Shown one piece after another: positions 1 through 64,000 of a DNA stretch of 64,000 nt. This DNA is from Bacteroidota bacterium (GTDB taxonomy: Bacteria; Bacteroidota; Ignavibacteria; Ignavibacteriales; Melioribacteraceae). The DNA is taken from NCBI GenBank assembly GCA_018829205.1, contig JAHJUE010000011.1:1-64000 (forward strand), read 5' to 3'. Every line of letters begins with the position of its first letter. The stretch's first letter is position 1. The notes beneath the pieces were generated by a model. That model was not told the origin of the DNA and searched no databases. It was given only the letters and a program-made list of their open reading frames with translations. Both the position numbers and the translations under genes were made by a program.

Positions 1-1032
1 CTCACCGTTTTCTAATCTGGATCTGCTGTCTTCGCCGCTGGCTAAATCTTCTATTGTTATCGCGCCGCTGCTGCCTACGAAATCTGTAAAGATACTGTTA
101 TAATATTTTCCGCCGGCATTATCTCTAAAATAAATTACTCTATCGTTTCCGTCGCCGCCTACACCGCTAGATGTTGAACCTGAGCCTATGTAGGTTACAT
201 TCGATATTACCGGTATTGCATATGGTAATCCGGTTTCGTCGTCATCTCCGCCGTCATGTTCGCCACCTCTGCCTGCTTGATCACTGCCTTGGAGCGAGAA
301 CCAGAACTGTCCTTTACCTCTCCAACCCATATCATAATCAAAACCGTCATCGCCGCAGAAGGCCGCTACTAAATATTTGGGACTTACTGTGCCGCCGAAC
401 CATTCATAACCGTCGTCAAAGTTTGAAAATACTTCTATATGTTCTATAGTTGTTCCACTGCCTACAGCGCCCATTGTTAATCCGTTTATCTCATCACCCG
501 GTACACCGCTTATAGAAAACCCGCCGTGACGGATTGAGATATAACGTAAGGTTCCAGAGTTATCAGTATCATCGTTGCCGCCGAATTTTGCGTCGAAATT
601 ATTCGGGATGCCTTCTATCTGGTTTTCTGTGGTCGGCTGATTGGTTACTGCTTTACCCAATAAAATTATTCCGCCCCATAAGCCTCTGTCATCCTTGGTT
701 AAATCATCTGATATTGATACATCGTCCAATTCAGAAGTAAAAATAATCGGAAGTTCTTTTGTGCCTTCGGCTATTAATTTTGCGCCTCTTCTTATTACTA
801 ACGCACTGGCTCCGTCGCCCGTTGTGATATTCGATTGCAATAATCCTTTTATTACAGTGCCTGCTTCTATGGTTAAGGTTACGCCGTCTTCAACGAAAAT
901 CAAACCGTTTAGATGATATTCGTTATTTGATGTCCAAGTAGAATTAGTATTTACATCTTCACTTACTACAACTTGAGCAAAAGTTACAGAAGTTAAAAGT
1001 AGTAATAGTAAGGCTGTCAAAATTTGCTTCAT
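1..1032 (-). CDS. Secreted repeat-rich surface protein, C-terminus cut by window edge
   Basis: The reading frame is open from an ATG at 1032 to the left edge (344 codons visible), so the gene is 3'-truncated by the window. It begins with a clear signal peptide (MKQILTALLLLLLTSVTFAQ). What follows is glycine- and aspartate-rich, with motifs such as LTIEAGTVIKG, WGGIILLGKA and YEWFGGTV that resemble secreted beta-helix-like proteins commonly found beside TonB-dependent receptors. It lies 44 bases downstream of the receptor gene on the same strand, so co-transcription is likely. The role is unknown; together with the receptor and pst genes, a surface job in phosphate-limited growth is an inference. 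Confidence 0.8.
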   Translation of the reverse strand, partial: MKQILTALLLLLLTSVTFAQVVVSEDVNTNSTWTSNNEYHLNGLIFVEDGVTLTIEAGTVIKGLLQSNITTGDGASALVIRRGAKLIAEGTKELPIIFTSELDDVSISDDLTKDDRGLWGGIILLGKAVTNQPTTENQIEGIPNNFDAKFGGNDDTDNSGTLRYISIRHGGFSISGVPGDEINGLTMGAVGSGTTIEHIEVFSNFDDGYEWFGGTVSPKYLVAAFCGDDGFDYDMGWRGKGQFWFSLQGSDQAGRGGEHDGGDDDETGLPYAIPVISNVTYIGSGSTSSGVGGDGNDRVIYFRDNAGGKYYNSIFTDFVGSSGAITIEDLASGEDSRSRLENGE

Positions 1033-1076
1033 TATTTTTTCTCCGATTGTTTTTGAAATATTTTTTAAATCAATTT

Positions 1077-4007
1077 TTAAAGTTCATAACTAAGCCCCAT
1101 AGAATATGAGATTCCTCTTTTATATTCCTGGTACGTAAATTCTTCCCCTTTGTACTTATAAATTTCGCTGTATTTTGAATTAAGCAGGTTTTTCACGGAT
1201 AAATTTATTTTAAAGTAATCAAGTACCTTTTGTGAAAATATAAAATCCAATTGAGCGGCAGGCTGTTCATAAACATCCGGGGTAACATTCGCGGATACTC
1301 TTGAGAGTCTTTCCCCGAAAGTATTAAAATTAAGACTAGCCAGGGTGCCTGTTTCATAATTATCGTACGACAGATCAAAATTCAAAATGAAAGGCGATTG
1401 TCCTTGAAGAGCTCTTGTTGAGGATGAGTTTTCATCAATTGCAATTCTCTGCGCTAATTCAGCTTCATCAATATCAACTTCTGAAGAAACTAGGGAAAGA
1501 TTTGCTCCGATTGAAAAATTTGAAAACATTTCGTCAAGCCAATTAAGTCTGAAACGGGATTCAAATTCGATTCCGTAAATATTTGCGTCATCAACGTTAA
1601 CATAATTAACAATTGGATTTGAGCGGGTTGCGCCTTCGGCGAAAGCTAGCTCAATAGGATTTTTTAATTGCTTATAAAATCCGCTTACCGCAACTATTTC
1701 ACCTGGATTGGCAAACCATTCCCAGCGTAAATCATAATTATCAATTAAAGTTCTTTTAAGATTCGGGTTACCCTGTAATTCAACATCGTTAATAAATTCT
1801 TTTGTTGCATAAGGAGCGATTTCTCTGAAATTAGGACGCGCAAGAGTTTTAGTTGCGGCTAATCTTATATTCATATTTTCAGAGATTTCAAAAATCAAAT
1901 TAAGCGAATGGAGCATATCTTTTTCGCTTATTTTACCTTCAGGAAAAATCGGGTCCTTACTTGTAACCTTTATTTCTGTTGTTTCATATCTTAATCCGCC
2001 GATAAATTTAACGTTGTTCATCAATGGCATTTCCAGCATACCGTAAAATGCTACAACATCCTGCTTGCCGTCATAATTATTTTTATCTTTAGAATTATTA
2101 TTTATAGTATTCGCGAAATTATATCTTAAACTTCCGTTACTTAACGTATCAATTTTTGATATACCAAGGTTTTTCTCATTGAACAAATCAGTGATATTTC
2201 CGTTTACGTCATTATAAAGTTTATTGCTAACCGTATATGAAAATGATTTTTCTGTAAATTCTCTTGTTAATGTCTGATATGAAGATCCGAACTTAAACTT
2301 ACCTTGTTTATTACCCCATTGCGAAAATGGTACAGCAACATTCAGATTATATGAATTTGATTTATCATTTAATTCTCTAAAATATCTTGAAGGGTCGTCA
2401 AATCCCGAACCGGTTATAATAAAATTTTCAGTTCCGTCGGAAAATCTTTGAATGCTTGAAGAGACCAATCTTCTATCGGGTTCCAATTGCGAAGTATTTG
2501 AAATTGAAGTATTCCAATCAACAGTTGAATTTAATAACCAAGTTAAGTTATGCTCGCCTCTTATTTGATATGATAAAATATCACGGTCGGAATATGACAA
2601 TACTCTGTTGAAATATTGGGGTGAGTCCTCACCTAAGCCGAATTCCTGAGGCCATGTACCTTCCTGATATCTTGTTTCGGCAATTCCGCTTCTAGAGTAG
2701 AATATATTACCGCCAAGTTGATGAAAAGAAGAAAATTTATAATTTAATGTGAATAAACCGCCCAGGCTTGATTCGGAATTACTTTTTTGGTCATTAAGCA
2801 GCAATTGAGGATTAAGTTCGTCTGCTTCCAAATCAGCCACTATATATCTTTGAACCTTTCCATCTTCATAGTATGAATAATTTTTAGAATATGTTAAACT
2901 TCCCAAATACCCTAAAGAGGAATTCTCTCCTGTTTGAATTTGGTCTCCGATAGAAAACGAATAACTTTGATTTACTGGGGCTGATGTTCTTTTGAAATCC
3001 ATTACATTATTAAAAGATTTAGAAACTTCATCAAGCTTAAGGGCCGATTCTGAATCAAATCTTGCCTGCTGAGGTAAAGGAATAGATAAATTATCAACAT
3101 CTAAATTACCGGGTAAATCAAAAGCTCCGTCGTTAAATCCAAGGAAATTTCCGTTTGCGCCTTCAAAAGTCAAATAATTATTATTAAATGTAGTCTGAGA
3201 ATTGTAGCTGCTGCCTGACGATAATTTAAGTATAAAACTGCTAGGAAAGTTTTTAGTGCCGACATCAACAATACCTCCGCTAAAATTTCCCGGTTTATCG
3301 GGAGTAAAAGTTTTAAGCGTGACTATATTGTCCAAAAGACTAGTAGGCAGTAAATCCAATTGAAAAGCCTTTTTGTTTGGATCAGAACTAGGAAGTTCCG
3401 CGCCGTTTAATTGTGTTGAGCTGTATCTTTCACCCAATCCTCTTATATAAACATATTTTCCGCCGACAACTGTAGCACCAACAACTTTTTTTACGGCATC
3501 TGCGGCATCACCGGCGCCGGATCTGGAAATTTGTTCCGCGCTTATTGCATCACTTACAGCAAGAGATTTCTGCCTTTTAATCAACATTCCCGCATCGGAA
3601 TTAAGCGCTGCTTTTGCCGATATTACAACTTCTTCGGTTTCAATTGATTCAAGTTGTAAAGCAAAATCTAATTTTACAACCGCACCGGCATCTAATTTAA
3701 TCCCGGTAACAGTACTTTTTGAATATCCAATGCTGGAAAAAATTAAGTTGTATTCCCCTTCTTTAATTCCTTCTATTAAATAAACACCGTTTATATCGGT
3801 GGCTGCTCCAAGAGTAGTTCCGTCAATATAAACATTCGCGCCAATCATGGCTTCTCCAGTTTCTGAATCAACAACAGTTCCTGTTATTTTACCAGTTGAT
3901 TGTGCGTTTATATTAGAGATAAAAACTCCGAAACAGATAATGAGTAAAATTTGTTTTATAAAAATACGATCCATAAACCATAAAGGTTTTAAGTTAAAGT
4001 TTTGCAT
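1077..4007 (-). CDS. TonB-dependent outer-membrane receptor with carboxypeptidase-regulatory-like N-terminal domain
   Basis: At 976 residues this has the usual length for the family. A hydrophobic signal segment (about residues 17-36) is followed by a carboxypeptidase-regulatory-like beta-sandwich (about 38-125, with GTVVDSETGEAMIGANV). A plug domain comes next (about 135-260, with YIRGLGERYSSTQLNGAELP and GGIVDVGTKNFP), then a long barrel ending in YSMGLSYEL. The start at 4007 is supported by GGGAGGAGAGATCAA directly upstream. Such receptors import large or scarce substrates across the outer membrane using TonB energy. The substrate cannot be read from sequence. Its position just after phoU suggests a phosphorus-containing ligand, and a candidate Pho box lies upstream. 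Confidence 0.92.
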   Translation of the reverse strand: MQNFNLKPLWFMDRIFIKQILLIICFGVFISNINAQSTGKITGTVVDSETGEAMIGANVYIDGTTLGAATDINGVYLIEGIKEGEYNLIFSSIGYSKSTVTGIKLDAGAVVKLDFALQLESIETEEVVISAKAALNSDAGMLIKRQKSLAVSDAISAEQISRSGAGDAADAVKKVVGATVVGGKYVYIRGLGERYSSTQLNGAELPSSDPNKKAFQLDLLPTSLLDNIVTLKTFTPDKPGNFSGGIVDVGTKNFPSSFILKLSSGSSYNSQTTFNNNYLTFEGANGNFLGFNDGAFDLPGNLDVDNLSIPLPQQARFDSESALKLDEVSKSFNNVMDFKRTSAPVNQSYSFSIGDQIQTGENSSLGYLGSLTYSKNYSYYEDGKVQRYIVADLEADELNPQLLLNDQKSNSESSLGGLFTLNYKFSSFHQLGGNIFYSRSGIAETRYQEGTWPQEFGLGEDSPQYFNRVLSYSDRDILSYQIRGEHNLTWLLNSTVDWNTSISNTSQLEPDRRLVSSSIQRFSDGTENFIITGSGFDDPSRYFRELNDKSNSYNLNVAVPFSQWGNKQGKFKFGSSYQTLTREFTEKSFSYTVSNKLYNDVNGNITDLFNEKNLGISKIDTLSNGSLRYNFANTINNNSKDKNNYDGKQDVVAFYGMLEMPLMNNVKFIGGLRYETTEIKVTSKDPIFPEGKISEKDMLHSLNLIFEISENMNIRLAATKTLARPNFREIAPYATKEFINDVELQGNPNLKRTLIDNYDLRWEWFANPGEIVAVSGFYKQLKNPIELAFAEGATRSNPIVNYVNVDDANIYGIEFESRFRLNWLDEMFSNFSIGANLSLVSSEVDIDEAELAQRIAIDENSSSTRALQGQSPFILNFDLSYDNYETGTLASLNFNTFGERLSRVSANVTPDVYEQPAAQLDFIFSQKVLDYFKINLSVKNLLNSKYSEIYKYKGEEFTYQEYKRGISYSMGLSYEL

Positions 4008-4051
4008 TTGATCTCTCCTCCCAAAGAAAGATTTAATAATTACGGAGGTAA

Positions 4052-4104
4052 AGTTAATGTCTCAATGTTAACTCATGATTATGTCAGTATTAAGGAATTG
4101 TTAA
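4052..4104 (-). promoter_or_regulatory. Candidate Pho box upstream of the TonB-dependent receptor
   Basis: On the minus strand, TTAACA, TTAATA and TTAACA begin at 4104, 4093 and 4071, offsets of 11 and 22 bases, with a further TTAACT at 4057 out of phase. Direct TTAACA-like half-sites at 11-base spacing are the form of PhoP/PhoB operators in several phyla. The array sits 45-97 bases before the receptor start. No similar array was seen before pstS. The assignment is inference from spacing and context in AT-rich DNA. Confidence 0.35.
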
Positions 4105-4212
4105 CAATTAGGTAAGTAATTTTAATGCGTGGAAATTTGAGCTGAATATTTCGATTATCGCCTATTAATAAAGTTAATATGCGGCTGTTTGTTTATAAAA
4201 CAGTTCTGTTAA

Positions 4213-4899
4213 TTAAAAATCTTCATCAATATTTCTTTTTTGGAATTTCATTTTATGCGCTACAATGTTAGCTTCTAAATAAAAAATAATGTTTTCTGCA
4301 ATGTTTGTTGCATGGTCGGCCAGTCTTTCAATATTTCTTGCCAATACAATCAAATGAGCGCAATCCTCAACCAGATTTGCATCGGTTTTCATTTTTTGGA
4401 CAAGGAACTTAAATATTTGTTTATTTAAGCTGTCAACTTCGGCATCTTTTATTAGAATTGAATTCGCAGTATCAATACTACTGTGAATAAAACAATCGAT
4501 AGAAAGTTTGAGCATTTCTTTCGCGCTATTTGCCATTTGAATTATTTGCGATTCTTTGATTATTTCCCTCGCGCCCGCAGTCTTTTTTACACGGCGCGCA
4601 ATATTTACGGAGATATCACCGCATCTTTCCAATTGTGTATTTATCATCATAACTGCAATTACAAATCTTAAATCAATTGTAACAGGCTGGAAAAGCGCGA
4701 GAATATTTTCGCATTGCGACTGTATTTTATTATCAAAAATATCGACATCTACGTCCTTGGATTTAATTCCTTTACATAATTCTATATCGCCGGTCTCCAG
4801 CGCTTTAATTGCTTTTTCGGCCTGTTCATCAACCAGCGAAGCCATTTGAATAAGGTTTGTTTTCAGGTTTTCAATTTCTTGACTAAAATGTTCCTGCAT
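4213..4899 (-). CDS. phoU: Phosphate transport system regulator PhoU
   Basis: The 228-residue protein has two PhoU helical-bundle repeats. The first carries DNKIQSQCENILALFQPV and DLRFVIAVMMINTQLERCGD; the second has LARNIERLADHATNIAENI, the metal-binding E/DxxxD signature. PhoU damps the Pst transporter and the PhoR/PhoB two-component system when phosphate is plentiful. It acts at the cytoplasmic face of the membrane. The start is set by GGAG six bases before ATG. It follows pstB by 17 bases and is the last gene of the pst operon proper. No phoR or phoB is in the window. Confidence 0.96.
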   Translation of the reverse strand: MQEHFSQEIENLKTNLIQMASLVDEQAEKAIKALETGDIELCKGIKSKDVDVDIFDNKIQSQCENILALFQPVTIDLRFVIAVMMINTQLERCGDISVNIARRVKKTAGAREIIKESQIIQMANSAKEMLKLSIDCFIHSSIDTANSILIKDAEVDSLNKQIFKFLVQKMKTDANLVEDCAHLIVLARNIERLADHATNIAENIIFYLEANIVAHKMKFQKRNIDEDF

Positions 4900-4916
4900 A
4901 TAAATCTCCAGATAAA

Positions 4917-5666
4917 TTAACCGAATCTTCCTCTTACATAATCTTCAGTTTGTTTAAGTTCCGGTGAAGTAAATATTTTTTTTGTCGCGTCGTACTCAAT
5001 TAATTCACCCATATATAGAAACGCCGTAAAATCACTTACGCGCGATGCCTGCTGCATATTATGAGTTACAATAACAATTGTATAATTTTTCTTTAATTCA
5101 AAGATTAAATCTTCAATTTTGGTTGTAGAAATAGGATCAAGCGCGCTTGCAGGTTCGTCCATTAAAATTACTTCGGGCTGAATTGCTAAGGTGCGCGCAA
5201 TACATAGACGCTGCTGCTGACCTCCCGATAAATTAATACCGGACTGCTCCAAAGAATCTTTAACCTCATCCCAAAGTGCGGCTTGTTTTAATGATTTTTC
5301 AACAATTTCCGCTGTCTCTTTCTTATCTGTTTTTCCGTTATATTTTAGTCCGGCCGCAACATTATCAAAAATTGACATTGTCGGGAAAGGGTTTGGTTTT
5401 TGAAAAATCATACCAAGTCTTCTTCTAACCAGCACGGGATCTTTTCTTGTAATATCCTCTCCATCTAACATAATACTGCCTTGAACAGTACCTCCAACAA
5501 CTTCATGCATTCTATTAAGACATCTTAAAAATGTTGACTTACCGCAGCCTGAGGGTCCGATTATCGCCAAAACTTTGTTTTGGGGAATATCAATCGAAAC
5601 GTTTTTAAGCACCTTATTCTTTCCGTAAAACGCGTTCAAATTTTTTACTGCTATTTTTATTTCCAT
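4917..5666 (-). CDS. pstB: Phosphate ABC transporter ATP-binding protein PstB
   Basis: This is a complete 249-residue ABC ATPase of usual PstB length. Walker A is GPSGCGKST, the signature is [16 protein letters not shown] and Walker B is [13 protein letters not shown], followed by the switch histidine in [30 protein letters not shown] is typical of PstB. It powers phosphate import through PstC and PstA. It lies 29 bases after pstA and 17 before phoU in a five-gene minus-strand operon. The Shine-Dalgarno is weak, which suggests translational coupling. Confidence 0.97.
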
Positions 5667-5695
5667 ATATCTTAGTTCTTATTCCAAATAAAAAT

Positions 5696-6550
5696 TTATT
5701 GTTTGATGTTGTATCTGGACCTTGTAATTATTTTAAATAACAGACTTAAAATAGAAATAAGAATAATTAATACCAAAGCAGCCGTCCAAGCCTGGTTATT
5801 CCAATCTTCAAAAGGAGCTTTCGCGTAATCATAAATATAAACTGTTAATGAAGCGATTGGCTGCCCGATAGAAGTTGACCAGAAACGGTTCCCCAATGCA
5901 GTAAAAAGAAGTGGGGCCGTTTCACCGGCAGCTCTTGAAAGGGCCAGCAAAATACCTGTTGCAATTCCTTTCCAAGCAGTTTTTAATACAATTGAAACTG
6001 TTGTTTTCCACTTTGGAATACCTAGCGAAAGCGCGGTTTCTCTTAAAGATTGCGGAACAATTTTAATCATTTCGTCGGTAGTACGAGTGATTGTAGGAAT
6101 CATTATTATACCTAAAGCGATTCCACCTGCAAGCGCAGAAAATTGTTTCATCGGTATTACAACTAATGAATAAACAACTACTCCAACAACAATTGAAGGA
6201 ACACCGCTAAGTACATCGGCGAAAAACCTGACAACATTTCCAAATTTATTCTTCCCGAATTCCGACAAATAAATACCTGCAGACATGCCGACCGGAATGC
6301 CAATAGACCCTCCAATACCTAACATTATTAGGGTCCCGACAATTGCATTAGCCATTCCACCGCCAGGTTCCCCCACCGGTTTAGGCATTTCAATAAAAAA
6401 ATCGATATTTAAATGTGAAATGCCTTTAGAAACCGTATAATAAATTATAAATATCAGCGGAATAATTGATATAACAGCCGCTAAAACCGAAAGCGACAAC
6501 ATTATTAAGTTTATAATTTTTTTCTTATATAGATATAAATTCGACTTCAT
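5696..6550 (-). CDS. pstA: Phosphate ABC transporter permease PstA
   Basis: An inner-membrane permease with about six hydrophobic segments and the binding-protein-dependent transport loop (SLRETALSLGIPKWKTTVSIV). That loop contacts PstB. GVPSIVVGVVVYSLVV and AAGETAPLLFTALGNRFW are characteristic of PstA. I place the start at the ATG at 6550, which overlaps the pstC stop as ATGA. An in-frame ATG 15 bases further upstream is possible. It forms the channel with PstC. Confidence 0.95.
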   Translation of the reverse strand: MKSNLYLYKKKIINLIMLSLSVLAAVISIIPLIFIIYYTVSKGISHLNIDFFIEMPKPVGEPGGGMANAIVGTLIMLGIGGSIGIPVGMSAGIYLSEFGKNKFGNVVRFFADVLSGVPSIVVGVVVYSLVVIPMKQFSALAGGIALGIIMIPTITRTTDEMIKIVPQSLRETALSLGIPKWKTTVSIVLKTAWKGIATGILLALSRAAGETAPLLFTALGNRFWSTSIGQPIASLTVYIYDYAKAPFEDWNNQAWTAALVLIILISILSLLFKIITRSRYNIKQ

Positions 6551-7500
6551 CGCACCGTTTTCCATTTTCTATCCATACTCCAGACTAACAATCTTGCCAA
6601 AGCATTTATAATTATCGTAATTACAAACAAAACTAAAGCTAAATGTATTAATGAACTGATATACATATCCGAAGTAGCTTCGGTAAATTCGTTTGCAATT
6701 GCGCTTGCCATAGTATATGAGGGATCAAACAAAGAAGCGGAAATTAAAGGCCTGTTTCCTATTACCATTGTTACTGCCATTGTTTCTCCCACAGCCCTGC
6801 CAAGTCCCAGCATGCTTGCTCCTAGAATTCCTGATTTTACTTCTTTAAGAACAATAAGAATAGACTCCCATTTTGTAGCGCCTAAAGCTAATGCGGCTTC
6901 TCTTTGATCATGCGGGACTGATCTAATAATATCTCTTGAAATTGAAGCAATAATAGGAAGAATCATAATCGATAAAATTAATACGGCAGCAAGCAGACCG
7001 AAACCATAAGGTGGTCCCTGAAAAAAAGGTAAAAATCCAAAATTTTGGGATAAGAATGGCTGGACATCATTTCTAATCCAGGGGACAAGAACAAATATTC
7101 CCCAAAGACCGTAAACGACGCTTGGAATTCCCGCTAATAATTCCACAAGGTAAGATGCGGGTTTTTCAAGCCATGACGGAGCAATTTCAGAAAGGAATAC
7201 CGCAACGCCAATACTTAAAGGAACCGAAATTAAAAGCGCAAGCATTGATGAAACTATTGTACCGTAAATAATTGGCAAAGCGCCGAACATTTCTCTTACA
7301 GGGTCCCACGCGCTGCTTACGAGAAATCCCCAGCCGAATTTTTCAATTGACGGTTTCGCACCCGCGTACATTTCATAAGCCATTAGAATAACAAGGATTA
7401 AAACGACAGCTGCAAAAAAACCGGTAATTTTTTCAAAAAATATATCACCCAGATTATTTGATGTATAAATTGAGCCGTTTTTATTTTTGAAGAATTTCAA
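6547..7500 (-). CDS. pstC: Phosphate ABC transporter permease PstC
   Basis: A 317-residue polytopic membrane protein with LLAGIPSVVYGLWGIFVLVP, the permease loop DQREAALALGATKWESILIV and the conserved GLGRAVGETMAVTMVIGN segment of PstC. It pairs with PstA as the inner-membrane phosphate channel. It starts 17 bases after pstS and overlaps the pstA start by four bases, so the two permeases are translationally coupled. Confidence 0.96.
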   Translation of the reverse strand: MKFFKNKNGSIYTSNNLGDIFFEKITGFFAAVVLILVILMAYEMYAGAKPSIEKFGWGFLVSSAWDPVREMFGALPIIYGTIVSSMLALLISVPLSIGVAVFLSEIAPSWLEKPASYLVELLAGIPSVVYGLWGIFVLVPWIRNDVQPFLSQNFGFLPFFQGPPYGFGLLAAVLILSIMILPIIASISRDIIRSVPHDQREAALALGATKWESILIVLKEVKSGILGASMLGLGRAVGETMAVTMVIGNRPLISASLFDPSYTMASAIANEFTEATSDMYISSLIHLALVLFVITIIINALARLLVWSMDRKWKTVR

Positions 7501-7517
7501 AATATTTCCTTAAAAAA

Positions 7518-8564
7518 TTATTTTATTTTTTTCCCGTTTGCGGTTATCGTATTTATTTTATTTCTGCACATTTTGATAATTTTATTGGGCAGAGGCGAAT
7601 AATATAAATCCGTAGTGTATGATTGTCCTTTATCCATTGCCCAATATAAGAAATCAACCAATGCATTAGCTTTCTCCTCATTCTTCATATTCTTATAAAC
7701 AAGCAGCCATGTAAAACCTGAAATCGGATATGAATCTTTTCCATCCGCATCCGTAATAGAAACACGTAAATCTGCAGGCATATTGTTTAAAATTTCTCCT
7801 GTAGCAGCGGTAACGGATTTAAAAGAAGGTTCAATAAAATAACCGTTTTTATTCTTCATAAAAGCATAATTTATATTATTATGAACCGCGAAAGCCAGTT
7901 CAATATATCCGATTGAACCCTCTGTTTGTTTAATAAATCCCGCAACTCCGTCGTTCCCTTTTCCTCCAAGACCAACAGGCCAGTTAACTGCTTTGCCAGT
8001 ACCTACCTTTATTTGCCACTCTTTACTAACTTTTGATAAATAATCGGTAAAAATATATGTAGTTCCGCTTCCATCGGATCTATGCGCAACTAAAATTGCG
8101 GAAGCGGGCAAATTTATACCGGGATTTATTTTTTGAATTTCAATATCGTTCCAATAATAAATTTTACCTAGAAAAATATCAGCGAGCACCTGACCGGTTA
8201 ATTTCAGTCCTTTTCCTACTCCCGGGATATTATAACTAATAACAACGGCTCCTATTACAGTTGGAATATGCAGAACTTCCGTACCCCGTTTATCTTTTAC
8301 CTCTAACAATTGCTTATCACTCATTGGACCGTCTGTCGCGCCAAAATCAACAGTACCTTCAAGCACCTGTCTAATTCCGCCACCGCTTCCGATTACCTGA
8401 TAATTAAACTGCACGCCGGTTAATTTTTTATACTCATCAAACCATTTAGTATAAATTACTGCAGGGAAAGTTGCGCCTGCGCCGTTTAGTTGAAGTTGAG
8501 CAAATGAATAACCGGATGTAAAAAAAATAAATAATAAAATTAAAATTGATTTTTTATTCAGCAT
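7518..8564 (-). CDS. pstS: Phosphate ABC transporter substrate-binding protein PstS
   Basis: A periplasmic phosphate-binding protein. The family signatures are NGAGATFPAVIYTKWF at the mature N-terminus, GSGGGIRQ, DFGATDGPMSD, and AHRSDGSGTTYIFTDYL, which supplies the phosphate ligands. I chose the ATG at 8564 because it places a signal peptide (MLNKKSILILLFIFFTSGYSFA) at the start. An in-frame ATG at 8618 would add 18 hydrophilic residues and has no ribosome binding site. It is the first gene of the pst operon. Confidence 0.95.
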   Translation of the reverse strand: MLNKKSILILLFIFFTSGYSFAQLQLNGAGATFPAVIYTKWFDEYKKLTGVQFNYQVIGSGGGIRQVLEGTVDFGATDGPMSDKQLLEVKDKRGTEVLHIPTVIGAVVISYNIPGVGKGLKLTGQVLADIFLGKIYYWNDIEIQKINPGINLPASAILVAHRSDGSGTTYIFTDYLSKVSKEWQIKVGTGKAVNWPVGLGGKGNDGVAGFIKQTEGSIGYIELAFAVHNNINYAFMKNKNGYFIEPSFKSVTAATGEILNNMPADLRVSITDADGKDSYPISGFTWLLVYKNMKNEEKANALVDFLYWAMDKGQSYTTDLYYSPLPNKIIKMCRNKINTITANGKKIK

Positions 8565-9070
8565 ATTTTCTTGAGTATTATTTTTTATAGTCCTTAAATA
8601 TTTATCAACAATTAACATGGTTCTATATTTTTCTAATAATTATATTAAAGATGAATAAGGAATTTAAAATAAGCTTCTAAATTATTTTTTACATCCTAAA
8701 AAAGGAAATACTTTTGAATTCTTCCTATTAACCTTAGCATATTTTCTATTATAAGTCGTTACTCAAACGCAAAATACAACCGATATATTTAATTTGCTTA
8801 ATTTATAGAGTATTAATAATATAATTTGAATTTGGAATGAGCTTAAAAATTTATATAAATTATTTAAGTGAAATATTCAACCAAGATTTTATTTCAGTTT
8901 TTTATATGAAAATAATGAGCAATAAATTGCTACGAACTTTTTTGTTATTATATATAATTAAATTTATGGTGTTAAGAATTAGAATAGAACATAGCGGAAG
9001 GCTGAAAATCTATAATTTAGCAAAGCTAATAAATCATAAATATACTTAGTAAAATAATTAGGATTTATTA
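8565..9070. other. Intergenic region with the presumed pst promoter
   Basis: About 500 very AT-rich bases lie between pstS and the acyltransferase. The pst operon promoter must be here, but I could not pick out a convincing -35/-10 pair or Pho half-site array. A 70-codon plus-strand frame at 8837-9049 is lysine-, isoleucine- and leucine-rich with no family signature, and I treat it as chance. Confidence 0.5.
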
Positions 9071-9895
9071 TCAACCCTCATTTTCAACTATTAGTTTTGA
9101 CATTCCCCATTCACTGAATTTACTTTTTATAAAATCAATTACTTTTTGATGTTCTTCGCTTCCGTTTGAATTTACCTTCATTGGTTCACCAAGTGCGAAC
9201 CTGACAATTTTATTCGTATCTAACTTCCCAAATTCTTTAATTTTTTTTCCGTTAGGCCATGCATTAGATAAAATTGCAACAGGAACTACATAAACATCGT
9301 TCTTTTTTGCTAATTTAATTCCGAGTGAATTAAATGTTGAAATTTCTAAAACTTCGCTTCTAGTTTTCTGCGGGAAAATTATTATCGACCTGCCTTCTTT
9401 TAATCTCTCACTTCCTTCGTCAATTACAAGTTTCAAATCTTCTCGAGGATTTGATCTGCCTACCATAATAGGGTGTCTCGCTCTTGCAACCGGTCCGAAT
9501 AATGGATATTCTCCGAGCTGCTTTTTGATGACGTAAACAACTGATTTTGAAGGCTGAATAATAGTAGGTAAAATCACGGTTTCAAGAGTGCTCATATGAT
9601 TGCCGATAAAAACTGCCGGACCGTCAAACTTCTTCAAGTTATCCATACCGGTAATTTCAAATCTTACTCCAACTCTTTCTAATGCTTTAAAAAGCGCAAT
9701 TGACGAAGCGGTCCAATTATATCTGTTATAAAGTTTGAACTTAGTTTTCAGATTGCTGTAGAAAACTACCCAGAATAAATTTATGTAATAAGAAAGGTTT
9801 GGGAAATGACGTGAAATAATTCCAGGTTTTCTGGTGGTTTCATAGATATCTTTTTCAGAAATATTTAGCGGGTAATCTTTATGATTCCATTTCAT
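9071..9895 (-). CDS. PlsC-like lysophospholipid/glycerolipid acyltransferase, divergent active-site motifs
   Basis: A 274-residue protein with the PlsC-type acyltransferase layout. Motif I is NHMSTLE, about residue 100, where the family usually has HxxxxD; here the acid is Glu. A motif II-like segment is ARARHPIMVGR, motif III is FPQKTRS in place of FPEGTRS, and motif IV is VYVVPVAILS. The family transfers acyl chains to lysophosphatidate or other lipid acceptors at the inner membrane. The altered motifs leave the acceptor open. It is a single gene, with the tRNA cluster terminator upstream and the pst promoter region downstream. Confidence 0.8.
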   Translation of the reverse strand: MKWNHKDYPLNISEKDIYETTRKPGIISRHFPNLSYYINLFWVVFYSNLKTKFKLYNRYNWTASSIALFKALERVGVRFEITGMDNLKKFDGPAVFIGNHMSTLETVILPTIIQPSKSVVYVIKKQLGEYPLFGPVARARHPIMVGRSNPREDLKLVIDEGSERLKEGRSIIIFPQKTRSEVLEISTFNSLGIKLAKKNDVYVVPVAILSNAWPNGKKIKEFGKLDTNKIVRFALGEPMKVNSNGSEEHQKVIDFIKSKFSEWGMSKLIVENEG

Positions 9896-9951
9896 ATAAT
9901 TCGATTTTATTTATTAGGGAAAACAAATATAAAGGAATATTTAAAATAAAA

Positions 9952-9974
9952 AAACCCCGAAAGCATCAGGGTTT
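9952..9974 (-). terminator. Rho-independent terminator of the tRNA cluster
   Basis: AAACCC and GGGTTT arms, extended by a GA/TC pair across a C-A mismatch, enclose a 5-base loop. On the minus strand they run into T7. It lies 7 bases beyond the 3' end of the last tRNA-Glu and ends the minus-strand tRNA transcript. Confidence 0.7.
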
Positions 9975-9980
9975 GTAATG

Positions 9981-10052
9981 TGACCCCAAGGGGATTCGAA
10001 CCCCTATTACCGCCGTGAAAGGGCGAGGTCCTAACCATTAGACGATGGGGCC
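9981..10052 (-). tRNA. tRNA-Glu (UUC), copy 2
   Basis: A 72-base cloverleaf with acceptor GGCCCCA pairing TGGGGTC, discriminator A, anticodon loop CTTTCAC (anticodon TTC) and T-loop TTCGAAT. CCA is not encoded. It is identical to the copy at 10115-10186. Confidence 0.95.
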
Positions 10053-10083
10053 TAATTTATAAATAAATATTTGAAGAAAACAA

Positions 10084-10107
10084 AATACCCTGCATAAGCA
10101 GGGTATT
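10084..10107. terminator. Perfect hairpin between the two tRNA-Glu genes
   Basis: A 10-base-pair perfect stem (AATACCCTGC with GCAGGGTATT) closes a four-base loop. A T-run follows on both strands, so it could stop transcription either way. It lies 8 bases after the upstream tRNA-Glu and may set unequal expression of the two copies or guide 3' processing. Confidence 0.65.
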
Positions 10108-10114
10108 TTTTATG

Positions 10115-10186
10115 TGACCCCAAGGGGATTCGAACCCCTATTACCGCCGTGAAAGGGCGAGGTCCTAACCATTAGACGATGGGGCC
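10115..10186 (-). tRNA. tRNA-Glu (UUC), copy 1
   Basis: Sequence identical to the 72-base tRNA-Glu at 9981-10052: anticodon TTC, acceptor GGCCCCA/TGGGGTC, no encoded CCA. The pair arose by recent duplication or is kept identical by conversion. Confidence 0.95.
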
Positions 10187-10208
10187 TAACAAACTTAAAA
10201 ATTCTTTG

Positions 10209-10283
10209 GGTGAGTAATGGGATTTGAACCCATGACCTTCTGGGCCACAACCAGACGCTCTAACCAACTGAGCTATACCCACC
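10209..10283 (-). tRNA. tRNA-His (GUG)
   Basis: Anticodon arm TCTGG-TTGTGGC-CCAGA gives anticodon GTG. The gene encodes the extra G at position -1, opposite discriminator C, which is the identity element of tRNA-His. CCA is not encoded. Confidence 0.95.
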
Positions 10284-10295
10284 ATATACATTTAG

Positions 10296-10368
10296 TACGC
10301 CAGAGAGGACTCGAACCTCTAACCTACAGCTTAGAAGGCTGGTGCTCTATCCATTGAGCTACTGGCGC
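10296..10368 (-). tRNA. tRNA-Arg (UCU)
   Basis: A 73-base cloverleaf with anticodon loop CTTCTAA (anticodon TCT) and acceptor GCGCCAG/CTGGCGT with a terminal G-U pair. The lowest anticodon-stem pair reads C-T. CCA is not encoded. Confidence 0.93.
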
Positions 10369-10551
10369 AATTAAATTATACTCAGAATTTACAATTTGAA
10401 TATCTTCTTTACAAGATGTTCAAACCGGATTTTCTTCTTTAAATATTCATTATGAAAAAGAACTTTTCCATATCAATTTTGAATAATAATGGAATCTTCC
10501 GGAAATTAAGCTAAAATTAACGAGATAAATTTAACTTTTTAAGAATTTTTG

Positions 10552-10626
10552 TCGGGGCGGCAGGATTCGAACCTGCGACCTCCTGCTCCCAAAGCAGGCG
10601 CGATAACCGGACTACGCTACGCCCCG
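10552..10626 (-). tRNA. tRNA-Pro (UGG)
   Basis: A 75-base cloverleaf with acceptor CGGGGCG/CGCCCCG, anticodon stem-loop CCTGC-TTTGGGA-GCAGG (anticodon TGG), T-arm GCAGG-TTCGAAT-CCTGC and discriminator A. It is the first intact tRNA of the minus-strand cluster. Two degenerate tRNA-Pro-derived units lie immediately upstream of it. Confidence 0.95.
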
Positions 10627-10717
10627 TATTTAAAATCTAGCATTTTCAATTTAATTAAGAACTTTCGACCTTCCCGCTTAAGGCGGGACGCGATAACCGG
10701 ACTAAGCTATAAGCCCA
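10626..10717 (-). pseudogene. Degenerate tRNA-Pro copy, promoter-distal 92-base unit
   Basis: The minus strand keeps the tRNA-Pro D-arm (TAGTCCGGTTATCGCG), but the acceptor is changed to TGGGCTTATAGC. The anticodon arm is replaced by a TCCCGC-CTTAA-GCGGGA hairpin, followed by AGGTCG as in tRNA-Pro. The T-arm has decayed to AAAGTTCTTAATTAA, and there is no 3' acceptor strand. It repeats 10718-10809 in tandem with a few substitutions and a one-base indel. It cannot form a working tRNA. Confidence 0.75.
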
Positions 10718-10809
10718 GTATCTAAAATTTAGCACATTTCAATTTAATTAAGAACTTTCGACCTTCCCGCTTAAGGCGGGACGCGATAACCGGACTACGC
10801 TACGCCCCG
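10718..10809 (-). pseudogene. Degenerate tRNA-Pro copy, promoter-proximal 92-base unit
   Basis: The first 28 bases on the minus strand match the 5' end of the intact tRNA-Pro exactly (acceptor 5' strand through D-arm). The anticodon region is then the same TCCCGC-CTTAA-GCGGGA hairpin as in the neighbouring unit, followed by AGGTCG, a decayed T-arm and an AT-rich tail. The 3' acceptor strand is missing. The two units are direct tandem repeats and must be transcribed through if the cluster promoter lies beyond 10809. Confidence 0.75.
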
Positions 10810-10944
10810 AATTCAACATTCAATAAAATTTTACTACAGAACTACAAAAATATTATATTACATCTCTAAAGTCAATTTATTTAATATTTTTTACTAAAAA
10901 ATAATTATTCTTGCTATCTTTATAAGAAGAATTTGGAAAGTTAA

Positions 10945-12171
10945 ATGCCGCTCCCATTTTTTATATCCCGAAGATATACCCAATCTAAAAAACAGTCCAA
11001 ATTCATCTCATTAATTTCAACTATCGCAATTTCCGGAATTGCTTTAGGCGTAGCTGTTCTAATTATAACTTTAACTGTTTTAGATGCTTTTGAAAAAGCG
11101 GTAGAAGAAAAAATTATAAGTTTTAATTCCCACATTACAATAACGGCTTTCGGCGACAGAAATTTACCAAATTATAATTTAATTATTCCAAAATTAGACA
11201 GCCTAATATCACCCTACTCAAAATCAATATCACCGTTTGTTTCTAAAAATGTAATAATTAAATCAAAAAATAATAGCGACGGAATATTATTAAAAGGAAT
11301 TAATCCATTAACTGACAATTCTAAAATCAACAACTATTTAACTGCGGGAAGCTATTCATTCAATGACAATTACGGAAACAACGGAATTATAATCGGGAAA
11401 AAACTTGCTGAGAAATTATTCGCAGAATTAGGTGCAAAATTAACGGTTTTTTCTCTCCGAAATGATGAACTTCCGTCTTATGAAAATCCGCCGTCAATTG
11501 AACAATTTGTTGTTACAGGTATATTTGAAAGCGGTATGTCGCAATACGATGATATAAATGCATATGTTGAGTTAAAATCTGCACAGGATTTTTTCGGTAT
11601 GGGAGACCAAACTTCCGGTTACAATATACAAATTACTGATATTTCAAAAATTGACAGCCTAAATAAATTATTACAGGACAATCTGCGGTATCCGTATTAT
11701 GTGCGAACAGTTTACATGCTGCACCAAAATATATTTACCTGGCTTGAGCTTCAGAAAGAACCGGTTCCGATTATATTAGGTTTAATAATTATAGTTGCCG
11801 TATTTAATATAATTGGAATGTTATTAATGATTGTCCTTGAAAAAACATCCGATATAGGAATTCTAAAGTCATTGGGCGCAAGCAGTAAATTAGTAGTAAA
11901 TATTTTTGTATTGCAGGGATTGTACCTTTCATTAATAGGAATAACGATCGGCAATTTACTGGCATTATTCATAAGTGCGATTCAAAAATATTTTAATATT
12001 ATTTCCCTTCCGGGTGAAATTTATTTTATATCAAGTGTTCCGATAGTTTTTGACTGGTATAACTATTTTTTAGTCTCCGCAATTGCGTTTTTTTTAAGTA
12101 TAGCGGCTTCATTAATTCCGAGTATAATTGCATCGCGCACAAAACCGCTTGCGGCAATAAGGTTTGATTGA
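10945..12171 (+). CDS. lolC: LolC/LolE-type lipoprotein-releasing ABC permease (first)
   Basis: A 408-residue FtsX/MacB-type permease. It starts with FFISRRYTQSKKQSKFISLIS, then one membrane segment, a periplasmic domain of about 200 residues, and three C-terminal membrane segments. KTSDIGILKSLGAS is the cytoplasmic loop that contacts the ATPase. The family extracts outer-membrane-bound lipoproteins from the inner membrane and hands them to LolA. GGAAAG lies before the ATG. It is followed at once by a paralogous permease and a LolD-type ATPase, which together form a LolCDE-like set. Confidence 0.88.
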   Translation: MPLPFFISRRYTQSKKQSKFISLISTIAISGIALGVAVLIITLTVLDAFEKAVEEKIISFNSHITITAFGDRNLPNYNLIIPKLDSLISPYSKSISPFVSKNVIIKSKNNSDGILLKGINPLTDNSKINNYLTAGSYSFNDNYGNNGIIIGKKLAEKLFAELGAKLTVFSLRNDELPSYENPPSIEQFVVTGIFESGMSQYDDINAYVELKSAQDFFGMGDQTSGYNIQITDISKIDSLNKLLQDNLRYPYYVRTVYMLHQNIFTWLELQKEPVPIILGLIIIVAVFNIIGMLLMIVLEKTSDIGILKSLGASSKLVVNIFVLQGLYLSLIGITIGNLLALFISAIQKYFNIISLPGEIYFISSVPIVFDWYNYFLVSAIAFFLSIAASLIPSIIASRTKPLAAIRFD

Positions 12172-12172
12172 T

Positions 12173-13399
12173 ATGATTGAATTTTTTATAGCGAGAAGAT
12201 ATCTTAAATCCAAACATACGGTGAATTACATTTCAATAATTTCATTTATTTCCACGCTTGGAATTACGATTGGTGTCGCCGCATTAATTGTGGTGTTATC
12301 TGTATTTAACGGGTTCGGTTCTCTGGTAAAATCCATACTAATTAATTTTGATCCTCATATTAGAATCTCAGTTGTTTCCGACAGCGCTTACATTTATATA
12401 AATGAACTTGAAAAAGAATTGAGCAGTAATGCCGTGATATCCTCCTTTTCCCCTTTCGTAGAAGGAAAGGCAATATTACTAAATAAAAAATCATACGAAG
12501 TATTTAATCTGAAAGGAATTTCCGATTATAACAATAAAGAAAACGGAATCGGCAGTGCGGTTGTGTCGGGTGAATTTGATTTAGACTCAGGCAGCGGCAA
12601 TGATAAATTAATAATAAGTTTTCCGATTGCACTAAGGCTTTCGACCCGGGTGGGAGATAAAATTTCCGCAACATCTTTTAACAATATTGAAAAATCTTTT
12701 TTTTCACTTTCGCTTCCAAGGAATAACTTATTTGAAGTAAACGCGATATTTGAGACTAACAATAAGGATTATGATAATTCATACGTTTTTACATCTTTAA
12801 AATCCGCTCAAAAATTTTTAGGAATGGGACAAAAAATTTCAGGGTACGAAATTATTTTAAAAGATATAAATAATTCGGAAGATGTTAAAAATAATTTAGA
12901 AGCCAAATTCGGGGATAATATTTTTTCTATTAAAACTTGGTATGATCTGCATAGTGATTTATATTCTGTAATGCTGATTGAAAGATGGGCGGCATATATT
13001 ATATTATGTTTAATTATAGCTGTAGCAACATTTAATATACTCGGCTCGCTTTCTATGAGTGTAATTGAAAAGAAGAAAGATATAGGACTGCTTCGGACAA
13101 TGGGAACAACTGAAAAGTCGATTTTAAGAATTTTTATGTTCGAAGGATTACTCATTGGGGCAATAGGAACAATAAGCGGAGTTATACTGGGAATTATTAT
13201 TTGTTATATGCAGATTGAATTTAACTTTTATCCGCTTGATCCTATGAAATATATAATTAATTATATGCCTGTAGAAATAAGAATTTCTGATATAATTGCA
13301 ATTTCTTTTATGTCAATGTTTCTATCAACAATAGCAGCTCTATACCCGGCAAAAAGAGCCGCCAAAACTTCCATAGTAGATTCAATCAAATGGGAATAA
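12173..13399 (+). CDS. lolE: LolC/LolE-type lipoprotein-releasing ABC permease (second)
   Basis: A 408-residue paralogue of the preceding permease with the same layout: MIEFFIARRYLKSK N-terminus, membrane segment, periplasmic domain, then three membrane segments with KKKDIGLLRTMGTT. I use the ATG at 12173, one base after the upstream stop. An in-frame TTG at 12164 is possible but sits on the AAGG ribosome binding site. It pairs with the first permease, and LolC/LolE naming between the two is arbitrary. Confidence 0.87.
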   Translation: MIEFFIARRYLKSKHTVNYISIISFISTLGITIGVAALIVVLSVFNGFGSLVKSILINFDPHIRISVVSDSAYIYINELEKELSSNAVISSFSPFVEGKAILLNKKSYEVFNLKGISDYNNKENGIGSAVVSGEFDLDSGSGNDKLIISFPIALRLSTRVGDKISATSFNNIEKSFFSLSLPRNNLFEVNAIFETNNKDYDNSYVFTSLKSAQKFLGMGQKISGYEIILKDINNSEDVKNNLEAKFGDNIFSIKTWYDLHSDLYSVMLIERWAAYIILCLIIAVATFNILGSLSMSVIEKKKDIGLLRTMGTTEKSILRIFMFEGLLIGAIGTISGVILGIIICYMQIEFNFYPLDPMKYIINYMPVEIRISDIIAISFMSMFLSTIAALYPAKRAAKTSIVDSIKWE

Positions 13400-13404
13400 T
13401 TTTA

Positions 13405-14085
13405 ATGAATACTATTTTAAAAGCAGAAAATATTTTTAAGTCATTTGTAAAATCTAAAGAACAAAAGCTGGAAATAATTAAAGATATTTCACTTGAACTT
13501 GAAAAAAATAAAATCACCGAAATAATCGGAGCTTCGGGCGCGGGAAAAAGCACGCTGCTTCATATTTTAAGCGGATTGGATACACCTGATTCGGGAAAAG
13601 TTGAAATTGAAGGGACCGAGATTTTTAAGCTGGCCGACGAAAAACTTTCGAAATTCAGAAATAAAAACATTGGTTTTATTTTTCAGTTTCATCATCTGCT
13701 GCCTGAATTTACCGCTGTTGAAAATGTATCTATTCCAATGATGATTAATGGAATTTCATTAAAGAACGCGAAAAAGAAAAGCGAAGAACTTTTGGAATCA
13801 GTCGGATTAAAAGAAAGATTTGAACACAAACCTGCAGAACTATCAGGAGGAGAAGCGCAGCGTGTAGCGGTTGCCCGCGCATTGGCCAATAATCCTAAAA
13901 TAATTTTTGCAGACGAACCTACAGGCAACCTTGATTCAAAAAACAGCGATCTTATGCACAATCTATTTGTTGATCTTAAGGATAAGTACGGGTTAACATT
14001 TTTAATTGTAACACACAATCAGGAACTTGTAAAACTTGCCGATAAAGTTCTTGAAATGAAAGACGGTAAATTTATTACTAATTAA
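13405..14085 (+). CDS. lolD: LolD-type lipoprotein-releasing ABC ATPase
   Basis: A compact ABC ATPase of about 226 residues. Walker A is GASGAGKST, the signature is LSGGEAQRVAVARALA and Walker B is IIFADEPTGNLDSKN. FIFQFHHLLPEFTAVENV, at the Q-loop, is typical of LolD. It drives the two upstream permeases. I start at the ATG at 13405; an ATG at 13390 overlaps the upstream gene and would add five residues. Its 3' end overlaps the convergent pepA gene by eight bases. Confidence 0.92.
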   Translation: MNTILKAENIFKSFVKSKEQKLEIIKDISLELEKNKITEIIGASGAGKSTLLHILSGLDTPDSGKVEIEGTEIFKLADEKLSKFRNKNIGFIFQFHHLLPEFTAVENVSIPMMINGISLKNAKKKSEELLESVGLKERFEHKPAELSGGEAQRVAVARALANNPKIIFADEPTGNLDSKNSDLMHNLFVDLKDKYGLTFLIVTHNQELVKLADKVLEMKDGKFITN

Positions 14086-15574
14086 TCTTTTCCAGATAAT
14101 CGATTATCATTCTTACACCGTAACCGGTATGATATTTTTCAGTGTATTTTGTAAGTTTATGTTTTAAAGTCGGGCCGGCAATATCCAAATGCGCATAAGG
14201 AATTTTATTATCTACAAAATGTTCTAAAAATTTTGCGGCTGTAATTGCCCCGCCCCAGCGCGGACCAAGGTTCTTCACATCTGCGATATCACTTTTTAAA
14301 TCTTCGTTAAAATCATCCCACATCGGCATTCGCCAAGTTCTTTCATATGTTTTATAACCTGAAGCTAATAAACTATCAGAAATTGAATCTGATTTAGTAA
14401 AAAGTCCGGATGTAAACAAACCGAGCGCGACGGCAATTGCGCCGGTTAATGTTGCAAAGTCAATAATTTCATCAGGGTTCTGTTTGGATGCAAATTCAAG
14501 CGCATCGGCTAAAATTAATCTTCCTTCGGCATCGGTATCCAACACTTCAATGCTCTTGCCTGAAGCGGTTTTAATTATATCGCCGGGGCGGAATGCGTTA
14601 CCGCTGATTGAATTTTCAACCGCCGGGACAATCCCGATTAGTTCAACAGGTAAATTTAATGCAGCCGCGGCCTTAATTATTCCAATAACAACAGCTCCTC
14701 CGGCCATATCGGCCTTCATTTCAAACATGCCTGCAGTAGTTTTTATTGATAATCCGCCTGTATCATAAGTTACACCTTTTCCTACCAGCGCAATTTTCTT
14801 TTTAATTTTTGTTTTAGGTTTATAATTAAGAATTATCATATTGGGTTCGTTTTTACTTGCTCCGCCAACGGCAAGAATAGCTCCCATTTTTCTTTTCTGT
14901 AATTCTGCTTTATTAAAAATTGTAAACTTTACGCCGGAATTATAAAATTCTTTTTTTGTTCTTTTCGCTAACTCAAAAGGGGTTAATGTAATTGCCGGTT
15001 CATTTATAAGGTCTTTAGTGAAAGCGACCGCATCTATAATTTTTTCGGCTTTAAGAACCGCGCGTTCAATTATTTTTTTGTTGTTCGAATGAAAATAGAC
15101 ATTTATTGATTCAACTTTCTTTACATCAGTTTTGTAATTATCAAAAGTGTAGTTCCCGAGAAAAATTCCTTCCGCCATTGACCGGTAAAAATATTCTTCA
15201 TCAAAATAATTTTTATAATCAACGTATTCGGGAATTTCCACGTGAAGATATTTTATTTTTTCCGTTTTCAGATTCTGAATTAATCCCGCAAAATAATTTC
15301 TGAAGTAATCAACGGAAAATTTCTCGTCAATTTTAACTTTTACTAAATAATAAACATCAGGTTTACCATCGGAGGTATTTAATGTAATATTATTTTTATC
15401 GCCATTAACAAATTCATTTTTTATCAATGAATTATTTTTCAGTTTGTTTTTGTTTTCATATAAATCAAAATTTTTCTTCAGGTTTTTATCATCGGTAAAA
15501 AACTTAACAACCGCAGAGTTACTGTTAAAAATAAATTTGGATTCTTTTACTTCTAGTTTCAGTTTAAAATTCAT
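14078..15574 (-). CDS. pepA: Leucyl aminopeptidase, M17 family
   Basis: A 498-residue cytosolic zinc/manganese exopeptidase. The metal-binding and catalytic motifs are VGKGVTYDTGGLSIK with MKADMAGGAVV, and NTDAEGRL in the form DTDAEGRLILADAL near residue 340. The N-terminal regulatory domain is present but weakly conserved. It removes N-terminal amino acids, often leucine, from peptides. The start overlaps the end of the DHH phosphoesterase gene by four bases (ATGA), indicating an operon. Confidence 0.95.
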   Translation of the reverse strand: MNFKLKLEVKESKFIFNSNSAVVKFFTDDKNLKKNFDLYENKNKLKNNSLIKNEFVNGDKNNITLNTSDGKPDVYYLVKVKIDEKFSVDYFRNYFAGLIQNLKTEKIKYLHVEIPEYVDYKNYFDEEYFYRSMAEGIFLGNYTFDNYKTDVKKVESINVYFHSNNKKIIERAVLKAEKIIDAVAFTKDLINEPAITLTPFELAKRTKKEFYNSGVKFTIFNKAELQKRKMGAILAVGGASKNEPNMIILNYKPKTKIKKKIALVGKGVTYDTGGLSIKTTAGMFEMKADMAGGAVVIGIIKAAAALNLPVELIGIVPAVENSISGNAFRPGDIIKTASGKSIEVLDTDAEGRLILADALEFASKQNPDEIIDFATLTGAIAVALGLFTSGLFTKSDSISDSLLASGYKTYERTWRMPMWDDFNEDLKSDIADVKNLGPRWGGAITAAKFLEHFVDNKIPYAHLDIAGPTLKHKLTKYTEKYHTGYGVRMIIDYLEKIN

Positions 15575-16572
15575 TTTTGCGCCTGATATTTAATTAAATA
15601 TTTTTCAGCTTCCATTATTACTTTATTAACATATTCTTCTAGACTAACATCAAAAAGTCTGGTACCGGCGGCATGAAAATGCCCGCCGCCGCCGAACTCG
15701 GCTGCAAGTTTATTTACGGGAATATCGGATTTCGATCTAAAGCTAATTTTTATTCCGTTATTCAATTCAAAAAATAAAATCCCTATTTTTGAATTTTTTG
15801 TGGACAGGCAATAATTTACAAATCCGTCAACGTCGGTTTCATCAGCCCCGGTTTTTTTTAATATATCCTGTGTAATTATAATATATCCTATCTCTCCAGT
15901 TGAATTTGTATTTAGCGAAACTAATGCTTCACCCAGCAGTTTAAGTTTCCCTAAATTACCGTTATCATAAACTTCATTAAAAACATCTTTAGGAGTTACG
16001 CCGGCTTCTAAAAGTTCCGCTGTTTTTCTATGAAGATCGGCGGTTGTTCTTTCAAACCGGAATGAGCCGGTATCAGTCATTATAGCCGCATAGATAGGCA
16101 ACGCGATTTCGTAATCGATATCTGTAAGTTTTGTCTCTTTTATTAAATCAAAAATTATTTCGCCGGTTGAAGAAAAAGATTCATCAACAAACATAAATTC
16201 AGATATATTTTCAGGGTTTTGATGATGATCAATACATAAAAATATTTTGCCTGAATTACGTACAGTCTCTTCCATTCTTACTACCCTGCTTAAATGGTTT
16301 AAGTCAAGGAAAACAATAACATCTACCGAATTTATAATATTGTCGTGTACTTCTTTATTATACATCTGAATAAGAGAAGTTTTATCCAAAAATTCCAGAT
16401 TATAAGGTGTTGAGTTGTTATTAACAATATAGGGTTCTTTGCCGAGTCTTTTTAATAAATGATAAAACGCGAGTTCAGAGCCAATAGCGTCAGCATCCGG
16501 ATTAACATGAGTAGTAATTAAAAATGAATTGTTATTGTTTAATATTTCTTTTATATGTGAAAAATCAATCAT
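15571..16572 (-). CDS. nrnA: DHH-family phosphoesterase, NrnA-like oligoribonuclease/pAp phosphatase
   Basis: A 333-residue protein with the DHH signatures HVNPDADAIGSE near the start, FLDLNHLSR, and CIDHHQNPEN. A C-terminal DHHA1 domain ends in FGGGGHFHAAG. Family members degrade short RNA oligonucleotides and often hydrolyse 3',5'-pAp. I start at the ATG at 16572 because AGGA lies six bases upstream; a longer frame would add 12 residues. It is followed with overlap by pepA. Confidence 0.9.
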   Translation of the reverse strand: MIDFSHIKEILNNNNSFLITTHVNPDADAIGSELAFYHLLKRLGKEPYIVNNNSTPYNLEFLDKTSLIQMYNKEVHDNIINSVDVIVFLDLNHLSRVVRMEETVRNSGKIFLCIDHHQNPENISEFMFVDESFSSTGEIIFDLIKETKLTDIDYEIALPIYAAIMTDTGSFRFERTTADLHRKTAELLEAGVTPKDVFNEVYDNGNLGKLKLLGEALVSLNTNSTGEIGYIIITQDILKKTGADETDVDGFVNYCLSTKNSKIGILFFELNNGIKISFRSKSDIPVNKLAAEFGGGGHFHAAGTRLFDVSLEEYVNKVIMEAEKYLIKYQAQK

Positions 16573-16648
16573 TAAAATTCCTAATAAAATTAAGGGCTTA
16601 ATTTGCAAAAATTATATATAATTAAAAAATTTGTTAGATAAAAATAGA

Positions 16649-16673
16649 AAGGCGGAATTATTCATTCCGCCTT
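16649..16673 (-). terminator. Terminator hairpin after korB
   Basis: A perfect 10-base-pair stem (AAGGCGGAAT with ATTCCGCCTT) has a five-base loop. On the minus strand TTTCTATTTTTA follows. It lies 46 bases after the korB stop codon and separates korAB from nrnA-pepA. Confidence 0.75.
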
Positions 16674-16719
16674 CTTTAAATACTATCTATTTATTCGGAT
16701 AAGGATTTATCAAATCACT

Positions 16720-17754
16720 TTAATTAACTTCCCAGGTATTTTTACCTTTAAGAAGATCAACAAGTTTGCCTTTTCCTTTTTTCTCTGTAATATACTCTAA
16801 CTGATTTTGAACACCTTCATCATAAGTAGGTTTCAATATTCTTCTAAATATGCCAACCGGTTTTGGGAATCCGTCGCTATCAGTTAAATGAGAAAGAATA
16901 AAAGATCTTGTAGGGCTTTCGTCATCTTCTTTATGAACAAGCAGATCATTTATAGAATGTTTGCCGTCATTTAAGTCAACAACAACAGGATTAAACCCGT
17001 CAAGTTTGATACCTTTATTTTTTTCTTTACCGAACACCATTGGCTGGTCGTGCACAAGATAAACTACGTTATCTTCCTTTGTTTCTTTATCAGTAAACAA
17101 TTCAAAAGCGCCGTCGTTAAAAATATTGCAATTCTGAAATATTTCAATAAATGCAATACCTTTGTGTTCGGCAGCTTTTTTAATCATTTCCTGCATATGT
17201 TTCGGATCTCTATCCATTGAACGAGCGACAAATGTAGCGCCTGCTCCTAATGCCAATGAAATAGGATTAAAAGGATAATCCACGCTTCCAAACGGAGTGC
17301 TTTTAGTAACTTTACCTTTTTCGGATGTTGGAGAATACTGTCCTTTAGTTAATCCGTAAATTTTATTGTTAAACATGAGCATCTTAAAATCAATATTTTT
17401 ACGGCATGCATGAATAAAGTGGTTTCCTCCGATACTCATATTATCGCCGTCGCCGGTTGCAACCCATACGGAAAGATCGGGACGGGAAACTTTTAATCCG
17501 GTTGCAATTGCAGCTGCTCTACCGTGAATACTATGAAAACCGTATGTGTTCATATAATACGGGAAACGGCTCGAACATCCGATACCCGAAACCCAAACGA
17601 TATCTTCTTTTTTAACTCCAATATCAGGAAATGATCTTTGAACCTGCGCAAGTATGGAATAATCCCCGCACCCGGGACACCAGCGTACGTCTTGATCGGA
17701 AGCAAAGTCTTTTGCTTTTAATTTCACTTCTGGTGCATCTATGTTATTTGCCAT
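16720..17754 (-). CDS. korB: 2-oxoacid:ferredoxin oxidoreductase, beta (thiamine-diphosphate) subunit
   Basis: This 344-residue subunit carries the TPP fold: WCPGCGDYSI near the N-terminus and the metal/TPP-binding GDGDNMSIGGNHFIHACR with NNKIYGLTKGQYSPTS. With KorA it oxidises a 2-oxoacid, most likely 2-oxoglutarate, to an acyl-CoA with reduced ferredoxin. The start at 17754 follows GGAGG-CGGTA, a strong ribosome binding site inside the last codons of korA, and the genes overlap by 11 bases. No ferredoxin or delta subunit gene is adjacent. Confidence 0.93.
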   Translation of the reverse strand: MANNIDAPEVKLKAKDFASDQDVRWCPGCGDYSILAQVQRSFPDIGVKKEDIVWVSGIGCSSRFPYYMNTYGFHSIHGRAAAIATGLKVSRPDLSVWVATGDGDNMSIGGNHFIHACRKNIDFKMLMFNNKIYGLTKGQYSPTSEKGKVTKSTPFGSVDYPFNPISLALGAGATFVARSMDRDPKHMQEMIKKAAEHKGIAFIEIFQNCNIFNDGAFELFTDKETKEDNVVYLVHDQPMVFGKEKNKGIKLDGFNPVVVDLNDGKHSINDLLVHKEDDESPTRSFILSHLTDSDGFPKPVGIFRRILKPTYDEGVQNQLEYITEKKGKGKLVDLLKGKNTWEVN

Positions 17755-19603
17755 TACCGCCTCCAAGGATTTCAGAAATTTTTTCTTCAATATCTGATGA
17801 TTTGAAAGGTAATCCTCTCATTTTATTAAATTGTATAACCGGAATTAAAAACTCGCTTCTAATAATACGTGCTAACTGACCCATATTAATTTCCGGAATT
17901 AAGATATTTTTAAACTTTCTTAAAACTGCTTCTGTATTTTTAGGAAGAGGATTTAAATACCTTAGGTGGGCTTGAGATACTTTAACACCATTTTTTTTGC
18001 ATTTATCCATCGCCTCGGTAATTGAACCGAATGTACCGCCCCATCCTAAAACTAAGAGTTCACCTTCCTGATCCCCAATTACTTCAAGATCGGGTATATC
18101 ATTTTCCATATTTTTTACTTTTTGCGCTCTGATTCTAATCATATTATCATGATTATCAGGATCATAACTTACATTGCCTGTAATGTTTGCTTTTTCCAAA
18201 CCGCCCAAACGATGTTCCATTCCAGGCGTGCCTGGTTTAACCCACGGACGTGCAAGATTTTCATCGCGCGAAAATGGTTGATAACCTTCCGGATCAGTTC
18301 TAAATTTCACTTCAATTTTTGGAAGTTCGCTTATTTCAGGAACTCTCCATGGTTCGGCACCGTTGGCAATATAACCGTCGGTTAGTAAAATAACCGGAGT
18401 CATAAATTTAAGCGCTAATCTAGAAGCTTCAATTGCCATTGTAAAACATTCACTTGGGGTTGAAGCGGCAATTACAGCCATAGGAGCTTCACCGTTTCTG
18501 CCGTAAATTGACTGCAATAAATCTGCTTGCTCTGTCTTAGTAGGAAGTCCGGTTGAAGGCCCTCCTCTTTGAACGTTTACGATTACAAGCGGAAGTTCAG
18601 TCATTACTGCTAAACCCATTGCTTCGGTTTTTAATGCCATACCGGGACCAGATGTAGTTGTAATTGCAAGCGAACCGCCGAATGCAGCTCCGATTGCAGA
18701 AGAAATACCGGCAATTTCATCCTCAGCCTGAAGTGTTTTTACATTGTAATTTTTATATGAACTTAAAAAATGCAGAATATCTGAAGCAGGTGTAATAGGA
18801 TATGAACCTAAAAACAAGGGCAAGTCGGCTAATTGAGCAGCCGCTGCAAATCCTAATGCCGTAGCTTCATTACCTGAAATACTTCTGTATGTTCCTTTAG
18901 GAAGTTTAGCCGGTTTAACATTATAGCGTGTGGTGAATATTTCTGTACTGTCGCCGAAATAATAACCTGCCTTTAAAACTTTCTGATTTGCTTCTGCGAT
19001 ATCCGGTTTGTTCTTAAACTTAGAAGCAATCCAGTTCATTGAAGGTTCAAGAGGTCTGCTGTATAACCAATACATCATACCTAAAGCAAAAAAGTTTTTA
19101 CATCTTACAATTTCTTTTGTTGACAAAGATGTTTCAGCCAAGGTATTAGTAGTAAGAGTGGTTATAGGAACTCTAATAACTTTATACCCTGCCAAAGTAT
19201 CGTCATTTAAAGGATTTGATTCCCAACCGGCTGTTTGTAAGTTTTTTGCGTCAAACGCATCTTCATTAACAATTATAGTAGCAGTTGGTTTAATATCTTT
19301 AAGATTTATTTTTAAAGCTGCCGGATTCATTGCGACTAAAACATCAGGACTATCGCCGGGAGTAAAAACATCGCTTGAGGAAAAGTGAAGCTGGAAACCG
19401 CTAACACCGTAAAGCGTTCCTGCGGGAGCGCGAATTTCTGCCGGATAATCGGGAAGTGTGGAAAGATCGTTACCTACTAATGCAGTTGTATCACTAAATT
19501 GCGATCCTGTAAGCTGCATGCCGTCGCCGGAATCTCCGGCAAAACGCACGGTAACGTCACTTAGATCAACAGTTTCAACATTCTTATCATTATCTTGTGC
19601 CAT
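17744..19603 (-). CDS. korA: 2-oxoacid:ferredoxin oxidoreductase, fused gamma-alpha subunit
   Basis: A 619-residue fusion. The N-terminal gamma-type domain (about 10-200, with FAGDSGDGMQLTGSQF) precedes the alpha-type pyrimidine-binding domain (about 225-600). The latter carries SYPITPASDILH, LQAEDEIAGISSAIGAAFGG and QRGGPSTGLPTKTEQADL. This order is typical of KorA from anaerobic or facultative bacteria. It feeds or drains the citric acid cycle at 2-oxoglutarate in the cytoplasm. GAAGG-type sequence lies slightly far upstream, so the start is fair rather than certain. Confidence 0.93.
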   Translation of the reverse strand: MAQDNDKNVETVDLSDVTVRFAGDSGDGMQLTGSQFSDTTALVGNDLSTLPDYPAEIRAPAGTLYGVSGFQLHFSSSDVFTPGDSPDVLVAMNPAALKINLKDIKPTATIIVNEDAFDAKNLQTAGWESNPLNDDTLAGYKVIRVPITTLTTNTLAETSLSTKEIVRCKNFFALGMMYWLYSRPLEPSMNWIASKFKNKPDIAEANQKVLKAGYYFGDSTEIFTTRYNVKPAKLPKGTYRSISGNEATALGFAAAAQLADLPLFLGSYPITPASDILHFLSSYKNYNVKTLQAEDEIAGISSAIGAAFGGSLAITTTSGPGMALKTEAMGLAVMTELPLVIVNVQRGGPSTGLPTKTEQADLLQSIYGRNGEAPMAVIAASTPSECFTMAIEASRLALKFMTPVILLTDGYIANGAEPWRVPEISELPKIEVKFRTDPEGYQPFSRDENLARPWVKPGTPGMEHRLGGLEKANITGNVSYDPDNHDNMIRIRAQKVKNMENDIPDLEVIGDQEGELLVLGWGGTFGSITEAMDKCKKNGVKVSQAHLRYLNPLPKNTEAVLRKFKNILIPEINMGQLARIIRSEFLIPVIQFNKMRGLPFKSSDIEEKISEILGGGNGK

Positions 19604-19694
19604 TTTGATTTAATTCATCCTTATTATTTTTTAATAAGTTATTTATTTTGTTGAGTAAAAATATAAAAGCTATGTTCATATATCAATTTTTTAT

Positions 19695-19721
19695 TCGGAT
19701 AATTAAAATTATTTTATCCGA
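19695..19721 (-). terminator. Inverted repeat at the end of dsbD
   Basis: TCGGATAA and TTATCCGA arms (8 bp) are separated by 11 bases and span the dsbD stop codon. No clear T-run follows on the minus strand, so a terminator role is only possible. Confidence 0.3.
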
Positions 19722-21490
19722 GACATTATATCTAATATTTCTTCTGCTGTTATAAATTGTGAAACTCTTTCAATTTCATTCCCCTGGGAATCTATAAAAA
19801 TTAAAGTCGGCATACCAATTATTTTGAATTTATTTCTTATCATTTCTGTTTCATCCGACATAGTTTTTGTCATATCGATTTTATAGTTAGAAAATTCCTT
19901 TGATTTCGTTATTACCCTTTCATCAGAAAAAGTTAATGCATCCAATTCTTTACAAGGAATGCACCAATCCGCATAAAAATCCAAAATCATCTTTTCATTT
20001 TTATTTATTGACGCTTCATATGCAGAGTCGGAATAATTTTGCCATTCCGGTGATTTTTTATCCGACGGCCACAATAAATAAACGCCAAGTATAATTATCG
20101 AAAAAGAAAATACAGTTTTTAATATTCTAAATACTTTTAAGTTATTGGCGGTTTTATCAAAAATCAATAAATATAATGATGCAAAAATCATAAATACAGG
20201 AAGCAGATAATTATTAACTGATTTTGGAAGTATTGGTCCTAAGAAATAAATAGCCATTCCAATTAATAAAAAACCGAAAATATGTTTCACCGCGTCCATC
20301 CAGAATCCGGCTTTCGGCAGTGATTTAATCTTCCCCGAAAATAATGCGAGAAATAAATATGGAAATCCAAGTCCCACAGCCAAAAAGAAAAACATTAAGA
20401 AACCATATAACGGATCACCTTTTGCTCCGACGTATGTAACCAATCCCAATACAAAAGGACCTATACAAGGAGCTGCGACAATACCCATTGTCAAACCCAT
20501 TAGCAATGCGCCTACGGCGCCGGATTTCGCGCCTCCCGCTTTCATAACCCATGAATTCGGGAGTTTAAATTCATATAATCCGAACATGCTTAACGATAAT
20601 GCGACTAACACTCCGGCAACAGCAATAGTAACATATGTATTCTGAAGCAGGCTTCCGAAAACCGCCCCGCTTAATGATGTTATTACGCCGACAACAGAAT
20701 ATGTAATTGCCATTCCCAGAACATAAAGCAAACCTAAAAAGAATAATCTACCCGTACTCCCTTCGCTTTGTACGCCGAAATATCCAACGGTTATTGGAAT
20801 TAACGGATATACGCAAGGAGTCAAATTTAATGCAAGTCCCCCCAGAAAAACAATCAACAAACTTAAAAACAATCCGCTTGATTCAAGAGTAGAAGCTAAT
20901 GAATCTTCATCTCTAATTTCGGAATTTACTTCCTGATATGAATAAACCATATCCAGGCCTGAAAATATTTCTGAGTTGATTTCATTAATAGGAGTTTTAT
21001 TATCTGTAATTTCAATTGAAATTGTATCCTGAACATCAGCCGGAGCTAAACATGATTGGTTGTCGCATGCTTGATAGTTCAGACGCACAATCAAATCATA
21101 TAAACCTGTTTGAATATTTTCGGGAATTTTAAGAACAGCTCCGATAATTATTTCACCGTCGTAAACGGCGACCGGCTGATCGGAAAAATCAAATTTTATA
21201 TTTTTTGCTTCGGGATATTTTTCGCTAACAATTGTTATACCGAGTTCATTAGGTATTTCAAGTATTGTAGGAATTAAAAAATCCTCATTTGGTTTATTTG
21301 CGTTTATATGCCATGGTTCCGTAATCTTTGCTTTTACCGCAATCTTTAATTCGCTGTTTTGATGTACTTTATCAAACGATTTAAATGCCTCAATTTTAAC
21401 CAAATCCTGATTTATACCAATTTGCGAGAAATTAGTATTTACAGAAAATATTAGAACAAATAAAACCAGAATTAAACGAATACTCTTCAT
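19709..21490 (-). CDS. dsbD: Thiol:disulfide interchange protein DsbD
   Basis: 593 residues with the full three-domain layout. A signal peptide and periplasmic N-domain with CDNQSCLAP come first. An eight-helix membrane domain follows (NLTPCVYPLIPITVGYFG and APCIGPFVLG hold the two membrane cysteines). A C-terminal thioredoxin domain with DFYADWCIPCKELD is last. It moves electrons from cytoplasmic thioredoxin to periplasmic disulfide isomerases and cytochrome c maturation factors. It stands alone between nadE and korA on the same strand. Confidence 0.95.
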   Translation of the reverse strand: MKSIRLILVLFVLIFSVNTNFSQIGINQDLVKIEAFKSFDKVHQNSELKIAVKAKITEPWHINANKPNEDFLIPTILEIPNELGITIVSEKYPEAKNIKFDFSDQPVAVYDGEIIIGAVLKIPENIQTGLYDLIVRLNYQACDNQSCLAPADVQDTISIEITDNKTPINEINSEIFSGLDMVYSYQEVNSEIRDEDSLASTLESSGLFLSLLIVFLGGLALNLTPCVYPLIPITVGYFGVQSEGSTGRLFFLGLLYVLGMAITYSVVGVITSLSGAVFGSLLQNTYVTIAVAGVLVALSLSMFGLYEFKLPNSWVMKAGGAKSGAVGALLMGLTMGIVAAPCIGPFVLGLVTYVGAKGDPLYGFLMFFFLAVGLGFPYLFLALFSGKIKSLPKAGFWMDAVKHIFGFLLIGMAIYFLGPILPKSVNNYLLPVFMIFASLYLLIFDKTANNLKVFRILKTVFSFSIIILGVYLLWPSDKKSPEWQNYSDSAYEASINKNEKMILDFYADWCIPCKELDALTFSDERVITKSKEFSNYKIDMTKTMSDETEMIRNKFKIIGMPTLIFIDSQGNEIERVSQFITAEEILDIMSRIK

Positions 21491-21572
21491 ATTTTTCTCT
21501 TAAAAATTTCCTGTTATATTATTAAATATTTATCTGATAAGAAGTAAAATGACCTACATTTTCCCACTTATT

Positions 21573-23210
21573 TTATCTCTTCCATTTTTGAACAATCGGG
21601 AAACGCCTGCCGTAACCGAAAGCTTTAGTTGTAACTCTTAACGCCGGCGCGGCCTGTTTTCTTTTAAACTCATTCAAATCCACTAATCTTAAAACCTTTT
21701 TAACCGTTTCAGGTTCCCCAATAGCTTCAACTATCTCATTATATTCTTTATATTCTTCGAGATACATTTTTAAAATTTTATCCAAAAACTCATAAGGAGG
21801 CAACGAATCTTCATCCTTTTGTCCCGGTCTAAGTTCAGCCGAAGGAGCTTTTGTTATAATTTCGTTAGGAATAATTTCTTTATCCCTATTGATATAATTA
21901 CAAATCTTAAATACTTCTGTTTTATAAACATCGGCAATAATTCCAAGCGCTCCGTTCATATCACCATAAAGAGTGGCATAACCTACGCCCATTTCCGATT
22001 TGTTGCCTGTTGTGCAAAGCATATAATTTTTTTTATTGGAAATTGCCATCAAATAAATTCCGCGAATTCTTGATTGAAGATTTTCTTCGGTTACATTTTC
22101 TTCGAACCCGTTGAATTCATCCTTTAATACTTCTTTAATTTTTTCGAATACTGGTTGGATGGTTATAAGACTTGAAGAGATTCCGAGATTATTAATTAAT
22201 TTTTCGGAATCCTTAATACTTCCTTCGCTTGAATATTCAGAAGGCATTAAAACAACGTGTACATTTTCTTTACCGAATGATTGAACAGCAATATACGTAA
22301 CAAGGGCTGAATCAATTCCGCCGCTAAGCCCCACCAATGCTTTGGTGAAATTTGATTTTTTAGCATAATCGCTAAGACCCATAATTAATGCGTTCAGAAT
22401 TTCTTCTTCATATGAATTTTCAACATTATTTATCACTTCATATTTTTTAACCGTATCAAAAATTAGATAGTCTTCTTCATAAATTTTGCCGAGCAGCTGT
22501 AGTTCTCCCGCGGAATTAAAACACATGCTGCCGCCGTCGAAAATTAAATCAGTCTGGGCCCCGACACAGCAAACATAAGCAAGAGGAAGTTTATCATTCT
22601 TTGTTAAAACGGAAAGCATTTCCCGGCGTTCTTCTCTTCTGCCGTAGGCGTATGGACTTGCCGATATGTTTAATAAAACTGTTGCGCCTTTATCCACGAG
22701 CGACTGAACGGGATCAATAGAATATCTTCTTTGTTTCCAATAATCTGAATCGTTCCATATATCTTCGCAGATTGATATTCCTAATTTTTCATTTTTGAAT
22801 TCATGAATATAAACTTCTTTAGCCGATTCAAAATATCTTACTTCATCAAAAACATCATAATTGGGCAGTAAAGATTTGTGCTGAACAAATTGAACTTTAC
22901 CGTTGTAACAAAGCATTGCCGAGTTGTAAATACCTGTACCGACTTCTTCTAATTGTTCGGTAATAGTACCGAAGAGCAGACCAGTTTCAGAAGTAATTTC
23001 GGCAATTTCATACGAAGCTTTTAATACGGCTTTACGGAATTCATTTTTTTCAACAAGATCTTGAGGAGGATATCCGCAAAGGATAAGTTCGGGAAAGATA
23101 ACTAAATCAACTTTATCATTAATTACTTTCTTATAACCATCTATAATCTTTTTTTTGTTGCCTTCGATATCACCAATAATAGGATTGATCTGGCACAAAG
23201 AAATTTTCAT
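21573..23210 (-). CDS. nadE: Glutamine-dependent NAD+ synthetase
   Basis: A 545-residue two-domain enzyme. The N-terminal nitrilase-fold glutaminase domain has VIFPELILCGYPPQDLV (Glu), the KSLLPNYDVFDE lysine and the nucleophile in GISICEDIWND. The C-terminal synthetase domain has the ATP loop LSGGIDSALV near residue 292 and TTGNKSEMGVGYATLYGDM. It converts nicotinic acid adenine dinucleotide to NAD+ with glutamine-derived ammonia. Confidence 0.96.
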   Translation of the reverse strand: MKISLCQINPIIGDIEGNKKKIIDGYKKVINDKVDLVIFPELILCGYPPQDLVEKNEFRKAVLKASYEIAEITSETGLLFGTITEQLEEVGTGIYNSAMLCYNGKVQFVQHKSLLPNYDVFDEVRYFESAKEVYIHEFKNEKLGISICEDIWNDSDYWKQRRYSIDPVQSLVDKGATVLLNISASPYAYGRREERREMLSVLTKNDKLPLAYVCCVGAQTDLIFDGGSMCFNSAGELQLLGKIYEEDYLIFDTVKKYEVINNVENSYEEEILNALIMGLSDYAKKSNFTKALVGLSGGIDSALVTYIAVQSFGKENVHVVLMPSEYSSEGSIKDSEKLINNLGISSSLITIQPVFEKIKEVLKDEFNGFEENVTEENLQSRIRGIYLMAISNKKNYMLCTTGNKSEMGVGYATLYGDMNGALGIIADVYKTEVFKICNYINRDKEIIPNEIITKAPSAELRPGQKDEDSLPPYEFLDKILKMYLEEYKEYNEIVEAIGEPETVKKVLRLVDLNEFKRKQAAPALRVTTKAFGYGRRFPIVQKWKR

Positions 23211-23382
23211 TTCAATCTTTCATAAAATTTTATAACATTAAAAATAGGTAAGTTAACAGGTTAATTCAACGTTTTTGTCCAAATAAAATTTAAAGTTGTG
23301 ATTTTCAAACAAGATCAGTTATCTTTTACCAAACCTTTCAATCAAACCAACGTCTAAAAATCAGAAAACAAAGGAATTTATT

Positions 23383-23883
23383 ATGACAGAACGATTTTAC
23401 CGCTCAAGAAAAAACAGGGTAATAGGCGGAGTTGCAGGCGGACTTGCTGAATATTGGAATTTAGATCCTGTTTTGGCACGTGTATTATTTATCATTGTCG
23501 CATTGATGACAGGAATTGGGCTATTCCTTTATATAATACTTTGGATAATAATTCCCGAAGAACCATTTATTTATCAGGAATTTGGAAAAGAAACTAAGGA
23601 CGCGGGAGAAAAAGAAAAGAATTCTGGAAATTCCGATACCGAAGAAAAAAAAACAGCCGGAAGTAATTTTGAATATAAATACAATTACGAAAACAGCTTC
23701 AAAAAACAAAACGGAAGCGGAAGAATTATAGGCGGTATTTTCCTAATTGGATTAGGATTGTTTTTTTTGGCTGAAAGAATTTTTCCTTATTTTGATTTTC
23801 AGGATTTTCTACCATTAATATTTATTGGAATAGGTATTTTGTTAATTGTTACTTCATACAGGAATAAGAAAAATGAATATTAA
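23383..23883 (+). CDS. PspC-domain membrane protein
   Basis: 166 residues. The N-terminal PspC domain (about 1-62) has RSRKNRVIGGVAGGLAEYWNLDP and a membrane helix. A charged Lys/Glu-rich linker follows (about 65-105), then two C-terminal helices resembling LiaI/DUF5668 (GRIIGGIFLIGLGLFFLAER). PspC domains sense or signal envelope stress. AGGA precedes the ATG. It overlaps the next gene by 11 bases, so the two are co-translated. Confidence 0.88.
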   Translation: MTERFYRSRKNRVIGGVAGGLAEYWNLDPVLARVLFIIVALMTGIGLFLYIILWIIIPEEPFIYQEFGKETKDAGEKEKNSGNSDTEEKKTAGSNFEYKYNYENSFKKQNGSGRIIGGIFLIGLGLFFLAERIFPYFDFQDFLPLIFIGIGILLIVTSYRNKKNEY

Positions 23884-24790
23884 ATCAGGACAAATATTTT
23901 GGGGATTATTCTTTTTAACCTTAGGAACGCTTTTCTTTTTTGATAAATACGAAATCATAAATACCGATTTCTATTTCATTTGGGATTTATGGCCTGTTGT
24001 ATTTGTCTTTATAGGATTGATGGTAATATCTAAAGACACTTTTATTAAACCAATAATCGGAGCTCTGTTCGGAGTTTATGTTGCTCTTATGATATTCGGT
24101 GCTGTTAACAATACAATTTCAGGCAAATTTGTTAAAACAGATTTTGACGATGAGGATGAATTCCACTCCGTGCAGAAGTTCTTAGAGCCTTATGATGAAG
24201 AAATTCAATTTGCCGATTTATACCTAACAGCCGGAATTGGAATATGCGAAATAAGGCACTCTACAAGAGATTTAATTAGAGGAATTGCGAGGGGTACAAA
24301 TACAGATTATTATTTTAATACCGAAAAAGCTGGACAAAGGGCTAAAATTACGCTTGATCTTGAAAAAGAAAATCTCAGCATAATGGGGAATGAAATAAAA
24401 ACCAAACTTGATTTGCAGCTTAGCGAAGAACCTGTTTGGGATCTCGACCTTGAAATTGGCGCCGCAAAAACATATTTGGATTTAACCGATTATAAAATTA
24501 AAAGAATTGAATTAAAAACAGGCGCAACAGATACAAAACTTATTTTAGGCAGTTTGTATGATGTAACCTATATTGATGTTAAAATGGGAGCGGCAGCATT
24601 AGAAATAAAAATTCCACGCGAATTCGGATGTAAAATTGACGGTGAAATGGTTCTAATCAAAAAAAACCTGAAAGATTTTATTGAGAAAGATGACGATTAT
24701 TATATAACCGAAAACTATAGTGATACCGACAATAGATTTATTATAAATGTGGAAGGCGCTGTTTCTTCTCTTAAAGTAATAAGATACTAA
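23873..24790 (+). CDS. LiaF-like membrane protein with C-terminal adhesin-like beta domain
   Basis: A protein of about 305 residues. The first 80 residues form membrane helices typical of LiaF/DUF5668 (GQIFWGLFFLTLGTLFFFDKY). The remainder is a soluble repeat-like beta domain (LDLEIGAAKTYLDL, LKTGATDTKLILG, VKMGAAALEIKIP). I use the ATG at 23873; a longer frame begins 27 bases upstream inside the PspC gene. Together with its partner it probably forms an envelope-stress module, by analogy with LiaF/PspC systems. No LiaRS-type kinase or regulator is nearby. Confidence 0.8.
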   Translation: MNIKSGQIFWGLFFLTLGTLFFFDKYEIINTDFYFIWDLWPVVFVFIGLMVISKDTFIKPIIGALFGVYVALMIFGAVNNTISGKFVKTDFDDEDEFHSVQKFLEPYDEEIQFADLYLTAGIGICEIRHSTRDLIRGIARGTNTDYYFNTEKAGQRAKITLDLEKENLSIMGNEIKTKLDLQLSEEPVWDLDLEIGAAKTYLDLTDYKIKRIELKTGATDTKLILGSLYDVTYIDVKMGAAALEIKIPREFGCKIDGEMVLIKKNLKDFIEKDDDYYITENYSDTDNRFIINVEGAVSSLKVIRY

Positions 24791-25156
24791 CTAATTTTTT
24801 CCGGTATTTTTATGTTTACGTACGCCTTTGTTTTCCGCCGGAATCCAAAGGTGTTTTTTTAAAATCACACAATTATTTTCGTCAAATTCAATGCCTTCTT
24901 CCCGCAAAAGTGATTCCATAAGAAACGGATCACCGAAATGCATTCTTCCTGTAAGCGCGCCGAATCTGTTTACAACTCGATGACAAGGCAGGTTTAATTC
25001 CGAAGGCGGATTATTTATGGCCCACCCTACTGTTCTGGCAGCCGATTTTATTCCGCAAACTTCGGCAATGTGCCCGTAGGTTGTTACCTTTCCATAGGGT
25101 ATCAAAGCAACAACTTTATAAACTTTTTCAAAAAAATTTTCTTTTGATTTCTTCAA
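24791..25156 (-). CDS. MGMT-family DNA alkyltransferase-like protein
   Basis: 121 residues cover only the C-terminal DNA-binding/active-site domain of O6-alkylguanine-DNA alkyltransferases (IPYGKVTTYGHIAEVCG, RTVGWAINNPP). The acceptor cysteine is present in LPCHRVVNRFG, unlike alkyltransferase-like proteins, which have Trp there. It may therefore transfer alkyl groups, though it lacks the N-terminal domain of Ada or Ogt. It lies 12 bases after the cyclic-nucleotide-binding gene on the same strand. Confidence 0.88.
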   Translation of the reverse strand: MKKSKENFFEKVYKVVALIPYGKVTTYGHIAEVCGIKSAARTVGWAINNPPSELNLPCHRVVNRFGALTGRMHFGDPFLMESLLREEGIEFDENNCVILKKHLWIPAENKGVRKHKNTGKN

Positions 25157-25168
25157 ATTTCTTTTCTG

Positions 25169-25531
25169 CTAGGTATTCTTACTAACTTCTACTCTTTCTG
25201 CAAGTTTCCATAAATCATCAGTAGTATTTTTTAATCTTTTAGCGAGACTTTGTAAAATTTTCTTAGATATGTCGGGATACTTTAAAATAAGCGTATCAAT
25301 ATCAGCGTCAATCGTAATAATATAAGAATCATCAAGAGCTTTAATTGTTGCAGTACGAGGTGAATTTAAAATTGTACTCATTTCACCGACTACAGTTCCT
25401 TTATCGGCAAATTCAGCAATTTTAACATCACCTTTAAAAATACCAATTCTACCTTTTGTAAGAATATAAATTAAATTGTCTTTTGAACCTTCTTCAACAA
25501 TCGTATCATTTTTTTTGAAGAAATTCATCAT
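25169..25531 (-). CDS. Stand-alone cyclic-nucleotide-binding domain protein
   Basis: 120 residues form one cyclic-nucleotide-binding beta-roll (EEGSKDNLIYILTKGRIGIF, then VGEMSTILNSPRTATIKA with the Glu and Arg of the phosphate-binding cassette). A short C-terminal helix follows. There is no DNA-binding domain, so it is not a Crp/Fnr transcription factor. It probably binds a nucleotide or acts as a protein partner; the target is unknown. It lies 9 bases after prfB. Confidence 0.8.
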   Translation of the reverse strand: MMNFFKKNDTIVEEGSKDNLIYILTKGRIGIFKGDVKIAEFADKGTVVGEMSTILNSPRTATIKALDDSYIITIDADIDTLILKYPDISKKILQSLAKRLKNTTDDLWKLAERVEVSKNT

Positions 25532-25540
25532 TACTCCGTA

Positions 25541-26642
25541 TTAGTTTTGAGCAAACTTTAGAAGATAAGCTTTTATAAAATCATTTATATTTCCGTCCAT
25601 TACGCCTTGTGTATCTGATGTTTCCATATTCGTTCTATGGTCTTTCACCATATTATAAGGATGAAAAACATAGGATCGGATTTGGCTTCCCCATTCAATT
25701 TTCATTTTGCTTTTTTCAACTTCCTGCAATTCGGCATTTTGTTTTTCAACTTCAATTTGATAGAGTTTCGATTTCAATAATTTCATCGCATTTGTTTTGT
25801 TTTGAATCTGCGACCTTTCACTTTGACAAGCGGCAACAACACCTGAAGGCAAATGTGTAATTCTAACGGCGGTTTCAACTTTATTAACATTTTGTCCTCC
25901 TTTACCGCCAGAGCGGAAAGTATCGATTCTTAAATCCGCAGTATTAATATCAATTTCAATTGTATCGTCGACTTCAGGAATAACGGACACTGACGCGAAT
26001 GAAGTATGTCTTCTTTTATTTGAGTCAAAAGGAGAAATCCTTACAAGTCTGTGCACACCTGTTTCAGCTTTTGTGTATCCGTAAGCAAATTCGCCTGTAA
26101 TTTCAATAACCGCGCTTTTAATTCCGGCTCCGTCGCCTTCAAGCAAATCAAGCAAGGTCATTTTATAACCGTTCTGTTCGCCCCATCTAAAATACATTCG
26201 CATAAGCATATCGGCCCAATCCTGTGATTCGGTTCCGCCTGCCCCGGAATGAATTGTCATAATGCAGTTTTTATCATCATCATTACCGCTAAGCATATTT
26301 TTAAATTCAAGTTCTTCAATAGCGGTTTCTAGAGAAGCTAGTTCGCCTAAGACTTCATCAACTAATGATTCGTCTTCCTCTGCCTGGGCTAGTTCAACAA
26401 ACTCTGCGACATTAACATATTTTAGATTTACTTCATCCCACAAATCAGTCCATATTTGCAGTGATTTCTTTTTCTGCAGCACTCTTTGAGCTTCGCGCTG
26501 ATCGTTCCAAAAGCCGGGGACTTCGGATAAATTCTGCAATTCTTCTATTTGAATTTCTTTCTGATCTAATTTAAAGATAACCTCGTAGATTATTGATCTT
26601 CTCTTTATATTCTTTTAATTTTTTCACTTGTTCATCAAACAT
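25541..26642 (-). CDS. prfB: Peptide chain release factor 2, expressed by programmed +1 frameshift
   Basis: RF2 releases peptides at UGA and UAA. The main frame holds the SPF-type stop-recognition motif ([14 protein letters not shown]) and the catalytic GGQ ([13 protein letters not shown]). The true start is the ATG at 26642, which opens a 23-codon frame ending in RGYL and a TAA at 26573-26571. Slipping +1 at CTT joins it to [12 protein letters not shown] and the main frame, giving about 366 residues, the normal RF2 length. The RGYL junction is as in Escherichia coli. The stop at the slip site is TAA, not the usual TGA. A TTG at 26539 would make a truncated protein lacking the N-terminal helices. 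Confidence 0.92.
26567..26585 (-). promoter_or_regulatory. prfB: prfB programmed frameshift site with UAA
   Basis: On the minus strand CGAGGTTATCTTTAAA combines a short Shine-Dalgarno-like AGG, the TAT-CTT slip codons and an in-frame TAA. The known bacterial site is AGGGGG-TAT-CTT-TGA-C. The zero frame before it and the +1 frame after it both encode conserved RF2 sequence, so the shift is real. Confidence 0.88.
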
Positions 26643-26686
26643 ATTTATCAATGCTCCAGTTATTTTAAATATTTTTAATTTTATAA

Positions 26687-27004
26687 TTACTTTACTTCTA
26701 TTTCCATTCTTAATAATGCAGCGGCTAATGTTTTACCTTGAGCGTCATGTTTTAATGATACCGTTCCTCCCCCGCCCAAAGTATTGTTTAATAAAAAATT
26801 AAGCGCGCGGATATTGGGAAGTTCAAATCTTTCAACTTTTCCAAAACAGATTCCTTCAAAATGCCTGCTTACATTTTCCACTGTTAAATATTTTTTAATA
26901 ATTTCGTAACCATTATCATCGTAAGCTATAATACCAACATTTGCGGCATCGCCTTTGTCGCCGCTTCTTCCGTGCGCGATATCAAGTAATTTTATTTTTT
27001 TCAT
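26687..27004 (-). CDS. AtuA C-terminal-like domain protein, small subunit
   Basis: 105 residues match the small C-terminal domain found in acyclic-terpene-utilisation (AtuA/DUF1446) proteins, with IAHGRSGDKGDAANVGIIAY at the start and NNTLGGGGTVSLKHDAQGKTLA near the end. It starts one base after the large subunit with GGAGCTGTAAT before the ATG, so the two are co-translated. The biochemical role is not established. The gene pair suggests one enzyme split in two. Confidence 0.82.
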   Translation of the reverse strand: MKKIKLLDIAHGRSGDKGDAANVGIIAYDDNGYEIIKKYLTVENVSRHFEGICFGKVERFELPNIRALNFLLNNTLGGGGTVSLKHDAQGKTLAAALLRMEIEVK

Positions 27005-27005
27005 A

Positions 27006-28373
27006 TTACAGCTCCAGAACTTTTACAACAGGTTTAACTAATTTTTTTGGAATAAGCGCCGGCCAATAAGCAACCACTTCACTTGGACGCGGTCTACCCC
27101 CTGCAAATCCGGTAACGCTGGGCGGACCGGTTAAAATTAACGGGGCTATTTCTTTGCCGAATCTTTCAACGGAATTAAAATCATTTGAACGAACAGCAAT
27201 CCTCATAACAACTTCATTTATATTTTCTTCGTCAATTTTTGATGCCAGAGGTCCGTGGCATGAATTATATCCGACATATTCAGTTCTAATTTCATCGAAA
27301 ATTAATTCAAGATCTTCGAGACGCTTGCGTAAAATTTTATCGGCTGCTTTAGCTTTGGTTAAAGCCTGCGGCCATGAATAGGTTAAATTTCCTACTGCGG
27401 AATAACCGCTTTCATAAGAACATGAAACTTTATAGAATTCCGTTTCCGGAAATCCTTTTACATCAAAAACCTTTACTTTGTTCTTACCCAAATCCTCGAG
27501 TTTTATTGAACTGAAATCAGCAACGCAATCGGGAGTAATATATTCTTTCGGATTACCGATTTCATAAACAAGCTGTTCCGCAACGGTTTCAAAACTTACT
27601 TTTCCGCCTAGTATTTCATGCTTTGTTATAATTACTTCTCCGTTCGGATAAGCCTCTGCGATAGGGAATCCAATATTCGCCAGATTTTCAACCGATTGCC
27701 AATCTCCTAAAAAATTTCCGCCTGAGGCTTGTCCGCCGCATTCTAATATATGGCCGGCAACCGTGCCTGCAGAAAGTAAATCATACTGATTATTTTTCCA
27801 CCCGAATTCAAAAATCATTGGAGCTAGAGTTAAACCTGTATCGGTAGTCCGGCCGGTAATAATTATATCAGCACCTCTTTGAAGCGCTTCAACAATCGGG
27901 AAAGCCCCGAAATATACATTTGCGCTTAATAATTTCTCTTTATGCGGAATTATTGATTCACCGGATTCCATATTATTCAATTCACATCCGGAGGAAATAA
28001 TTTCATCAATTTCATCCTTAATATTATCGCCAAGCACTACAGCGATTTTTAAATTTTTTATATTTAATTCTTTTGCAACCTTTATAACTGCGCTTGCACA
28101 TCCTTCGGGGTTAACACCGCCTCCGTTTGTAATTACTTTTATGTTTTTTTCCAAACATATCGGCAGAATTCTTTTCATTAACGCTGGAATATCTTTTGCG
28201 TAACCAAGTTCCGGGTTTTTATTTTTCTGTTTTTGAAGTATAGACATGGTTACTTCCGCGAGGTAATCCATTACAAGATAATCGATATCTCCCGAGGTTA
28301 CTTGTTTAAAAGGAGCGTCGATTAAATCTCCCCAAAATCCTTGTCCCGATGCAATTCTAATTTTATCTTTCAT
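27006..28373 (-). CDS. AtuA/DUF1446 family protein, large subunit
   Basis: 455 residues of the DUF1446 (AtuA-like) family, with IASGQGFWGDLIDAP at the start, ITNGGGVNPEGCA, IITGRTTDTGLTLAPMIFEF and AGHILECGGQASGGNF. Relatives occur in pathways degrading branched terpenoid or methylated acyl compounds, where their reaction is uncertain. AAAGGTT precedes the ATG. The small C-terminal-domain protein follows one base later. No other catabolic genes flank the pair. Confidence 0.88.
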   Translation of the reverse strand: MKDKIRIASGQGFWGDLIDAPFKQVTSGDIDYLVMDYLAEVTMSILQKQKNKNPELGYAKDIPALMKRILPICLEKNIKVITNGGGVNPEGCASAVIKVAKELNIKNLKIAVVLGDNIKDEIDEIISSGCELNNMESGESIIPHKEKLLSANVYFGAFPIVEALQRGADIIITGRTTDTGLTLAPMIFEFGWKNNQYDLLSAGTVAGHILECGGQASGGNFLGDWQSVENLANIGFPIAEAYPNGEVIITKHEILGGKVSFETVAEQLVYEIGNPKEYITPDCVADFSSIKLEDLGKNKVKVFDVKGFPETEFYKVSCSYESGYSAVGNLTYSWPQALTKAKAADKILRKRLEDLELIFDEIRTEYVGYNSCHGPLASKIDEENINEVVMRIAVRSNDFNSVERFGKEIAPLILTGPPSVTGFAGGRPRPSEVVAYWPALIPKKLVKPVVKVLEL

Positions 28374-28439
28374 AACCTTTTTCGATTAATAAAACAATTT
28401 GTTTAATGAATATATTCAAACAGAAATGATTGTCCAAAT

Positions 28440-29378
28440 TTACAAATACATCTTAATAATTTTTTCAGCAATACTATTTAATTCACCTTTGCCTGAAATA
28501 TTAAACCAATTTATTCGGCTGTCATTTCTGAACCAGGTCATTTGTCTTTTGGCAAAACGCCGAGTATTTCTTTTTATTAATTCAATTGCACGTTCAAGTG
28601 ATATTTCTTCGTTTAAAAATGATATAATTTCTTTATAACCTACGGTATTAAGTGAGTTTAGGTTCTGATTAAATCCTTTGTTTAACACATTTTTTGTTTC
28701 ATCAATTAATCCGTTATTAATCATATCGTCGACGCGGTCTTCTATATTCTTGTATAGAATTTCTCTATCCCAATTAAGTCCGTACTGAACAAATTCAAAT
28801 TCATTTTCTCTTTTATATTCTCTCTGAAGTTCACCGATTGTTTTCCCGCTAAGTTTAAAAACTTCAAGAGCGCGGATAATTCTTTTCCAGTTTTGAGGAA
28901 TCATTTTAGAAGCGCTTTCAGGATCAACTTCTAACAACAAATCATAAATCGCCTCATTACCATATTCATTTCTTATTAGAAGAAGGTCTTCGCGGCATTG
29001 CTCATCCTTATCGACAGTATCAAAAATTCCATCAATTAATGATTTAATATATAAACCGGATCCGCCCGCGACTATAGGTATTTTATTTTCTGAAAATAAT
29101 TTTTCAATTAAACGCAAAGCGTCGTTTTCAAATTTACTTGCACTGTAATCTTTGTCGGGTTCAAAACAGTCAATTAAATGATGCTTTATTCCTCGCATCT
29201 CATTTGGAGTCGGTTTTGCAGTTCCTATATCAAGATATTTAAATACCTGTCTGCTGTCGGCAGAAATAATTTCAGCAGTAAGATGAGCAGATAAATTCAG
29301 CATTTCAGCAACATTTATTGACAGTGATGTCTTGCCTGAACACGTAGGGCCGGTTATTACAATTACTTTTCTTTCCAA
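28440..29378 (-). CDS. miaA: tRNA dimethylallyltransferase
   Basis: 312 residues with the P-loop ITGPTCSGKTSLS, the ISADSRQVFKYLDIGTAKPT motif and the C-terminal RNTRRFAKRQMTWFR segment. MiaA adds an isopentenyl group to A37 of tRNAs reading U-starting codons. The start is a TTG at 29378 overlapping pcm by 16 bases, since no ATG fits. It is probably co-transcribed with pcm. Confidence 0.95.
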   Translation of the reverse strand: MERKVIVITGPTCSGKTSLSINVAEMLNLSAHLTAEIISADSRQVFKYLDIGTAKPTPNEMRGIKHHLIDCFEPDKDYSASKFENDALRLIEKLFSENKIPIVAGGSGLYIKSLIDGIFDTVDKDEQCREDLLLIRNEYGNEAIYDLLLEVDPESASKMIPQNWKRIIRALEVFKLSGKTIGELQREYKRENEFEFVQYGLNWDREILYKNIEDRVDDMINNGLIDETKNVLNKGFNQNLNSLNTVGYKEIISFLNEEISLERAIELIKRNTRRFAKRQMTWFRNDSRINWFNISGKGELNSIAEKIIKMYL

Positions 29379-30001
29379 CCTTCTTTACCTATTAATGGAA
29401 CAAAAGCAAATTGGGGCATTTCTTTAATTTCGAATTCATCATCTGAAATTTTATTTAATATTTTCATTGATTGAGTTTTTTTATCACCGACAGGAATTAC
29501 CATTCTGCCCCCAATAGCTAATTGTCTTTTAAGTTTTTCAGGAACTGTAGGACCTCCCGCCGTAACAATTATTCCATCGTAAGGAGCAAATTCTTCCCAT
29601 CCTATTGTACCGTCGGCGCACCTTAATGCAGCTCTTATTCCGAGACTATCAAAAAGTTTTAAGGCGGTATTATACAAATTATTGTTTCTTTCTATCGAAA
29701 AAACTCTCATACCCATTTTTTCCAGAATAGCCGCCTGATATCCGGAACCGGTACCAATTTCTAGTATTTTGGAACCCGGCCTTAGATTTAATGCTTCAGT
29801 CATAAATGCAACCGTATAGGGCTGTGAAATTGTTTGTCCGTGTCCGATTGGCAATGCAACATCTTTATAAGAATGATATTTCATTATATCGGGCACAAAC
29901 AAGTGTCTTTCAACATCCATAAAAGCGTTCAGCACCCGCTCATCTTTTATTCCCTTTTCTTTTAATATATTTACAAGTGCTTCTCTCTCTTGCTCGAACA
30001 T
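29363..30001 (-). CDS. pcm: Protein-L-isoaspartate O-methyltransferase
   Basis: 212 residues with the family markers GHGQTISQPYTVAFMTEAL and the SAM-binding LEIGTGSGYQAAIL. The family also shows the YDGIIVTAGGPTVPEKL segment. It methylates isoaspartyl residues in damaged proteins to start their repair. I start at the ATG at 30001 (GGA just upstream); a TTG three codons earlier is less likely. Confidence 0.95.
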   Translation of the reverse strand: MFEQEREALVNILKEKGIKDERVLNAFMDVERHLFVPDIMKYHSYKDVALPIGHGQTISQPYTVAFMTEALNLRPGSKILEIGTGSGYQAAILEKMGMRVFSIERNNNLYNTALKLFDSLGIRAALRCADGTIGWEEFAPYDGIIVTAGGPTVPEKLKRQLAIGGRMVIPVGDKKTQSMKILNKISDDEFEIKEMPQFAFVPLIGKEGWKEK

Positions 30002-30087
30002 ATTTTCCAATATTTTTTTAAATGATGCGTAAAAATATAATTTATTTTGTTAAGTTTTCATGATATAAAAATAAATTTTAGGAATTT

Positions 30088-30606
30088 ATGTTTGAAATAA
30101 TTTTGGGCGCATTTCTCATAATGGTTTTAAGGATTGCAGACGTAACACTTGGGACTTTTAGAACAATAATGGTTGTACAGGCAAAAAAATATCATTCGGC
30201 AATAATCGGTTTTTTTGAGGTGCTTATCTGGATTTTTGCTATGAGATATATATGGCAGAATATGGAAGAAACCATAAATTTATTCGGTTACGCTATCGGA
30301 TTCGGTTTAGGTAATTTGCTTGGTATATCTTTAGAACAAAAAGTAGCTATTGGTTATGTACAGGTAAATGTAATTTCAAAATATTTCACTGATAAAATAG
30401 CAGACAAACTAAGGTCGTCAAAATTTGCTGTTACAATACTTCCGGCAGAAGGAGGAAGCGGAGGTTTAGCTTTGCTTATTTTAATTATCCGCCGAAAAGA
30501 TCTTCCAGGTGTAATTAAACTTATAGAAGGAATTGACAGTGATTGTTTTATAACCGTTCAGCATTCAAGACCGTACCGAGGATTTATTCACGGAGTTAGG
30601 AAATAA
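30088..30606 (+). CDS. UPF0316/DUF2179 membrane protein
   Basis: 172 residues. Three hydrophobic segments fill the first 95 residues (LRIADVTLGTFRTIMVVQ is a family marker). A C-terminal cytoplasmic DUF2179 domain follows (ILPAEGGSGGLALLILIIRR, DCFITVQHSRPYRGFIHG). The function is unknown. AGGAATTT precedes the ATG. It stands alone, divergent from pcm. Confidence 0.85.
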   Translation: MFEIILGAFLIMVLRIADVTLGTFRTIMVVQAKKYHSAIIGFFEVLIWIFAMRYIWQNMEETINLFGYAIGFGLGNLLGISLEQKVAIGYVQVNVISKYFTDKIADKLRSSKFAVTILPAEGGSGGLALLILIIRRKDLPGVIKLIEGIDSDCFITVQHSRPYRGFIHGVRK

Positions 30607-30620
30607 TTTTATTATTTCTG

Positions 30621-30649
30621 TTGAATTATATAAAAAAGCATGTTATATT
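30621..30649 (+). promoter_or_regulatory. Sigma-70-type promoter for tRNA-Gly
   Basis: TTGAAT (-35) and TATATT (-10) are separated by exactly 17 bases. The expected transcription start lies about 30 bases before tRNA-Gly. The Bacteroidetes-type -7 box (TAnnTTTG) is not needed to explain it. Confidence 0.65.
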
Positions 30650-30685
30650 TACGGACGTTTTTAGAAGATTTAATTAAAAACTTAT

Positions 30686-30761
30686 GCGGGAGTAGCTCAG
30701 TTGGTAGAGCGCAACCTTGCCAAGGTTGATGTCGCCGGTTCGAGTCCGGTCTCCCGCTCCA
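30686..30761 (+). tRNA. tRNA-Gly (GCC)
   Basis: A 76-base gene with acceptor GCGGGAG/CTCCCGC, discriminator T, encoded CCA at 30759-30761 and anticodon arm CAACC-TTGCCAA-GGTTG (anticodon GCC). It is the only tRNA in this window with a genomic CCA. Confidence 0.95.
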
Positions 30762-30779
30762 AAACAAAATAAACAATTG

Positions 30780-30802
30780 AAAATCCACACAAAGTGGATT
30801 TT
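30780..30802 (+). terminator. Terminator after tRNA-Gly
   Basis: AAAATCCAC and GTGGATTTT form a 9-base-pair stem with a five-base loop, followed by TCTCATTTTT. It lies 18 bases after the tRNA. Confidence 0.7.
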
Positions 30803-30928
30803 CTCATTTTTAGGCTATATTTTTAAATTGTATATTTTGATGTAACAAATAATAGAATCGAAGCTGCCGGAAAGAAAAATTTCTAATAAGTTTAACAGGC
30901 AGTAAGTTTCTAAAAACTTTACAAATAT

Positions 30929-31001
<73 letters not shown>

Positions 31002-31006
31002 CAAAG

Positions 31007-31035
31007 AAGTCCGAATTCATATTGTTTTCGGACTT
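31007..31035 (+). terminator. Terminator after tRNA-Cys
   Basis: AAGTCCGAA and TTCGGACTT form a perfect 9-base-pair stem with an 11-base loop, followed by TTTTA. It begins six bases after the tRNA. Confidence 0.8.
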
Positions 31036-31039
31036 TTTT

Positions 31040-31485
31040 ATTTTTAAGGTCTTCTAATTCTTCTCTATTTTACCTCTAAAATCATAATAAAGTAATGAAA
31101 TAAGTAATGAATCTTTTCTAATACTTTTTGGTGACTTTAAATATTCAATATCTTTCAATAACCCAATGAACATTGACTAATAACTGATTTAATTGTACTT
31201 GATAAGCTAACTTGTTCTTTAAAAAATGCAAGTAAAATAGTATTTAGAGTAATTAAATTTATAGCTAATACATCATTTTGAATTCTCAATACAACACCCG
31301 AGATACCTCTAGGAATAAATTCAAACACCTACAATCAAAAAATAACCCCTAACCTGATATAAACCATTACCCCAATATTAACCCCTCTCAGAATTGATTT
31401 AAATCAATTGTTTTGTCCAGAATTTAATTAATTATATTTTAAGAAATGTTATTAATTATTATCTTAAAAAAATAATGGCGAAGAT
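31040..31485. other. AT-rich gene-free stretch before the glycan gene island
   Basis: About 445 bases have no credible reading frame on either strand and no remnant of integrase or tRNA. It contains an 18-base perfect palindrome (see 31394-31407) and presumably the promoter of the island operon. Confidence 0.5.
31394..31407 (+). promoter_or_regulatory. FNR-like operator upstream of the glycan genes
   Basis: TTGAT-TTAA-ATCAA exactly fits the FNR/Crp-family consensus TTGATNNNNATCAA and is the core of an 18-base palindrome. TATATT at 31433-31438 could be the -10, placing the box near -44. In DNA this AT-rich, about one palindrome of this length is expected by chance in the window, so the call is tentative. 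Confidence 0.3.
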
Positions 31486-32394
31486 GTGAAAAAACTTTTA
31501 ATAAGCATAATAACTTCAGAAAAGACCTGGACTAACTTTTCAAAATTTGGTTTCGACAAAGAAATATTGAGATTAAGAGATCAATTCGACTTATCATTTG
31601 TATTAAACGGTTATTCAAATGAAGCTATACTTTTTTATAATCAATTTTGCCCTGAATACTTTTTTCTTCGCCCAAATTTAGGTTTTGATACTGCTTCAAT
31701 TGCTTACTTAATTAATCTTGTCCCTAGATATGAACACTATTTAATAATGCATGACGATCACTGGTTTCCTAATCCAAATTGGATTGACCGACTTTATGAA
31801 ATAATGAATAATAATTCAGATACTGACATTTTTGGTAATATTTTAATGCAAGAACCAATGAGAAGACACGGAGAATATTGTCAATTAGTTAACTTAAATG
31901 AGTTCAGTAAATATAAAGACTTTGCCTTTTTACATGGTATGTCGGGTCTATTTAATTTAAGGTCCATTCAACTGCTAAAGGAATTTAAAGTACCTTACTT
32001 ATTAACGGATGAAAAAGAGATAGCATTTTTAGGTGAACGACTTTTTTCAAATATTCTTTCACATCAGGGAATAAAATTTTCTCAATTCTCAGAAGGAATA
32101 TTTAATTTTTTTCTTCATGGAGAAAATAATTATATAAATTATTTATTTTCTTCAGCAAATGTTGCATTTCATCAATCTGATTTTATTAAAGCAAAAGATT
32201 ATTTCTATAAGTATTACCATCATTGTTCGGAAAAAAAGTATTTTCAGAATATGGATTCACTTTTTAATAACTTAGCTTCAACTCATTATCAACTTGGTGA
32301 ATATAGTGAAGCCAAATATATTTGGGAAAACTTAATAGAAAGATTGCCTAATTATCCTATTCCAAATGAAGCTCGAATATTAATAAATAATTGA
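31486..32394 (+). CDS. Glycosyltransferase-like protein with C-terminal TPR-like region (copy 1)
   Basis: 302 residues starting at GTG. The N-terminal half reads like a GT-A glycosyltransferase: an LLISIITSEKTWTN beginning, LRPNLGFD, then LIMHDDHWFPNPNW near residue 88 with an acidic DD suited to binding a metal-nucleotide sugar. HGMSGLFNLRS follows. The last 90 residues (FIKAKDYFYKYYHHC, SLFNNLASTHYQLGEYSEAK) look like TPR helices. I recognise no named family. It is followed by a clear paralogue and by UDP-galactopyranose mutase, so it may transfer galactofuranose; that is inference. Confidence 0.75.
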   Translation: MKKLLISIITSEKTWTNFSKFGFDKEILRLRDQFDLSFVLNGYSNEAILFYNQFCPEYFFLRPNLGFDTASIAYLINLVPRYEHYLIMHDDHWFPNPNWIDRLYEIMNNNSDTDIFGNILMQEPMRRHGEYCQLVNLNEFSKYKDFAFLHGMSGLFNLRSIQLLKEFKVPYLLTDEKEIAFLGERLFSNILSHQGIKFSQFSEGIFNFFLHGENNYINYLFSSANVAFHQSDFIKAKDYFYKYYHHCSEKKYFQNMDSLFNNLASTHYQLGEYSEAKYIWENLIERLPNYPIPNEARILINN

Positions 32395-32414
32395 AATTAC
32401 TATGAGGTAATATT

Positions 32415-33335
32415 TTGAAGGAATTTCTGATAAGTGTTGTAAGTTCTGAAAAGACATGGACTAACTTGTCTAAATTTGGCTTTGATAAAAAGTTAGAAGA
32501 ACAAAGAGATAAATTTGATCTAGCATTTGTTCTAAATGGCTATCAAAATGAAGCAATTGAATTCATAAGTAAATTCAACCCTGATTATTTCTTTTTAAGA
32601 CCAAATATTGGATACGACCCTGCCGCAGTTGAACATCTGTTAAAACTTATACCAATTTATAATACGACATTAATACTTCACGACGACCATTGGTTTGAAG
32701 ACTCTAATTGGCTGGAGAAGATAATTGAATTAAGAACAAATAATCCTAAGATAGATATTTGGGGTAATATATTTAATAGTCTTCCCCCAAATGACATTGA
32801 AAAATATTTTGATGATAGGGAGCTTACAATTCTTACCCATTCTAATTCTAATGATTTTTTACATGGACTATCTGGAGTATATACTTCAAACGCTATTAAT
32901 AAATTAAAAAAGTTCAGTTTTAATTTCCCGTTAACTTTTGATAAACATACCGCTGATTTAGGAGAAAGAACTTTTTCTTATGCATTAAAATACTTAGAAC
33001 TTAGTTTTGAACAATTTCCAGAAGGAATATTTAAATTCTTATTGCATAATGAAAGTAATGAACGTGACCATTTATTTTGGACTGCCAACATTCTTGCAAA
33101 TAAAGGAAATTTTAGAGAAGCACGAGATTATTTTTTTGAATATCTGAAATTTTGTGAAGAACATGATTTTCAAAGAGATTATTTAGTTGCGTTTTTTAAT
33201 ATTGCCCAAACTTCATTTGTCATTGAAGATTATAATACTGCAGTTGAGTATGCAAAAAAGTGTTTAACAATTAGTCATAATTTCCCAGAAGCAATTGATT
33301 TGATAAACAAGATTAAAGAGAAACTAAATGTATGA
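32415..33335 (+). CDS. Glycosyltransferase-like protein with C-terminal TPR-like region (copy 2)
   Basis: 306 residues, paralogous to the preceding gene over its whole length; shared stretches include SEKTWTN, SKFGFDK, FVLNGY, HDDHWF and LHGLSGVY. Identity looks near one half in the N-terminal part and lower in the TPR-like tail (NKGNFREARDYFFEYLKFC, VAFFNIAQTSFVIEDYNTAV). The start is TTG with GAGG seven bases upstream. It lies 20 bases after copy 1 and overlaps glf by eight bases, so the three genes form an operon. Acceptor and donor are unknown. Confidence 0.77.
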   Translation: MKEFLISVVSSEKTWTNLSKFGFDKKLEEQRDKFDLAFVLNGYQNEAIEFISKFNPDYFFLRPNIGYDPAAVEHLLKLIPIYNTTLILHDDHWFEDSNWLEKIIELRTNNPKIDIWGNIFNSLPPNDIEKYFDDRELTILTHSNSNDFLHGLSGVYTSNAINKLKKFSFNFPLTFDKHTADLGERTFSYALKYLELSFEQFPEGIFKFLLHNESNERDHLFWTANILANKGNFREARDYFFEYLKFCEEHDFQRDYLVAFFNIAQTSFVIEDYNTAVEYAKKCLTISHNFPEAIDLINKIKEKLNV

Positions 33336-34431
33336 TTATTTAATTGTTGGCGCTGGTTTTAGCGGAGTGGTACTAGCAGAAAGGTTAGCAAATGGTGCAA
33401 AGAAAAAGGTATGTATTATTGATAAAAGAAATCATATAGCCGGTAATGCTTATGACTATTATAATAATGACAATATTTTAGTACATAAGTTTGGGCCGCA
33501 TTGGTTTCATACAAATAATGATGAAGTTTTTAATTACCTTTCAAATTTTACTGAATGGATAGAGCACCAACATATTATAAAGTCAAAAGTTAATGGGAAA
33601 CTATACGATTTCCCTATTAATAAAAATACAATTAATTCTTTCTTTAATGTAAGTCTTACAAAAGAAGAGGAAGTTAAAGACTTTATTGATTCAAAAAAAG
33701 AGTTTATTAAAAATCCTAAAAACGCTGAAGAGATGGTTTTAAGTCTATTAGGCAAAGAATTATATGAAAGTTTCTATTTGAATTATACAATTAAGCAATG
33801 GAATATACACCCCAAAGAACTAGCCCCTAGTATTACTGCACGAATACCAATAAGGTTTAACAATAATAATTCTTATTTCAATGATAAGTACCAAGTAATG
33901 CCAAAAATCGGTTATACAAAACTCTTTGAAAGGATGCTTTATAATAAAAATATTACCTTACTTCTAAATACAGATTTCAAAGAAACCTTCGGTACTATTA
34001 AGTATAACAAATTAATTTATACAGGAGCTATAGACGAATTCTTCGATAACTGTTTTGGGGAACTACCTTATAGATCTCTAAAATTTGAGCATGAAACAAT
34101 CGATAAAGAATACTTTCAAGAATGCCAACAAATAAATTTTCCAAATGATTACTCTTATACTAGAATCGTAGAATGGAAGCATGCAACCGGACAGAAACTC
34201 AACAAAACTTCAATATTGAAAGAATACCCTGTTGAATATCAAAAAGGACTTGAGAAATTTTATCCAATACCAATGGCGGAAAGTAATGAAAGGCTAAATA
34301 AATATCTTGTCAAAGCTAAACAAATAAACAATGTAATATTTTGCGGAAGATTGGCAGAATATAAATACTATAATATGGATCAAGTGATTGCTCGATCATT
34401 AAAATTATTTAAAGATTTGACTTCGAAATAA
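33328..34431 (+). CDS. glf: UDP-galactopyranose mutase
   Basis: 367 residues of normal length. The FAD-binding start is YLIVGAGFSGVVLAERLA, followed by DKRNHIAGNAYDYY, HKFGPHWFHTN and FNYLSNFTEW. A substrate-site arginine is in SYTRIVEWKHATGQ, and the ending is FCGRLAEYKYYNMDQV. It interconverts UDP-galactopyranose and UDP-galactofuranose, the donor for furanose sugars in O-antigen or other surface glycans. Translational overlap with the second glycosyltransferase-like gene ties those proteins to galactofuranose chemistry. Confidence 0.95.
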   Translation: MYDYLIVGAGFSGVVLAERLANGAKKKVCIIDKRNHIAGNAYDYYNNDNILVHKFGPHWFHTNNDEVFNYLSNFTEWIEHQHIIKSKVNGKLYDFPINKNTINSFFNVSLTKEEEVKDFIDSKKEFIKNPKNAEEMVLSLLGKELYESFYLNYTIKQWNIHPKELAPSITARIPIRFNNNNSYFNDKYQVMPKIGYTKLFERMLYNKNITLLLNTDFKETFGTIKYNKLIYTGAIDEFFDNCFGELPYRSLKFEHETIDKEYFQECQQINFPNDYSYTRIVEWKHATGQKLNKTSILKEYPVEYQKGLEKFYPIPMAESNERLNKYLVKAKQINNVIFCGRLAEYKYYNMDQVIARSLKLFKDLTSK

Positions 34432-34638
34432 AAAAATAATATCAGTTATATACAGAAAAAGACTAATTAAAATGAAGTTGGTTGTAAATGTAATACTCAT
34501 TATATGTAGCAATTATTATTAAAGTAGAATTTAAGGGAAATTATAAAAAAATTTTCTCTGTCTTAATTATTAATTGATCTGCTAATTGAATAAGAATTTT
34601 TGAATAACGATTCAGCGGGAATATGGTATTTATATTAA

Positions 34639-35376
34639 TTAATTTAAGAGCCTCACCAATTTAGAATACAAATCTTCAAGAGTAACGGGTTTTAAAATGT
34701 AATCCGAAATTCCGAGTGCCGTAAATTCATTTATTGTTTTAGCTTCATTTTGTCCCGTAAGCATTACAACTTTTATATTTTTGTATCGTTCATCAGTTCT
34801 AATTTTAATAAGAAACTCTTTGCCCGACATTTCAGGCATTGCAATATCCAACAATATTAAAAAGGGTTTTTCGAATTCCATTTTTTCTAATGCTGCATTA
34901 CCGTTTTCGGCATGTTGAACAACAACCTTATTAAATTTAGATCTTAACGCTTTTTCAACGAATAAACCGAAAGCCCTGTTATCCTCAACAACTAAAACTG
35001 TTTTTTTAGTTAATGAAATAACGTTTTTAATTTTCTCAATTGTTTCGGCTGAATTAATAGGTTTTACAATATAATCGGCAATGTTAAATTCAATGTATTT
35101 GGTAATTGTATCATTATCATTTGAAGCCGTCATTACCATAACTGGCGTATTCTTAAAACGGTTGTTCATTCTAAGTTTATCAACCATTTCATATCCTTTC
35201 ATCAGCGGCATTTCATCATCAACAATAATTAAATCAGGCTTATATTGAAGTGCAATAACTAATCCTTCTTTCCCGTCTCCTGCGTATTGGATTTGAGCTT
35301 TAAATTCTTTTTCTATTACATGACTTAGAAAAATTCTAAAATTTTCGTCGTCGTCAATAATAAGCACTTTTATCAT
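34639..35376 (-). CDS. Double-receiver response regulator without output domain
   Basis: 245 residues made of two complete CheY-like receivers. The first (1-117) has IIDDDENF, the phosphate-accepting VDDEMP, the TAS motif and IVKPI. The second (about 125-245) has VVEDNRAF, LLDIAMPEMSGKE, MLTGQ and YILKPVT. No DNA-binding or enzymatic domain is present, so it probably passes phosphate or binds a partner. It stands alone with no kinase nearby. Confidence 0.88.
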   Translation of the reverse strand: MIKVLIIDDDENFRIFLSHVIEKEFKAQIQYAGDGKEGLVIALQYKPDLIIVDDEMPLMKGYEMVDKLRMNNRFKNTPVMVMTASNDNDTITKYIEFNIADYIVKPINSAETIEKIKNVISLTKKTVLVVEDNRAFGLFVEKALRSKFNKVVVQHAENGNAALEKMEFEKPFLILLDIAMPEMSGKEFLIKIRTDERYKNIKVVMLTGQNEAKTINEFTALGISDYILKPVTLEDLYSKLVRLLN

Positions 35377-35431
35377 ATTAGTATTTTTTACGTAATTTTT
35401 AATTATAGTTTTAGAATAAAGCCGTTTCGAA

Positions 35432-37138
35432 TTAATTTTTAATAAGATATCTTTTTATTTTTTGAGTAGTTGTTTTTTCAAATTCATTATCTCTTATATG
35501 AAACTTAGTTATTCTTTTATATGCTGCCAGCTGTTTATTGCACTCTTTAATTTCATTATCAATAATTTCGTTAATCATCTCAATGTTTATTTCAAATCCT
35601 TTTGTATTTGAAAATTCAATAAAGGCCTCGGCATCCACAACTATTTGAGCGGCTATTACCTCATCATGTTTGGAATCTTCTTCCCCATAAACAATTGATT
35701 CTAAAATAAACGGACTTCTATTTAGAATATCTTCAATTTCCTCAGGGAAAACATTTTTCCCGCTTCTTGAAATAATTACATTTTTCATTCTTCCGTTAAT
35801 ATGCAAAAAACCTTCTTCATCAAAATATCCAATATCACCGGTTTTAAACCATCCGTCTGAAAATACATCTTTCGTAAACTTTTCATTTTTATAATAACCA
35901 AGCATAACACTATCACCCTTAGCCCATATTTCACCGCTGCCGTTTTCATCAGGGTTGTTAATTTTAATCTCAATACCGGGTAAAGGAATTCCCGCGGCAT
36001 TATCTTTGAAAAAATCCAATCTATTTAATGCTAAAATGGGAGAAGTTTCTGTTAGACCGTAACCTTGAATAAAATTAAACCCGAATTCACGAAGACCCTT
36101 TGCAACTAAAGGATCAGGCGCCGCGCCCCCGGCAATAAATATTCTAATATGTCCGCCGAATTTGTTATGAATTTCCTTAAATATTTTTTTCTTTAAATCA
36201 TTTGCTCCAAATTTTCCTGCTAAATCCGTAATCTTAACAAGCGCAGGAACAACAACCGATTTTACTTTATCTTCTTTAATAGCTTTAGAAATTCTTTTAA
36301 ACATTTTATCGTATAATAAAGGGACGCCCAGCAATATAGTTGCTTTAACTTTCTGTATATCATCAACCACTGTTTTAAGCGAACGGGCATAGTACACAGA
36401 GGCGCCGCAATACAATGGACACAGCATTCCGCATGTACATTCATAAGTATGATGCATAGGCAGTACGGAAAGGAATCTGTCTTCGGGAAAAATAAACAGC
36501 ATTTTAACCATAGCCGTAAGGTTTGATGAAATATTTTTTTGACTCAGCATTACACCTTTAGCTCTTCCTAATGAACCTGAAGTAAAAATTATTTCCGCTA
36601 GTTCATCAGGATTAATTTTAGGAAGATCATTTTTATTGACGGGTTCATTTTCATCAATTAAATTTTTCATTTTCAGGAAGCCGGAACCGCTTTTGAAATT
36701 ATCCATACATATATAATGTTTCAGTTTTTTTAATGAAACTTTATGTTCTTCAAAAAGAGAAGCGAAATTTTCCGTGAAAATAATAGCTTCGGCATCCGAT
36801 TCGTGAATAATATTTAATATTTCGTTTTCGGTTAAATTTTTATCAATGGGCACAGCAACAAAATTAAAACACATAATTGTTAAATAACTCAAGGCCCATT
36901 GCACTCTGTTTTCTCCGATAATTGCAATATGAGCTCTTTCATTAATTCCAAGAGATTTTAATGCAGCTCCAAATCTTAATATATTATCCAATAGTTCAGT
37001 ATAATTTAGTCTGCTGATCTGCGTATTTGTCAAATCTTCCAGAGCTAGTCCGGAGTTATATTTAGCAGAACTTTGTAATACCATATCCTGCAGCGAATAA
37101 ATATTAGGCACATCATAAAGTTTAAAATTTGGTTTCAT
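35432..37138 (-). CDS. Long-chain acyl-CoA synthetase (AMP-binding enzyme)
   Basis: 568 residues of the ANL superfamily: HTYECTCGMLCPLYCGA, IFIAGGAAPDPLVAKGLREF, the A5 motif GYGLTETSP, and A7-A8 (GDIGYFDEEGFLHINGRMKNVI). A10 ends near TTTQKIKRY. The ATP-loop is FTSGSLGRAKGVMLS, where TSGTTGxPKG is usual. It should activate a fatty or other carboxylic acid to acyl-CoA via an acyl-adenylate. It is a single gene downstream of a small intergenic gap from pepD. Confidence 0.88.
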   Translation of the reverse strand: MKPNFKLYDVPNIYSLQDMVLQSSAKYNSGLALEDLTNTQISRLNYTELLDNILRFGAALKSLGINERAHIAIIGENRVQWALSYLTIMCFNFVAVPIDKNLTENEILNIIHESDAEAIIFTENFASLFEEHKVSLKKLKHYICMDNFKSGSGFLKMKNLIDENEPVNKNDLPKINPDELAEIIFTSGSLGRAKGVMLSQKNISSNLTAMVKMLFIFPEDRFLSVLPMHHTYECTCGMLCPLYCGASVYYARSLKTVVDDIQKVKATILLGVPLLYDKMFKRISKAIKEDKVKSVVVPALVKITDLAGKFGANDLKKKIFKEIHNKFGGHIRIFIAGGAAPDPLVAKGLREFGFNFIQGYGLTETSPILALNRLDFFKDNAAGIPLPGIEIKINNPDENGSGEIWAKGDSVMLGYYKNEKFTKDVFSDGWFKTGDIGYFDEEGFLHINGRMKNVIISRSGKNVFPEEIEDILNRSPFILESIVYGEEDSKHDEVIAAQIVVDAEAFIEFSNTKGFEINIEMINEIIDNEIKECNKQLAAYKRITKFHIRDNEFEKTTTQKIKRYLIKN

Positions 37139-37188
37139 TTTTTATCTCTTATTTTAAGATTGACATATCTTAATTGAATAAAAACAAA

Positions 37189-37208
37189 AGCCGTGCAATA
37201 ACACGGCT
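37189..37208 (-). terminator. pepD: Terminator after pepD
   Basis: AGCCGTG and CACGGCT form a 7-base-pair stem with a six-base loop. On the minus strand it is followed by TTTGTTTTTATT. It lies just beyond the pepD stop. Confidence 0.8.
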
Positions 37209-37222
37209 CTTAAATATTCTTT

Positions 37223-38683
37223 TTATTCTGCGTATAACTTTAATATTGATTTTGCAATATCATAAAACTTTGCTACCGCCGGAATATTAACTCTTTCGTC
37301 GGGCGAATGAGCTCCTTCAATTGTAGGTCCGAATGAAATCATATCAATTCCGGGATACTTTGCTCCCAGCAATCCGGTTTCAAGACCGGCGTGAATCGCT
37401 TTTATTGCCGGTTCTTGTCCATAATTTGTTTTATATAACGTTTTACATTTTTTAAGTAATTCGGAATCCATATTTGGCTGCCAACCCGGGTAGCTGTCGC
37501 CGATAATAACTTCACCGCCGGCTAAACTTAAAACGGACGCAACTGCATACGCAATATTCATTTTGGCCGGATCAATCGAGCTTCTTTGACTTGTTCCTAT
37601 TTTGATTTTTCCGTCTTCCATTTTTAATGTTGCAAGATTTGTTGATGTTTCAACAAGACCAGGAATATCGGGGCTCATTGCTATCACACCGTGAGGCATA
37701 GCAAGCAAGGTGTTAATAATTTTTCTTGTAAATTTTTTACGGAAAGCTTTTCTTAGTTTTACTTCTTTCTTTTTAAAAATTACTTTTAATCCGTTGTCGG
37801 TTGTTTTATACTCTAATAAAGAATCTTCAACAAATTTATTAATAATTTCGATTACTCTATTTTCATCGGCAGGGTTTATAAAAATTGTCGCTTCAGCTTC
37901 GCGCGGAATTGCATTTCTTAAAGAGCCGCCGGTTATTTCTGAAATTTTATATTTTATTTCTTCAAGTCTGTGCAAAAGTCTGGCAAGTAGCTTAATAGCG
38001 TTTGCTCGTTGCTGATGTATATCAAGTCCCGAATGCCCGCCTTTTAATCCAGTAACCATTAATTCATATGATTTAAATTCGTCTTTTATATCGGCGGCCT
38101 GGATTTCAAATAAACCTACCGTATCCTGCCCGCCTGAGCATCCTACATAAAAAGCGCCGTCTTCTTCGGAATCCATATTTAATAATGTTCTGCCCGAAAT
38201 AAAACCAGGCTGCAATTCATTAACGCCTGTCATTCCCGTCTCTTCATCAACTGTACACAATATTTCCAAAGGTCCGTGAACACAATCAGGATCAGTCGCC
38301 AAAGCCATTGCGGCCGCTACGCCGATACCGTTATCGGCTCCTAACGTTGTTCCTTCTGCAGTAATCCAGTCGCCGTCTCTAATAATTTTAAGCGGGTCAT
38401 TTTCAAAATCGTGATTAGTACCTTTATTCTTTTCGCAAACCATATCGACATGCCCCTGTAAAACAATAACAGGTTTATTCTCATAACCTTTTGTTGCCGG
38501 TACTTTGATAACAATGTTTCCAACTTTATCTTCAACAAATTCAAAGTTATGCTGTTTTGCAAATTCTCTTACATGGGCTCTAATTTTTTCTTCTTTTTTT
38601 GACGGATGCGGAACTTGAGTAATCCCGTAAAAATAATTCCAAATCAATTCAGGTTTTAATCCTTCAATCGCTTTTTGTGACAT
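37223..38683 (-). CDS. pepD: Aminoacyl-histidine dipeptidase (M20 family)
   Basis: 486 residues, the usual PepD length. The M20 metal-binding motifs are VLQGHVDMVCEKN, TLGADNGIGVAAAMAL and TVDEETGMTGVNEL (catalytic Glu); MVTGLKGGHSGLDIH and HAGLETGLLGAKYPGIDMIS follow. It hydrolyses Xaa-His dipeptides such as carnosine and other dipeptides in the cytoplasm. GGAG lies before the ATG. Confidence 0.95.
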   Translation of the reverse strand: MSQKAIEGLKPELIWNYFYGITQVPHPSKKEEKIRAHVREFAKQHNFEFVEDKVGNIVIKVPATKGYENKPVIVLQGHVDMVCEKNKGTNHDFENDPLKIIRDGDWITAEGTTLGADNGIGVAAAMALATDPDCVHGPLEILCTVDEETGMTGVNELQPGFISGRTLLNMDSEEDGAFYVGCSGGQDTVGLFEIQAADIKDEFKSYELMVTGLKGGHSGLDIHQQRANAIKLLARLLHRLEEIKYKISEITGGSLRNAIPREAEATIFINPADENRVIEIINKFVEDSLLEYKTTDNGLKVIFKKKEVKLRKAFRKKFTRKIINTLLAMPHGVIAMSPDIPGLVETSTNLATLKMEDGKIKIGTSQRSSIDPAKMNIAYAVASVLSLAGGEVIIGDSYPGWQPNMDSELLKKCKTLYKTNYGQEPAIKAIHAGLETGLLGAKYPGIDMISFGPTIEGAHSPDERVNIPAVAKFYDIAKSILKLYAE

Positions 38684-38752
38684 CTAATACTCCATTCTTA
38701 TTTTCATATGAGAATTCAAATTACTATGTTTTTTTTACTTATTACAGAAAAC

Positions 38753-39835
38753 TTAACTATGCCTAATATTTAAAATATCGCCGTCCTTAACCAAATAATC
38801 TTTTCCTTCAAGTCTCCAAACACCGGCTTCTTTGCATTTAGCGAAAGAGCCGTAGTTTATAAAATCGTCATAACTTACTACTTCGGCTCTAATAAATTTA
38901 TTATAAAAATCAGTGTGAATAACTCCTGCTGCGTCCTGCGCGGTATAACCATTTTTAATTGTCCATGCGCGGTTTTCATCTTCGCCAACCGTAAAGAATG
39001 ACTGCAGTCCTAAAATTTCATAAGAGGTTCTTAATATTTTAGTAAGAGCAGATTCTTCGATACCGTAATCGGCCATAAATATTTTCCGATCTTCCTCATC
39101 AAGATTTGAGAGTTCATTTTCAATTTTTGCTGAAAACGGAATTATATTTGCTGCCGCATCACCAATATTAGATTTTATATCGTTAATAATTTTTTGGGAA
39201 TCGGCAATTGTGTTTTCATCAAAATTTACTGCTATTGTAAGAGGTTTTAAAGTAAGAAGCTGATAACCGGATAAAAACTTCAATTCATTTTCATCTAATT
39301 TTAATGTACGTAATGGATTTTCACTTTCAACATGAGCATAGCATTTTTCGATGACAGGAAGTTCTTTTTTAAAGCTGTCGTCTTTGGACTTCATTACTTC
39401 CTTTTTCAGTTTTTCAATTCTATTTTCAAGAAACGCCAAATCGGATAGAAGAAATTCTGATTCAAGAAATTGAATGTCCCGCACCGGATTAATATTATTC
39501 ATTGGATGCGCAACTGTATCATCATTAAACTGCCTGATAACATAAAAAAGCGCGTCATTGTTTTTTACATTATTAAGGAAGACAGATGTTATTTTGACTT
39601 TCCCGTCATCCTGCATTCTTAATCCGGGAGTATCAAATATTTCAATTGTTGCGTTTACTTGTTTTTTGGGGTTAAAAATTTTAAAAAGTTTTTCTAATCT
39701 TTCATCGGGTACTTTTACAACCTCAATTGTCGCTTCTTCTTTCATCGAAACACCGGGCTGCATCTCGATACCGGCAAGGGTATTAAAAAGAGTTGTTTTC
39801 CCGGAATATTGTAATCCAACTAAACCTATTTGCAT
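38753..39835 (-). CDS. YchF-like GTPase, divergent
   Basis: 360 residues. The P-loop is GLQYSGKTTLFN, G3 is DTPGL and the G4 position is VNFDE. The C-terminal DUF933/TGS region is well conserved (FFTVGEDENRAWTIKNGYTA, AAGVIHTDFYNKFIRAEVVS, WRLEGKDYLVKDGDILNIR). Classic YchF has GLPNVGKST and DIAGLV, so the GTPase core is unusual while the tail is typical. YchF/OLA1 proteins bind ribosomes and prefer ATP. The ATG at 39835 follows GAGG; a GTG nine bases upstream lacks a binding site. Confidence 0.85.
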   Translation of the reverse strand: MQIGLVGLQYSGKTTLFNTLAGIEMQPGVSMKEEATIEVVKVPDERLEKLFKIFNPKKQVNATIEIFDTPGLRMQDDGKVKITSVFLNNVKNNDALFYVIRQFNDDTVAHPMNNINPVRDIQFLESEFLLSDLAFLENRIEKLKKEVMKSKDDSFKKELPVIEKCYAHVESENPLRTLKLDENELKFLSGYQLLTLKPLTIAVNFDENTIADSQKIINDIKSNIGDAAANIIPFSAKIENELSNLDEEDRKIFMADYGIEESALTKILRTSYEILGLQSFFTVGEDENRAWTIKNGYTAQDAAGVIHTDFYNKFIRAEVVSYDDFINYGSFAKCKEAGVWRLEGKDYLVKDGDILNIRHS

Positions 39836-39929
39836 ATTCCTCACAGAAAATTATTATAAAATACATTCGAAATATAACATAATTTTTGAAAATTAGATAA
39901 CCGGAGGAATGGCATGAAAAGAATATATT

Positions 39930-40217
39930 TTATGATTCAATTTGCGTGTGGAGTTCAATTTCTTCCAAAATGCTTGTTACTTTAAGGCATTCTTTCAATT
40001 CCCCGCTAAAAACCATTGCTCTTCCTTTAACATGAACTTCAAAAGCTAAATTTCTCGCTTTTTCGAACGAACATTTTACGGCTTTTACCAGCTGATTTAT
40101 AACTTCTTCAAACGAATGCCAGTCGTCGTTATATAGAATTACTTTAAACGGCAAACCGATACTGGTTTCTTCTTCAATATCAGGTTCAATTATTCCTGTC
40201 GGGTTTTCTTGATTCAT
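39930..40217 (-). CDS. clpS: ATP-dependent Clp protease adaptor ClpS
   Basis: About 95 residues with the ClpS core: FKVILYNDDWHSFEEVINQL, AFEVHVKGRAMVFSG and ILEEIELHTQIES. ClpS delivers proteins with destabilising N-terminal residues to ClpA(P). The start is uncertain: I use the ATG at 40217, but an in-frame TTG at 40238 is possible. No clpA is in the window. Confidence 0.9.
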   Translation of the reverse strand: MNQENPTGIIEPDIEEETSIGLPFKVILYNDDWHSFEEVINQLVKAVKCSFEKARNLAFEVHVKGRAMVFSGELKECLKVTSILEEIELHTQIES

Positions 40218-40285
40218 CTTATTATTATTTGATTTCAATTCCGGATTAATTTATAAAATTGTTATTAAAAAATAAAATTTAATAT

Positions 40286-40299
40286 ATTGTGTACACAAT
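40286..40299. promoter_or_regulatory. Palindrome ATTGTGTACACAAT upstream of etfB
   Basis: A perfect 14-base palindrome lies 57 bases before the etfB start, in the position of an operator. About ten palindromes of this length are expected by chance in the window, so support rests on position alone. A TetR- or GntR-type regulator of fatty-acid oxidation is possible. Confidence 0.25.
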
Positions 40300-40355
40300 T
40301 TACCAATATAACCGACTTAAAAATAAATATTTTTCGTTGAATTAAAGGAGGAGTA

Positions 40356-41105
40356 ATGAAAATTGCAGTGTGTGTTAGCCACGTTCCCGACACGGCATCA
40401 AAAATTTCTGTTGGCAGCGACGGCAAAACCATTGATCCAAACGGAGTTACTTTTATAGTTAATCCATATGATGAATTTGCGATAGAAGAAGCATTAAAAT
40501 TTAAAGAATCAAAAGGCGAAGGCGAAGTTGTTGTAATTAGTGTTGGACCTGACGCAAATAAAGAAACTTTACGAAAAGCACTTGCAATGGGTGCTGACAG
40601 CGGAGTTTTACTGAAAGATGATAATTACCGCGATTCAATGTCGGTTGCTAAAGCTTTAGCCGTTCAAATAAAAGAAATGGATGCAAGGTTAGTATTTTTT
40701 GGAAAACAATCGGTTGATTACGACAACTCTATTGTCGGCCAGTTAACGGCAGAATTATTAGGATATAATTGTATTTCAGTGGTAGTTGATTTAAAAATTG
40801 AAGGCGACAAAATTACCGCGGAAAGAGAAATTGAAGGCGGACGAGAAGTTGTTGAAACAAGTTTTCCGGTTGTTATAACAACTCAAAAAGGTTTAAACGA
40901 ACCACGATACGCTTCATTAAAAGGAATTATGGCCGCAAAGAAAAAAACAATTGAAGAAAAACCCGCGGCTGAAAACATTAATTTAATTGAAGTTGTACAA
41001 ATGAAAAAACCCGCTGCAAAACAGCCCGGGAAAATAATTGGAACTGATTCAAGCGCGGTTCCCGAATTGGTTCGTTTATTAAAAGAAGAAGCTAAAGTTA
41101 TATAG
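40356..41105 (+). CDS. etfB: Electron transfer flavoprotein beta subunit
   Basis: 249 residues typical of EtfB: MKIAVCVSHVPDT start, NPYDEFAIEEALKFKE, ALAMGADSGVLL, the recognition-loop region GLNEPRYASLKGIMAAKKK. It binds AMP and docks dehydrogenases. The AAAGGAGGAGTA ribosome binding site is the strongest in the area. It is followed by etfA after ten bases. Confidence 0.96.
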   Translation: MKIAVCVSHVPDTASKISVGSDGKTIDPNGVTFIVNPYDEFAIEEALKFKESKGEGEVVVISVGPDANKETLRKALAMGADSGVLLKDDNYRDSMSVAKALAVQIKEMDARLVFFGKQSVDYDNSIVGQLTAELLGYNCISVVVDLKIEGDKITAEREIEGGREVVETSFPVVITTQKGLNEPRYASLKGIMAAKKKTIEEKPAAENINLIEVVQMKKPAAKQPGKIIGTDSSAVPELVRLLKEEAKVI

Positions 41106-41115
41106 GGAGTTTAAA

Positions 41116-42084
41116 ATGGCAAATAAAGTTTTAGTATTTATTGAACAAAGAAACGGCGTAATAAAAAAAGCTTCATTAGAAGCGGCAAAATCCGGTTCTG
41201 ACTTGGCAGACAAAATTGGTACCGTTTCCGAAGCGGTGCTTATTGGCAGCGATGTGGATAATGCTGGTTTATTGGGCGGTTATGGTATTAAAAAAGTTGT
41301 GCACTTTAAAAATTCTGAACTAGGCAATTACTCTTCAAGCGCATATGCAGATTTATTTGCAGAATATGCAAATGAATCAGGAGCCGATTATTTTATTTTT
41401 TCTAATACTTCAATGGGAAAAGATTTAGCTCCAAAGATTGCCGTAAAACTAGACGCAGGGATTATTGTTGACGCTGTTAATTTAGATATTGACGGTGAAA
41501 ATATTATTGCAGCTAGACCTGTTTACGCAGGTAAAGCAATATTAAATGTGAAAATAAACAGCGCAAAAAAAATATTTACATTACGTCCTAATGTTTTTGC
41601 CGCGGGCGAAGCTTCTGATTCAATAGCTGAAGTTGAAATTAGGGAAGTTAATTCACCTAATTTAAGTACAAAGGTTATAGATATTAAAAAATCAGAAGGT
41701 AAGCTAGACGTCGCCGAAGCTGATGTTATTGTTTCTGGCGGCAGAGGTTTAAAAGGACCTGAACATTTTAACTTAATAGAAGATTTAGCCGATGCGCTTG
41801 GCGCAGCTGTTGGAGCATCGCGCGCTGTTGTAGATGCCGGGTGGAGATCGCACGGTGAGCAGGTAGGACAAACGGGAAAAACTGTTTCTCCCACCTTGTA
41901 TATCGCCTGCGGAATTTCCGGAGCTATTCAACATCTTGCAGGTATGCGATCTTCAAAGTATATTGTTGCAATAAACAAAGATAAAGAAGCTCCCATTTTC
42001 CAGGTTGCCGATTACGGAATTGCCGGTGATGTATTTGAAATTCTTCCGGCATTAACCGAAGAAATTAAAAAAATAAAGGGATAA
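41116..42084 (+). CDS. etfA: Electron transfer flavoprotein alpha subunit
   Basis: 322 residues. The C-terminal FAD-binding domain is clear: SGGRGLKGPEHFNLIEDLA, VGASRAVVDAGWRSHGEQVG, QTGKTVSPTLYIACGISGAI, and AINKDKEAPIFQVADYGI. It carries electrons from acyl-CoA dehydrogenases and related enzymes to the quinone pool via an ETF dehydrogenase, which is not in the window. GGGAG lies before the ATG. The acyl-CoA synthetase genes in this window suggest fatty-acid oxidation. Confidence 0.96.
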   Translation: MANKVLVFIEQRNGVIKKASLEAAKSGSDLADKIGTVSEAVLIGSDVDNAGLLGGYGIKKVVHFKNSELGNYSSSAYADLFAEYANESGADYFIFSNTSMGKDLAPKIAVKLDAGIIVDAVNLDIDGENIIAARPVYAGKAILNVKINSAKKIFTLRPNVFAAGEASDSIAEVEIREVNSPNLSTKVIDIKKSEGKLDVAEADVIVSGGRGLKGPEHFNLIEDLADALGAAVGASRAVVDAGWRSHGEQVGQTGKTVSPTLYIACGISGAIQHLAGMRSSKYIVAINKDKEAPIFQVADYGIAGDVFEILPALTEEIKKIKG

Positions 42085-42086
42085 AT

Positions 42087-42710
42087 TTGAACAAGGTTTT
42101 AGTAGAAATATTAGGTTTATCATCAAGCCCTTCCGCAGGAGGGGCTTATGCTCTTTTATTAAAAGAAACTTACGGATCGAGAAGACTGCCTATAATTATC
42201 GGCGCCTTTGAGGCTCAGGCCATTACACTTGAAATTGAAGGCATTAAACCACCGCGTCCTTTAACTCATGATTTGTTAAAAAGTTTTATCGATAATTTAG
42301 GGGCAACGGTAAATGAGGTAATTATAAGCGAATTAAAAGAGAATACTTTTTTTGCGAAAATAAGCATTGAAGTTTCTACATTGGTTAATGATATTGACGC
42401 CAGACCAAGTGATGCAATTGCCTTGGCAGTTAGAACTGGCGCACCTATTTATGTTTCCGAAGAAGTTATGAAATACGCATCTTTTATCCCTTCAAGTGAA
42501 GATAGTGAAGGAAATTTGGAAGATGTATTCGGAAGTTCTGAAACAAAAGATGAGCCCGAAGAAAATGAAAAACCAAAAGGAATTTCTGCAGATGAGTCAA
42601 AGGTCGCTTCTCTTCATGAACAATTAAGACAAGCAATTGAAAAAGAAGATTATGAACGCGCTGCCAAATTAAGAGATGAAATAAGTAAACGTGAAGGGAA
42701 CAATAATTAA
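42087..42710 (+). CDS. Bifunctional nuclease-domain (DUF151) protein with UvrB/UvrC motif
   Basis: 207 residues. The DUF151 domain (about 1-130) has GGAYALLLKETYGSRRLPIIIG and RPLTHDLLKSFIDNLG, with DARPSDAIALAVRTGAPIYV closing it. A Glu-rich linker follows, then a C-terminal UVR motif (LHEQLRQAIEKEDYERAAKL). DUF151 proteins of this type have been linked to nuclease activity and stress. The start is TTG two bases after etfA, so translational coupling to the Etf genes is likely. Confidence 0.87.
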   Translation: MNKVLVEILGLSSSPSAGGAYALLLKETYGSRRLPIIIGAFEAQAITLEIEGIKPPRPLTHDLLKSFIDNLGATVNEVIISELKENTFFAKISIEVSTLVNDIDARPSDAIALAVRTGAPIYVSEEVMKYASFIPSSEDSEGNLEDVFGSSETKDEPEENEKPKGISADESKVASLHEQLRQAIEKEDYERAAKLRDEISKREGNNN

Positions 42711-42820
42711 TTAATAGAAATATTCAGCTTATAAGTAAATTTTTTATTTATTCCAATATTCAATTTTTAGATACTTTAAATGTGCTGTTTGAAAATTAAT
42801 AAATAAAACGAAATATTAAC

Positions 42821-44302
42821 TTAGCCGAAAACAACCTTTCCTATTTCACATTCTAGGCATTTGTTTTTTGAACACTTAGATCTGAAAAGCTCAATCATAC
42901 CTTGCGAATAAATTGTCTTGTTTAAATATTCTTCTAAATTCAGACCTTCTCCAACATCCCGGACAATTTTATTATCCGAATTCTGAGGATAAATATTATA
43001 TAATTTTAAAACTTTTTTTGATAGATCCGAATTCCCGAAAACATTAAAATATACCGACATAAACGGGAGTATTACGTTTACAATAATTTCATCTGCTCTT
43101 GATGCGCCTACAAAATATTTAATTTCGCTAGAAGCAGGCTGATCAAAAACATAATGCTTTTGCCAGAAACCCGAAGCTTTAATTACAAATAACGAGCGAA
43201 GAGAATTAATTAATACCGTTAAATTTCTGATTTCATTAATTTTTTTAATGATGTTTGGTAAAAGTCCGCCGTATAATAAACTATAAATTATTTTTACACC
43301 TCCGGCAATTCTTATTGTCGGAAAATTCTGCGGTCTCATTTTAAAGAAGTGCCACTGCGTTTCATCATAAGTTTTTCCGTCATAAATTTTGCAAATATTT
43401 TCCCAATGAGCAGAAAGTTCTTTGGTATAGTTTGTTGTTTCCGACTCGGGCATTTTTTTTACATCTGGGATTAATCCCCCTATAGTAAATAGTGCTGATT
43501 CAAACCTTTGAAATAATTGTCCGTCGCTCCCTAATTTCTTTAGAAATTCAATATTTACCGATTGAGCAAGATTCATCATAATGGTTTTATTTTTGGAATA
43601 GCCAAGCGCTTCAAAAATAAATTCATAAAAAAGCTGCAGCCATAATTCCTGATCCTTAAAATCATCGTGCGTAAATTTTCTTTCGTTAAATCTATCATTC
43701 AAATCATATGAAATAACCGGTTCGCTTAATTTTAATTCTCTTATAAAAGTCAGTTCTTTTAATCTTTGATAAATCCTGCTGCATTTTTTATCGAACCTAA
43801 GCATTCCCATTTCTAAAAGATATTTGCTTTTAGTTTTTTCGTCAATCGCTTCTATTAAGGAAGAGCATTTTAGTTTGCTGTTAGGAGAATTAGAGATTTT
43901 TTGAATTTTAGTCTCAAACTTTTCAAGTAAATCATTATTAATGAAGTCGCATAGACTTAATGTAGGTACTTTTCTTCCCTCTTTAGTATATACATATTGA
44001 TGATTAAATTTGTTAAACAATGCTACATGAAGTACAATCTTATCATACTTATTATTAATATTATGTCCGTGCGATTTCCAATTTGAATAGTCCCCGTCAA
44101 TTTCAATATCTCCTACATAGGTAATGTTGCCAATTCTGATTCTTGCGTGTTTAAAATCCGGACCTGAAACATCCGGGTCACGCACGCCCGGATCAAGTAC
44201 TGTAATGTCTAAACCAGATGTTGTTTGAAGAGGTTTGATAAATTGTTGGGATTTCCAAATTTCATATAGATGGGATTCATATACTTTTGGCGCGCTGTTC
44301 AT
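42821..44302 (-). CDS. DUF2851 family protein
   Basis: 493 residues of the DUF2851 family, mostly seen in Bacteroidota and Chlorobiota: YESHLYEIWKSQQF start, DPGVRDPDVSGPDFKHARI, GDIEIDGDYSNWKSHGH, and a C-terminal cysteine set (SKCSKNKCLECEIG) that could bind metal. The function is unknown. I start at the ATG at 44302, which has GAGG six bases upstream. It is not tightly linked to a neighbour. Confidence 0.82.
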   Translation of the reverse strand: MNSAPKVYESHLYEIWKSQQFIKPLQTTSGLDITVLDPGVRDPDVSGPDFKHARIRIGNITYVGDIEIDGDYSNWKSHGHNINNKYDKIVLHVALFNKFNHQYVYTKEGRKVPTLSLCDFINNDLLEKFETKIQKISNSPNSKLKCSSLIEAIDEKTKSKYLLEMGMLRFDKKCSRIYQRLKELTFIRELKLSEPVISYDLNDRFNERKFTHDDFKDQELWLQLFYEFIFEALGYSKNKTIMMNLAQSVNIEFLKKLGSDGQLFQRFESALFTIGGLIPDVKKMPESETTNYTKELSAHWENICKIYDGKTYDETQWHFFKMRPQNFPTIRIAGGVKIIYSLLYGGLLPNIIKKINEIRNLTVLINSLRSLFVIKASGFWQKHYVFDQPASSEIKYFVGASRADEIIVNVILPFMSVYFNVFGNSDLSKKVLKLYNIYPQNSDNKIVRDVGEGLNLEEYLNKTIYSQGMIELFRSKCSKNKCLECEIGKVVFG

Positions 44303-44416
44303 TTGCAACCTCACATGTTTTCTTTCTTCAGGTTTTATAGTTTTTACCTTGAAGAAGATTAAAGGGGCAAGAAACTCTTATTAAAATAACATATTTAAAA
44401 GTTTAATTCCAGATTT

Positions 44417-45226
44417 TTAAAGCGTAAGTGCCGCTACTTTTTTATTATAATCGTTTAGTACGGAATTAGCAATTTCACCGAAGTTAATTGAAGCATCCGC
44501 ATACAATAATGCTCTGCTTACATTTATAATATAATTTTTACTATCGATTGACTTAAACGCTTTTACAACATCTTCCAGACTTCCGCCTTGCGCGCCTACA
44601 CCGGGCAGAAGGACAAAAAGTTTATTAATCAAATTCATATTTTCATTTAACTCTTGTGAGTTAGTTGCGCCGAAAACAATGCCGCAATTATTTTTTGAAT
44701 TCCATTCATTCACTTTTTTAATTACTTTCTGGTAAAGGAAAGAGCCATCCTCAAGTTTCTGTTTTTCGAAATCGAAAGAACTTTTATTAGAAGTTAAAGC
44801 CAGAATAAAATTTATTTTATTCTCATATTCCAGGAAAGGACTTATAGAATCAATTCCCATATAAGGATTTAAAGTTGAAGCGTCAAGATTGAAGTGTTTA
44901 AACATCGACTCAGCATACATTTGCGATGTATTTCCTATATCCCCTCTTTTCGAATCGCCTATTATTAATACATTATCCGGAATAAGTTTAATTGTTTTCT
45001 CAAGATTTCTTAAACCTTCTATTCCGTCCCGTTCATAAAAAGCAAAATTAATTTTAAAAGCCGCTGCTGTTTGCTGCGTACTTTCAATGATAATTTTGTT
45101 GAATTCAAAAACCGGGTTATCATATTTTTTCAGATGCTCAGGAATTTTATTAATATCCGTATCAAGCCCCACACAAATATGTAATCCTTCAGAAGTTCTT
45201 ACGTTTAATTTTTCTTGCGATGTCAT
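44417..45226 (-). CDS. pyrF: Orotidine 5'-phosphate decarboxylase, type 2
   Basis: About 269 residues. It has GLHICVGLDTDINKIP near the start and the catalytic VLIIGDSKRGDIGNTSQMYA (Lys and Asp of the active-site tetrad). The phosphate loop is LLPGVGAQGG. It makes UMP, the last step of pyrimidine synthesis. The ATG at 45226 has GGTGA just upstream; another ATG lies nine bases earlier. It follows rodA by 15 bases. Confidence 0.92.
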   Translation of the reverse strand: MTSQEKLNVRTSEGLHICVGLDTDINKIPEHLKKYDNPVFEFNKIIIESTQQTAAAFKINFAFYERDGIEGLRNLEKTIKLIPDNVLIIGDSKRGDIGNTSQMYAESMFKHFNLDASTLNPYMGIDSISPFLEYENKINFILALTSNKSSFDFEKQKLEDGSFLYQKVIKKVNEWNSKNNCGIVFGATNSQELNENMNLINKLFVLLPGVGAQGGSLEDVVKAFKSIDSKNYIINVSRALLYADASINFGEIANSVLNDYNKKVAALTL

Positions 45227-45241
45227 ATTCACCATTCATTT

Positions 45242-46471
45242 TTATTGATAATGCTTTTTGCCTCTGTATATATTAAATACAATCCCCATTAAAACTAAAT
45301 TTGCCAAAAGTGAACTGCCCCCGTAACTTAAAAAAGGCAGAGGAAGTCCAATAACGGGTGTTAAACCTACATTCATACCTATGTTTATTCCAAAATGAAC
45401 AAGTAATAATGTAAGCACACCAATAACAATTAAACTGCTGAATGTATCCTTGGTATGAGAAGTCAATCTTAACAATCTTAAAAATATTATTAAAAACATT
45501 ACAAGTATAAAAATGCTTCCCACAAATCCGAACTCTTCGCCTACTACACAATAGATAAAATCCGTCCATTGTTCGGGAATAAATTTTAATTGAGTCTGAT
45601 TCCCCTGCAAAAATCCTTTTCCTATAATTCCTCCGGAACCAATAGCTACCTTTGCCTGAAGCGCGTTATATCCGGAGCCAAGGGGGTCTGCATTCGGATC
45701 AAGAAATGAGGAAATTCTTTTCTGCTGATGAGGCTGAAGGAACCTAACACCATAATCAAAAAAGAAACTTGCGGCTAAATTAACAACAAATATTGTTGCG
45801 CTCGTAAATAAATTTCTTTTAAAAATTACCAATGCAATAATTACAAAAATTAACGTTATGATTAAAGAAGCAGTCCCAAACAAAGATGAGAATGTTACAA
45901 TACCCGGTGAAAGAACCACGAACAAACCGAACAACGAGATACCAGCCCAAAATATCATTACAAGGGTTATAAAAAAAAGAACAATTGCAGTACCGGTATC
46001 AGGTTCCAGTATAATTAAAAATATTGGCAGCAATCCTATCGCAAGTGATAATACAATGTCCTTAACGGAATTAATATCTCTTTTACTATCGGATAACCAA
46101 TAAGCTAAAAATAAAATCAAACCGATTTTTGCAAACTCGGAAGGCTGAAATCCAAAAGGACCGATACTGAACCAGCTTTTAGATCCAGAAATAACTTTAC
46201 CAACAGCTAAAACAGCAATTAAAAAAAAGATTGATAAAACATACATTGGAACAGCTGATAAGCGGATTAATTGCGAAGGTAGAAAATATATAAAGAAAAA
46301 AATAACTAAACCAAATCCACCAAAAAATAATTGTTTTTGAAAATTTCCGTAAGCGGTTGGATGAGTTACAGTAGCGCTGTATATCGCAACAAGCCCAAAT
46401 GTAAAAAGCGCCAATACTGCCGCGAACATTATAAAATCAAATTTATCCTTTATATCATAATTTATTTTCAA
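45242..46471 (-). CDS. rodA: Rod-shape SEDS peptidoglycan polymerase RodA
   Basis: 409 residues with about ten membrane helices. SEDS markers are FGPFGFQPSEFAKIGLILFLA, ILEPDTGTAIVLFF, WTDFIYCVVGEEFGFVGS and GLPLPFLSYGGSSLLANL. RodA polymerises glycan strands of the lateral wall together with PBP2. The start is a TTG overlapping the mrdA stop, with AAAGGAAAACC upstream. Confidence 0.95.
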   Translation of the reverse strand: MKINYDIKDKFDFIMFAAVLALFTFGLVAIYSATVTHPTAYGNFQKQLFFGGFGLVIFFFIYFLPSQLIRLSAVPMYVLSIFFLIAVLAVGKVISGSKSWFSIGPFGFQPSEFAKIGLILFLAYWLSDSKRDINSVKDIVLSLAIGLLPIFLIILEPDTGTAIVLFFITLVMIFWAGISLFGLFVVLSPGIVTFSSLFGTASLIITLIFVIIALVIFKRNLFTSATIFVVNLAASFFFDYGVRFLQPHQQKRISSFLDPNADPLGSGYNALQAKVAIGSGGIIGKGFLQGNQTQLKFIPEQWTDFIYCVVGEEFGFVGSIFILVMFLIIFLRLLRLTSHTKDTFSSLIVIGVLTLLLVHFGINIGMNVGLTPVIGLPLPFLSYGGSSLLANLVLMGIVFNIYRGKKHYQ

Positions 46472-48276
46472 AGGTTTTCCTTTAATTCCTTTGCTGCAAT
46501 ATTTTGATTAATAGCTGCATTGCCGTTTATTCTTAAATATGCTTTTATAACTTTTTGAGCGATCGGAGCCGCGTATGTTGAACCGAAACCAACATTTTCG
46601 ACCATAACTGCAATAGCAATTCTTGGATTTTCAAACGGGGCAAAACCAATAAATTGAGCATGATCTTTTCCATGAGGGTTCTGCGCCGTGCCGGTCTTCC
46701 CCGCTATGTTTAAACCTGGAATTCTTATATTCCTTGCGGTACCTTCACCCTGCACAACTTTAAACATTCCTTCTTTTACAATGTCAAAATTTTCTTGATC
46801 AATTTTAACCTCAATTTCAGGATATTCGATTGGTGTGAATTCATTTGTACCGCTTTTAATAAACCCTTTTACAATATGCGGAGTTCTCGTTTTACCGTTA
46901 TTGGCAATAAGTGAAACGTATTTGGCAAGTTGTACGGGAGTTGTACTTAATTCTCCCTGACCTATTCCAAGACTAACAATATAACCTTTGGTCCATTTAC
47001 CCTGACCATATACCCTATTATAATATTCGCTGTTCGGCTGAATGCCCGGTGACTCTTCACTAATATCAATTCCTGTTTTTGAACCGAATCCGAATTTAGA
47101 TGAATATTCGGCCCACTTATCAAAACCGGTTTTTAATATCAACTGATAGAAAAATGTATTGCATGATTTTTCGATAGCCGTAATTACGTTAACCTTTCCG
47201 TGAACGTGCGTACATTTAAAAAATCTATTCCCAAACTGATAGCCGCCTGAACAATTAATATAATCTGAAGTTGTGATTATACCTTCCTGCAATGCAGCCA
47301 AAGCCGAAAGCATTTTGTGAGTTGAACCCGGCGGGTTTATTGACATTGTTGCTCTGTTAAACAGAGGTTTATCTTCATCAATTCTTAGGTTGGTCCATAT
47401 GTCTTGCGAAGTTACAGAAGTAAAATCGGAAAGATTAAAATCCGGAGCGCTGACAAACGCCAAAACTTCACCTGTGCTTGGTTCAATAGCAACTAAGGCT
47501 CCTTTTAATCCATTAAAAGCTTCCTCTGCGGCTTTCTGCGCTTCGGCATCAATAGAAAGAATTAAATCAAATCCCTTTATAGGTTTGGTATTATGAGTGC
47601 CTTCAAGGTAATTACCAATTGTTCTTTGTTTTGAGTCAACTAATACAAACTGAGCGCCGTTCCTTCCTCTAAGATATACTTCATAAGTTTTTTCGATTCC
47701 GCTACTGCCGATATAATCACCAATATCATAAACATCGTTTGCTAAGCTTAATTGTTCGGCCGAAATTTCTTTTGTATATCCGAAAATATGTGATCCATTA
47801 ATACCGAATGAATAGTCGCGCTGCATTTCAACTATATACTTTACTCCGGGAAATTTCCCATTGTTTTCCTCAAGCCATGCGATTGATTGAATATCCGCAT
47901 CCCGTTTTATTCTGCGCGGCTGATATTTTGAGAATCTTCTTTTTTCATATAAAACTTCTTGAATATATCCTTTATCAAGTTTAAAGATTTTTTCAAGAAG
48001 CGGATTTAATTCAGTATTGTATTCTGAAGGAGTTATTTCAATTGTATATGAAGGTTTATTGCTTACTATTACTTTAAAATTACGGTCAAAAAATACTCCG
48101 CGCGGAGCATCAATTATACTTTTTTTAACACTGTTTTCGTTTGATTTTACTTCATAGGCCGGCTCATCAAGAATCTGCATTTTAAATAATTGGAATGATA
48201 ATACCGCAAAAAGTCCTATAACAATAATAAAAATTATTTTTTCTCTTAATGCTGAACCTATTTGTGAATCATTCAT
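46468..48276 (-). CDS. mrdA: Penicillin-binding protein 2 (transpeptidase)
   Basis: 602 residues. An N-terminal membrane anchor and pedestal domain precede the transpeptidase domain with PPGSTHKML (SxxK nucleophile), SCNTFFYQ (SxN) and KTGTAQNP (KTG). It cross-links peptidoglycan for cell elongation with RodA and the MreBCD scaffold. It overlaps mreD and rodA by four bases on each side, so this is a coupled operon. Confidence 0.96.
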   Translation of the reverse strand: MNDSQIGSALREKIIFIIVIGLFAVLSFQLFKMQILDEPAYEVKSNENSVKKSIIDAPRGVFFDRNFKVIVSNKPSYTIEITPSEYNTELNPLLEKIFKLDKGYIQEVLYEKRRFSKYQPRRIKRDADIQSIAWLEENNGKFPGVKYIVEMQRDYSFGINGSHIFGYTKEISAEQLSLANDVYDIGDYIGSSGIEKTYEVYLRGRNGAQFVLVDSKQRTIGNYLEGTHNTKPIKGFDLILSIDAEAQKAAEEAFNGLKGALVAIEPSTGEVLAFVSAPDFNLSDFTSVTSQDIWTNLRIDEDKPLFNRATMSINPPGSTHKMLSALAALQEGIITTSDYINCSGGYQFGNRFFKCTHVHGKVNVITAIEKSCNTFFYQLILKTGFDKWAEYSSKFGFGSKTGIDISEESPGIQPNSEYYNRVYGQGKWTKGYIVSLGIGQGELSTTPVQLAKYVSLIANNGKTRTPHIVKGFIKSGTNEFTPIEYPEIEVKIDQENFDIVKEGMFKVVQGEGTARNIRIPGLNIAGKTGTAQNPHGKDHAQFIGFAPFENPRIAIAVMVENVGFGSTYAAPIAQKVIKAYLRINGNAAINQNIAAKELKENL

Positions 48277-48761
48277 ATAATTCTATTGCTTGGTTTAAAT
48301 ACAATTATAGGCAAAGAAACCGCTGCAGTATAAAACGCAGGTAATATGCCGAACTCGAAAAATAAATTTATAATCGTTATATCGGTTTCGGATGATGCCA
48401 ATAATGAGTAAAATAAAGAGTCGACAAACGCGCAAATAAATATTATTACAATAAACATTGTAGAATCCAAATTTGTTTCAACTCTTTTTTCGGAAAAAAA
48501 GTAACCTGCTAAAAATCCTGCAAGGGTTTTAGAAAACATTGCGGCTCCTATTAGTCCGCCTGAAACCAAATCAAATAATAATCCAAGTAGAAAACCTAAA
48601 ATTGATCCGTATATTTGTCCGTTTCTTAATGTAAAAAAAACCAATAAAATTAATATTAAGTCGGGAACAATAAAATCAATTGAGATTAATGGAACTACAG
48701 TCAGCTGCAGAATAGCAAGCGGAATAAAAATTAGTATCGGTATTAATAATCTTAACAGCAT
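48273..48761 (-). CDS. mreD: Rod-shape-determining protein MreD
   Basis: 162 residues, almost wholly hydrophobic with five or six membrane helices. SIDFIVPDLILILLVFFTLR and YGSILGFLLGLLFDLVSGG are typical of MreD. It links the MreB/MreC scaffold to wall synthesis. Called from family sequence and its place between mreC and mrdA. Confidence 0.92.
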   Translation of the reverse strand: MLLRLLIPILIFIPLAILQLTVVPLISIDFIVPDLILILLVFFTLRNGQIYGSILGFLLGLLFDLVSGGLIGAAMFSKTLAGFLAGYFFSEKRVETNLDSTMFIVIIFICAFVDSLFYSLLASSETDITIINLFFEFGILPAFYTAAVSLPIIVFKPSNRII

Positions 48762-48765
48762 ATAA

Positions 48766-49593
48766 TTACTTCAAAATGTTGGATTCTAAAACCTGAATTT
48801 GTTTAGCAGGTTTGATTGACATAACAAATACATTTCTAACAGACCTGATTTCGGCAAATGGTTTAACAATTATATTACTTAAAAGTCCTGAAACGGAATT
48901 TTCTTTTTTAATGATTATTCCAATTGGAATTTGAGGAGGCACAAGTGTACTGAAATCGGATGATATAATTCTATCCCCCGGATTCATTTCATAAGTAGTC
49001 GGAATATTTTTTATTATAAGCATTATTCCGTCCCATCCGAGTATTCCATCAACATTTGAGCTTTGATTTCGAACGGCAATTTTAAAATTATTGTTATAAA
49101 GAGTTCTAACCAACGAAAAATCTTTTGAAACATTTACAATAATTCCAACCAAACCTTGATCGGTGATAACCGGCATTCCTGTTTTTACAGAATCGATTGA
49201 ACCAACATTAATAATTAAATTACCCTGAGTTTTTGAAATCAAAGTTGAAATAACTCTAGCAGAAACAAGCGGAACATTAGAAGTGTCTTTAAAATCCAAC
49301 ATTTTTTTTAATTTCAGATTTTCAAGACCATATTCTCTAAAGCTGTTAACCTTAAGCATTAATTCTGCATTTACTTTTTTTAGTTCCCGAATTTCATTTT
49401 GGTTAGAGAAAATATCAACGGCTTTAGAAGTAAGTGAGTTAAAAAGAGCAAATGTTCCGAATGAATAAGATTTAATTTTTCTTATTTCCGGTTTATCATT
49501 TAACGATAGAATTGATAGACTAATTATTAGGAGGGATACTACTAAAAAATATTCTTTGAAATTTTCAAATAAATTCTTAAATATTTTTTTCAT
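48766..49593 (-). CDS. mreC: Rod-shape-determining protein MreC
   Basis: 275 residues: one membrane helix (about 15-32), a coiled coil (about 60-95) and the periplasmic beta-domain (SARVISTLISKTQGNLIINVG, GMPVITDQGLVGIIVNVS, VDGILGWDG). It activates PBP2 and RodA in the periplasm. Its start shares one base with the mreB stop. Confidence 0.94.
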   Translation of the reverse strand: MKKIFKNLFENFKEYFLVVSLLIISLSILSLNDKPEIRKIKSYSFGTFALFNSLTSKAVDIFSNQNEIRELKKVNAELMLKVNSFREYGLENLKLKKMLDFKDTSNVPLVSARVISTLISKTQGNLIINVGSIDSVKTGMPVITDQGLVGIIVNVSKDFSLVRTLYNNNFKIAVRNQSSNVDGILGWDGIMLIIKNIPTTYEMNPGDRIISSDFSTLVPPQIPIGIIIKKENSVSGLLSNIIVKPFAEIRSVRNVFVMSIKPAKQIQVLESNILK

Positions 49594-50618
49594 TAGTACG
49601 TTCTTTTACGAATAAATACTTTGGAATACTTATTAATATTTTCTATTGCTTTACCTGCACCTCTTACAACCGCAGTTAAAGGATCTTCGGCAACATGAAC
49701 AGGAAGATTTGTTTCCATTCTTATTCGTTCGTCGAGGCCTTTAAGCAGAGCTCCACCGCCAGTTATCATAACTCCTCTATCCAATATATCGGCTGAAAGT
49801 TCAGGAGGCGTTCTTTCAAGGGTTTGTTTAACGGCTTCAACTATCTGAGAAATATTTTCATTAAGCGCATCTCTTATTTCAACAGAACTTACCTCGGCTG
49901 TTTTGGGAATACCCCCTACAAGATCACGTCCTTTAACCTGAATAGTTATTTCTTCTTTAAGCGGAACAGCTGATCCAACCTCGCATTTAATTGCTTCTGC
50001 GGTTCTTTCACCAATTAATAAGTTATAATTCTTTTTAAAGAACTGCATAATGGCATTATTCATTTCATCGCCAGCAATACGGATCGATTCTTCATTTACA
50101 ATTCCCGAAAGTGCAATAACGGCAATTTCAGTCGTACCGCCTCCAATATCAATAATCATACTACCGACAGGGGCATCGACTTCAATTCCAATTCCAATTG
50201 CAGCAGCCATTGGTTCGGCAATTAAATGCACTTCTTTTGCACCAGCATGTTCGGCTGCATCGCGGACGGCTCTTTTTTCAACTTCGGTTACGCCGCTAGG
50301 CACAGCGATAATTATTCTTCTGCTAGAAAAACTTCCAGTATTTACCTTTTTAATAAATGCTCTAATCATTCCTTCGGCAATCTCAAAATCGGCAATCACA
50401 CCATCGCGCATAGGCCTTGAGACTCTTATTTCTCTATGTTCTCTTCCCTGCATCTCCTTGGCTTCATTACCCAACGCAATAATTTTTTTAGTATTTCTAT
50501 CAAACGCTACTATAGAGGGCTCATTAAGAACAATTCCTTTTCCTTTTACAAAAATCAGAGTGTTCGCGGTACCCAAATCAATTGCAACATCGTTTGAAAG
50601 AAAATCAAAAATACCCAT
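49593..50618 (-). CDS. mreB: Rod-shape-determining actin homologue MreB
   Basis: 341 residues: DVAIDLGTANTLIFVKGKGI (phosphate 1), IIDIGGGTTEIAVIALSGIV (phosphate 2) and GGGALLKGLDERI (adenosine). It forms membrane-bound filaments guiding elongation. The start has AGAGGAAGT upstream. It lies eight bases after purH on the same strand and begins the five-gene cell-shape cluster. Confidence 0.97.
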   Translation of the reverse strand: MGIFDFLSNDVAIDLGTANTLIFVKGKGIVLNEPSIVAFDRNTKKIIALGNEAKEMQGREHREIRVSRPMRDGVIADFEIAEGMIRAFIKKVNTGSFSSRRIIIAVPSGVTEVEKRAVRDAAEHAGAKEVHLIAEPMAAAIGIGIEVDAPVGSMIIDIGGGTTEIAVIALSGIVNEESIRIAGDEMNNAIMQFFKKNYNLLIGERTAEAIKCEVGSAVPLKEEITIQVKGRDLVGGIPKTAEVSSVEIRDALNENISQIVEAVKQTLERTPPELSADILDRGVMITGGGALLKGLDERIRMETNLPVHVAEDPLTAVVRGAGKAIENINKYSKVFIRKRTY

Positions 50619-50626
50619 ACTTCCTC

Positions 50627-52144
50627 TTAGTGTTTAAAGTTTCTTATGCCTGTAAATATCATTGTAAGATTAAGATTGTCGGCTGCCGCTATTACATCTT
50701 CATCACGAACGGATCCTCCGGGCTGAATTACAGCTTTAATTCCGTGCGAAGCAATTTCCTCAATACCGTCCGGAAATGGAAAAAAGGCATCGCTTGCGGC
50801 TACCGCGCCTTGCAAATCGTGTCCGAATTGTTTCGCTTTTGACGCGGCAATTTTAGTAGAATCAATTCTGGACATTTGTCCTGCGCCAACTCCAATTGCT
50901 TTTTTGTTTTTAGTAAAAACTATTGCGTTAGATTTTGTATGCTTGCAGATTACCCAAGCAAATTTTAATTCTTCAAATTCTTCTTCAGAATATTTCCGGG
51001 AAGTTACTACTTTTAATATATCATTATTTAATTTAGAATTATCTTTTTCTTGTACTAAAAGTCCGCCGGGAATGTTTTTAATCTGACCTTCATTTGTATC
51101 TGCAGATTTCAAAGTCTTTAATAATCTTCTGTTTTTCTTTTTCTTTAATAACTCAAGAGCTTCCGGTTCAAAATCAGGCGCTGTAATTATTTCAAGGAAG
51201 ATTTCATTCAGCGCTTCGGCTGTTCTTAAATCTACCTTACCGTTAAATGCTACTATTCCTCCGAATGCAGAAGTTGGATCGCACGAAAGTGCTTGAGTAT
51301 AAGAATCAAAAATATTTCCGTAAGAAGCTGCTCCGCATGGATTTGTATGTTTCACAATAACGCATGAATTTGAGTCAAGGTCATTAACAAGTTCAACTGC
51401 TGCGGTTAAATCCACAATGTTGTTGTAAGATAATTCTTTTCCGTGTATTATTTCAAAATAATCGTAAAAATCGCCGTACAAAAAAGCTTTCTGATGCGGG
51501 TTTTCACCGTATCTCAATTCATTTTGAAGTTTATAATTAAATCTAATCTCAGTTTTATCCAATTTAAATTCATCTTCAAAATAATCAGCAATTAAACAGT
51601 CGTAATATGCCGTATGTGCGAATGCCTTAGCGGCTAGTTTCTCCCTGGTTTCATCTTTAACTTCACCTTCTCTCAATTGTTCGAGGAAGTCATTATATTG
51701 ATCAGGGCTTGTAAGAACAGAAACATATTTATAATTCTTAGCGGCGGCGCGAATTAGGCTTGGTCCGCCAATATCAATATTTTCGATTTTTGTTTCAACA
51801 TCGATATCATTTCGTTTAACAACTTGCGGAAAAGGATAAAGGTTTACGCAAACAATATCAATCGGCACTATATTATTTTCCGATGCTTCTTTCATATCGG
51901 CTTCATTATCCCTTCTCATAAGGATTCCGCCGAATATTGAAGGCTGAAGAGTTTTAACTCTGCCTGAAAAGATTTCAGGAAATTTTGTAAAATCGGCTAC
52001 TTCCGTACAACTGATATTATTTTCTTTTAGTAATTTGGCGGTGTTACCAGTAGCTAATATTTCATAATTAAGGCCGGAAATTTCTTTCGCGAATTCAACT
52101 ATATTTGTTTTATCTGAGACACTAATCAGCGCAAATTTTTTCAA
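50627..52144 (-). CDS. purH: Bifunctional AICAR transformylase/IMP cyclohydrolase
   Basis: 505 residues. The N-terminal IMP cyclohydrolase (about 1-190) has ALISVSDKTNIVEFAKE and DIGGPSLIRAAAKN. The C-terminal transformylase has LRYGENPHQKAFLYG, VKHTNPCGAA and GDAFFPFPDGI-like ASDAFFPFPDG. It carries out the last two steps of IMP synthesis. The start is TTG with GGAG five bases upstream. purN precedes it by 12 bases. Confidence 0.96.
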   Translation of the reverse strand: MKKFALISVSDKTNIVEFAKEISGLNYEILATGNTAKLLKENNISCTEVADFTKFPEIFSGRVKTLQPSIFGGILMRRDNEADMKEASENNIVPIDIVCVNLYPFPQVVKRNDIDVETKIENIDIGGPSLIRAAAKNYKYVSVLTSPDQYNDFLEQLREGEVKDETREKLAAKAFAHTAYYDCLIADYFEDEFKLDKTEIRFNYKLQNELRYGENPHQKAFLYGDFYDYFEIIHGKELSYNNIVDLTAAVELVNDLDSNSCVIVKHTNPCGAASYGNIFDSYTQALSCDPTSAFGGIVAFNGKVDLRTAEALNEIFLEIITAPDFEPEALELLKKKKNRRLLKTLKSADTNEGQIKNIPGGLLVQEKDNSKLNNDILKVVTSRKYSEEEFEELKFAWVICKHTKSNAIVFTKNKKAIGVGAGQMSRIDSTKIAASKAKQFGHDLQGAVAASDAFFPFPDGIEEIASHGIKAVIQPGGSVRDEDVIAAADNLNLTMIFTGIRNFKH

Positions 52145-52156
52145 CTTTACTCCAAA

Positions 52157-52768
52157 CTAATTCAGTATATAAACCCTGTTATTTCTAATTTCTATTTTTT
52201 TAAATGCTATTTTTTTTACAACAAAAGGAAGAAGTTCATGTTCAATTTTTAAAACTCTTTCAGCAATATCTTCGGGCGAATTAACATCAGAAATATCAAC
52301 CGATTTTTGAGCAATGATTTTTCCGTTGTCATAAACCTTATCAACAAAATGAACAGTGGCGCCGCTTAATTGAGCCGATTTTTCAAAAACTGCTTTGTGT
52401 ACATTTATTCCATACATCCCTTTACCGCCGAAAGATGGAAGAAGTGCAGGGTGAATATTTATAATTTTATTCTGGAAAGCTTCAACAAAATTGTCGGGAA
52501 TTTTTTTTAAGAAACCCGCCAGTACAACTAAATTTACATTTTGACTTTTTAATAATCCGGTCAGCGTATCAAAATTTACAAAACCTTCTTTCGGTTTATC
52601 CGACACAAGAAAAACAGGAATATTGTTTTCATCTGCAAAGATTACCGCACCGCAATCCGGAACACTTGTTACGACTGAAACGATTCTAATATCAGAATCG
52701 TAAATCTCTTGAAATAAAGATTTTAGGTTTGAGCCTCGCCCGGAAACAAAAACAGAAAGATTATACAT
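52157..52768 (-). CDS. purN: Phosphoribosylglycinamide formyltransferase
   Basis: About 203 residues: LSVFVSGRGSNLKSLFQEI start, INIHPALLPSFGGKGMYG with the catalytic His, and SGATVHFVDKVYDNGKII with the catalytic Asp. It adds the first formyl group in purine synthesis from formyl-tetrahydrofolate. I start at the ATG at 52768; a GTG two codons earlier is possible. It forms a pair with purH. Confidence 0.95.
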   Translation of the reverse strand: MYNLSVFVSGRGSNLKSLFQEIYDSDIRIVSVVTSVPDCGAVIFADENNIPVFLVSDKPKEGFVNFDTLTGLLKSQNVNLVVLAGFLKKIPDNFVEAFQNKIINIHPALLPSFGGKGMYGINVHKAVFEKSAQLSGATVHFVDKVYDNGKIIAQKSVDISDVNSPEDIAERVLKIEHELLPFVVKKIAFKKIEIRNNRVYILN

Positions 52769-52844
52769 AATCACTGGTTTTTAAACAAACAAAGTTATCT
52801 AAATAAGCTAAAATAATCAATTAAGATAGTGTATATGTTTACTA

Positions 52845-54364
52845 TTATTTTACATTTTTTACATTATTTTTTGATTTCGACAACCTTAATTCGATATTTC
52901 GGATTTTTGACTCAATTAGTTCCTTAAATTCGTATTCATTTATTTCTAAAGCCTGATTTTTGTATTCTTCGGATTTCTTATAATCTTTCAATTCGAAATA
53001 TGATTCAGCAATCAATAATTTCGCGGAGGGCAAAATCCAACGATCAATTTTGATATTTTCCAATTCTATTTTCGACGCTGATTTAATTGCGCCGGTAAAA
53101 TTATTATCGGAAAACAGGATCTGCGATTTTATGTAATCTGCTTTTCCTGAAAATTTCCCGGTAATTTTACCGCCGTAATATAATTCATTTAAAATATATG
53201 CAGCATTACTATATTTTTTTTGGAACAGTAAGTTTTCAATTTTAATAAGATTCAAATACTCTTTTGGGAGACCTTGATCAAAAAAATATTCGCTTTTTTC
53301 TTTGGCGTAATAATCTTCGGGAATATCTGTATTTCCATTTCTCGCGAAAATTAAATTACGCTTCATTTCATTATCGTTCCCCATGAATGCAAAACATAAT
53401 GCGATTTGATAATAGGCATATCCTGAGAATTCAAACGAACGTGTATCGTTCAGAAATTTTTCATAAGAAATAATTGCCTGATCAAAATTGTTTCTAATAA
53501 ATTGAATATCCCCCATTCTTAAGTATGCGAAAGAATTTGTTTGAATGAATTCCGGATTTGATATTTTAATTATTTTATTAAGAGAGTTCTCCGCATTATT
53601 TATATCACGTTTAAGCAAAGAAGTTAAAGCGTATTGATAATTAATAACTATGTTATCTGGGAATTGCGTTAACAAATTTCTTAAAATATTTAATGAATAA
53701 TTATAATCGGCAGTATAATCCGATAAAATCCTGGCTTTATAAAATAGAGCTTCATATTTATTAAATTTTCCTTTTTCCGCTGCGGTTATAATCCGGTTAA
53801 ATCCCTCTTCTTTATTGGATGAAAGACCGAATATGCCTAACAGGAAACGGTAAAATGAAGGTACGTAACTTAAGGTGTAGTTAAATATTCCAAGCCCCAA
53901 ATACGCGTCGTAAAACTCCGGGTTTAACTTAAGGCAATAATTTAGATTATTCACCGCATCTTTCGCATCGCCATAAGCGTCAAAAAATTCTCCTTCATAC
54001 ATTAATGCAAGAGCTTTAAGCTGATGTGAAGAACCGAGAAAAAAGTATAACTCGGGCAATTCTTTTTTATCCGCTCCATCTTCACTTTTTTTAATAGATA
54101 GATCGGCATACTTAAGAAAAATACCTTTATCGCCTTTATCGTTTCCGCCAATATATTTCCAAAAGTATATCTGCGAGGTGAAATAATATCCGGCGGGGTG
54201 TTCGGGATTTTCTTTTATTAATTGACTAAAAATATTTTCTGCTTTTTCAAACTCAAAATTATAAGAAGCATTTAAGCCTTTTAGAATTAGCGAATCTGAA
54301 ATTTTCTGCGGATAAATATTTTGAAAAACAAGAAATGTTAAAACGATAAGGTAAAAAACATTCA

Positions 54365-54365
<1 letters not shown>
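52845..54365 (-). CDS. Secreted TPR-repeat protein
   Basis: 506 residues with a signal peptide (NVFYLIVLTFLVFQNIYPQ), then many tetratricopeptide-like helix pairs (FEKAENIFSQLIKENPEHPA, YLGLGIFNYTLSYVP, RMGDIQFIRNNFDQAIISYE, YFELKDYKKSEEYKNQALEI). It is probably a periplasmic or surface scaffold. The partner is unknown. Its ATG shares a base with the pyrG stop (TAATG), so the two are coupled although functionally unrelated. Confidence 0.85.
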
Positions 54366-56014
<1,649 letters not shown>

Positions 56015-56098
56015 TTATTTTTTGAATGCACAAAGATATAAAAAATATTTTACATGTCTATAAATAAATGAAATATTTTAAAGAATATTATTCTTTTT

Positions 56099-59000
56099 TT
56101 ATGCTTTTCTTAAATCCTTTACTAAACCAGTATATTTTTTCTCAATTTTAAAACCAAATTTGTAAAAATATTCAGGTCTGAAAAAACCTGTGGTAACAAA
56201 TTCAATTTTTTCGGCAAGCTGCCTGTTAAATAATTCATTCATTAACTTATCGCTAATTCCAAGTCTTCTGTATCTTTCAGAAACCACGATTTTATCCATA
56301 TGCACAGAATTTTCTGAAGAACGATAATAAAACAATCCGCCAATTATATATCCCCTATCAGAAATAGCCACTAAAAATTGATGTTCCGCTTTAAATGTAA
56401 CCATTAGATTTTCTTCGACAAATAATTGATGAAGCCTTGAAATTTCTTTTGGCGAAACAGGTTTTCTTATTGAAAAAGGATTCCCGTCGTAGTCTTGATA
56501 TTGCACAACTAAATTTACCGAAGGCGCTCCTTCAGATTTGGAATATATTAATTCAGCATAATCTGCAGGTTTTAAATGAGGGTATGTTAAACGTGAAATA
56601 AAATATTCTTCGTCTCCAGAAATTACAAGTTCATTTTTAATATTTGAAAATTTGGAAAGAGCGTCTTCATTTGAAATTTCTTTTCTTCTTTGCTCCGTAA
56701 TAATTTCTTTTAATATACTTTTTAAATTTTTTGTAGAGTTCTGGAATACAGTTTCATAAAAGAACCGGGTTCTTGTAGCAGGAAAGCTCAATTCAACATC
56801 AGCAAGTCTGTACGTTTCATATAGTTCATGCAGCATTTCTGCCTGTGCTGTTGCGGCTGCTCCGCCGTTAAGTTTAAACCATCTGTGAAATCTTTTAATA
56901 GCAAAATATAAACGTTTCGGGAGGAAACCGTTATTTTCAATATTTGTCAGAAATTCTTTTAAACTATTTTCAATAACATCGGAACTTTCCAAGTTATATA
57001 ATTTTTCTTTTTCAATTAAAAGATCCGACAATACTTTAACACCTTTTTCCGTCCCTTCAGCGTTTATTATTCCCGAAAAAACATAATTCCAGATCGTATC
57101 TCTTTTTAAGAATGGGAATTCAATTTCAGTCGCCTTAATAAAATGTTCATTTAGTTTTTCTAAGAAGATAAAAATAGAATCCGACTCAATACGATAAGAT
57201 ATCGAAGTAAGTCTTGTTCCCGTTTGATAATCATGCGAAGGAATAATAATATTCTGATAAGAAGGCTTTTCAATCATCATTCTATAGCCAGTAAGTTTCC
57301 AGAAATTATAATAGGCGGTTGCGGCATTCCACACAAAGAAAGGCCATAAATGATACAAACGAATTTCCTGATCATCTTTTTTTCTTACGGAACGTTTGAT
57401 AAATTTTTGAACTGTATCGCCTGATATATATTCTTCGCTCCAAAGATCATATTCTTCCCAGTATCCCCCAAAATCTTCTGCGAGAGTTTGTCCGGATACT
57501 TTTGATCCCGCTAATATCTGCCAGTTTACTTCTTGCTGAACATCTACGAGCTTCAATTTTTTATTTAAATTAATAACAAGTTCGAAAGCTCCCTGAAATC
57601 TTGTTTGAACCGTAACTCTAAAACTAGATTTATATTCAAAATCGCCAATATGACTAATCCAAATACCTGAAGGTAAAATGTTGTTTAGCTGAATAATAAT
57701 TCCGGTTGAAAAGAGAAATATTGCTTCGCGCAGAACAGGCAGCTCACTAATTGCCTTCGATATCCTAAGCTTATTTTCTTCCAAAATATCGGGTTCAAAA
57801 GTCAGCACATCATTCCAGCCGTATTCTTCACCTGTTTCAATATCCACAGCAACGCTTTTATTTTCGCCAAGCCATGATCTAAATTCATTTCTGACCCTTG
57901 TTCTTAATTTATTTGCCAATTCGGAAACTTCCGGCCAATCTTTCACCAATTGGTAGCGCACAAAAATCTGTCTTATTTTTTTATACCGTGCAGGATGTTT
58001 AATACCCAATACGCATAATAAATTTAACAATCCGGTTAAGGAAGAATTGCGTAAATCTTTTCTTTGATATTTTTCCTGAAATTCTTTTTGAATTTGTAAT
58101 TCAACTGTTTCCAGGTATTCAATTCCTTTAACGTTATTAACAAATTCATTAATAACCGAATCATCCAGTAAGTTTTTATCTCTTAACAAATATATATCAA
58201 ATAAAGAATTCAGCTCCGGTGTTTTTAAATACTTGGAGGTTATTAGGAACATTTTCCTGCGCACGTTTAGATAAGTGCTTAACTGCGGACGCAAAAGAAT
58301 CTGCTTCGTAAGTTTATAAATTGGGAGAGAGTCATCATACATTAATTTGTTCAAATAGTTTGCGGCAAAAAATGAATATTCTTTTTCACCGCTTTGAAGC
58401 TGCACTACGGCTATATTCAATCCGTTTATTGAAATTTCATTTTCCGTATCAATTTTTTGAAGTTTTAAAAACTCATATTCATTTTGATCTATTACATCTT
58501 CCGTGCTGTAGAATTTAATTTTACTGTCGGGATCGCTTTGCCTGTACCATTGAAAAATTGAATCGCCAGTGAATTTCAGCAGCGAATAATTCCCAACCCA
58601 ATAAATAGGATTTGTAAAAAATATTTGCAGATCAATATAACGTGATGTTAACTGGTATATAAAACTTCCGATTTTTATAAGAGATTTTTTTCTGTCAATA
58701 ACTGTAATTTCCAATTCGGAGTTTAATTTTTTAATTACAATTTTCCCTTCGGCTGATTTAATATCACCGCTAAGACATCCTTTCTCTCTTAAAAACCAGT
58801 TTGGAATTCTGATATCAAGTCCGCCGACAAAAAGATCGATATGATCTTTCTGATACATTTCATTAATTAGGCTTGAAAAATTATCTTCAATAACTCTTCT
58901 TTTGTATGTTCCTTTGGCGGTAAGTTCATGGAATTCATCTGAAATTGCTCTGTCGATAATTCTAAAATCTACAATTCTTTCAAAAGGAGCTAAGAAATTA

Positions 59001-60886
59001 TTCACAGCAGCTACAACGGATGCGTAATAATCACGCGTTTGAGATTCATCAAATTCCGCGACCTTTATTTTTTCACTTTCGTAATTCGGATATAATAAAA
59101 TTGTGTTAAACGGTTTATGATCGCCGACAAGGAAAACCTGTTTTACGAGATCAAAATCCCTGAAAAGATTTTCAATTTTTTGAGGCGCAATAGTTTCCCC
59201 TTTAATGTTTTTATAAATTTCTTTTTTACGGTCGATGATTTCAATAAAATTATTTTCATCTCGTTTCATTATATCACCGGTTGCAAACCATCCATCACTA
59301 TCGAAAGTTTCTTCGTAGCTATCACCGAAATAACCAGTCATAACATAATTACCTCGAATTAATAGTTCGCCGTCATCAGCGACCTTTATTTCAACACCGG
59401 GTAATTCTTTGCCTAAAGAATTTTCGATGTACTGTCCGGGAGGAGTCATAGTAATTCCTCCGGTAGCTTCTGTCATTCCGAACCCGCTCATTAATTCCAC
59501 GCCGTATTTCTGGAAGAACATAAAAATATCCGGAGGCAGATATCCGGCTGCAGAAAGTCCCCATTTTAAGTTTCCCCCGGTAATCTCATCAACCTTATTT
59601 TTTATCGAGGTTTCATCCTCAAATTCTATATCAATCTCAGAAGTAATTCTTTCGTAAAGCTGCATCCATTTTTTGGGGATACTTATAAATATTGAGGGTT
59701 TTACCTGCTGCATATTTGATACCATTGTTTCAGCGGAAGGATTTTCCATAAAAACATATTCTGCTCCCCAGAATATTGCGCCCATCATTTCAAGGTAGCG
59801 GCCGAAAGTATGAAACAATGGAAGAAAAGCAAGATACCTGTCTTTATCGTTTATTTTAGGGAGCGCCATAGCACGGCAGAATCTTTTGTAAACAATATTT
59901 GCTTGCGAGAAAACAATTCCTTTTGGTTCGCCGGTTGTACCCGAGGTAAACATTATTGTAGCGGTTGATAAAGTTTTTATCCCGCTTTTGATTTCATCTA
60001 AAAATTCTTTCTGATTTTCGTTTCCTTTGTTTAAAAAAGTATCAAATGAAATTGTCCACTCTTCCGCGCTTTTACCTTCGAGAAGCACAACCTTTTTGAG
60101 ATGTGTTAAACTATTTTTAATTGATTTTAATTTTGCCAGCTGTTTTTCGTCGGTAATAAAAACAAGTCCGGCTTCCGTTTTATTTAAAATATATAAAATG
60201 TGATGCGGAACCGAGTTAGCGGGAATCATTACATTTACAATTCCGGAAGTTAAACATGCAAGATCAAGTTTAACCATTGTTAAACTGTTTTCTAATAAAA
60301 AAGCGGCTTTAAAATTTTCCCCGGAACATTCTTTTACCTGGGCAGCCATAGCAAGACTGTATTTTTCAACTTCTTTTGAAATTGAATCCCATGTGTAATT
60401 AATTTCTTTAGTTCCTTTTATTATTTTAAATAAAGCTTTACTGCCGTAGTCATTTATTCTCTGTTTAAAAAGTTTCTCAACTGTAAAATTTGAAGCTGAA
60501 ATAAGATTATAAATTAAACTGTCCCATTTCCTTTCATCATAAATTCTAACAAGAAACTCAGAATACCTGAACACATTTAGGTAGTCGTATACAATTTTTT
60601 CAATTTCATTACTGTACTTGTTATTTAAATAATTCCCAAAATCAAAAAAGATTTCCGTGCTAATTTCTTTCATTAAATCATTTACAAGCTGACTCGGGAT
60701 AATTGCTTTAAAAATCTGCCGGATTAATTTCAGTTCTTCAGCATTACTTGCGAAATCATTTTTGACCGCATCTTTTAGTATAAACTCAAAATCGGCGCAA
60801 AGTTGTTTTAAACTAGATTCTTCAATAGAAGCCTTACCGCCAAGCAGCAATTTTAGAAACTCTGTTTGATTATTCATATTATTCAA
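56099..60886 (-). CDS. Giant fusion: acyl-CoA synthetase domain, long unassigned middle, C-terminal GNAT acetyltransferase
   Basis: 1595 residues in one uninterrupted frame. Residues 1-135 are a helical lead. Residues 140-640 are an AMP-binding synthetase with MFTSGTTGEPKGIVFSQ (near 311), AFLPLFHTFGRYLEMMGA, ELMSGFGMTEATGGITMTPP, TGDIMKRDENNFIEIIDRKK and a late GTYKRR. About 680-1430 has no family I recognise; SGQTLAEDFGGYWEEYDLWS and HLWPFFVWNAATAYYNFWK are its most distinctive stretches. The last 150 residues form a GNAT domain with HMDKIVVSERYRRLGISDKL, FVTTGFFRPEYFYKFGFKIE. A tail activating an acid and a GNAT head suggest transfer of an activated acyl group. The gene stands alone, with gltA next upstream. 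Confidence 0.8.
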   Translation of the reverse strand: MNNMNNQTEFLKLLLGGKASIEESSLKQLCADFEFILKDAVKNDFASNAEELKLIRQIFKAIIPSQLVNDLMKEISTEIFFDFGNYLNNKYSNEIEKIVYDYLNVFRYSEFLVRIYDERKWDSLIYNLISASNFTVEKLFKQRINDYGSKALFKIIKGTKEINYTWDSISKEVEKYSLAMAAQVKECSGENFKAAFLLENSLTMVKLDLACLTSGIVNVMIPANSVPHHILYILNKTEAGLVFITDEKQLAKLKSIKNSLTHLKKVVLLEGKSAEEWTISFDTFLNKGNENQKEFLDEIKSGIKTLSTATIMFTSGTTGEPKGIVFSQANIVYKRFCRAMALPKINDKDRYLAFLPLFHTFGRYLEMMGAIFWGAEYVFMENPSAETMVSNMQQVKPSIFISIPKKWMQLYERITSEIDIEFEDETSIKNKVDEITGGNLKWGLSAAGYLPPDIFMFFQKYGVELMSGFGMTEATGGITMTPPGQYIENSLGKELPGVEIKVADDGELLIRGNYVMTGYFGDSYEETFDSDGWFATGDIMKRDENNFIEIIDRKKEIYKNIKGETIAPQKIENLFRDFDLVKQVFLVGDHKPFNTILLYPNYESEKIKVAEFDESQTRDYYASVVAAVNNFLAPFERIVDFRIIDRAISDEFHELTAKGTYKRRVIEDNFSSLINEMYQKDHIDLFVGGLDIRIPNWFLREKGCLSGDIKSAEGKIVIKKLNSELEITVIDRKKSLIKIGSFIYQLTSRYIDLQIFFTNPIYWVGNYSLLKFTGDSIFQWYRQSDPDSKIKFYSTEDVIDQNEYEFLKLQKIDTENEISINGLNIAVVQLQSGEKEYSFFAANYLNKLMYDDSLPIYKLTKQILLRPQLSTYLNVRRKMFLITSKYLKTPELNSLFDIYLLRDKNLLDDSVINEFVNNVKGIEYLETVELQIQKEFQEKYQRKDLRNSSLTGLLNLLCVLGIKHPARYKKIRQIFVRYQLVKDWPEVSELANKLRTRVRNEFRSWLGENKSVAVDIETGEEYGWNDVLTFEPDILEENKLRISKAISELPVLREAIFLFSTGIIIQLNNILPSGIWISHIGDFEYKSSFRVTVQTRFQGAFELVINLNKKLKLVDVQQEVNWQILAGSKVSGQTLAEDFGGYWEEYDLWSEEYISGDTVQKFIKRSVRKKDDQEIRLYHLWPFFVWNAATAYYNFWKLTGYRMMIEKPSYQNIIIPSHDYQTGTRLTSISYRIESDSIFIFLEKLNEHFIKATEIEFPFLKRDTIWNYVFSGIINAEGTEKGVKVLSDLLIEKEKLYNLESSDVIENSLKEFLTNIENNGFLPKRLYFAIKRFHRWFKLNGGAAATAQAEMLHELYETYRLADVELSFPATRTRFFYETVFQNSTKNLKSILKEIITEQRRKEISNEDALSKFSNIKNELVISGDEEYFISRLTYPHLKPADYAELIYSKSEGAPSVNLVVQYQDYDGNPFSIRKPVSPKEISRLHQLFVEENLMVTFKAEHQFLVAISDRGYIIGGLFYYRSSENSVHMDKIVVSERYRRLGISDKLMNELFNRQLAEKIEFVTTGFFRPEYFYKFGFKIEKKYTGLVKDLRKA

Positions 60887-61070
60887 ATTTTATTTTTATC
60901 AAAATAATTTATGTTTGGGAAACGGTAAAATATTCTTGAAAAGATAATTACTATTATGGAATAGTTAAAATAAAAATCCGTACATCAATTTCCATAATCA
61001 CACGAAGAATAATTAAAAAATAATTACTCTTAGCAGCGACTTAAAAAGCAAGTTTTCACTTTAAACAAAA

Positions 61071-61094
61071 AAGGGATGCCATTCGACATCCCTT
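61071..61094 (-). terminator. gltA: Terminator after gltA
   Basis: AAGGGATG and CATCCCTT form an 8-base-pair stem with an eight-base loop. On the minus strand it ends in a T-run (TTTTTTG). It lies 20 bases after the gltA stop. Confidence 0.8.
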
Positions 61095-61113
61095 ATCAAT
61101 AAAAAAAACAGCA

Positions 61114-62418
61114 TTATTTAATTCCGGCAATAGCTTCCAGCATATCTGTGGTTAAAGATTTTGGTCTTTCCAGCGGATAACCCAAAGCGCGGTCCCAAAC
61201 AATATTTGCGCATACGCCAAGTGCTCGTCCTACTCCGAAAAGAACTGTATAGAAGTCATATTCTGTTAATCCGTAATACCACTGAATAACACCGGATTGC
61301 GCATCAACATTAGGCCAAGGATTTTTTGCTTTTCCCTGTTCAACTAATATCGGTGGAACTACGTTATATAAAACATCAACATATTTAAATAACGGATAAT
61401 CAGGGAGATGTTTTAAACAGAAACCCCTTTGCGCGCTGTAACGCGGATCAGTTTTTCTTAGTACAGCGTGTCCGAATCCGGGAATTACCTGTCCGCTATT
61501 TAATGTTTCCCAAACAAATTTTTTCATTTCATCTTCAGTAGGAACCTTACCGCCCATTTGATCCATTACTCCCTGGAGCCAACGAAGAACTTCCTGATTT
61601 GCCAATCCGTGCAGCGGGCCTGCGAGTCCGTTAAGCATAGCAGAATTAGCGTAATATATATCGGATAATGCGCTTGCTACTAAATGACCAGTATGAGCGC
61701 TTACGTTTCCGCTTTCATGATCGCTGTGAAGAAGGAAATACATTCTGGCAACATCGTCGTAAGGTTTTGCAATTCCCATCATATGAGCAAAGTTAGCTCC
61801 CATATCCAGATGCGGATCCGGTGCAATAATATCACCTTCTTTATATTTCCATCTGTAAATAAACGCCGCGATCTGGGGCAGTTTGGCTAAAAGATTTAAC
61901 GCATCTTCATAAGTAGAATCCCAATAATCATTTTTGTGAATACCTTCGTTATATTTTTGGACGAAGACAGATTCACGCTGCATTGAAACAACAGCCGCGG
62001 AAAGCATAGCCATTGGATGAGAATCTTTTGGCATTGCTTTTAAGACATCAAAAACATATTCCGGTACCATTTTACGGTCGTTGAATTCTTTTGCTACCGA
62101 TTCCGCTTCTTCTTTGTTCGGAACATCGCCCGTTAACAATAAATAAAAGAAAGCTTCAACCAAGGGCATTTCTCCGCCTTCGGCCGGCGGGAGTTTTTCA
62201 AGTACTTCCGGAATTGTAAATCCTCTGAAACGGATACCTTCCATCGGGTCAAGATACGAGATATCAGTTGTTAATGATTTAACACTTCTCATTCCGCCGA
62301 TAACCTGACTAATTGTTACTTCGCCGACTTTAACTTCACCGAATTCTTTCAATAATCTTGTAGTACGCGGTCTGTGAGCTTCGATCTTTTCGAAAAGTTT
62401 TTCTTTTAAAGATACCAT
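61114..62418 (-). CDS. gltA: Citrate synthase, mitochondrial-like type
   Basis: 434 residues. The sequence resembles the eukaryotic mitochondrial enzyme more than the usual bacterial ones: GGMRSVKSLTTDISYLDP with EGIRFRGFTIPEVLEKLP near the N-terminus. Catalytic residues are present: His in GPLHGLANQEVLRWLQ, His in GFGHAVLRKTDPRY, Asp in NVDAQSGVIQWYYGLTE, followed by FYTVLFGVGRALGV. It condenses oxaloacetate and acetyl-CoA into the citric acid cycle. GGAGGATGT precedes the ATG. It fits functionally with korAB in this window. Confidence 0.95.
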   Translation of the reverse strand: MVSLKEKLFEKIEAHRPRTTRLLKEFGEVKVGEVTISQVIGGMRSVKSLTTDISYLDPMEGIRFRGFTIPEVLEKLPPAEGGEMPLVEAFFYLLLTGDVPNKEEAESVAKEFNDRKMVPEYVFDVLKAMPKDSHPMAMLSAAVVSMQRESVFVQKYNEGIHKNDYWDSTYEDALNLLAKLPQIAAFIYRWKYKEGDIIAPDPHLDMGANFAHMMGIAKPYDDVARMYFLLHSDHESGNVSAHTGHLVASALSDIYYANSAMLNGLAGPLHGLANQEVLRWLQGVMDQMGGKVPTEDEMKKFVWETLNSGQVIPGFGHAVLRKTDPRYSAQRGFCLKHLPDYPLFKYVDVLYNVVPPILVEQGKAKNPWPNVDAQSGVIQWYYGLTEYDFYTVLFGVGRALGVCANIVWDRALGYPLERPKSLTTDMLEAIAGIK

Positions 62419-62442
62419 ACATCCTCCGGATAATTAACTTGT

Positions 62443-63759
62443 TTATCTTATATTTGAAATTACAGAATCTGCAGCAATTCTACCACTTAAAACAGCTCCC
62501 TCAATAGTAGAAGGCAATCCTGTATTACTCCAGTCGCCCGCAACAAATATATTTTTATATGAAAATTTTAATTTATTTCTAAGTTTAATCAGTTCGACAG
62601 TTGGAACAAAGGTGGCTCTTTTTTCCTTCAGAATTAAATATTCTTTTACAACATTTTGATAAAATATAGGGAAATATTTTTCCAATTCCGAACATATTAT
62701 TTTTATCAGTTCATCATCTTTCAGATTAATTATTTCATCTGCGGCGCTTGTAACAATAGTAACATATTTCCCGTGGTTAAAGAGCCAATGAACTTTAGAA
62801 TCAATTAATCCGTAGAATTTCTCCTTAAACGGATTTCCATCAAGCCACAAATGAGCCGTTAATATTGGCGAATATTCAATCTCTAATTTCTGTTTGAATT
62901 CTAAGTCAGATATGTTTATAATTTTTTCGAATGAATGATACGGCACCGCGAGAATTACAAAATCGAAATCGGAGTAGCTGTCTTTTGCTGTTCTAACTTT
63001 TATAACTTTTCCATTTTCGATAACTAATTCATTTACTTTTTCGGAAGTGGTTACCTTTCCCCCGTTTCTTTCAATAAAAGATTTTGAGTTTTCGCAGTAC
63101 ATTTCGGATAGACTTACTTTCGGAAGCACAACAACACTCGATTTATTTCCCGTAAAAAATATTTCTTTAAGTATTTTTATAAACATTCCGGCAGAAGCCT
63201 TTTGAGCCGTAGTGTTCAGTGTACCTACAATTATTATATCCCAAAGAGATTTAATAATACCGTCACTTTGTTTTTCAATATTAAGCCATTGATCGACTGT
63301 AATATTATTATAGTCATCAGGATTTATAAAAATAAGTTTTACAAAAAGTTTTATAATTGATAATCTCTCTTTAAAACTTACTGCAGTATAATTTAGAATT
63401 CCCAAAAGCAGATTGACAGGATAAAACAATTTTGAAGCGTTTAGGTTATGTTCAGTACCGCTGTTTTTAATAAATTTTATTTTAAGGTTTTCCTGAAATA
63501 AAACATTATTTTCGGCACCGATTAGTCTTAAAAATTCAAGTGTATTTTTATAACAGCCCATTAGAATATGCTGACCGTTATCTACATTTTCTGATTTAAA
63601 ACCGTCTGAGTCGATTTGATTTTTATAACTGAAGGAATAAGCCCGGCCGCCCAATTTTGGAGAGGCTTCAAGTAGATGAACCTTAATACCTTTATCGGCT
63701 AAAAAGCAAGCGGCTGATAAGCCGGCAAATCCCCCGCCGACAATTAAACATTTTGTCAT
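62443..63759 (-). CDS. hpnE: Squalene-associated FAD-dependent desaturase HpnE
   Basis: 438 residues with a FAD-binding N-terminus (CLIVGGGFAGLSAACFLA, LLEASPKLGGRAYSF) and VDNGQHILMGCYKNTLEFLR, characteristic of HpnE. The C-terminal segment is VAGDWSNTGLPSTIEGAVLS. HpnE reduces hydroxysqualene to squalene after HpnD and HpnC. Carotenoid desaturases are close relatives, so that is the main alternative. The ATG at 63759 overlaps the hpnD stop as TAATG, showing coupled translation. Confidence 0.85.
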   Translation of the reverse strand: MTKCLIVGGGFAGLSAACFLADKGIKVHLLEASPKLGGRAYSFSYKNQIDSDGFKSENVDNGQHILMGCYKNTLEFLRLIGAENNVLFQENLKIKFIKNSGTEHNLNASKLFYPVNLLLGILNYTAVSFKERLSIIKLFVKLIFINPDDYNNITVDQWLNIEKQSDGIIKSLWDIIIVGTLNTTAQKASAGMFIKILKEIFFTGNKSSVVVLPKVSLSEMYCENSKSFIERNGGKVTTSEKVNELVIENGKVIKVRTAKDSYSDFDFVILAVPYHSFEKIINISDLEFKQKLEIEYSPILTAHLWLDGNPFKEKFYGLIDSKVHWLFNHGKYVTIVTSAADEIINLKDDELIKIICSELEKYFPIFYQNVVKEYLILKEKRATFVPTVELIKLRNKLKFSYKNIFVAGDWSNTGLPSTIEGAVLSGRIAADSVISNIR

Positions 63760-64000
63760 TAATAAACTAGGCTGTATTTTGCCCAAACTCCGATTGATAT
63801 TCCAACTTTCTCAAATTTTGATACGGAAATCTTTTCATCAAAAACGTTATAATTCTGGACCTCAATTTTCCTTAAGAGTTTTTCATAAATATGCTGCATT
63901 GCTCTAGCGGCGAACATGGAAGGCTTATCGTCGAAATCCAAAGAATCGTTTGCTTTACGGAAATATTCTTTTGCTCTATTTGCCTCTAAACTCATGAGTG
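63759..64000 (-). CDS. hpnD: Squalene/phytoene synthase family protein, presumably HpnD (C-terminal part only)
   Basis: The frame is open to the right edge, so the N-terminal part, with the Asp-rich active site, is missing. The visible 79 residues read LMSLEANRAKEYFRKANDSL, then SMFAARAMQHIYEKLLRKIE and a short tail, matching the C-terminus of HpnD-like prenyl synthases. The overlap with hpnE supports presqualene diphosphate synthase; a CrtB-like phytoene synthase is the alternative. Confidence 0.75.
   Translation of the reverse strand, partial: LMSLEANRAKEYFRKANDSLDFDDKPSMFAARAMQHIYEKLLRKIEVQNYNVFDEKISVSKFEKVGISIGVWAKYSLVY

Follow-up and report, generated by a model that had tools for sequence, protein, structure and literature searches.

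The window analysed here, the whole stretch of 64,000 nucleotides of DNA, carries on its minus strand, in this order, hpnE, a citrate synthase gene, the fusion gene that is the subject of the present study, pyrG and a gene for a TPR protein. The fusion gene (56099-60886) is an open frame of 1595 codons and a stop, which runs from a TTG start at 60886 to the stop codon at 56099-56101, and the plus strand of the same interval is rich in stop codons. An ATG stands at the fourth codon (60877) and is probably the likelier start, so that the native protein would comprise 1592 residues. The preliminary description of this DNA had placed a frame of 1595 residues at 56099-60886 with no strand given, and had read in it a complete AMP-binding synthetase joined to a GNAT domain, with about 750 residues matching no family between the two. 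The frame was found on the minus strand, the two domains were borne out by Pfam matches and by the residues of the ANL motifs, and the interval from about residue 690 to 1440 is without a credible Pfam match.

The Pfam search of the whole protein gave eight matches, which apart from AMP-binding, AMP-binding_C_3 and the main GNAT match comprise weaker GNAT models and WIF (E 0.06). The best 25 of the 101 families matched in NCBIfam all lie within the synthetase part and all score under their own cut-offs; therefore, none of them names the fusion protein. The gene family is a conserved one that is unnamed in the libraries searched.

Relatives of the gene were sought in samples of genomes from one phylum and in a scan of public genome contigs from all phyla, which reaches close relatives only. 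Among 58 close relatives, the window's own genome counted with them, 38 have a match running into the middle of the protein, 34 near full length and four (G011, G019, G025 and G029) in pieces. A profile of the middle matched 55 of the 391 genomes in the sample of the class, one of them marginally, and 22 of the 395 genomes in the sample of the phylum, where two of the matches are weak and lie outside the class. The class matches sit in frames of 1431-1654 codons, the exceptions being G011 and G657 (pieces at contig edges), G450 (pieces on two contigs) and G487 (a marginal match in a frame of 97 codons, E 3.9e-4). The two weak matches outside the class belong to one family (f31), and one of them, in a separate open reading frame of 363 aa, was judged spurious by eye; apart from these two, no stand-alone middle was found in the 395-genome phylum sample. 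Plasmids, phages and, with one search pattern, viral contigs gave no match to the middle. With the GNAT part alone as query, 24 of 38 genomes were matched, in long frames except for G011 at its contig edge, together with one frame of 157 codons (E 1.1e-5). The eleven named records carry the labels Melioribacteraceae, Ignavibacteria or Ignavibacteriales, Ignavibacteriae, Chlorobiota and Melioribacter roseus, with one labelled Deferribacteres. The distribution is patchy: within the family to which the window belongs, several of the genera sampled lack the gene. As the matches in the close relatives show, the middle is conserved coding sequence.

With identical proteins counted once, 39 distinct proteins were obtained, and 48 after the addition of nine more; two fragments (L027 and L031) were omitted from the trees and the region statistics, which are based on 46 sequences. 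The alignment of the 48 proteins falls into two subfamilies of the same layout, a near group of 32 window-like proteins and a far group of 16, the frames of which are about 1520-1580 codons long. Mean identity between the near and the far proteins is 38% in the ANL domain, 26, 14, 18 and 18% in the four successive segments of the middle (M1-M4) and 25% in the GNAT domain. The near group was recovered in each of three trees, built separately from the ANL, middle and GNAT parts, with support values of 0.99, 0.86 and 0.65, respectively (weakly, in the case of the GNAT), which suggests a single old fusion that has probably been inherited as a unit. The splits common to any two of the parts number 18-21 of 43, which is under half, and the far group is not monophyletic in the trees, which we think comes from rooting inside that group.

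The protein begins with a poorly conserved N-terminal region (residues 1-149; 60440..60886, minus strand), in which identity is 30% among near proteins and 18% between near and far proteins. The large domain of an AMP-binding (ANL) synthetase follows (residues 160-520; 59327..60409, minus strand; Pfam PF00501, 3.8e-56), scoring 191 bits against a cut-off of 29.9, and after it the ANL C-terminal domain (residues 561-680; 58847..59206, minus strand; PF23562, AMP-binding_C_3, 4.6e-13), scoring 50.1 bits against 20.8. Residues T314, S315, G316, T318, G319, K322 and E473 are present in all 46 sequences that cover them, and D538, R553 and K555 in all 47; we take these residues to represent the core motifs A3, A5, A7 and A8. 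Over the ANL domain, 102 of 535 columns are at least 95% invariant among 46 sequences, 20 of the 102 being D, E, H, K, C or S.

A lysine of the C-terminal domain, K658 (58913..58915, minus strand), is kept in 48 of 48 sequences, and we infer that it is the A10 lysine with a catalytic role. The assignment stays at that level because its distance to the following Arg differs from what we take to be the usual A10 spacing and because one of the two paralogues of the same genome that could be aligned differs in this respect: the T-P-K placement is the same in the 610-aa paralogue (L154) and different in the 579-aa paralogue (L155). Since the former has the same placement, the spacing is not necessarily a sign of decay. 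Elsewhere in the window (35417-36937, minus strand) lies a gene for another acyl-CoA synthetase paralogue, which is shorter and shares 27% identity with the ANL domain.

The GNAT domain lies at the C-terminus (residues ~1477-1580; 56147..56458, minus strand) and scores above or at the cut-offs of three Pfam models: PF13508 (28.0 bits against 27), PF00583 (24.4 against 20.7) and PF13673 (23.6 against 23.6). Its P-loop, R1540-x-x-G1543-x-S, was compared with the pattern R/Q-x-x-G-x-G/A; R1540 is present in 46 and G1543 in all 48 of the 48 sequences, and the last position is G or A in all 16 far proteins and S in 31 of the 32 near ones. Position 1531 is acidic in all 32 near proteins and in 13 of the 16 far ones; it was aligned by eye with what we take to be the general base of GCN5. 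That histone acetyltransferase is also the nearest solved GNAT in the PDB profile search (E 0.0035). Both ends of the chain, the synthetase and the GNAT, are probably catalytically active.

Between the two ends, the middle was divided into four segments, all on the minus strand: M1 (residues 690-800; 58487..58819), the best-conserved segment, with conserved P695, W697, L725, G740, Y744, P760, W763, G765, N766, F772 and W780; M2 (residues 801-1010; 57857..58486), the least conserved; M3 (residues 1011-1260; 57107..57856), which at residues ~1045-1240 bears a weak and unproven likeness to a degenerate protein kinase; and M4 (residues 1261-1440; 56567..57106), with conserved W1336, Y1359, R1372, T1379 and P1436. 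Profile searches of the PDB with the middle and its segments gave nothing below E 0.017, and the adhesin and YcgR-labelled matches (the latter with E 0.037-0.049) were treated as chance. Pfam searches with 38, 27, 27 and 12 aligned members gave no family in more than three members among the matches listed, which for the set of 38 are 25 of 35; the strongest match, Yos9_DD (best 0.00025; 2 of 27 members, and 3 of 12 in another set), was likewise treated as chance. NCBIfam matched eight families with the 38 members, each in one member (best 0.029), PHROGs gave for three proteins a best match of 0.0096 to a family of unknown function, and PADLOC gave no match for two proteins. A tandem GNAT or a degenerate ANL domain within the middle was considered and rejected, as a comparison of profiles of seven parts of the protein showed only matches at the borders of overlapping segments.

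In the middle, 19 of 751 columns are at least 95% invariant among the 46 sequences, mostly W, G, P, Y and R, and S1228 is the one D, E, H, K, C or S residue among them. Counts of unaligned motifs in the middle gave HxxxxD in 20 of 46 sequences and the others in 0-2 of 46. The evidence that the middle is structural or regulatory is modest, and comes from this pattern of residues. Profile searches of the middle by itself, which had been put forward in the preliminary description as a check, found no well-described family, and the suggestion made there that the middle may hold a second activity is so far unsupported, with a single D/E/H/K/C/S residue among the 19 invariant columns.

The passage of an activated acid to an amine, as suggested in the preliminary description, is plausible. 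Taken together, these features are compatible with a self-feeding bifunctional acyl-CoA synthetase and N-acyltransferase, with a middle that would serve chiefly as scaffold or regulator, a reading to which we give about an even chance. In its favour, the parts are kept together in the relatives that carry the gene. In the first step, the ANL domain, as judged from its intact motifs, would adenylate a carboxylic acid with ATP and make the CoA thioester. In the second, the C-terminal GNAT would, from its family membership and its P-loop, move the acyl group from the acyl-CoA to an amine acceptor, for which a small molecule, a lipid headgroup, an amino sugar or a protein lysine are candidates. 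In the third, the middle of about 760 residues may act as the scaffold or regulator that joins the two active sites and perhaps selects the acceptor. This role is proposed for the middle because it is the fastest-diverging part of the protein and has hardly any conserved residue that could act as acid, base or nucleophile. Points against the reading as a whole are the S that ends the P-loop in 31 of 32 near proteins, the spacing of K658, the lack of a constant pathway neighbour in the loci compared and the sharing of under half of the tree splits between any two parts. If one chain both activates and transfers, it would provide a one-protein route from a free acid to an amide, which would be of interest for N-acyl lipids, signals and protein acylation in Ignavibacteria-like bacteria. 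The middle is in itself a family of about 750-760 residues without assigned relatives.

The best-surviving alternative, which we regard as unlikely, is that the GNAT acylates K658 in the A10 region of its own or a partner chain and thereby switches the synthetase off, the protein being a one-polypeptide counterpart of AcuA and AcsA. The acid conserved at the presumed general-base position and the closeness to GCN5 speak for this alternative, and GCN5 as the nearest solved GNAT would fit a regulatory role equally well. Conservation of the A10 lysine decides nothing here, because catalysis would keep that lysine anyway, and self-regulation alone has no obvious need for an insert of 760 residues. 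A precedent is found in Bacillus subtilis, where, in the available portion of the source, the GNAT AcuA is a negative regulator of AcsA that binds this AMP-forming enzyme and inhibits it by acetylating the A10 lysine K549 (PMC11255334). As in that pair, an AMP-forming acyl-CoA synthetase is combined here with a GNAT; AcuA and AcsA are described in the same portion as two separate proteins (PMC11255334), whereas a single chain with an extra middle is encoded in the window, and its regulation is a proposal. If the protein does regulate itself, it would offer a model, within a single chain, of how acyl-lysine controls acyl-CoA synthetases.

Improbable, and more so than self-regulation, is the alternative that the middle houses a third enzyme, or else a kinase-like domain that binds nucleotides, and in this way modifies the acyl product or gates its transfer. 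It arose from a resemblance to the hinge and the catalytic loop of kinases at residues ~1100-1300, which was first seen by eye and recorded ahead of the profile tests. In HHalign comparisons, a profile of 18 kinases is matched by residues ~1117-1219, with the elements in the order of the kinase fold (alpha-C, hinge and the N of the catalytic loop), and the near and far profiles, run separately, agree in register. The score of 24.4-25.5 exceeds those of 22 unrelated families (maximum 21.6), of the reversed profile (11.3) and of 20 column shuffles for each of two kinase profiles (maximum 21.8). The kinase STK4 was found in the same register by the PDB profile search, as a weak lead (E 0.65 and 0.35).

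Against these observations, the match falls short of significance (P 0.007-0.012; 0.13-0.15 with the far proteins alone), and the control segment M1, for which no kinase match was expected, scored 22.8-23.8 against the same kinases (P 0.006-0.0085), its P of 0.0061 comparing with 0.0071 for the best result of the kinase-like region. Two true relatives, the kinase and APH profiles, score 28.7 against each other, and APH fails to match the kinase-like region (P 0.076 and 0.091). The best PDB matches of residues ~1045-1240 are bone sialoprotein-binding adhesins (E ~0.02), whereas kinases have E values of at least 0.35. In the register that we aligned, 12 of 32 near proteins and none of 16 far proteins have a D at the HRD-like position. 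As a profile result, the kinase likeness of residues 1045-1240 does not reach significance and does not surpass one of the controls. A bolder form of the idea, in which a kinase-like (pseudokinase) module between an AMP-forming synthetase and a GNAT would control the passage of the acyl group, the proteins then being self-feeding acyltransferases of a kind not described before, met here in a single bacterial class, is held to be just as improbable.

A protein acetyltransferase of the type I Pat kind, whose synthetase-like part would serve the GNAT solely by sensing CoA or acyl-CoA, has the domains in the same order, with the synthetase-like part first and the GNAT last (PMC6456759, PMC8556138), and is very unlikely, as the synthetase-like domains of the type I and type II enzymes are NDP-forming and inactive in the sections available of these sources, whereas the domain here is AMP-forming with complete motifs and is strongly constrained, 102 of 535 ANL columns being invariant. 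The five published types of GNAT lysine acetyltransferases, as far as those sections go, include synthetase-like fusions, which are NDP-forming and described as inactive (PMC6456759, PMC8556138). Pat/PatZ (YfiQ) resembles the present protein in that a single chain begins with a long part similar to a synthetase and ends with a GNAT, and differs in that its domain is given there as NDP-forming and inactive (PMC8556138, PMC6456759), while the domain in the window is AMP-forming and about 760 extra residues precede the GNAT. Neither the eight Pfam families nor the best 25 of the 101 NCBIfam families include an NDP-forming match; the synthetase domain matched is AMP-forming instead.

Returning to the preferred reading of a synthetase that feeds its own N-acyltransferase, the known enzymes that resemble its parts differ from the whole. 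The ANL domain is similar to those of long-chain acyl-CoA synthetases, including the 610-aa paralogue of the same genome, and to the A domain of carboxylic acid reductases (CAR), and in the PDB search a solved CAR chain covers positions 13-529 of the 534 in the ANL profile (E 4.2e-36), with luciferases also scoring. CAR has carrier and thioester reductase domains, whereas Pfam found neither here and the unique middle and the GNAT stand in their place; a GxDS pattern is present within the middle in just 2 of the 46 sequences. The OlsF and OlsB-type aminolipid N-acyltransferases of Bacteroidetes likewise place an acyl group onto an amine, and OlsF is also a fusion, for which the portion available of the source mentions no acyl-activating domain (PMC11631085). 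As opposed to these enzymes, the GNAT matches of the fusion gene in Pfam are to general GNAT models. No described enzyme in which an AMP-forming synthetase is fused to a GNAT appears among the matches listed in the open-access literature, nor does an identical layout, which is in keeping with the earlier view of the gene as a candidate for an undescribed enzyme. The available text of the Melioribacter roseus genome paper (PMC3534657) contains none of the terms 'acyl-CoA', 'long-chain' or 'AMP-dependent', and that of a further paper (PMC9318685) none of 'acyl-CoA', 'AMP-binding' or 'GNAT'.

The surroundings of the gene were also compared. A survey of species with the same domain order and of their gene neighbours, as outlined in the preliminary description, gave the 34 nearly full-length relatives among 58 (own genome included) mentioned above, with citrate synthase as the commonest neighbour and no constant partner gene among the neighbourhoods compared. 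For this count, loci with at least 1.2 kb upstream were used after the removal of duplicates: of 29 distinct near loci, 19 have a citrate synthase gene immediately upstream in the same orientation at a distance of no more than 400 bases, and 21 have it within about 1.25 kb, compared with none of 16 far loci. In the window, a terminator-like hairpin of 10 pairs with a T tail (61071..61094, minus strand) lies between the citrate synthase gene and the fusion gene, six terminator-like sites being observed in 55900-61300 against 3.4 +/- 1.9 expected by chance. Among relatives without the fusion gene, the hpnE-gltA order is kept in eight of eight and pyrG is within reach in five of eight; a ninth such genome, 81% complete, gave no citrate synthase match. 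Citrate synthase was therefore rejected as a pathway partner, and its adjacency is best read as an inherited, shared chromosomal slot, because the hairpin separates the two genes and the relatives without the fusion gene keep hpnE-gltA. A common transcript with citrate synthase is possible where the gap is short, as with the 37 bases in L008 and L024.

Several other observations were made in these neighbourhoods. In the comparison of window 61114-62418 with L180-L187, L035 and L017, relatives without the fusion gene have other open reading frames, mostly of about 300 aa, between citrate synthase and pyrG, and in L035 and L017 the fusion gene is separated from citrate synthase by a frame of 311 or 335 aa. 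Two open reading frames of about 280 aa, of one cluster, stand upstream of hpnE in L024, L025, L026, L028, L029, L033, L035 and L036, and we read them by eye as squalene synthase genes of the hpnC/hpnD kind. In the far family f2, a membrane acyltransferase similar to HGSNAT (L038:10873-12009; PF07786, 2.8e-16) is encoded divergently beside the far-type gene, with equivalents in L039, L041 and L045, in four of four loci; these were placed by clustering, the family search having been made for L038 only. In one f11 locus (L088:9648-11818), an LpxC-FabA fusion and an LpxA-like acyltransferase lie downstream on the same strand. Elsewhere in the window, an open frame of 195 aa on the plus strand (50050-50637) is antisense to a gene read by eye as mreB and is probably a chance frame.
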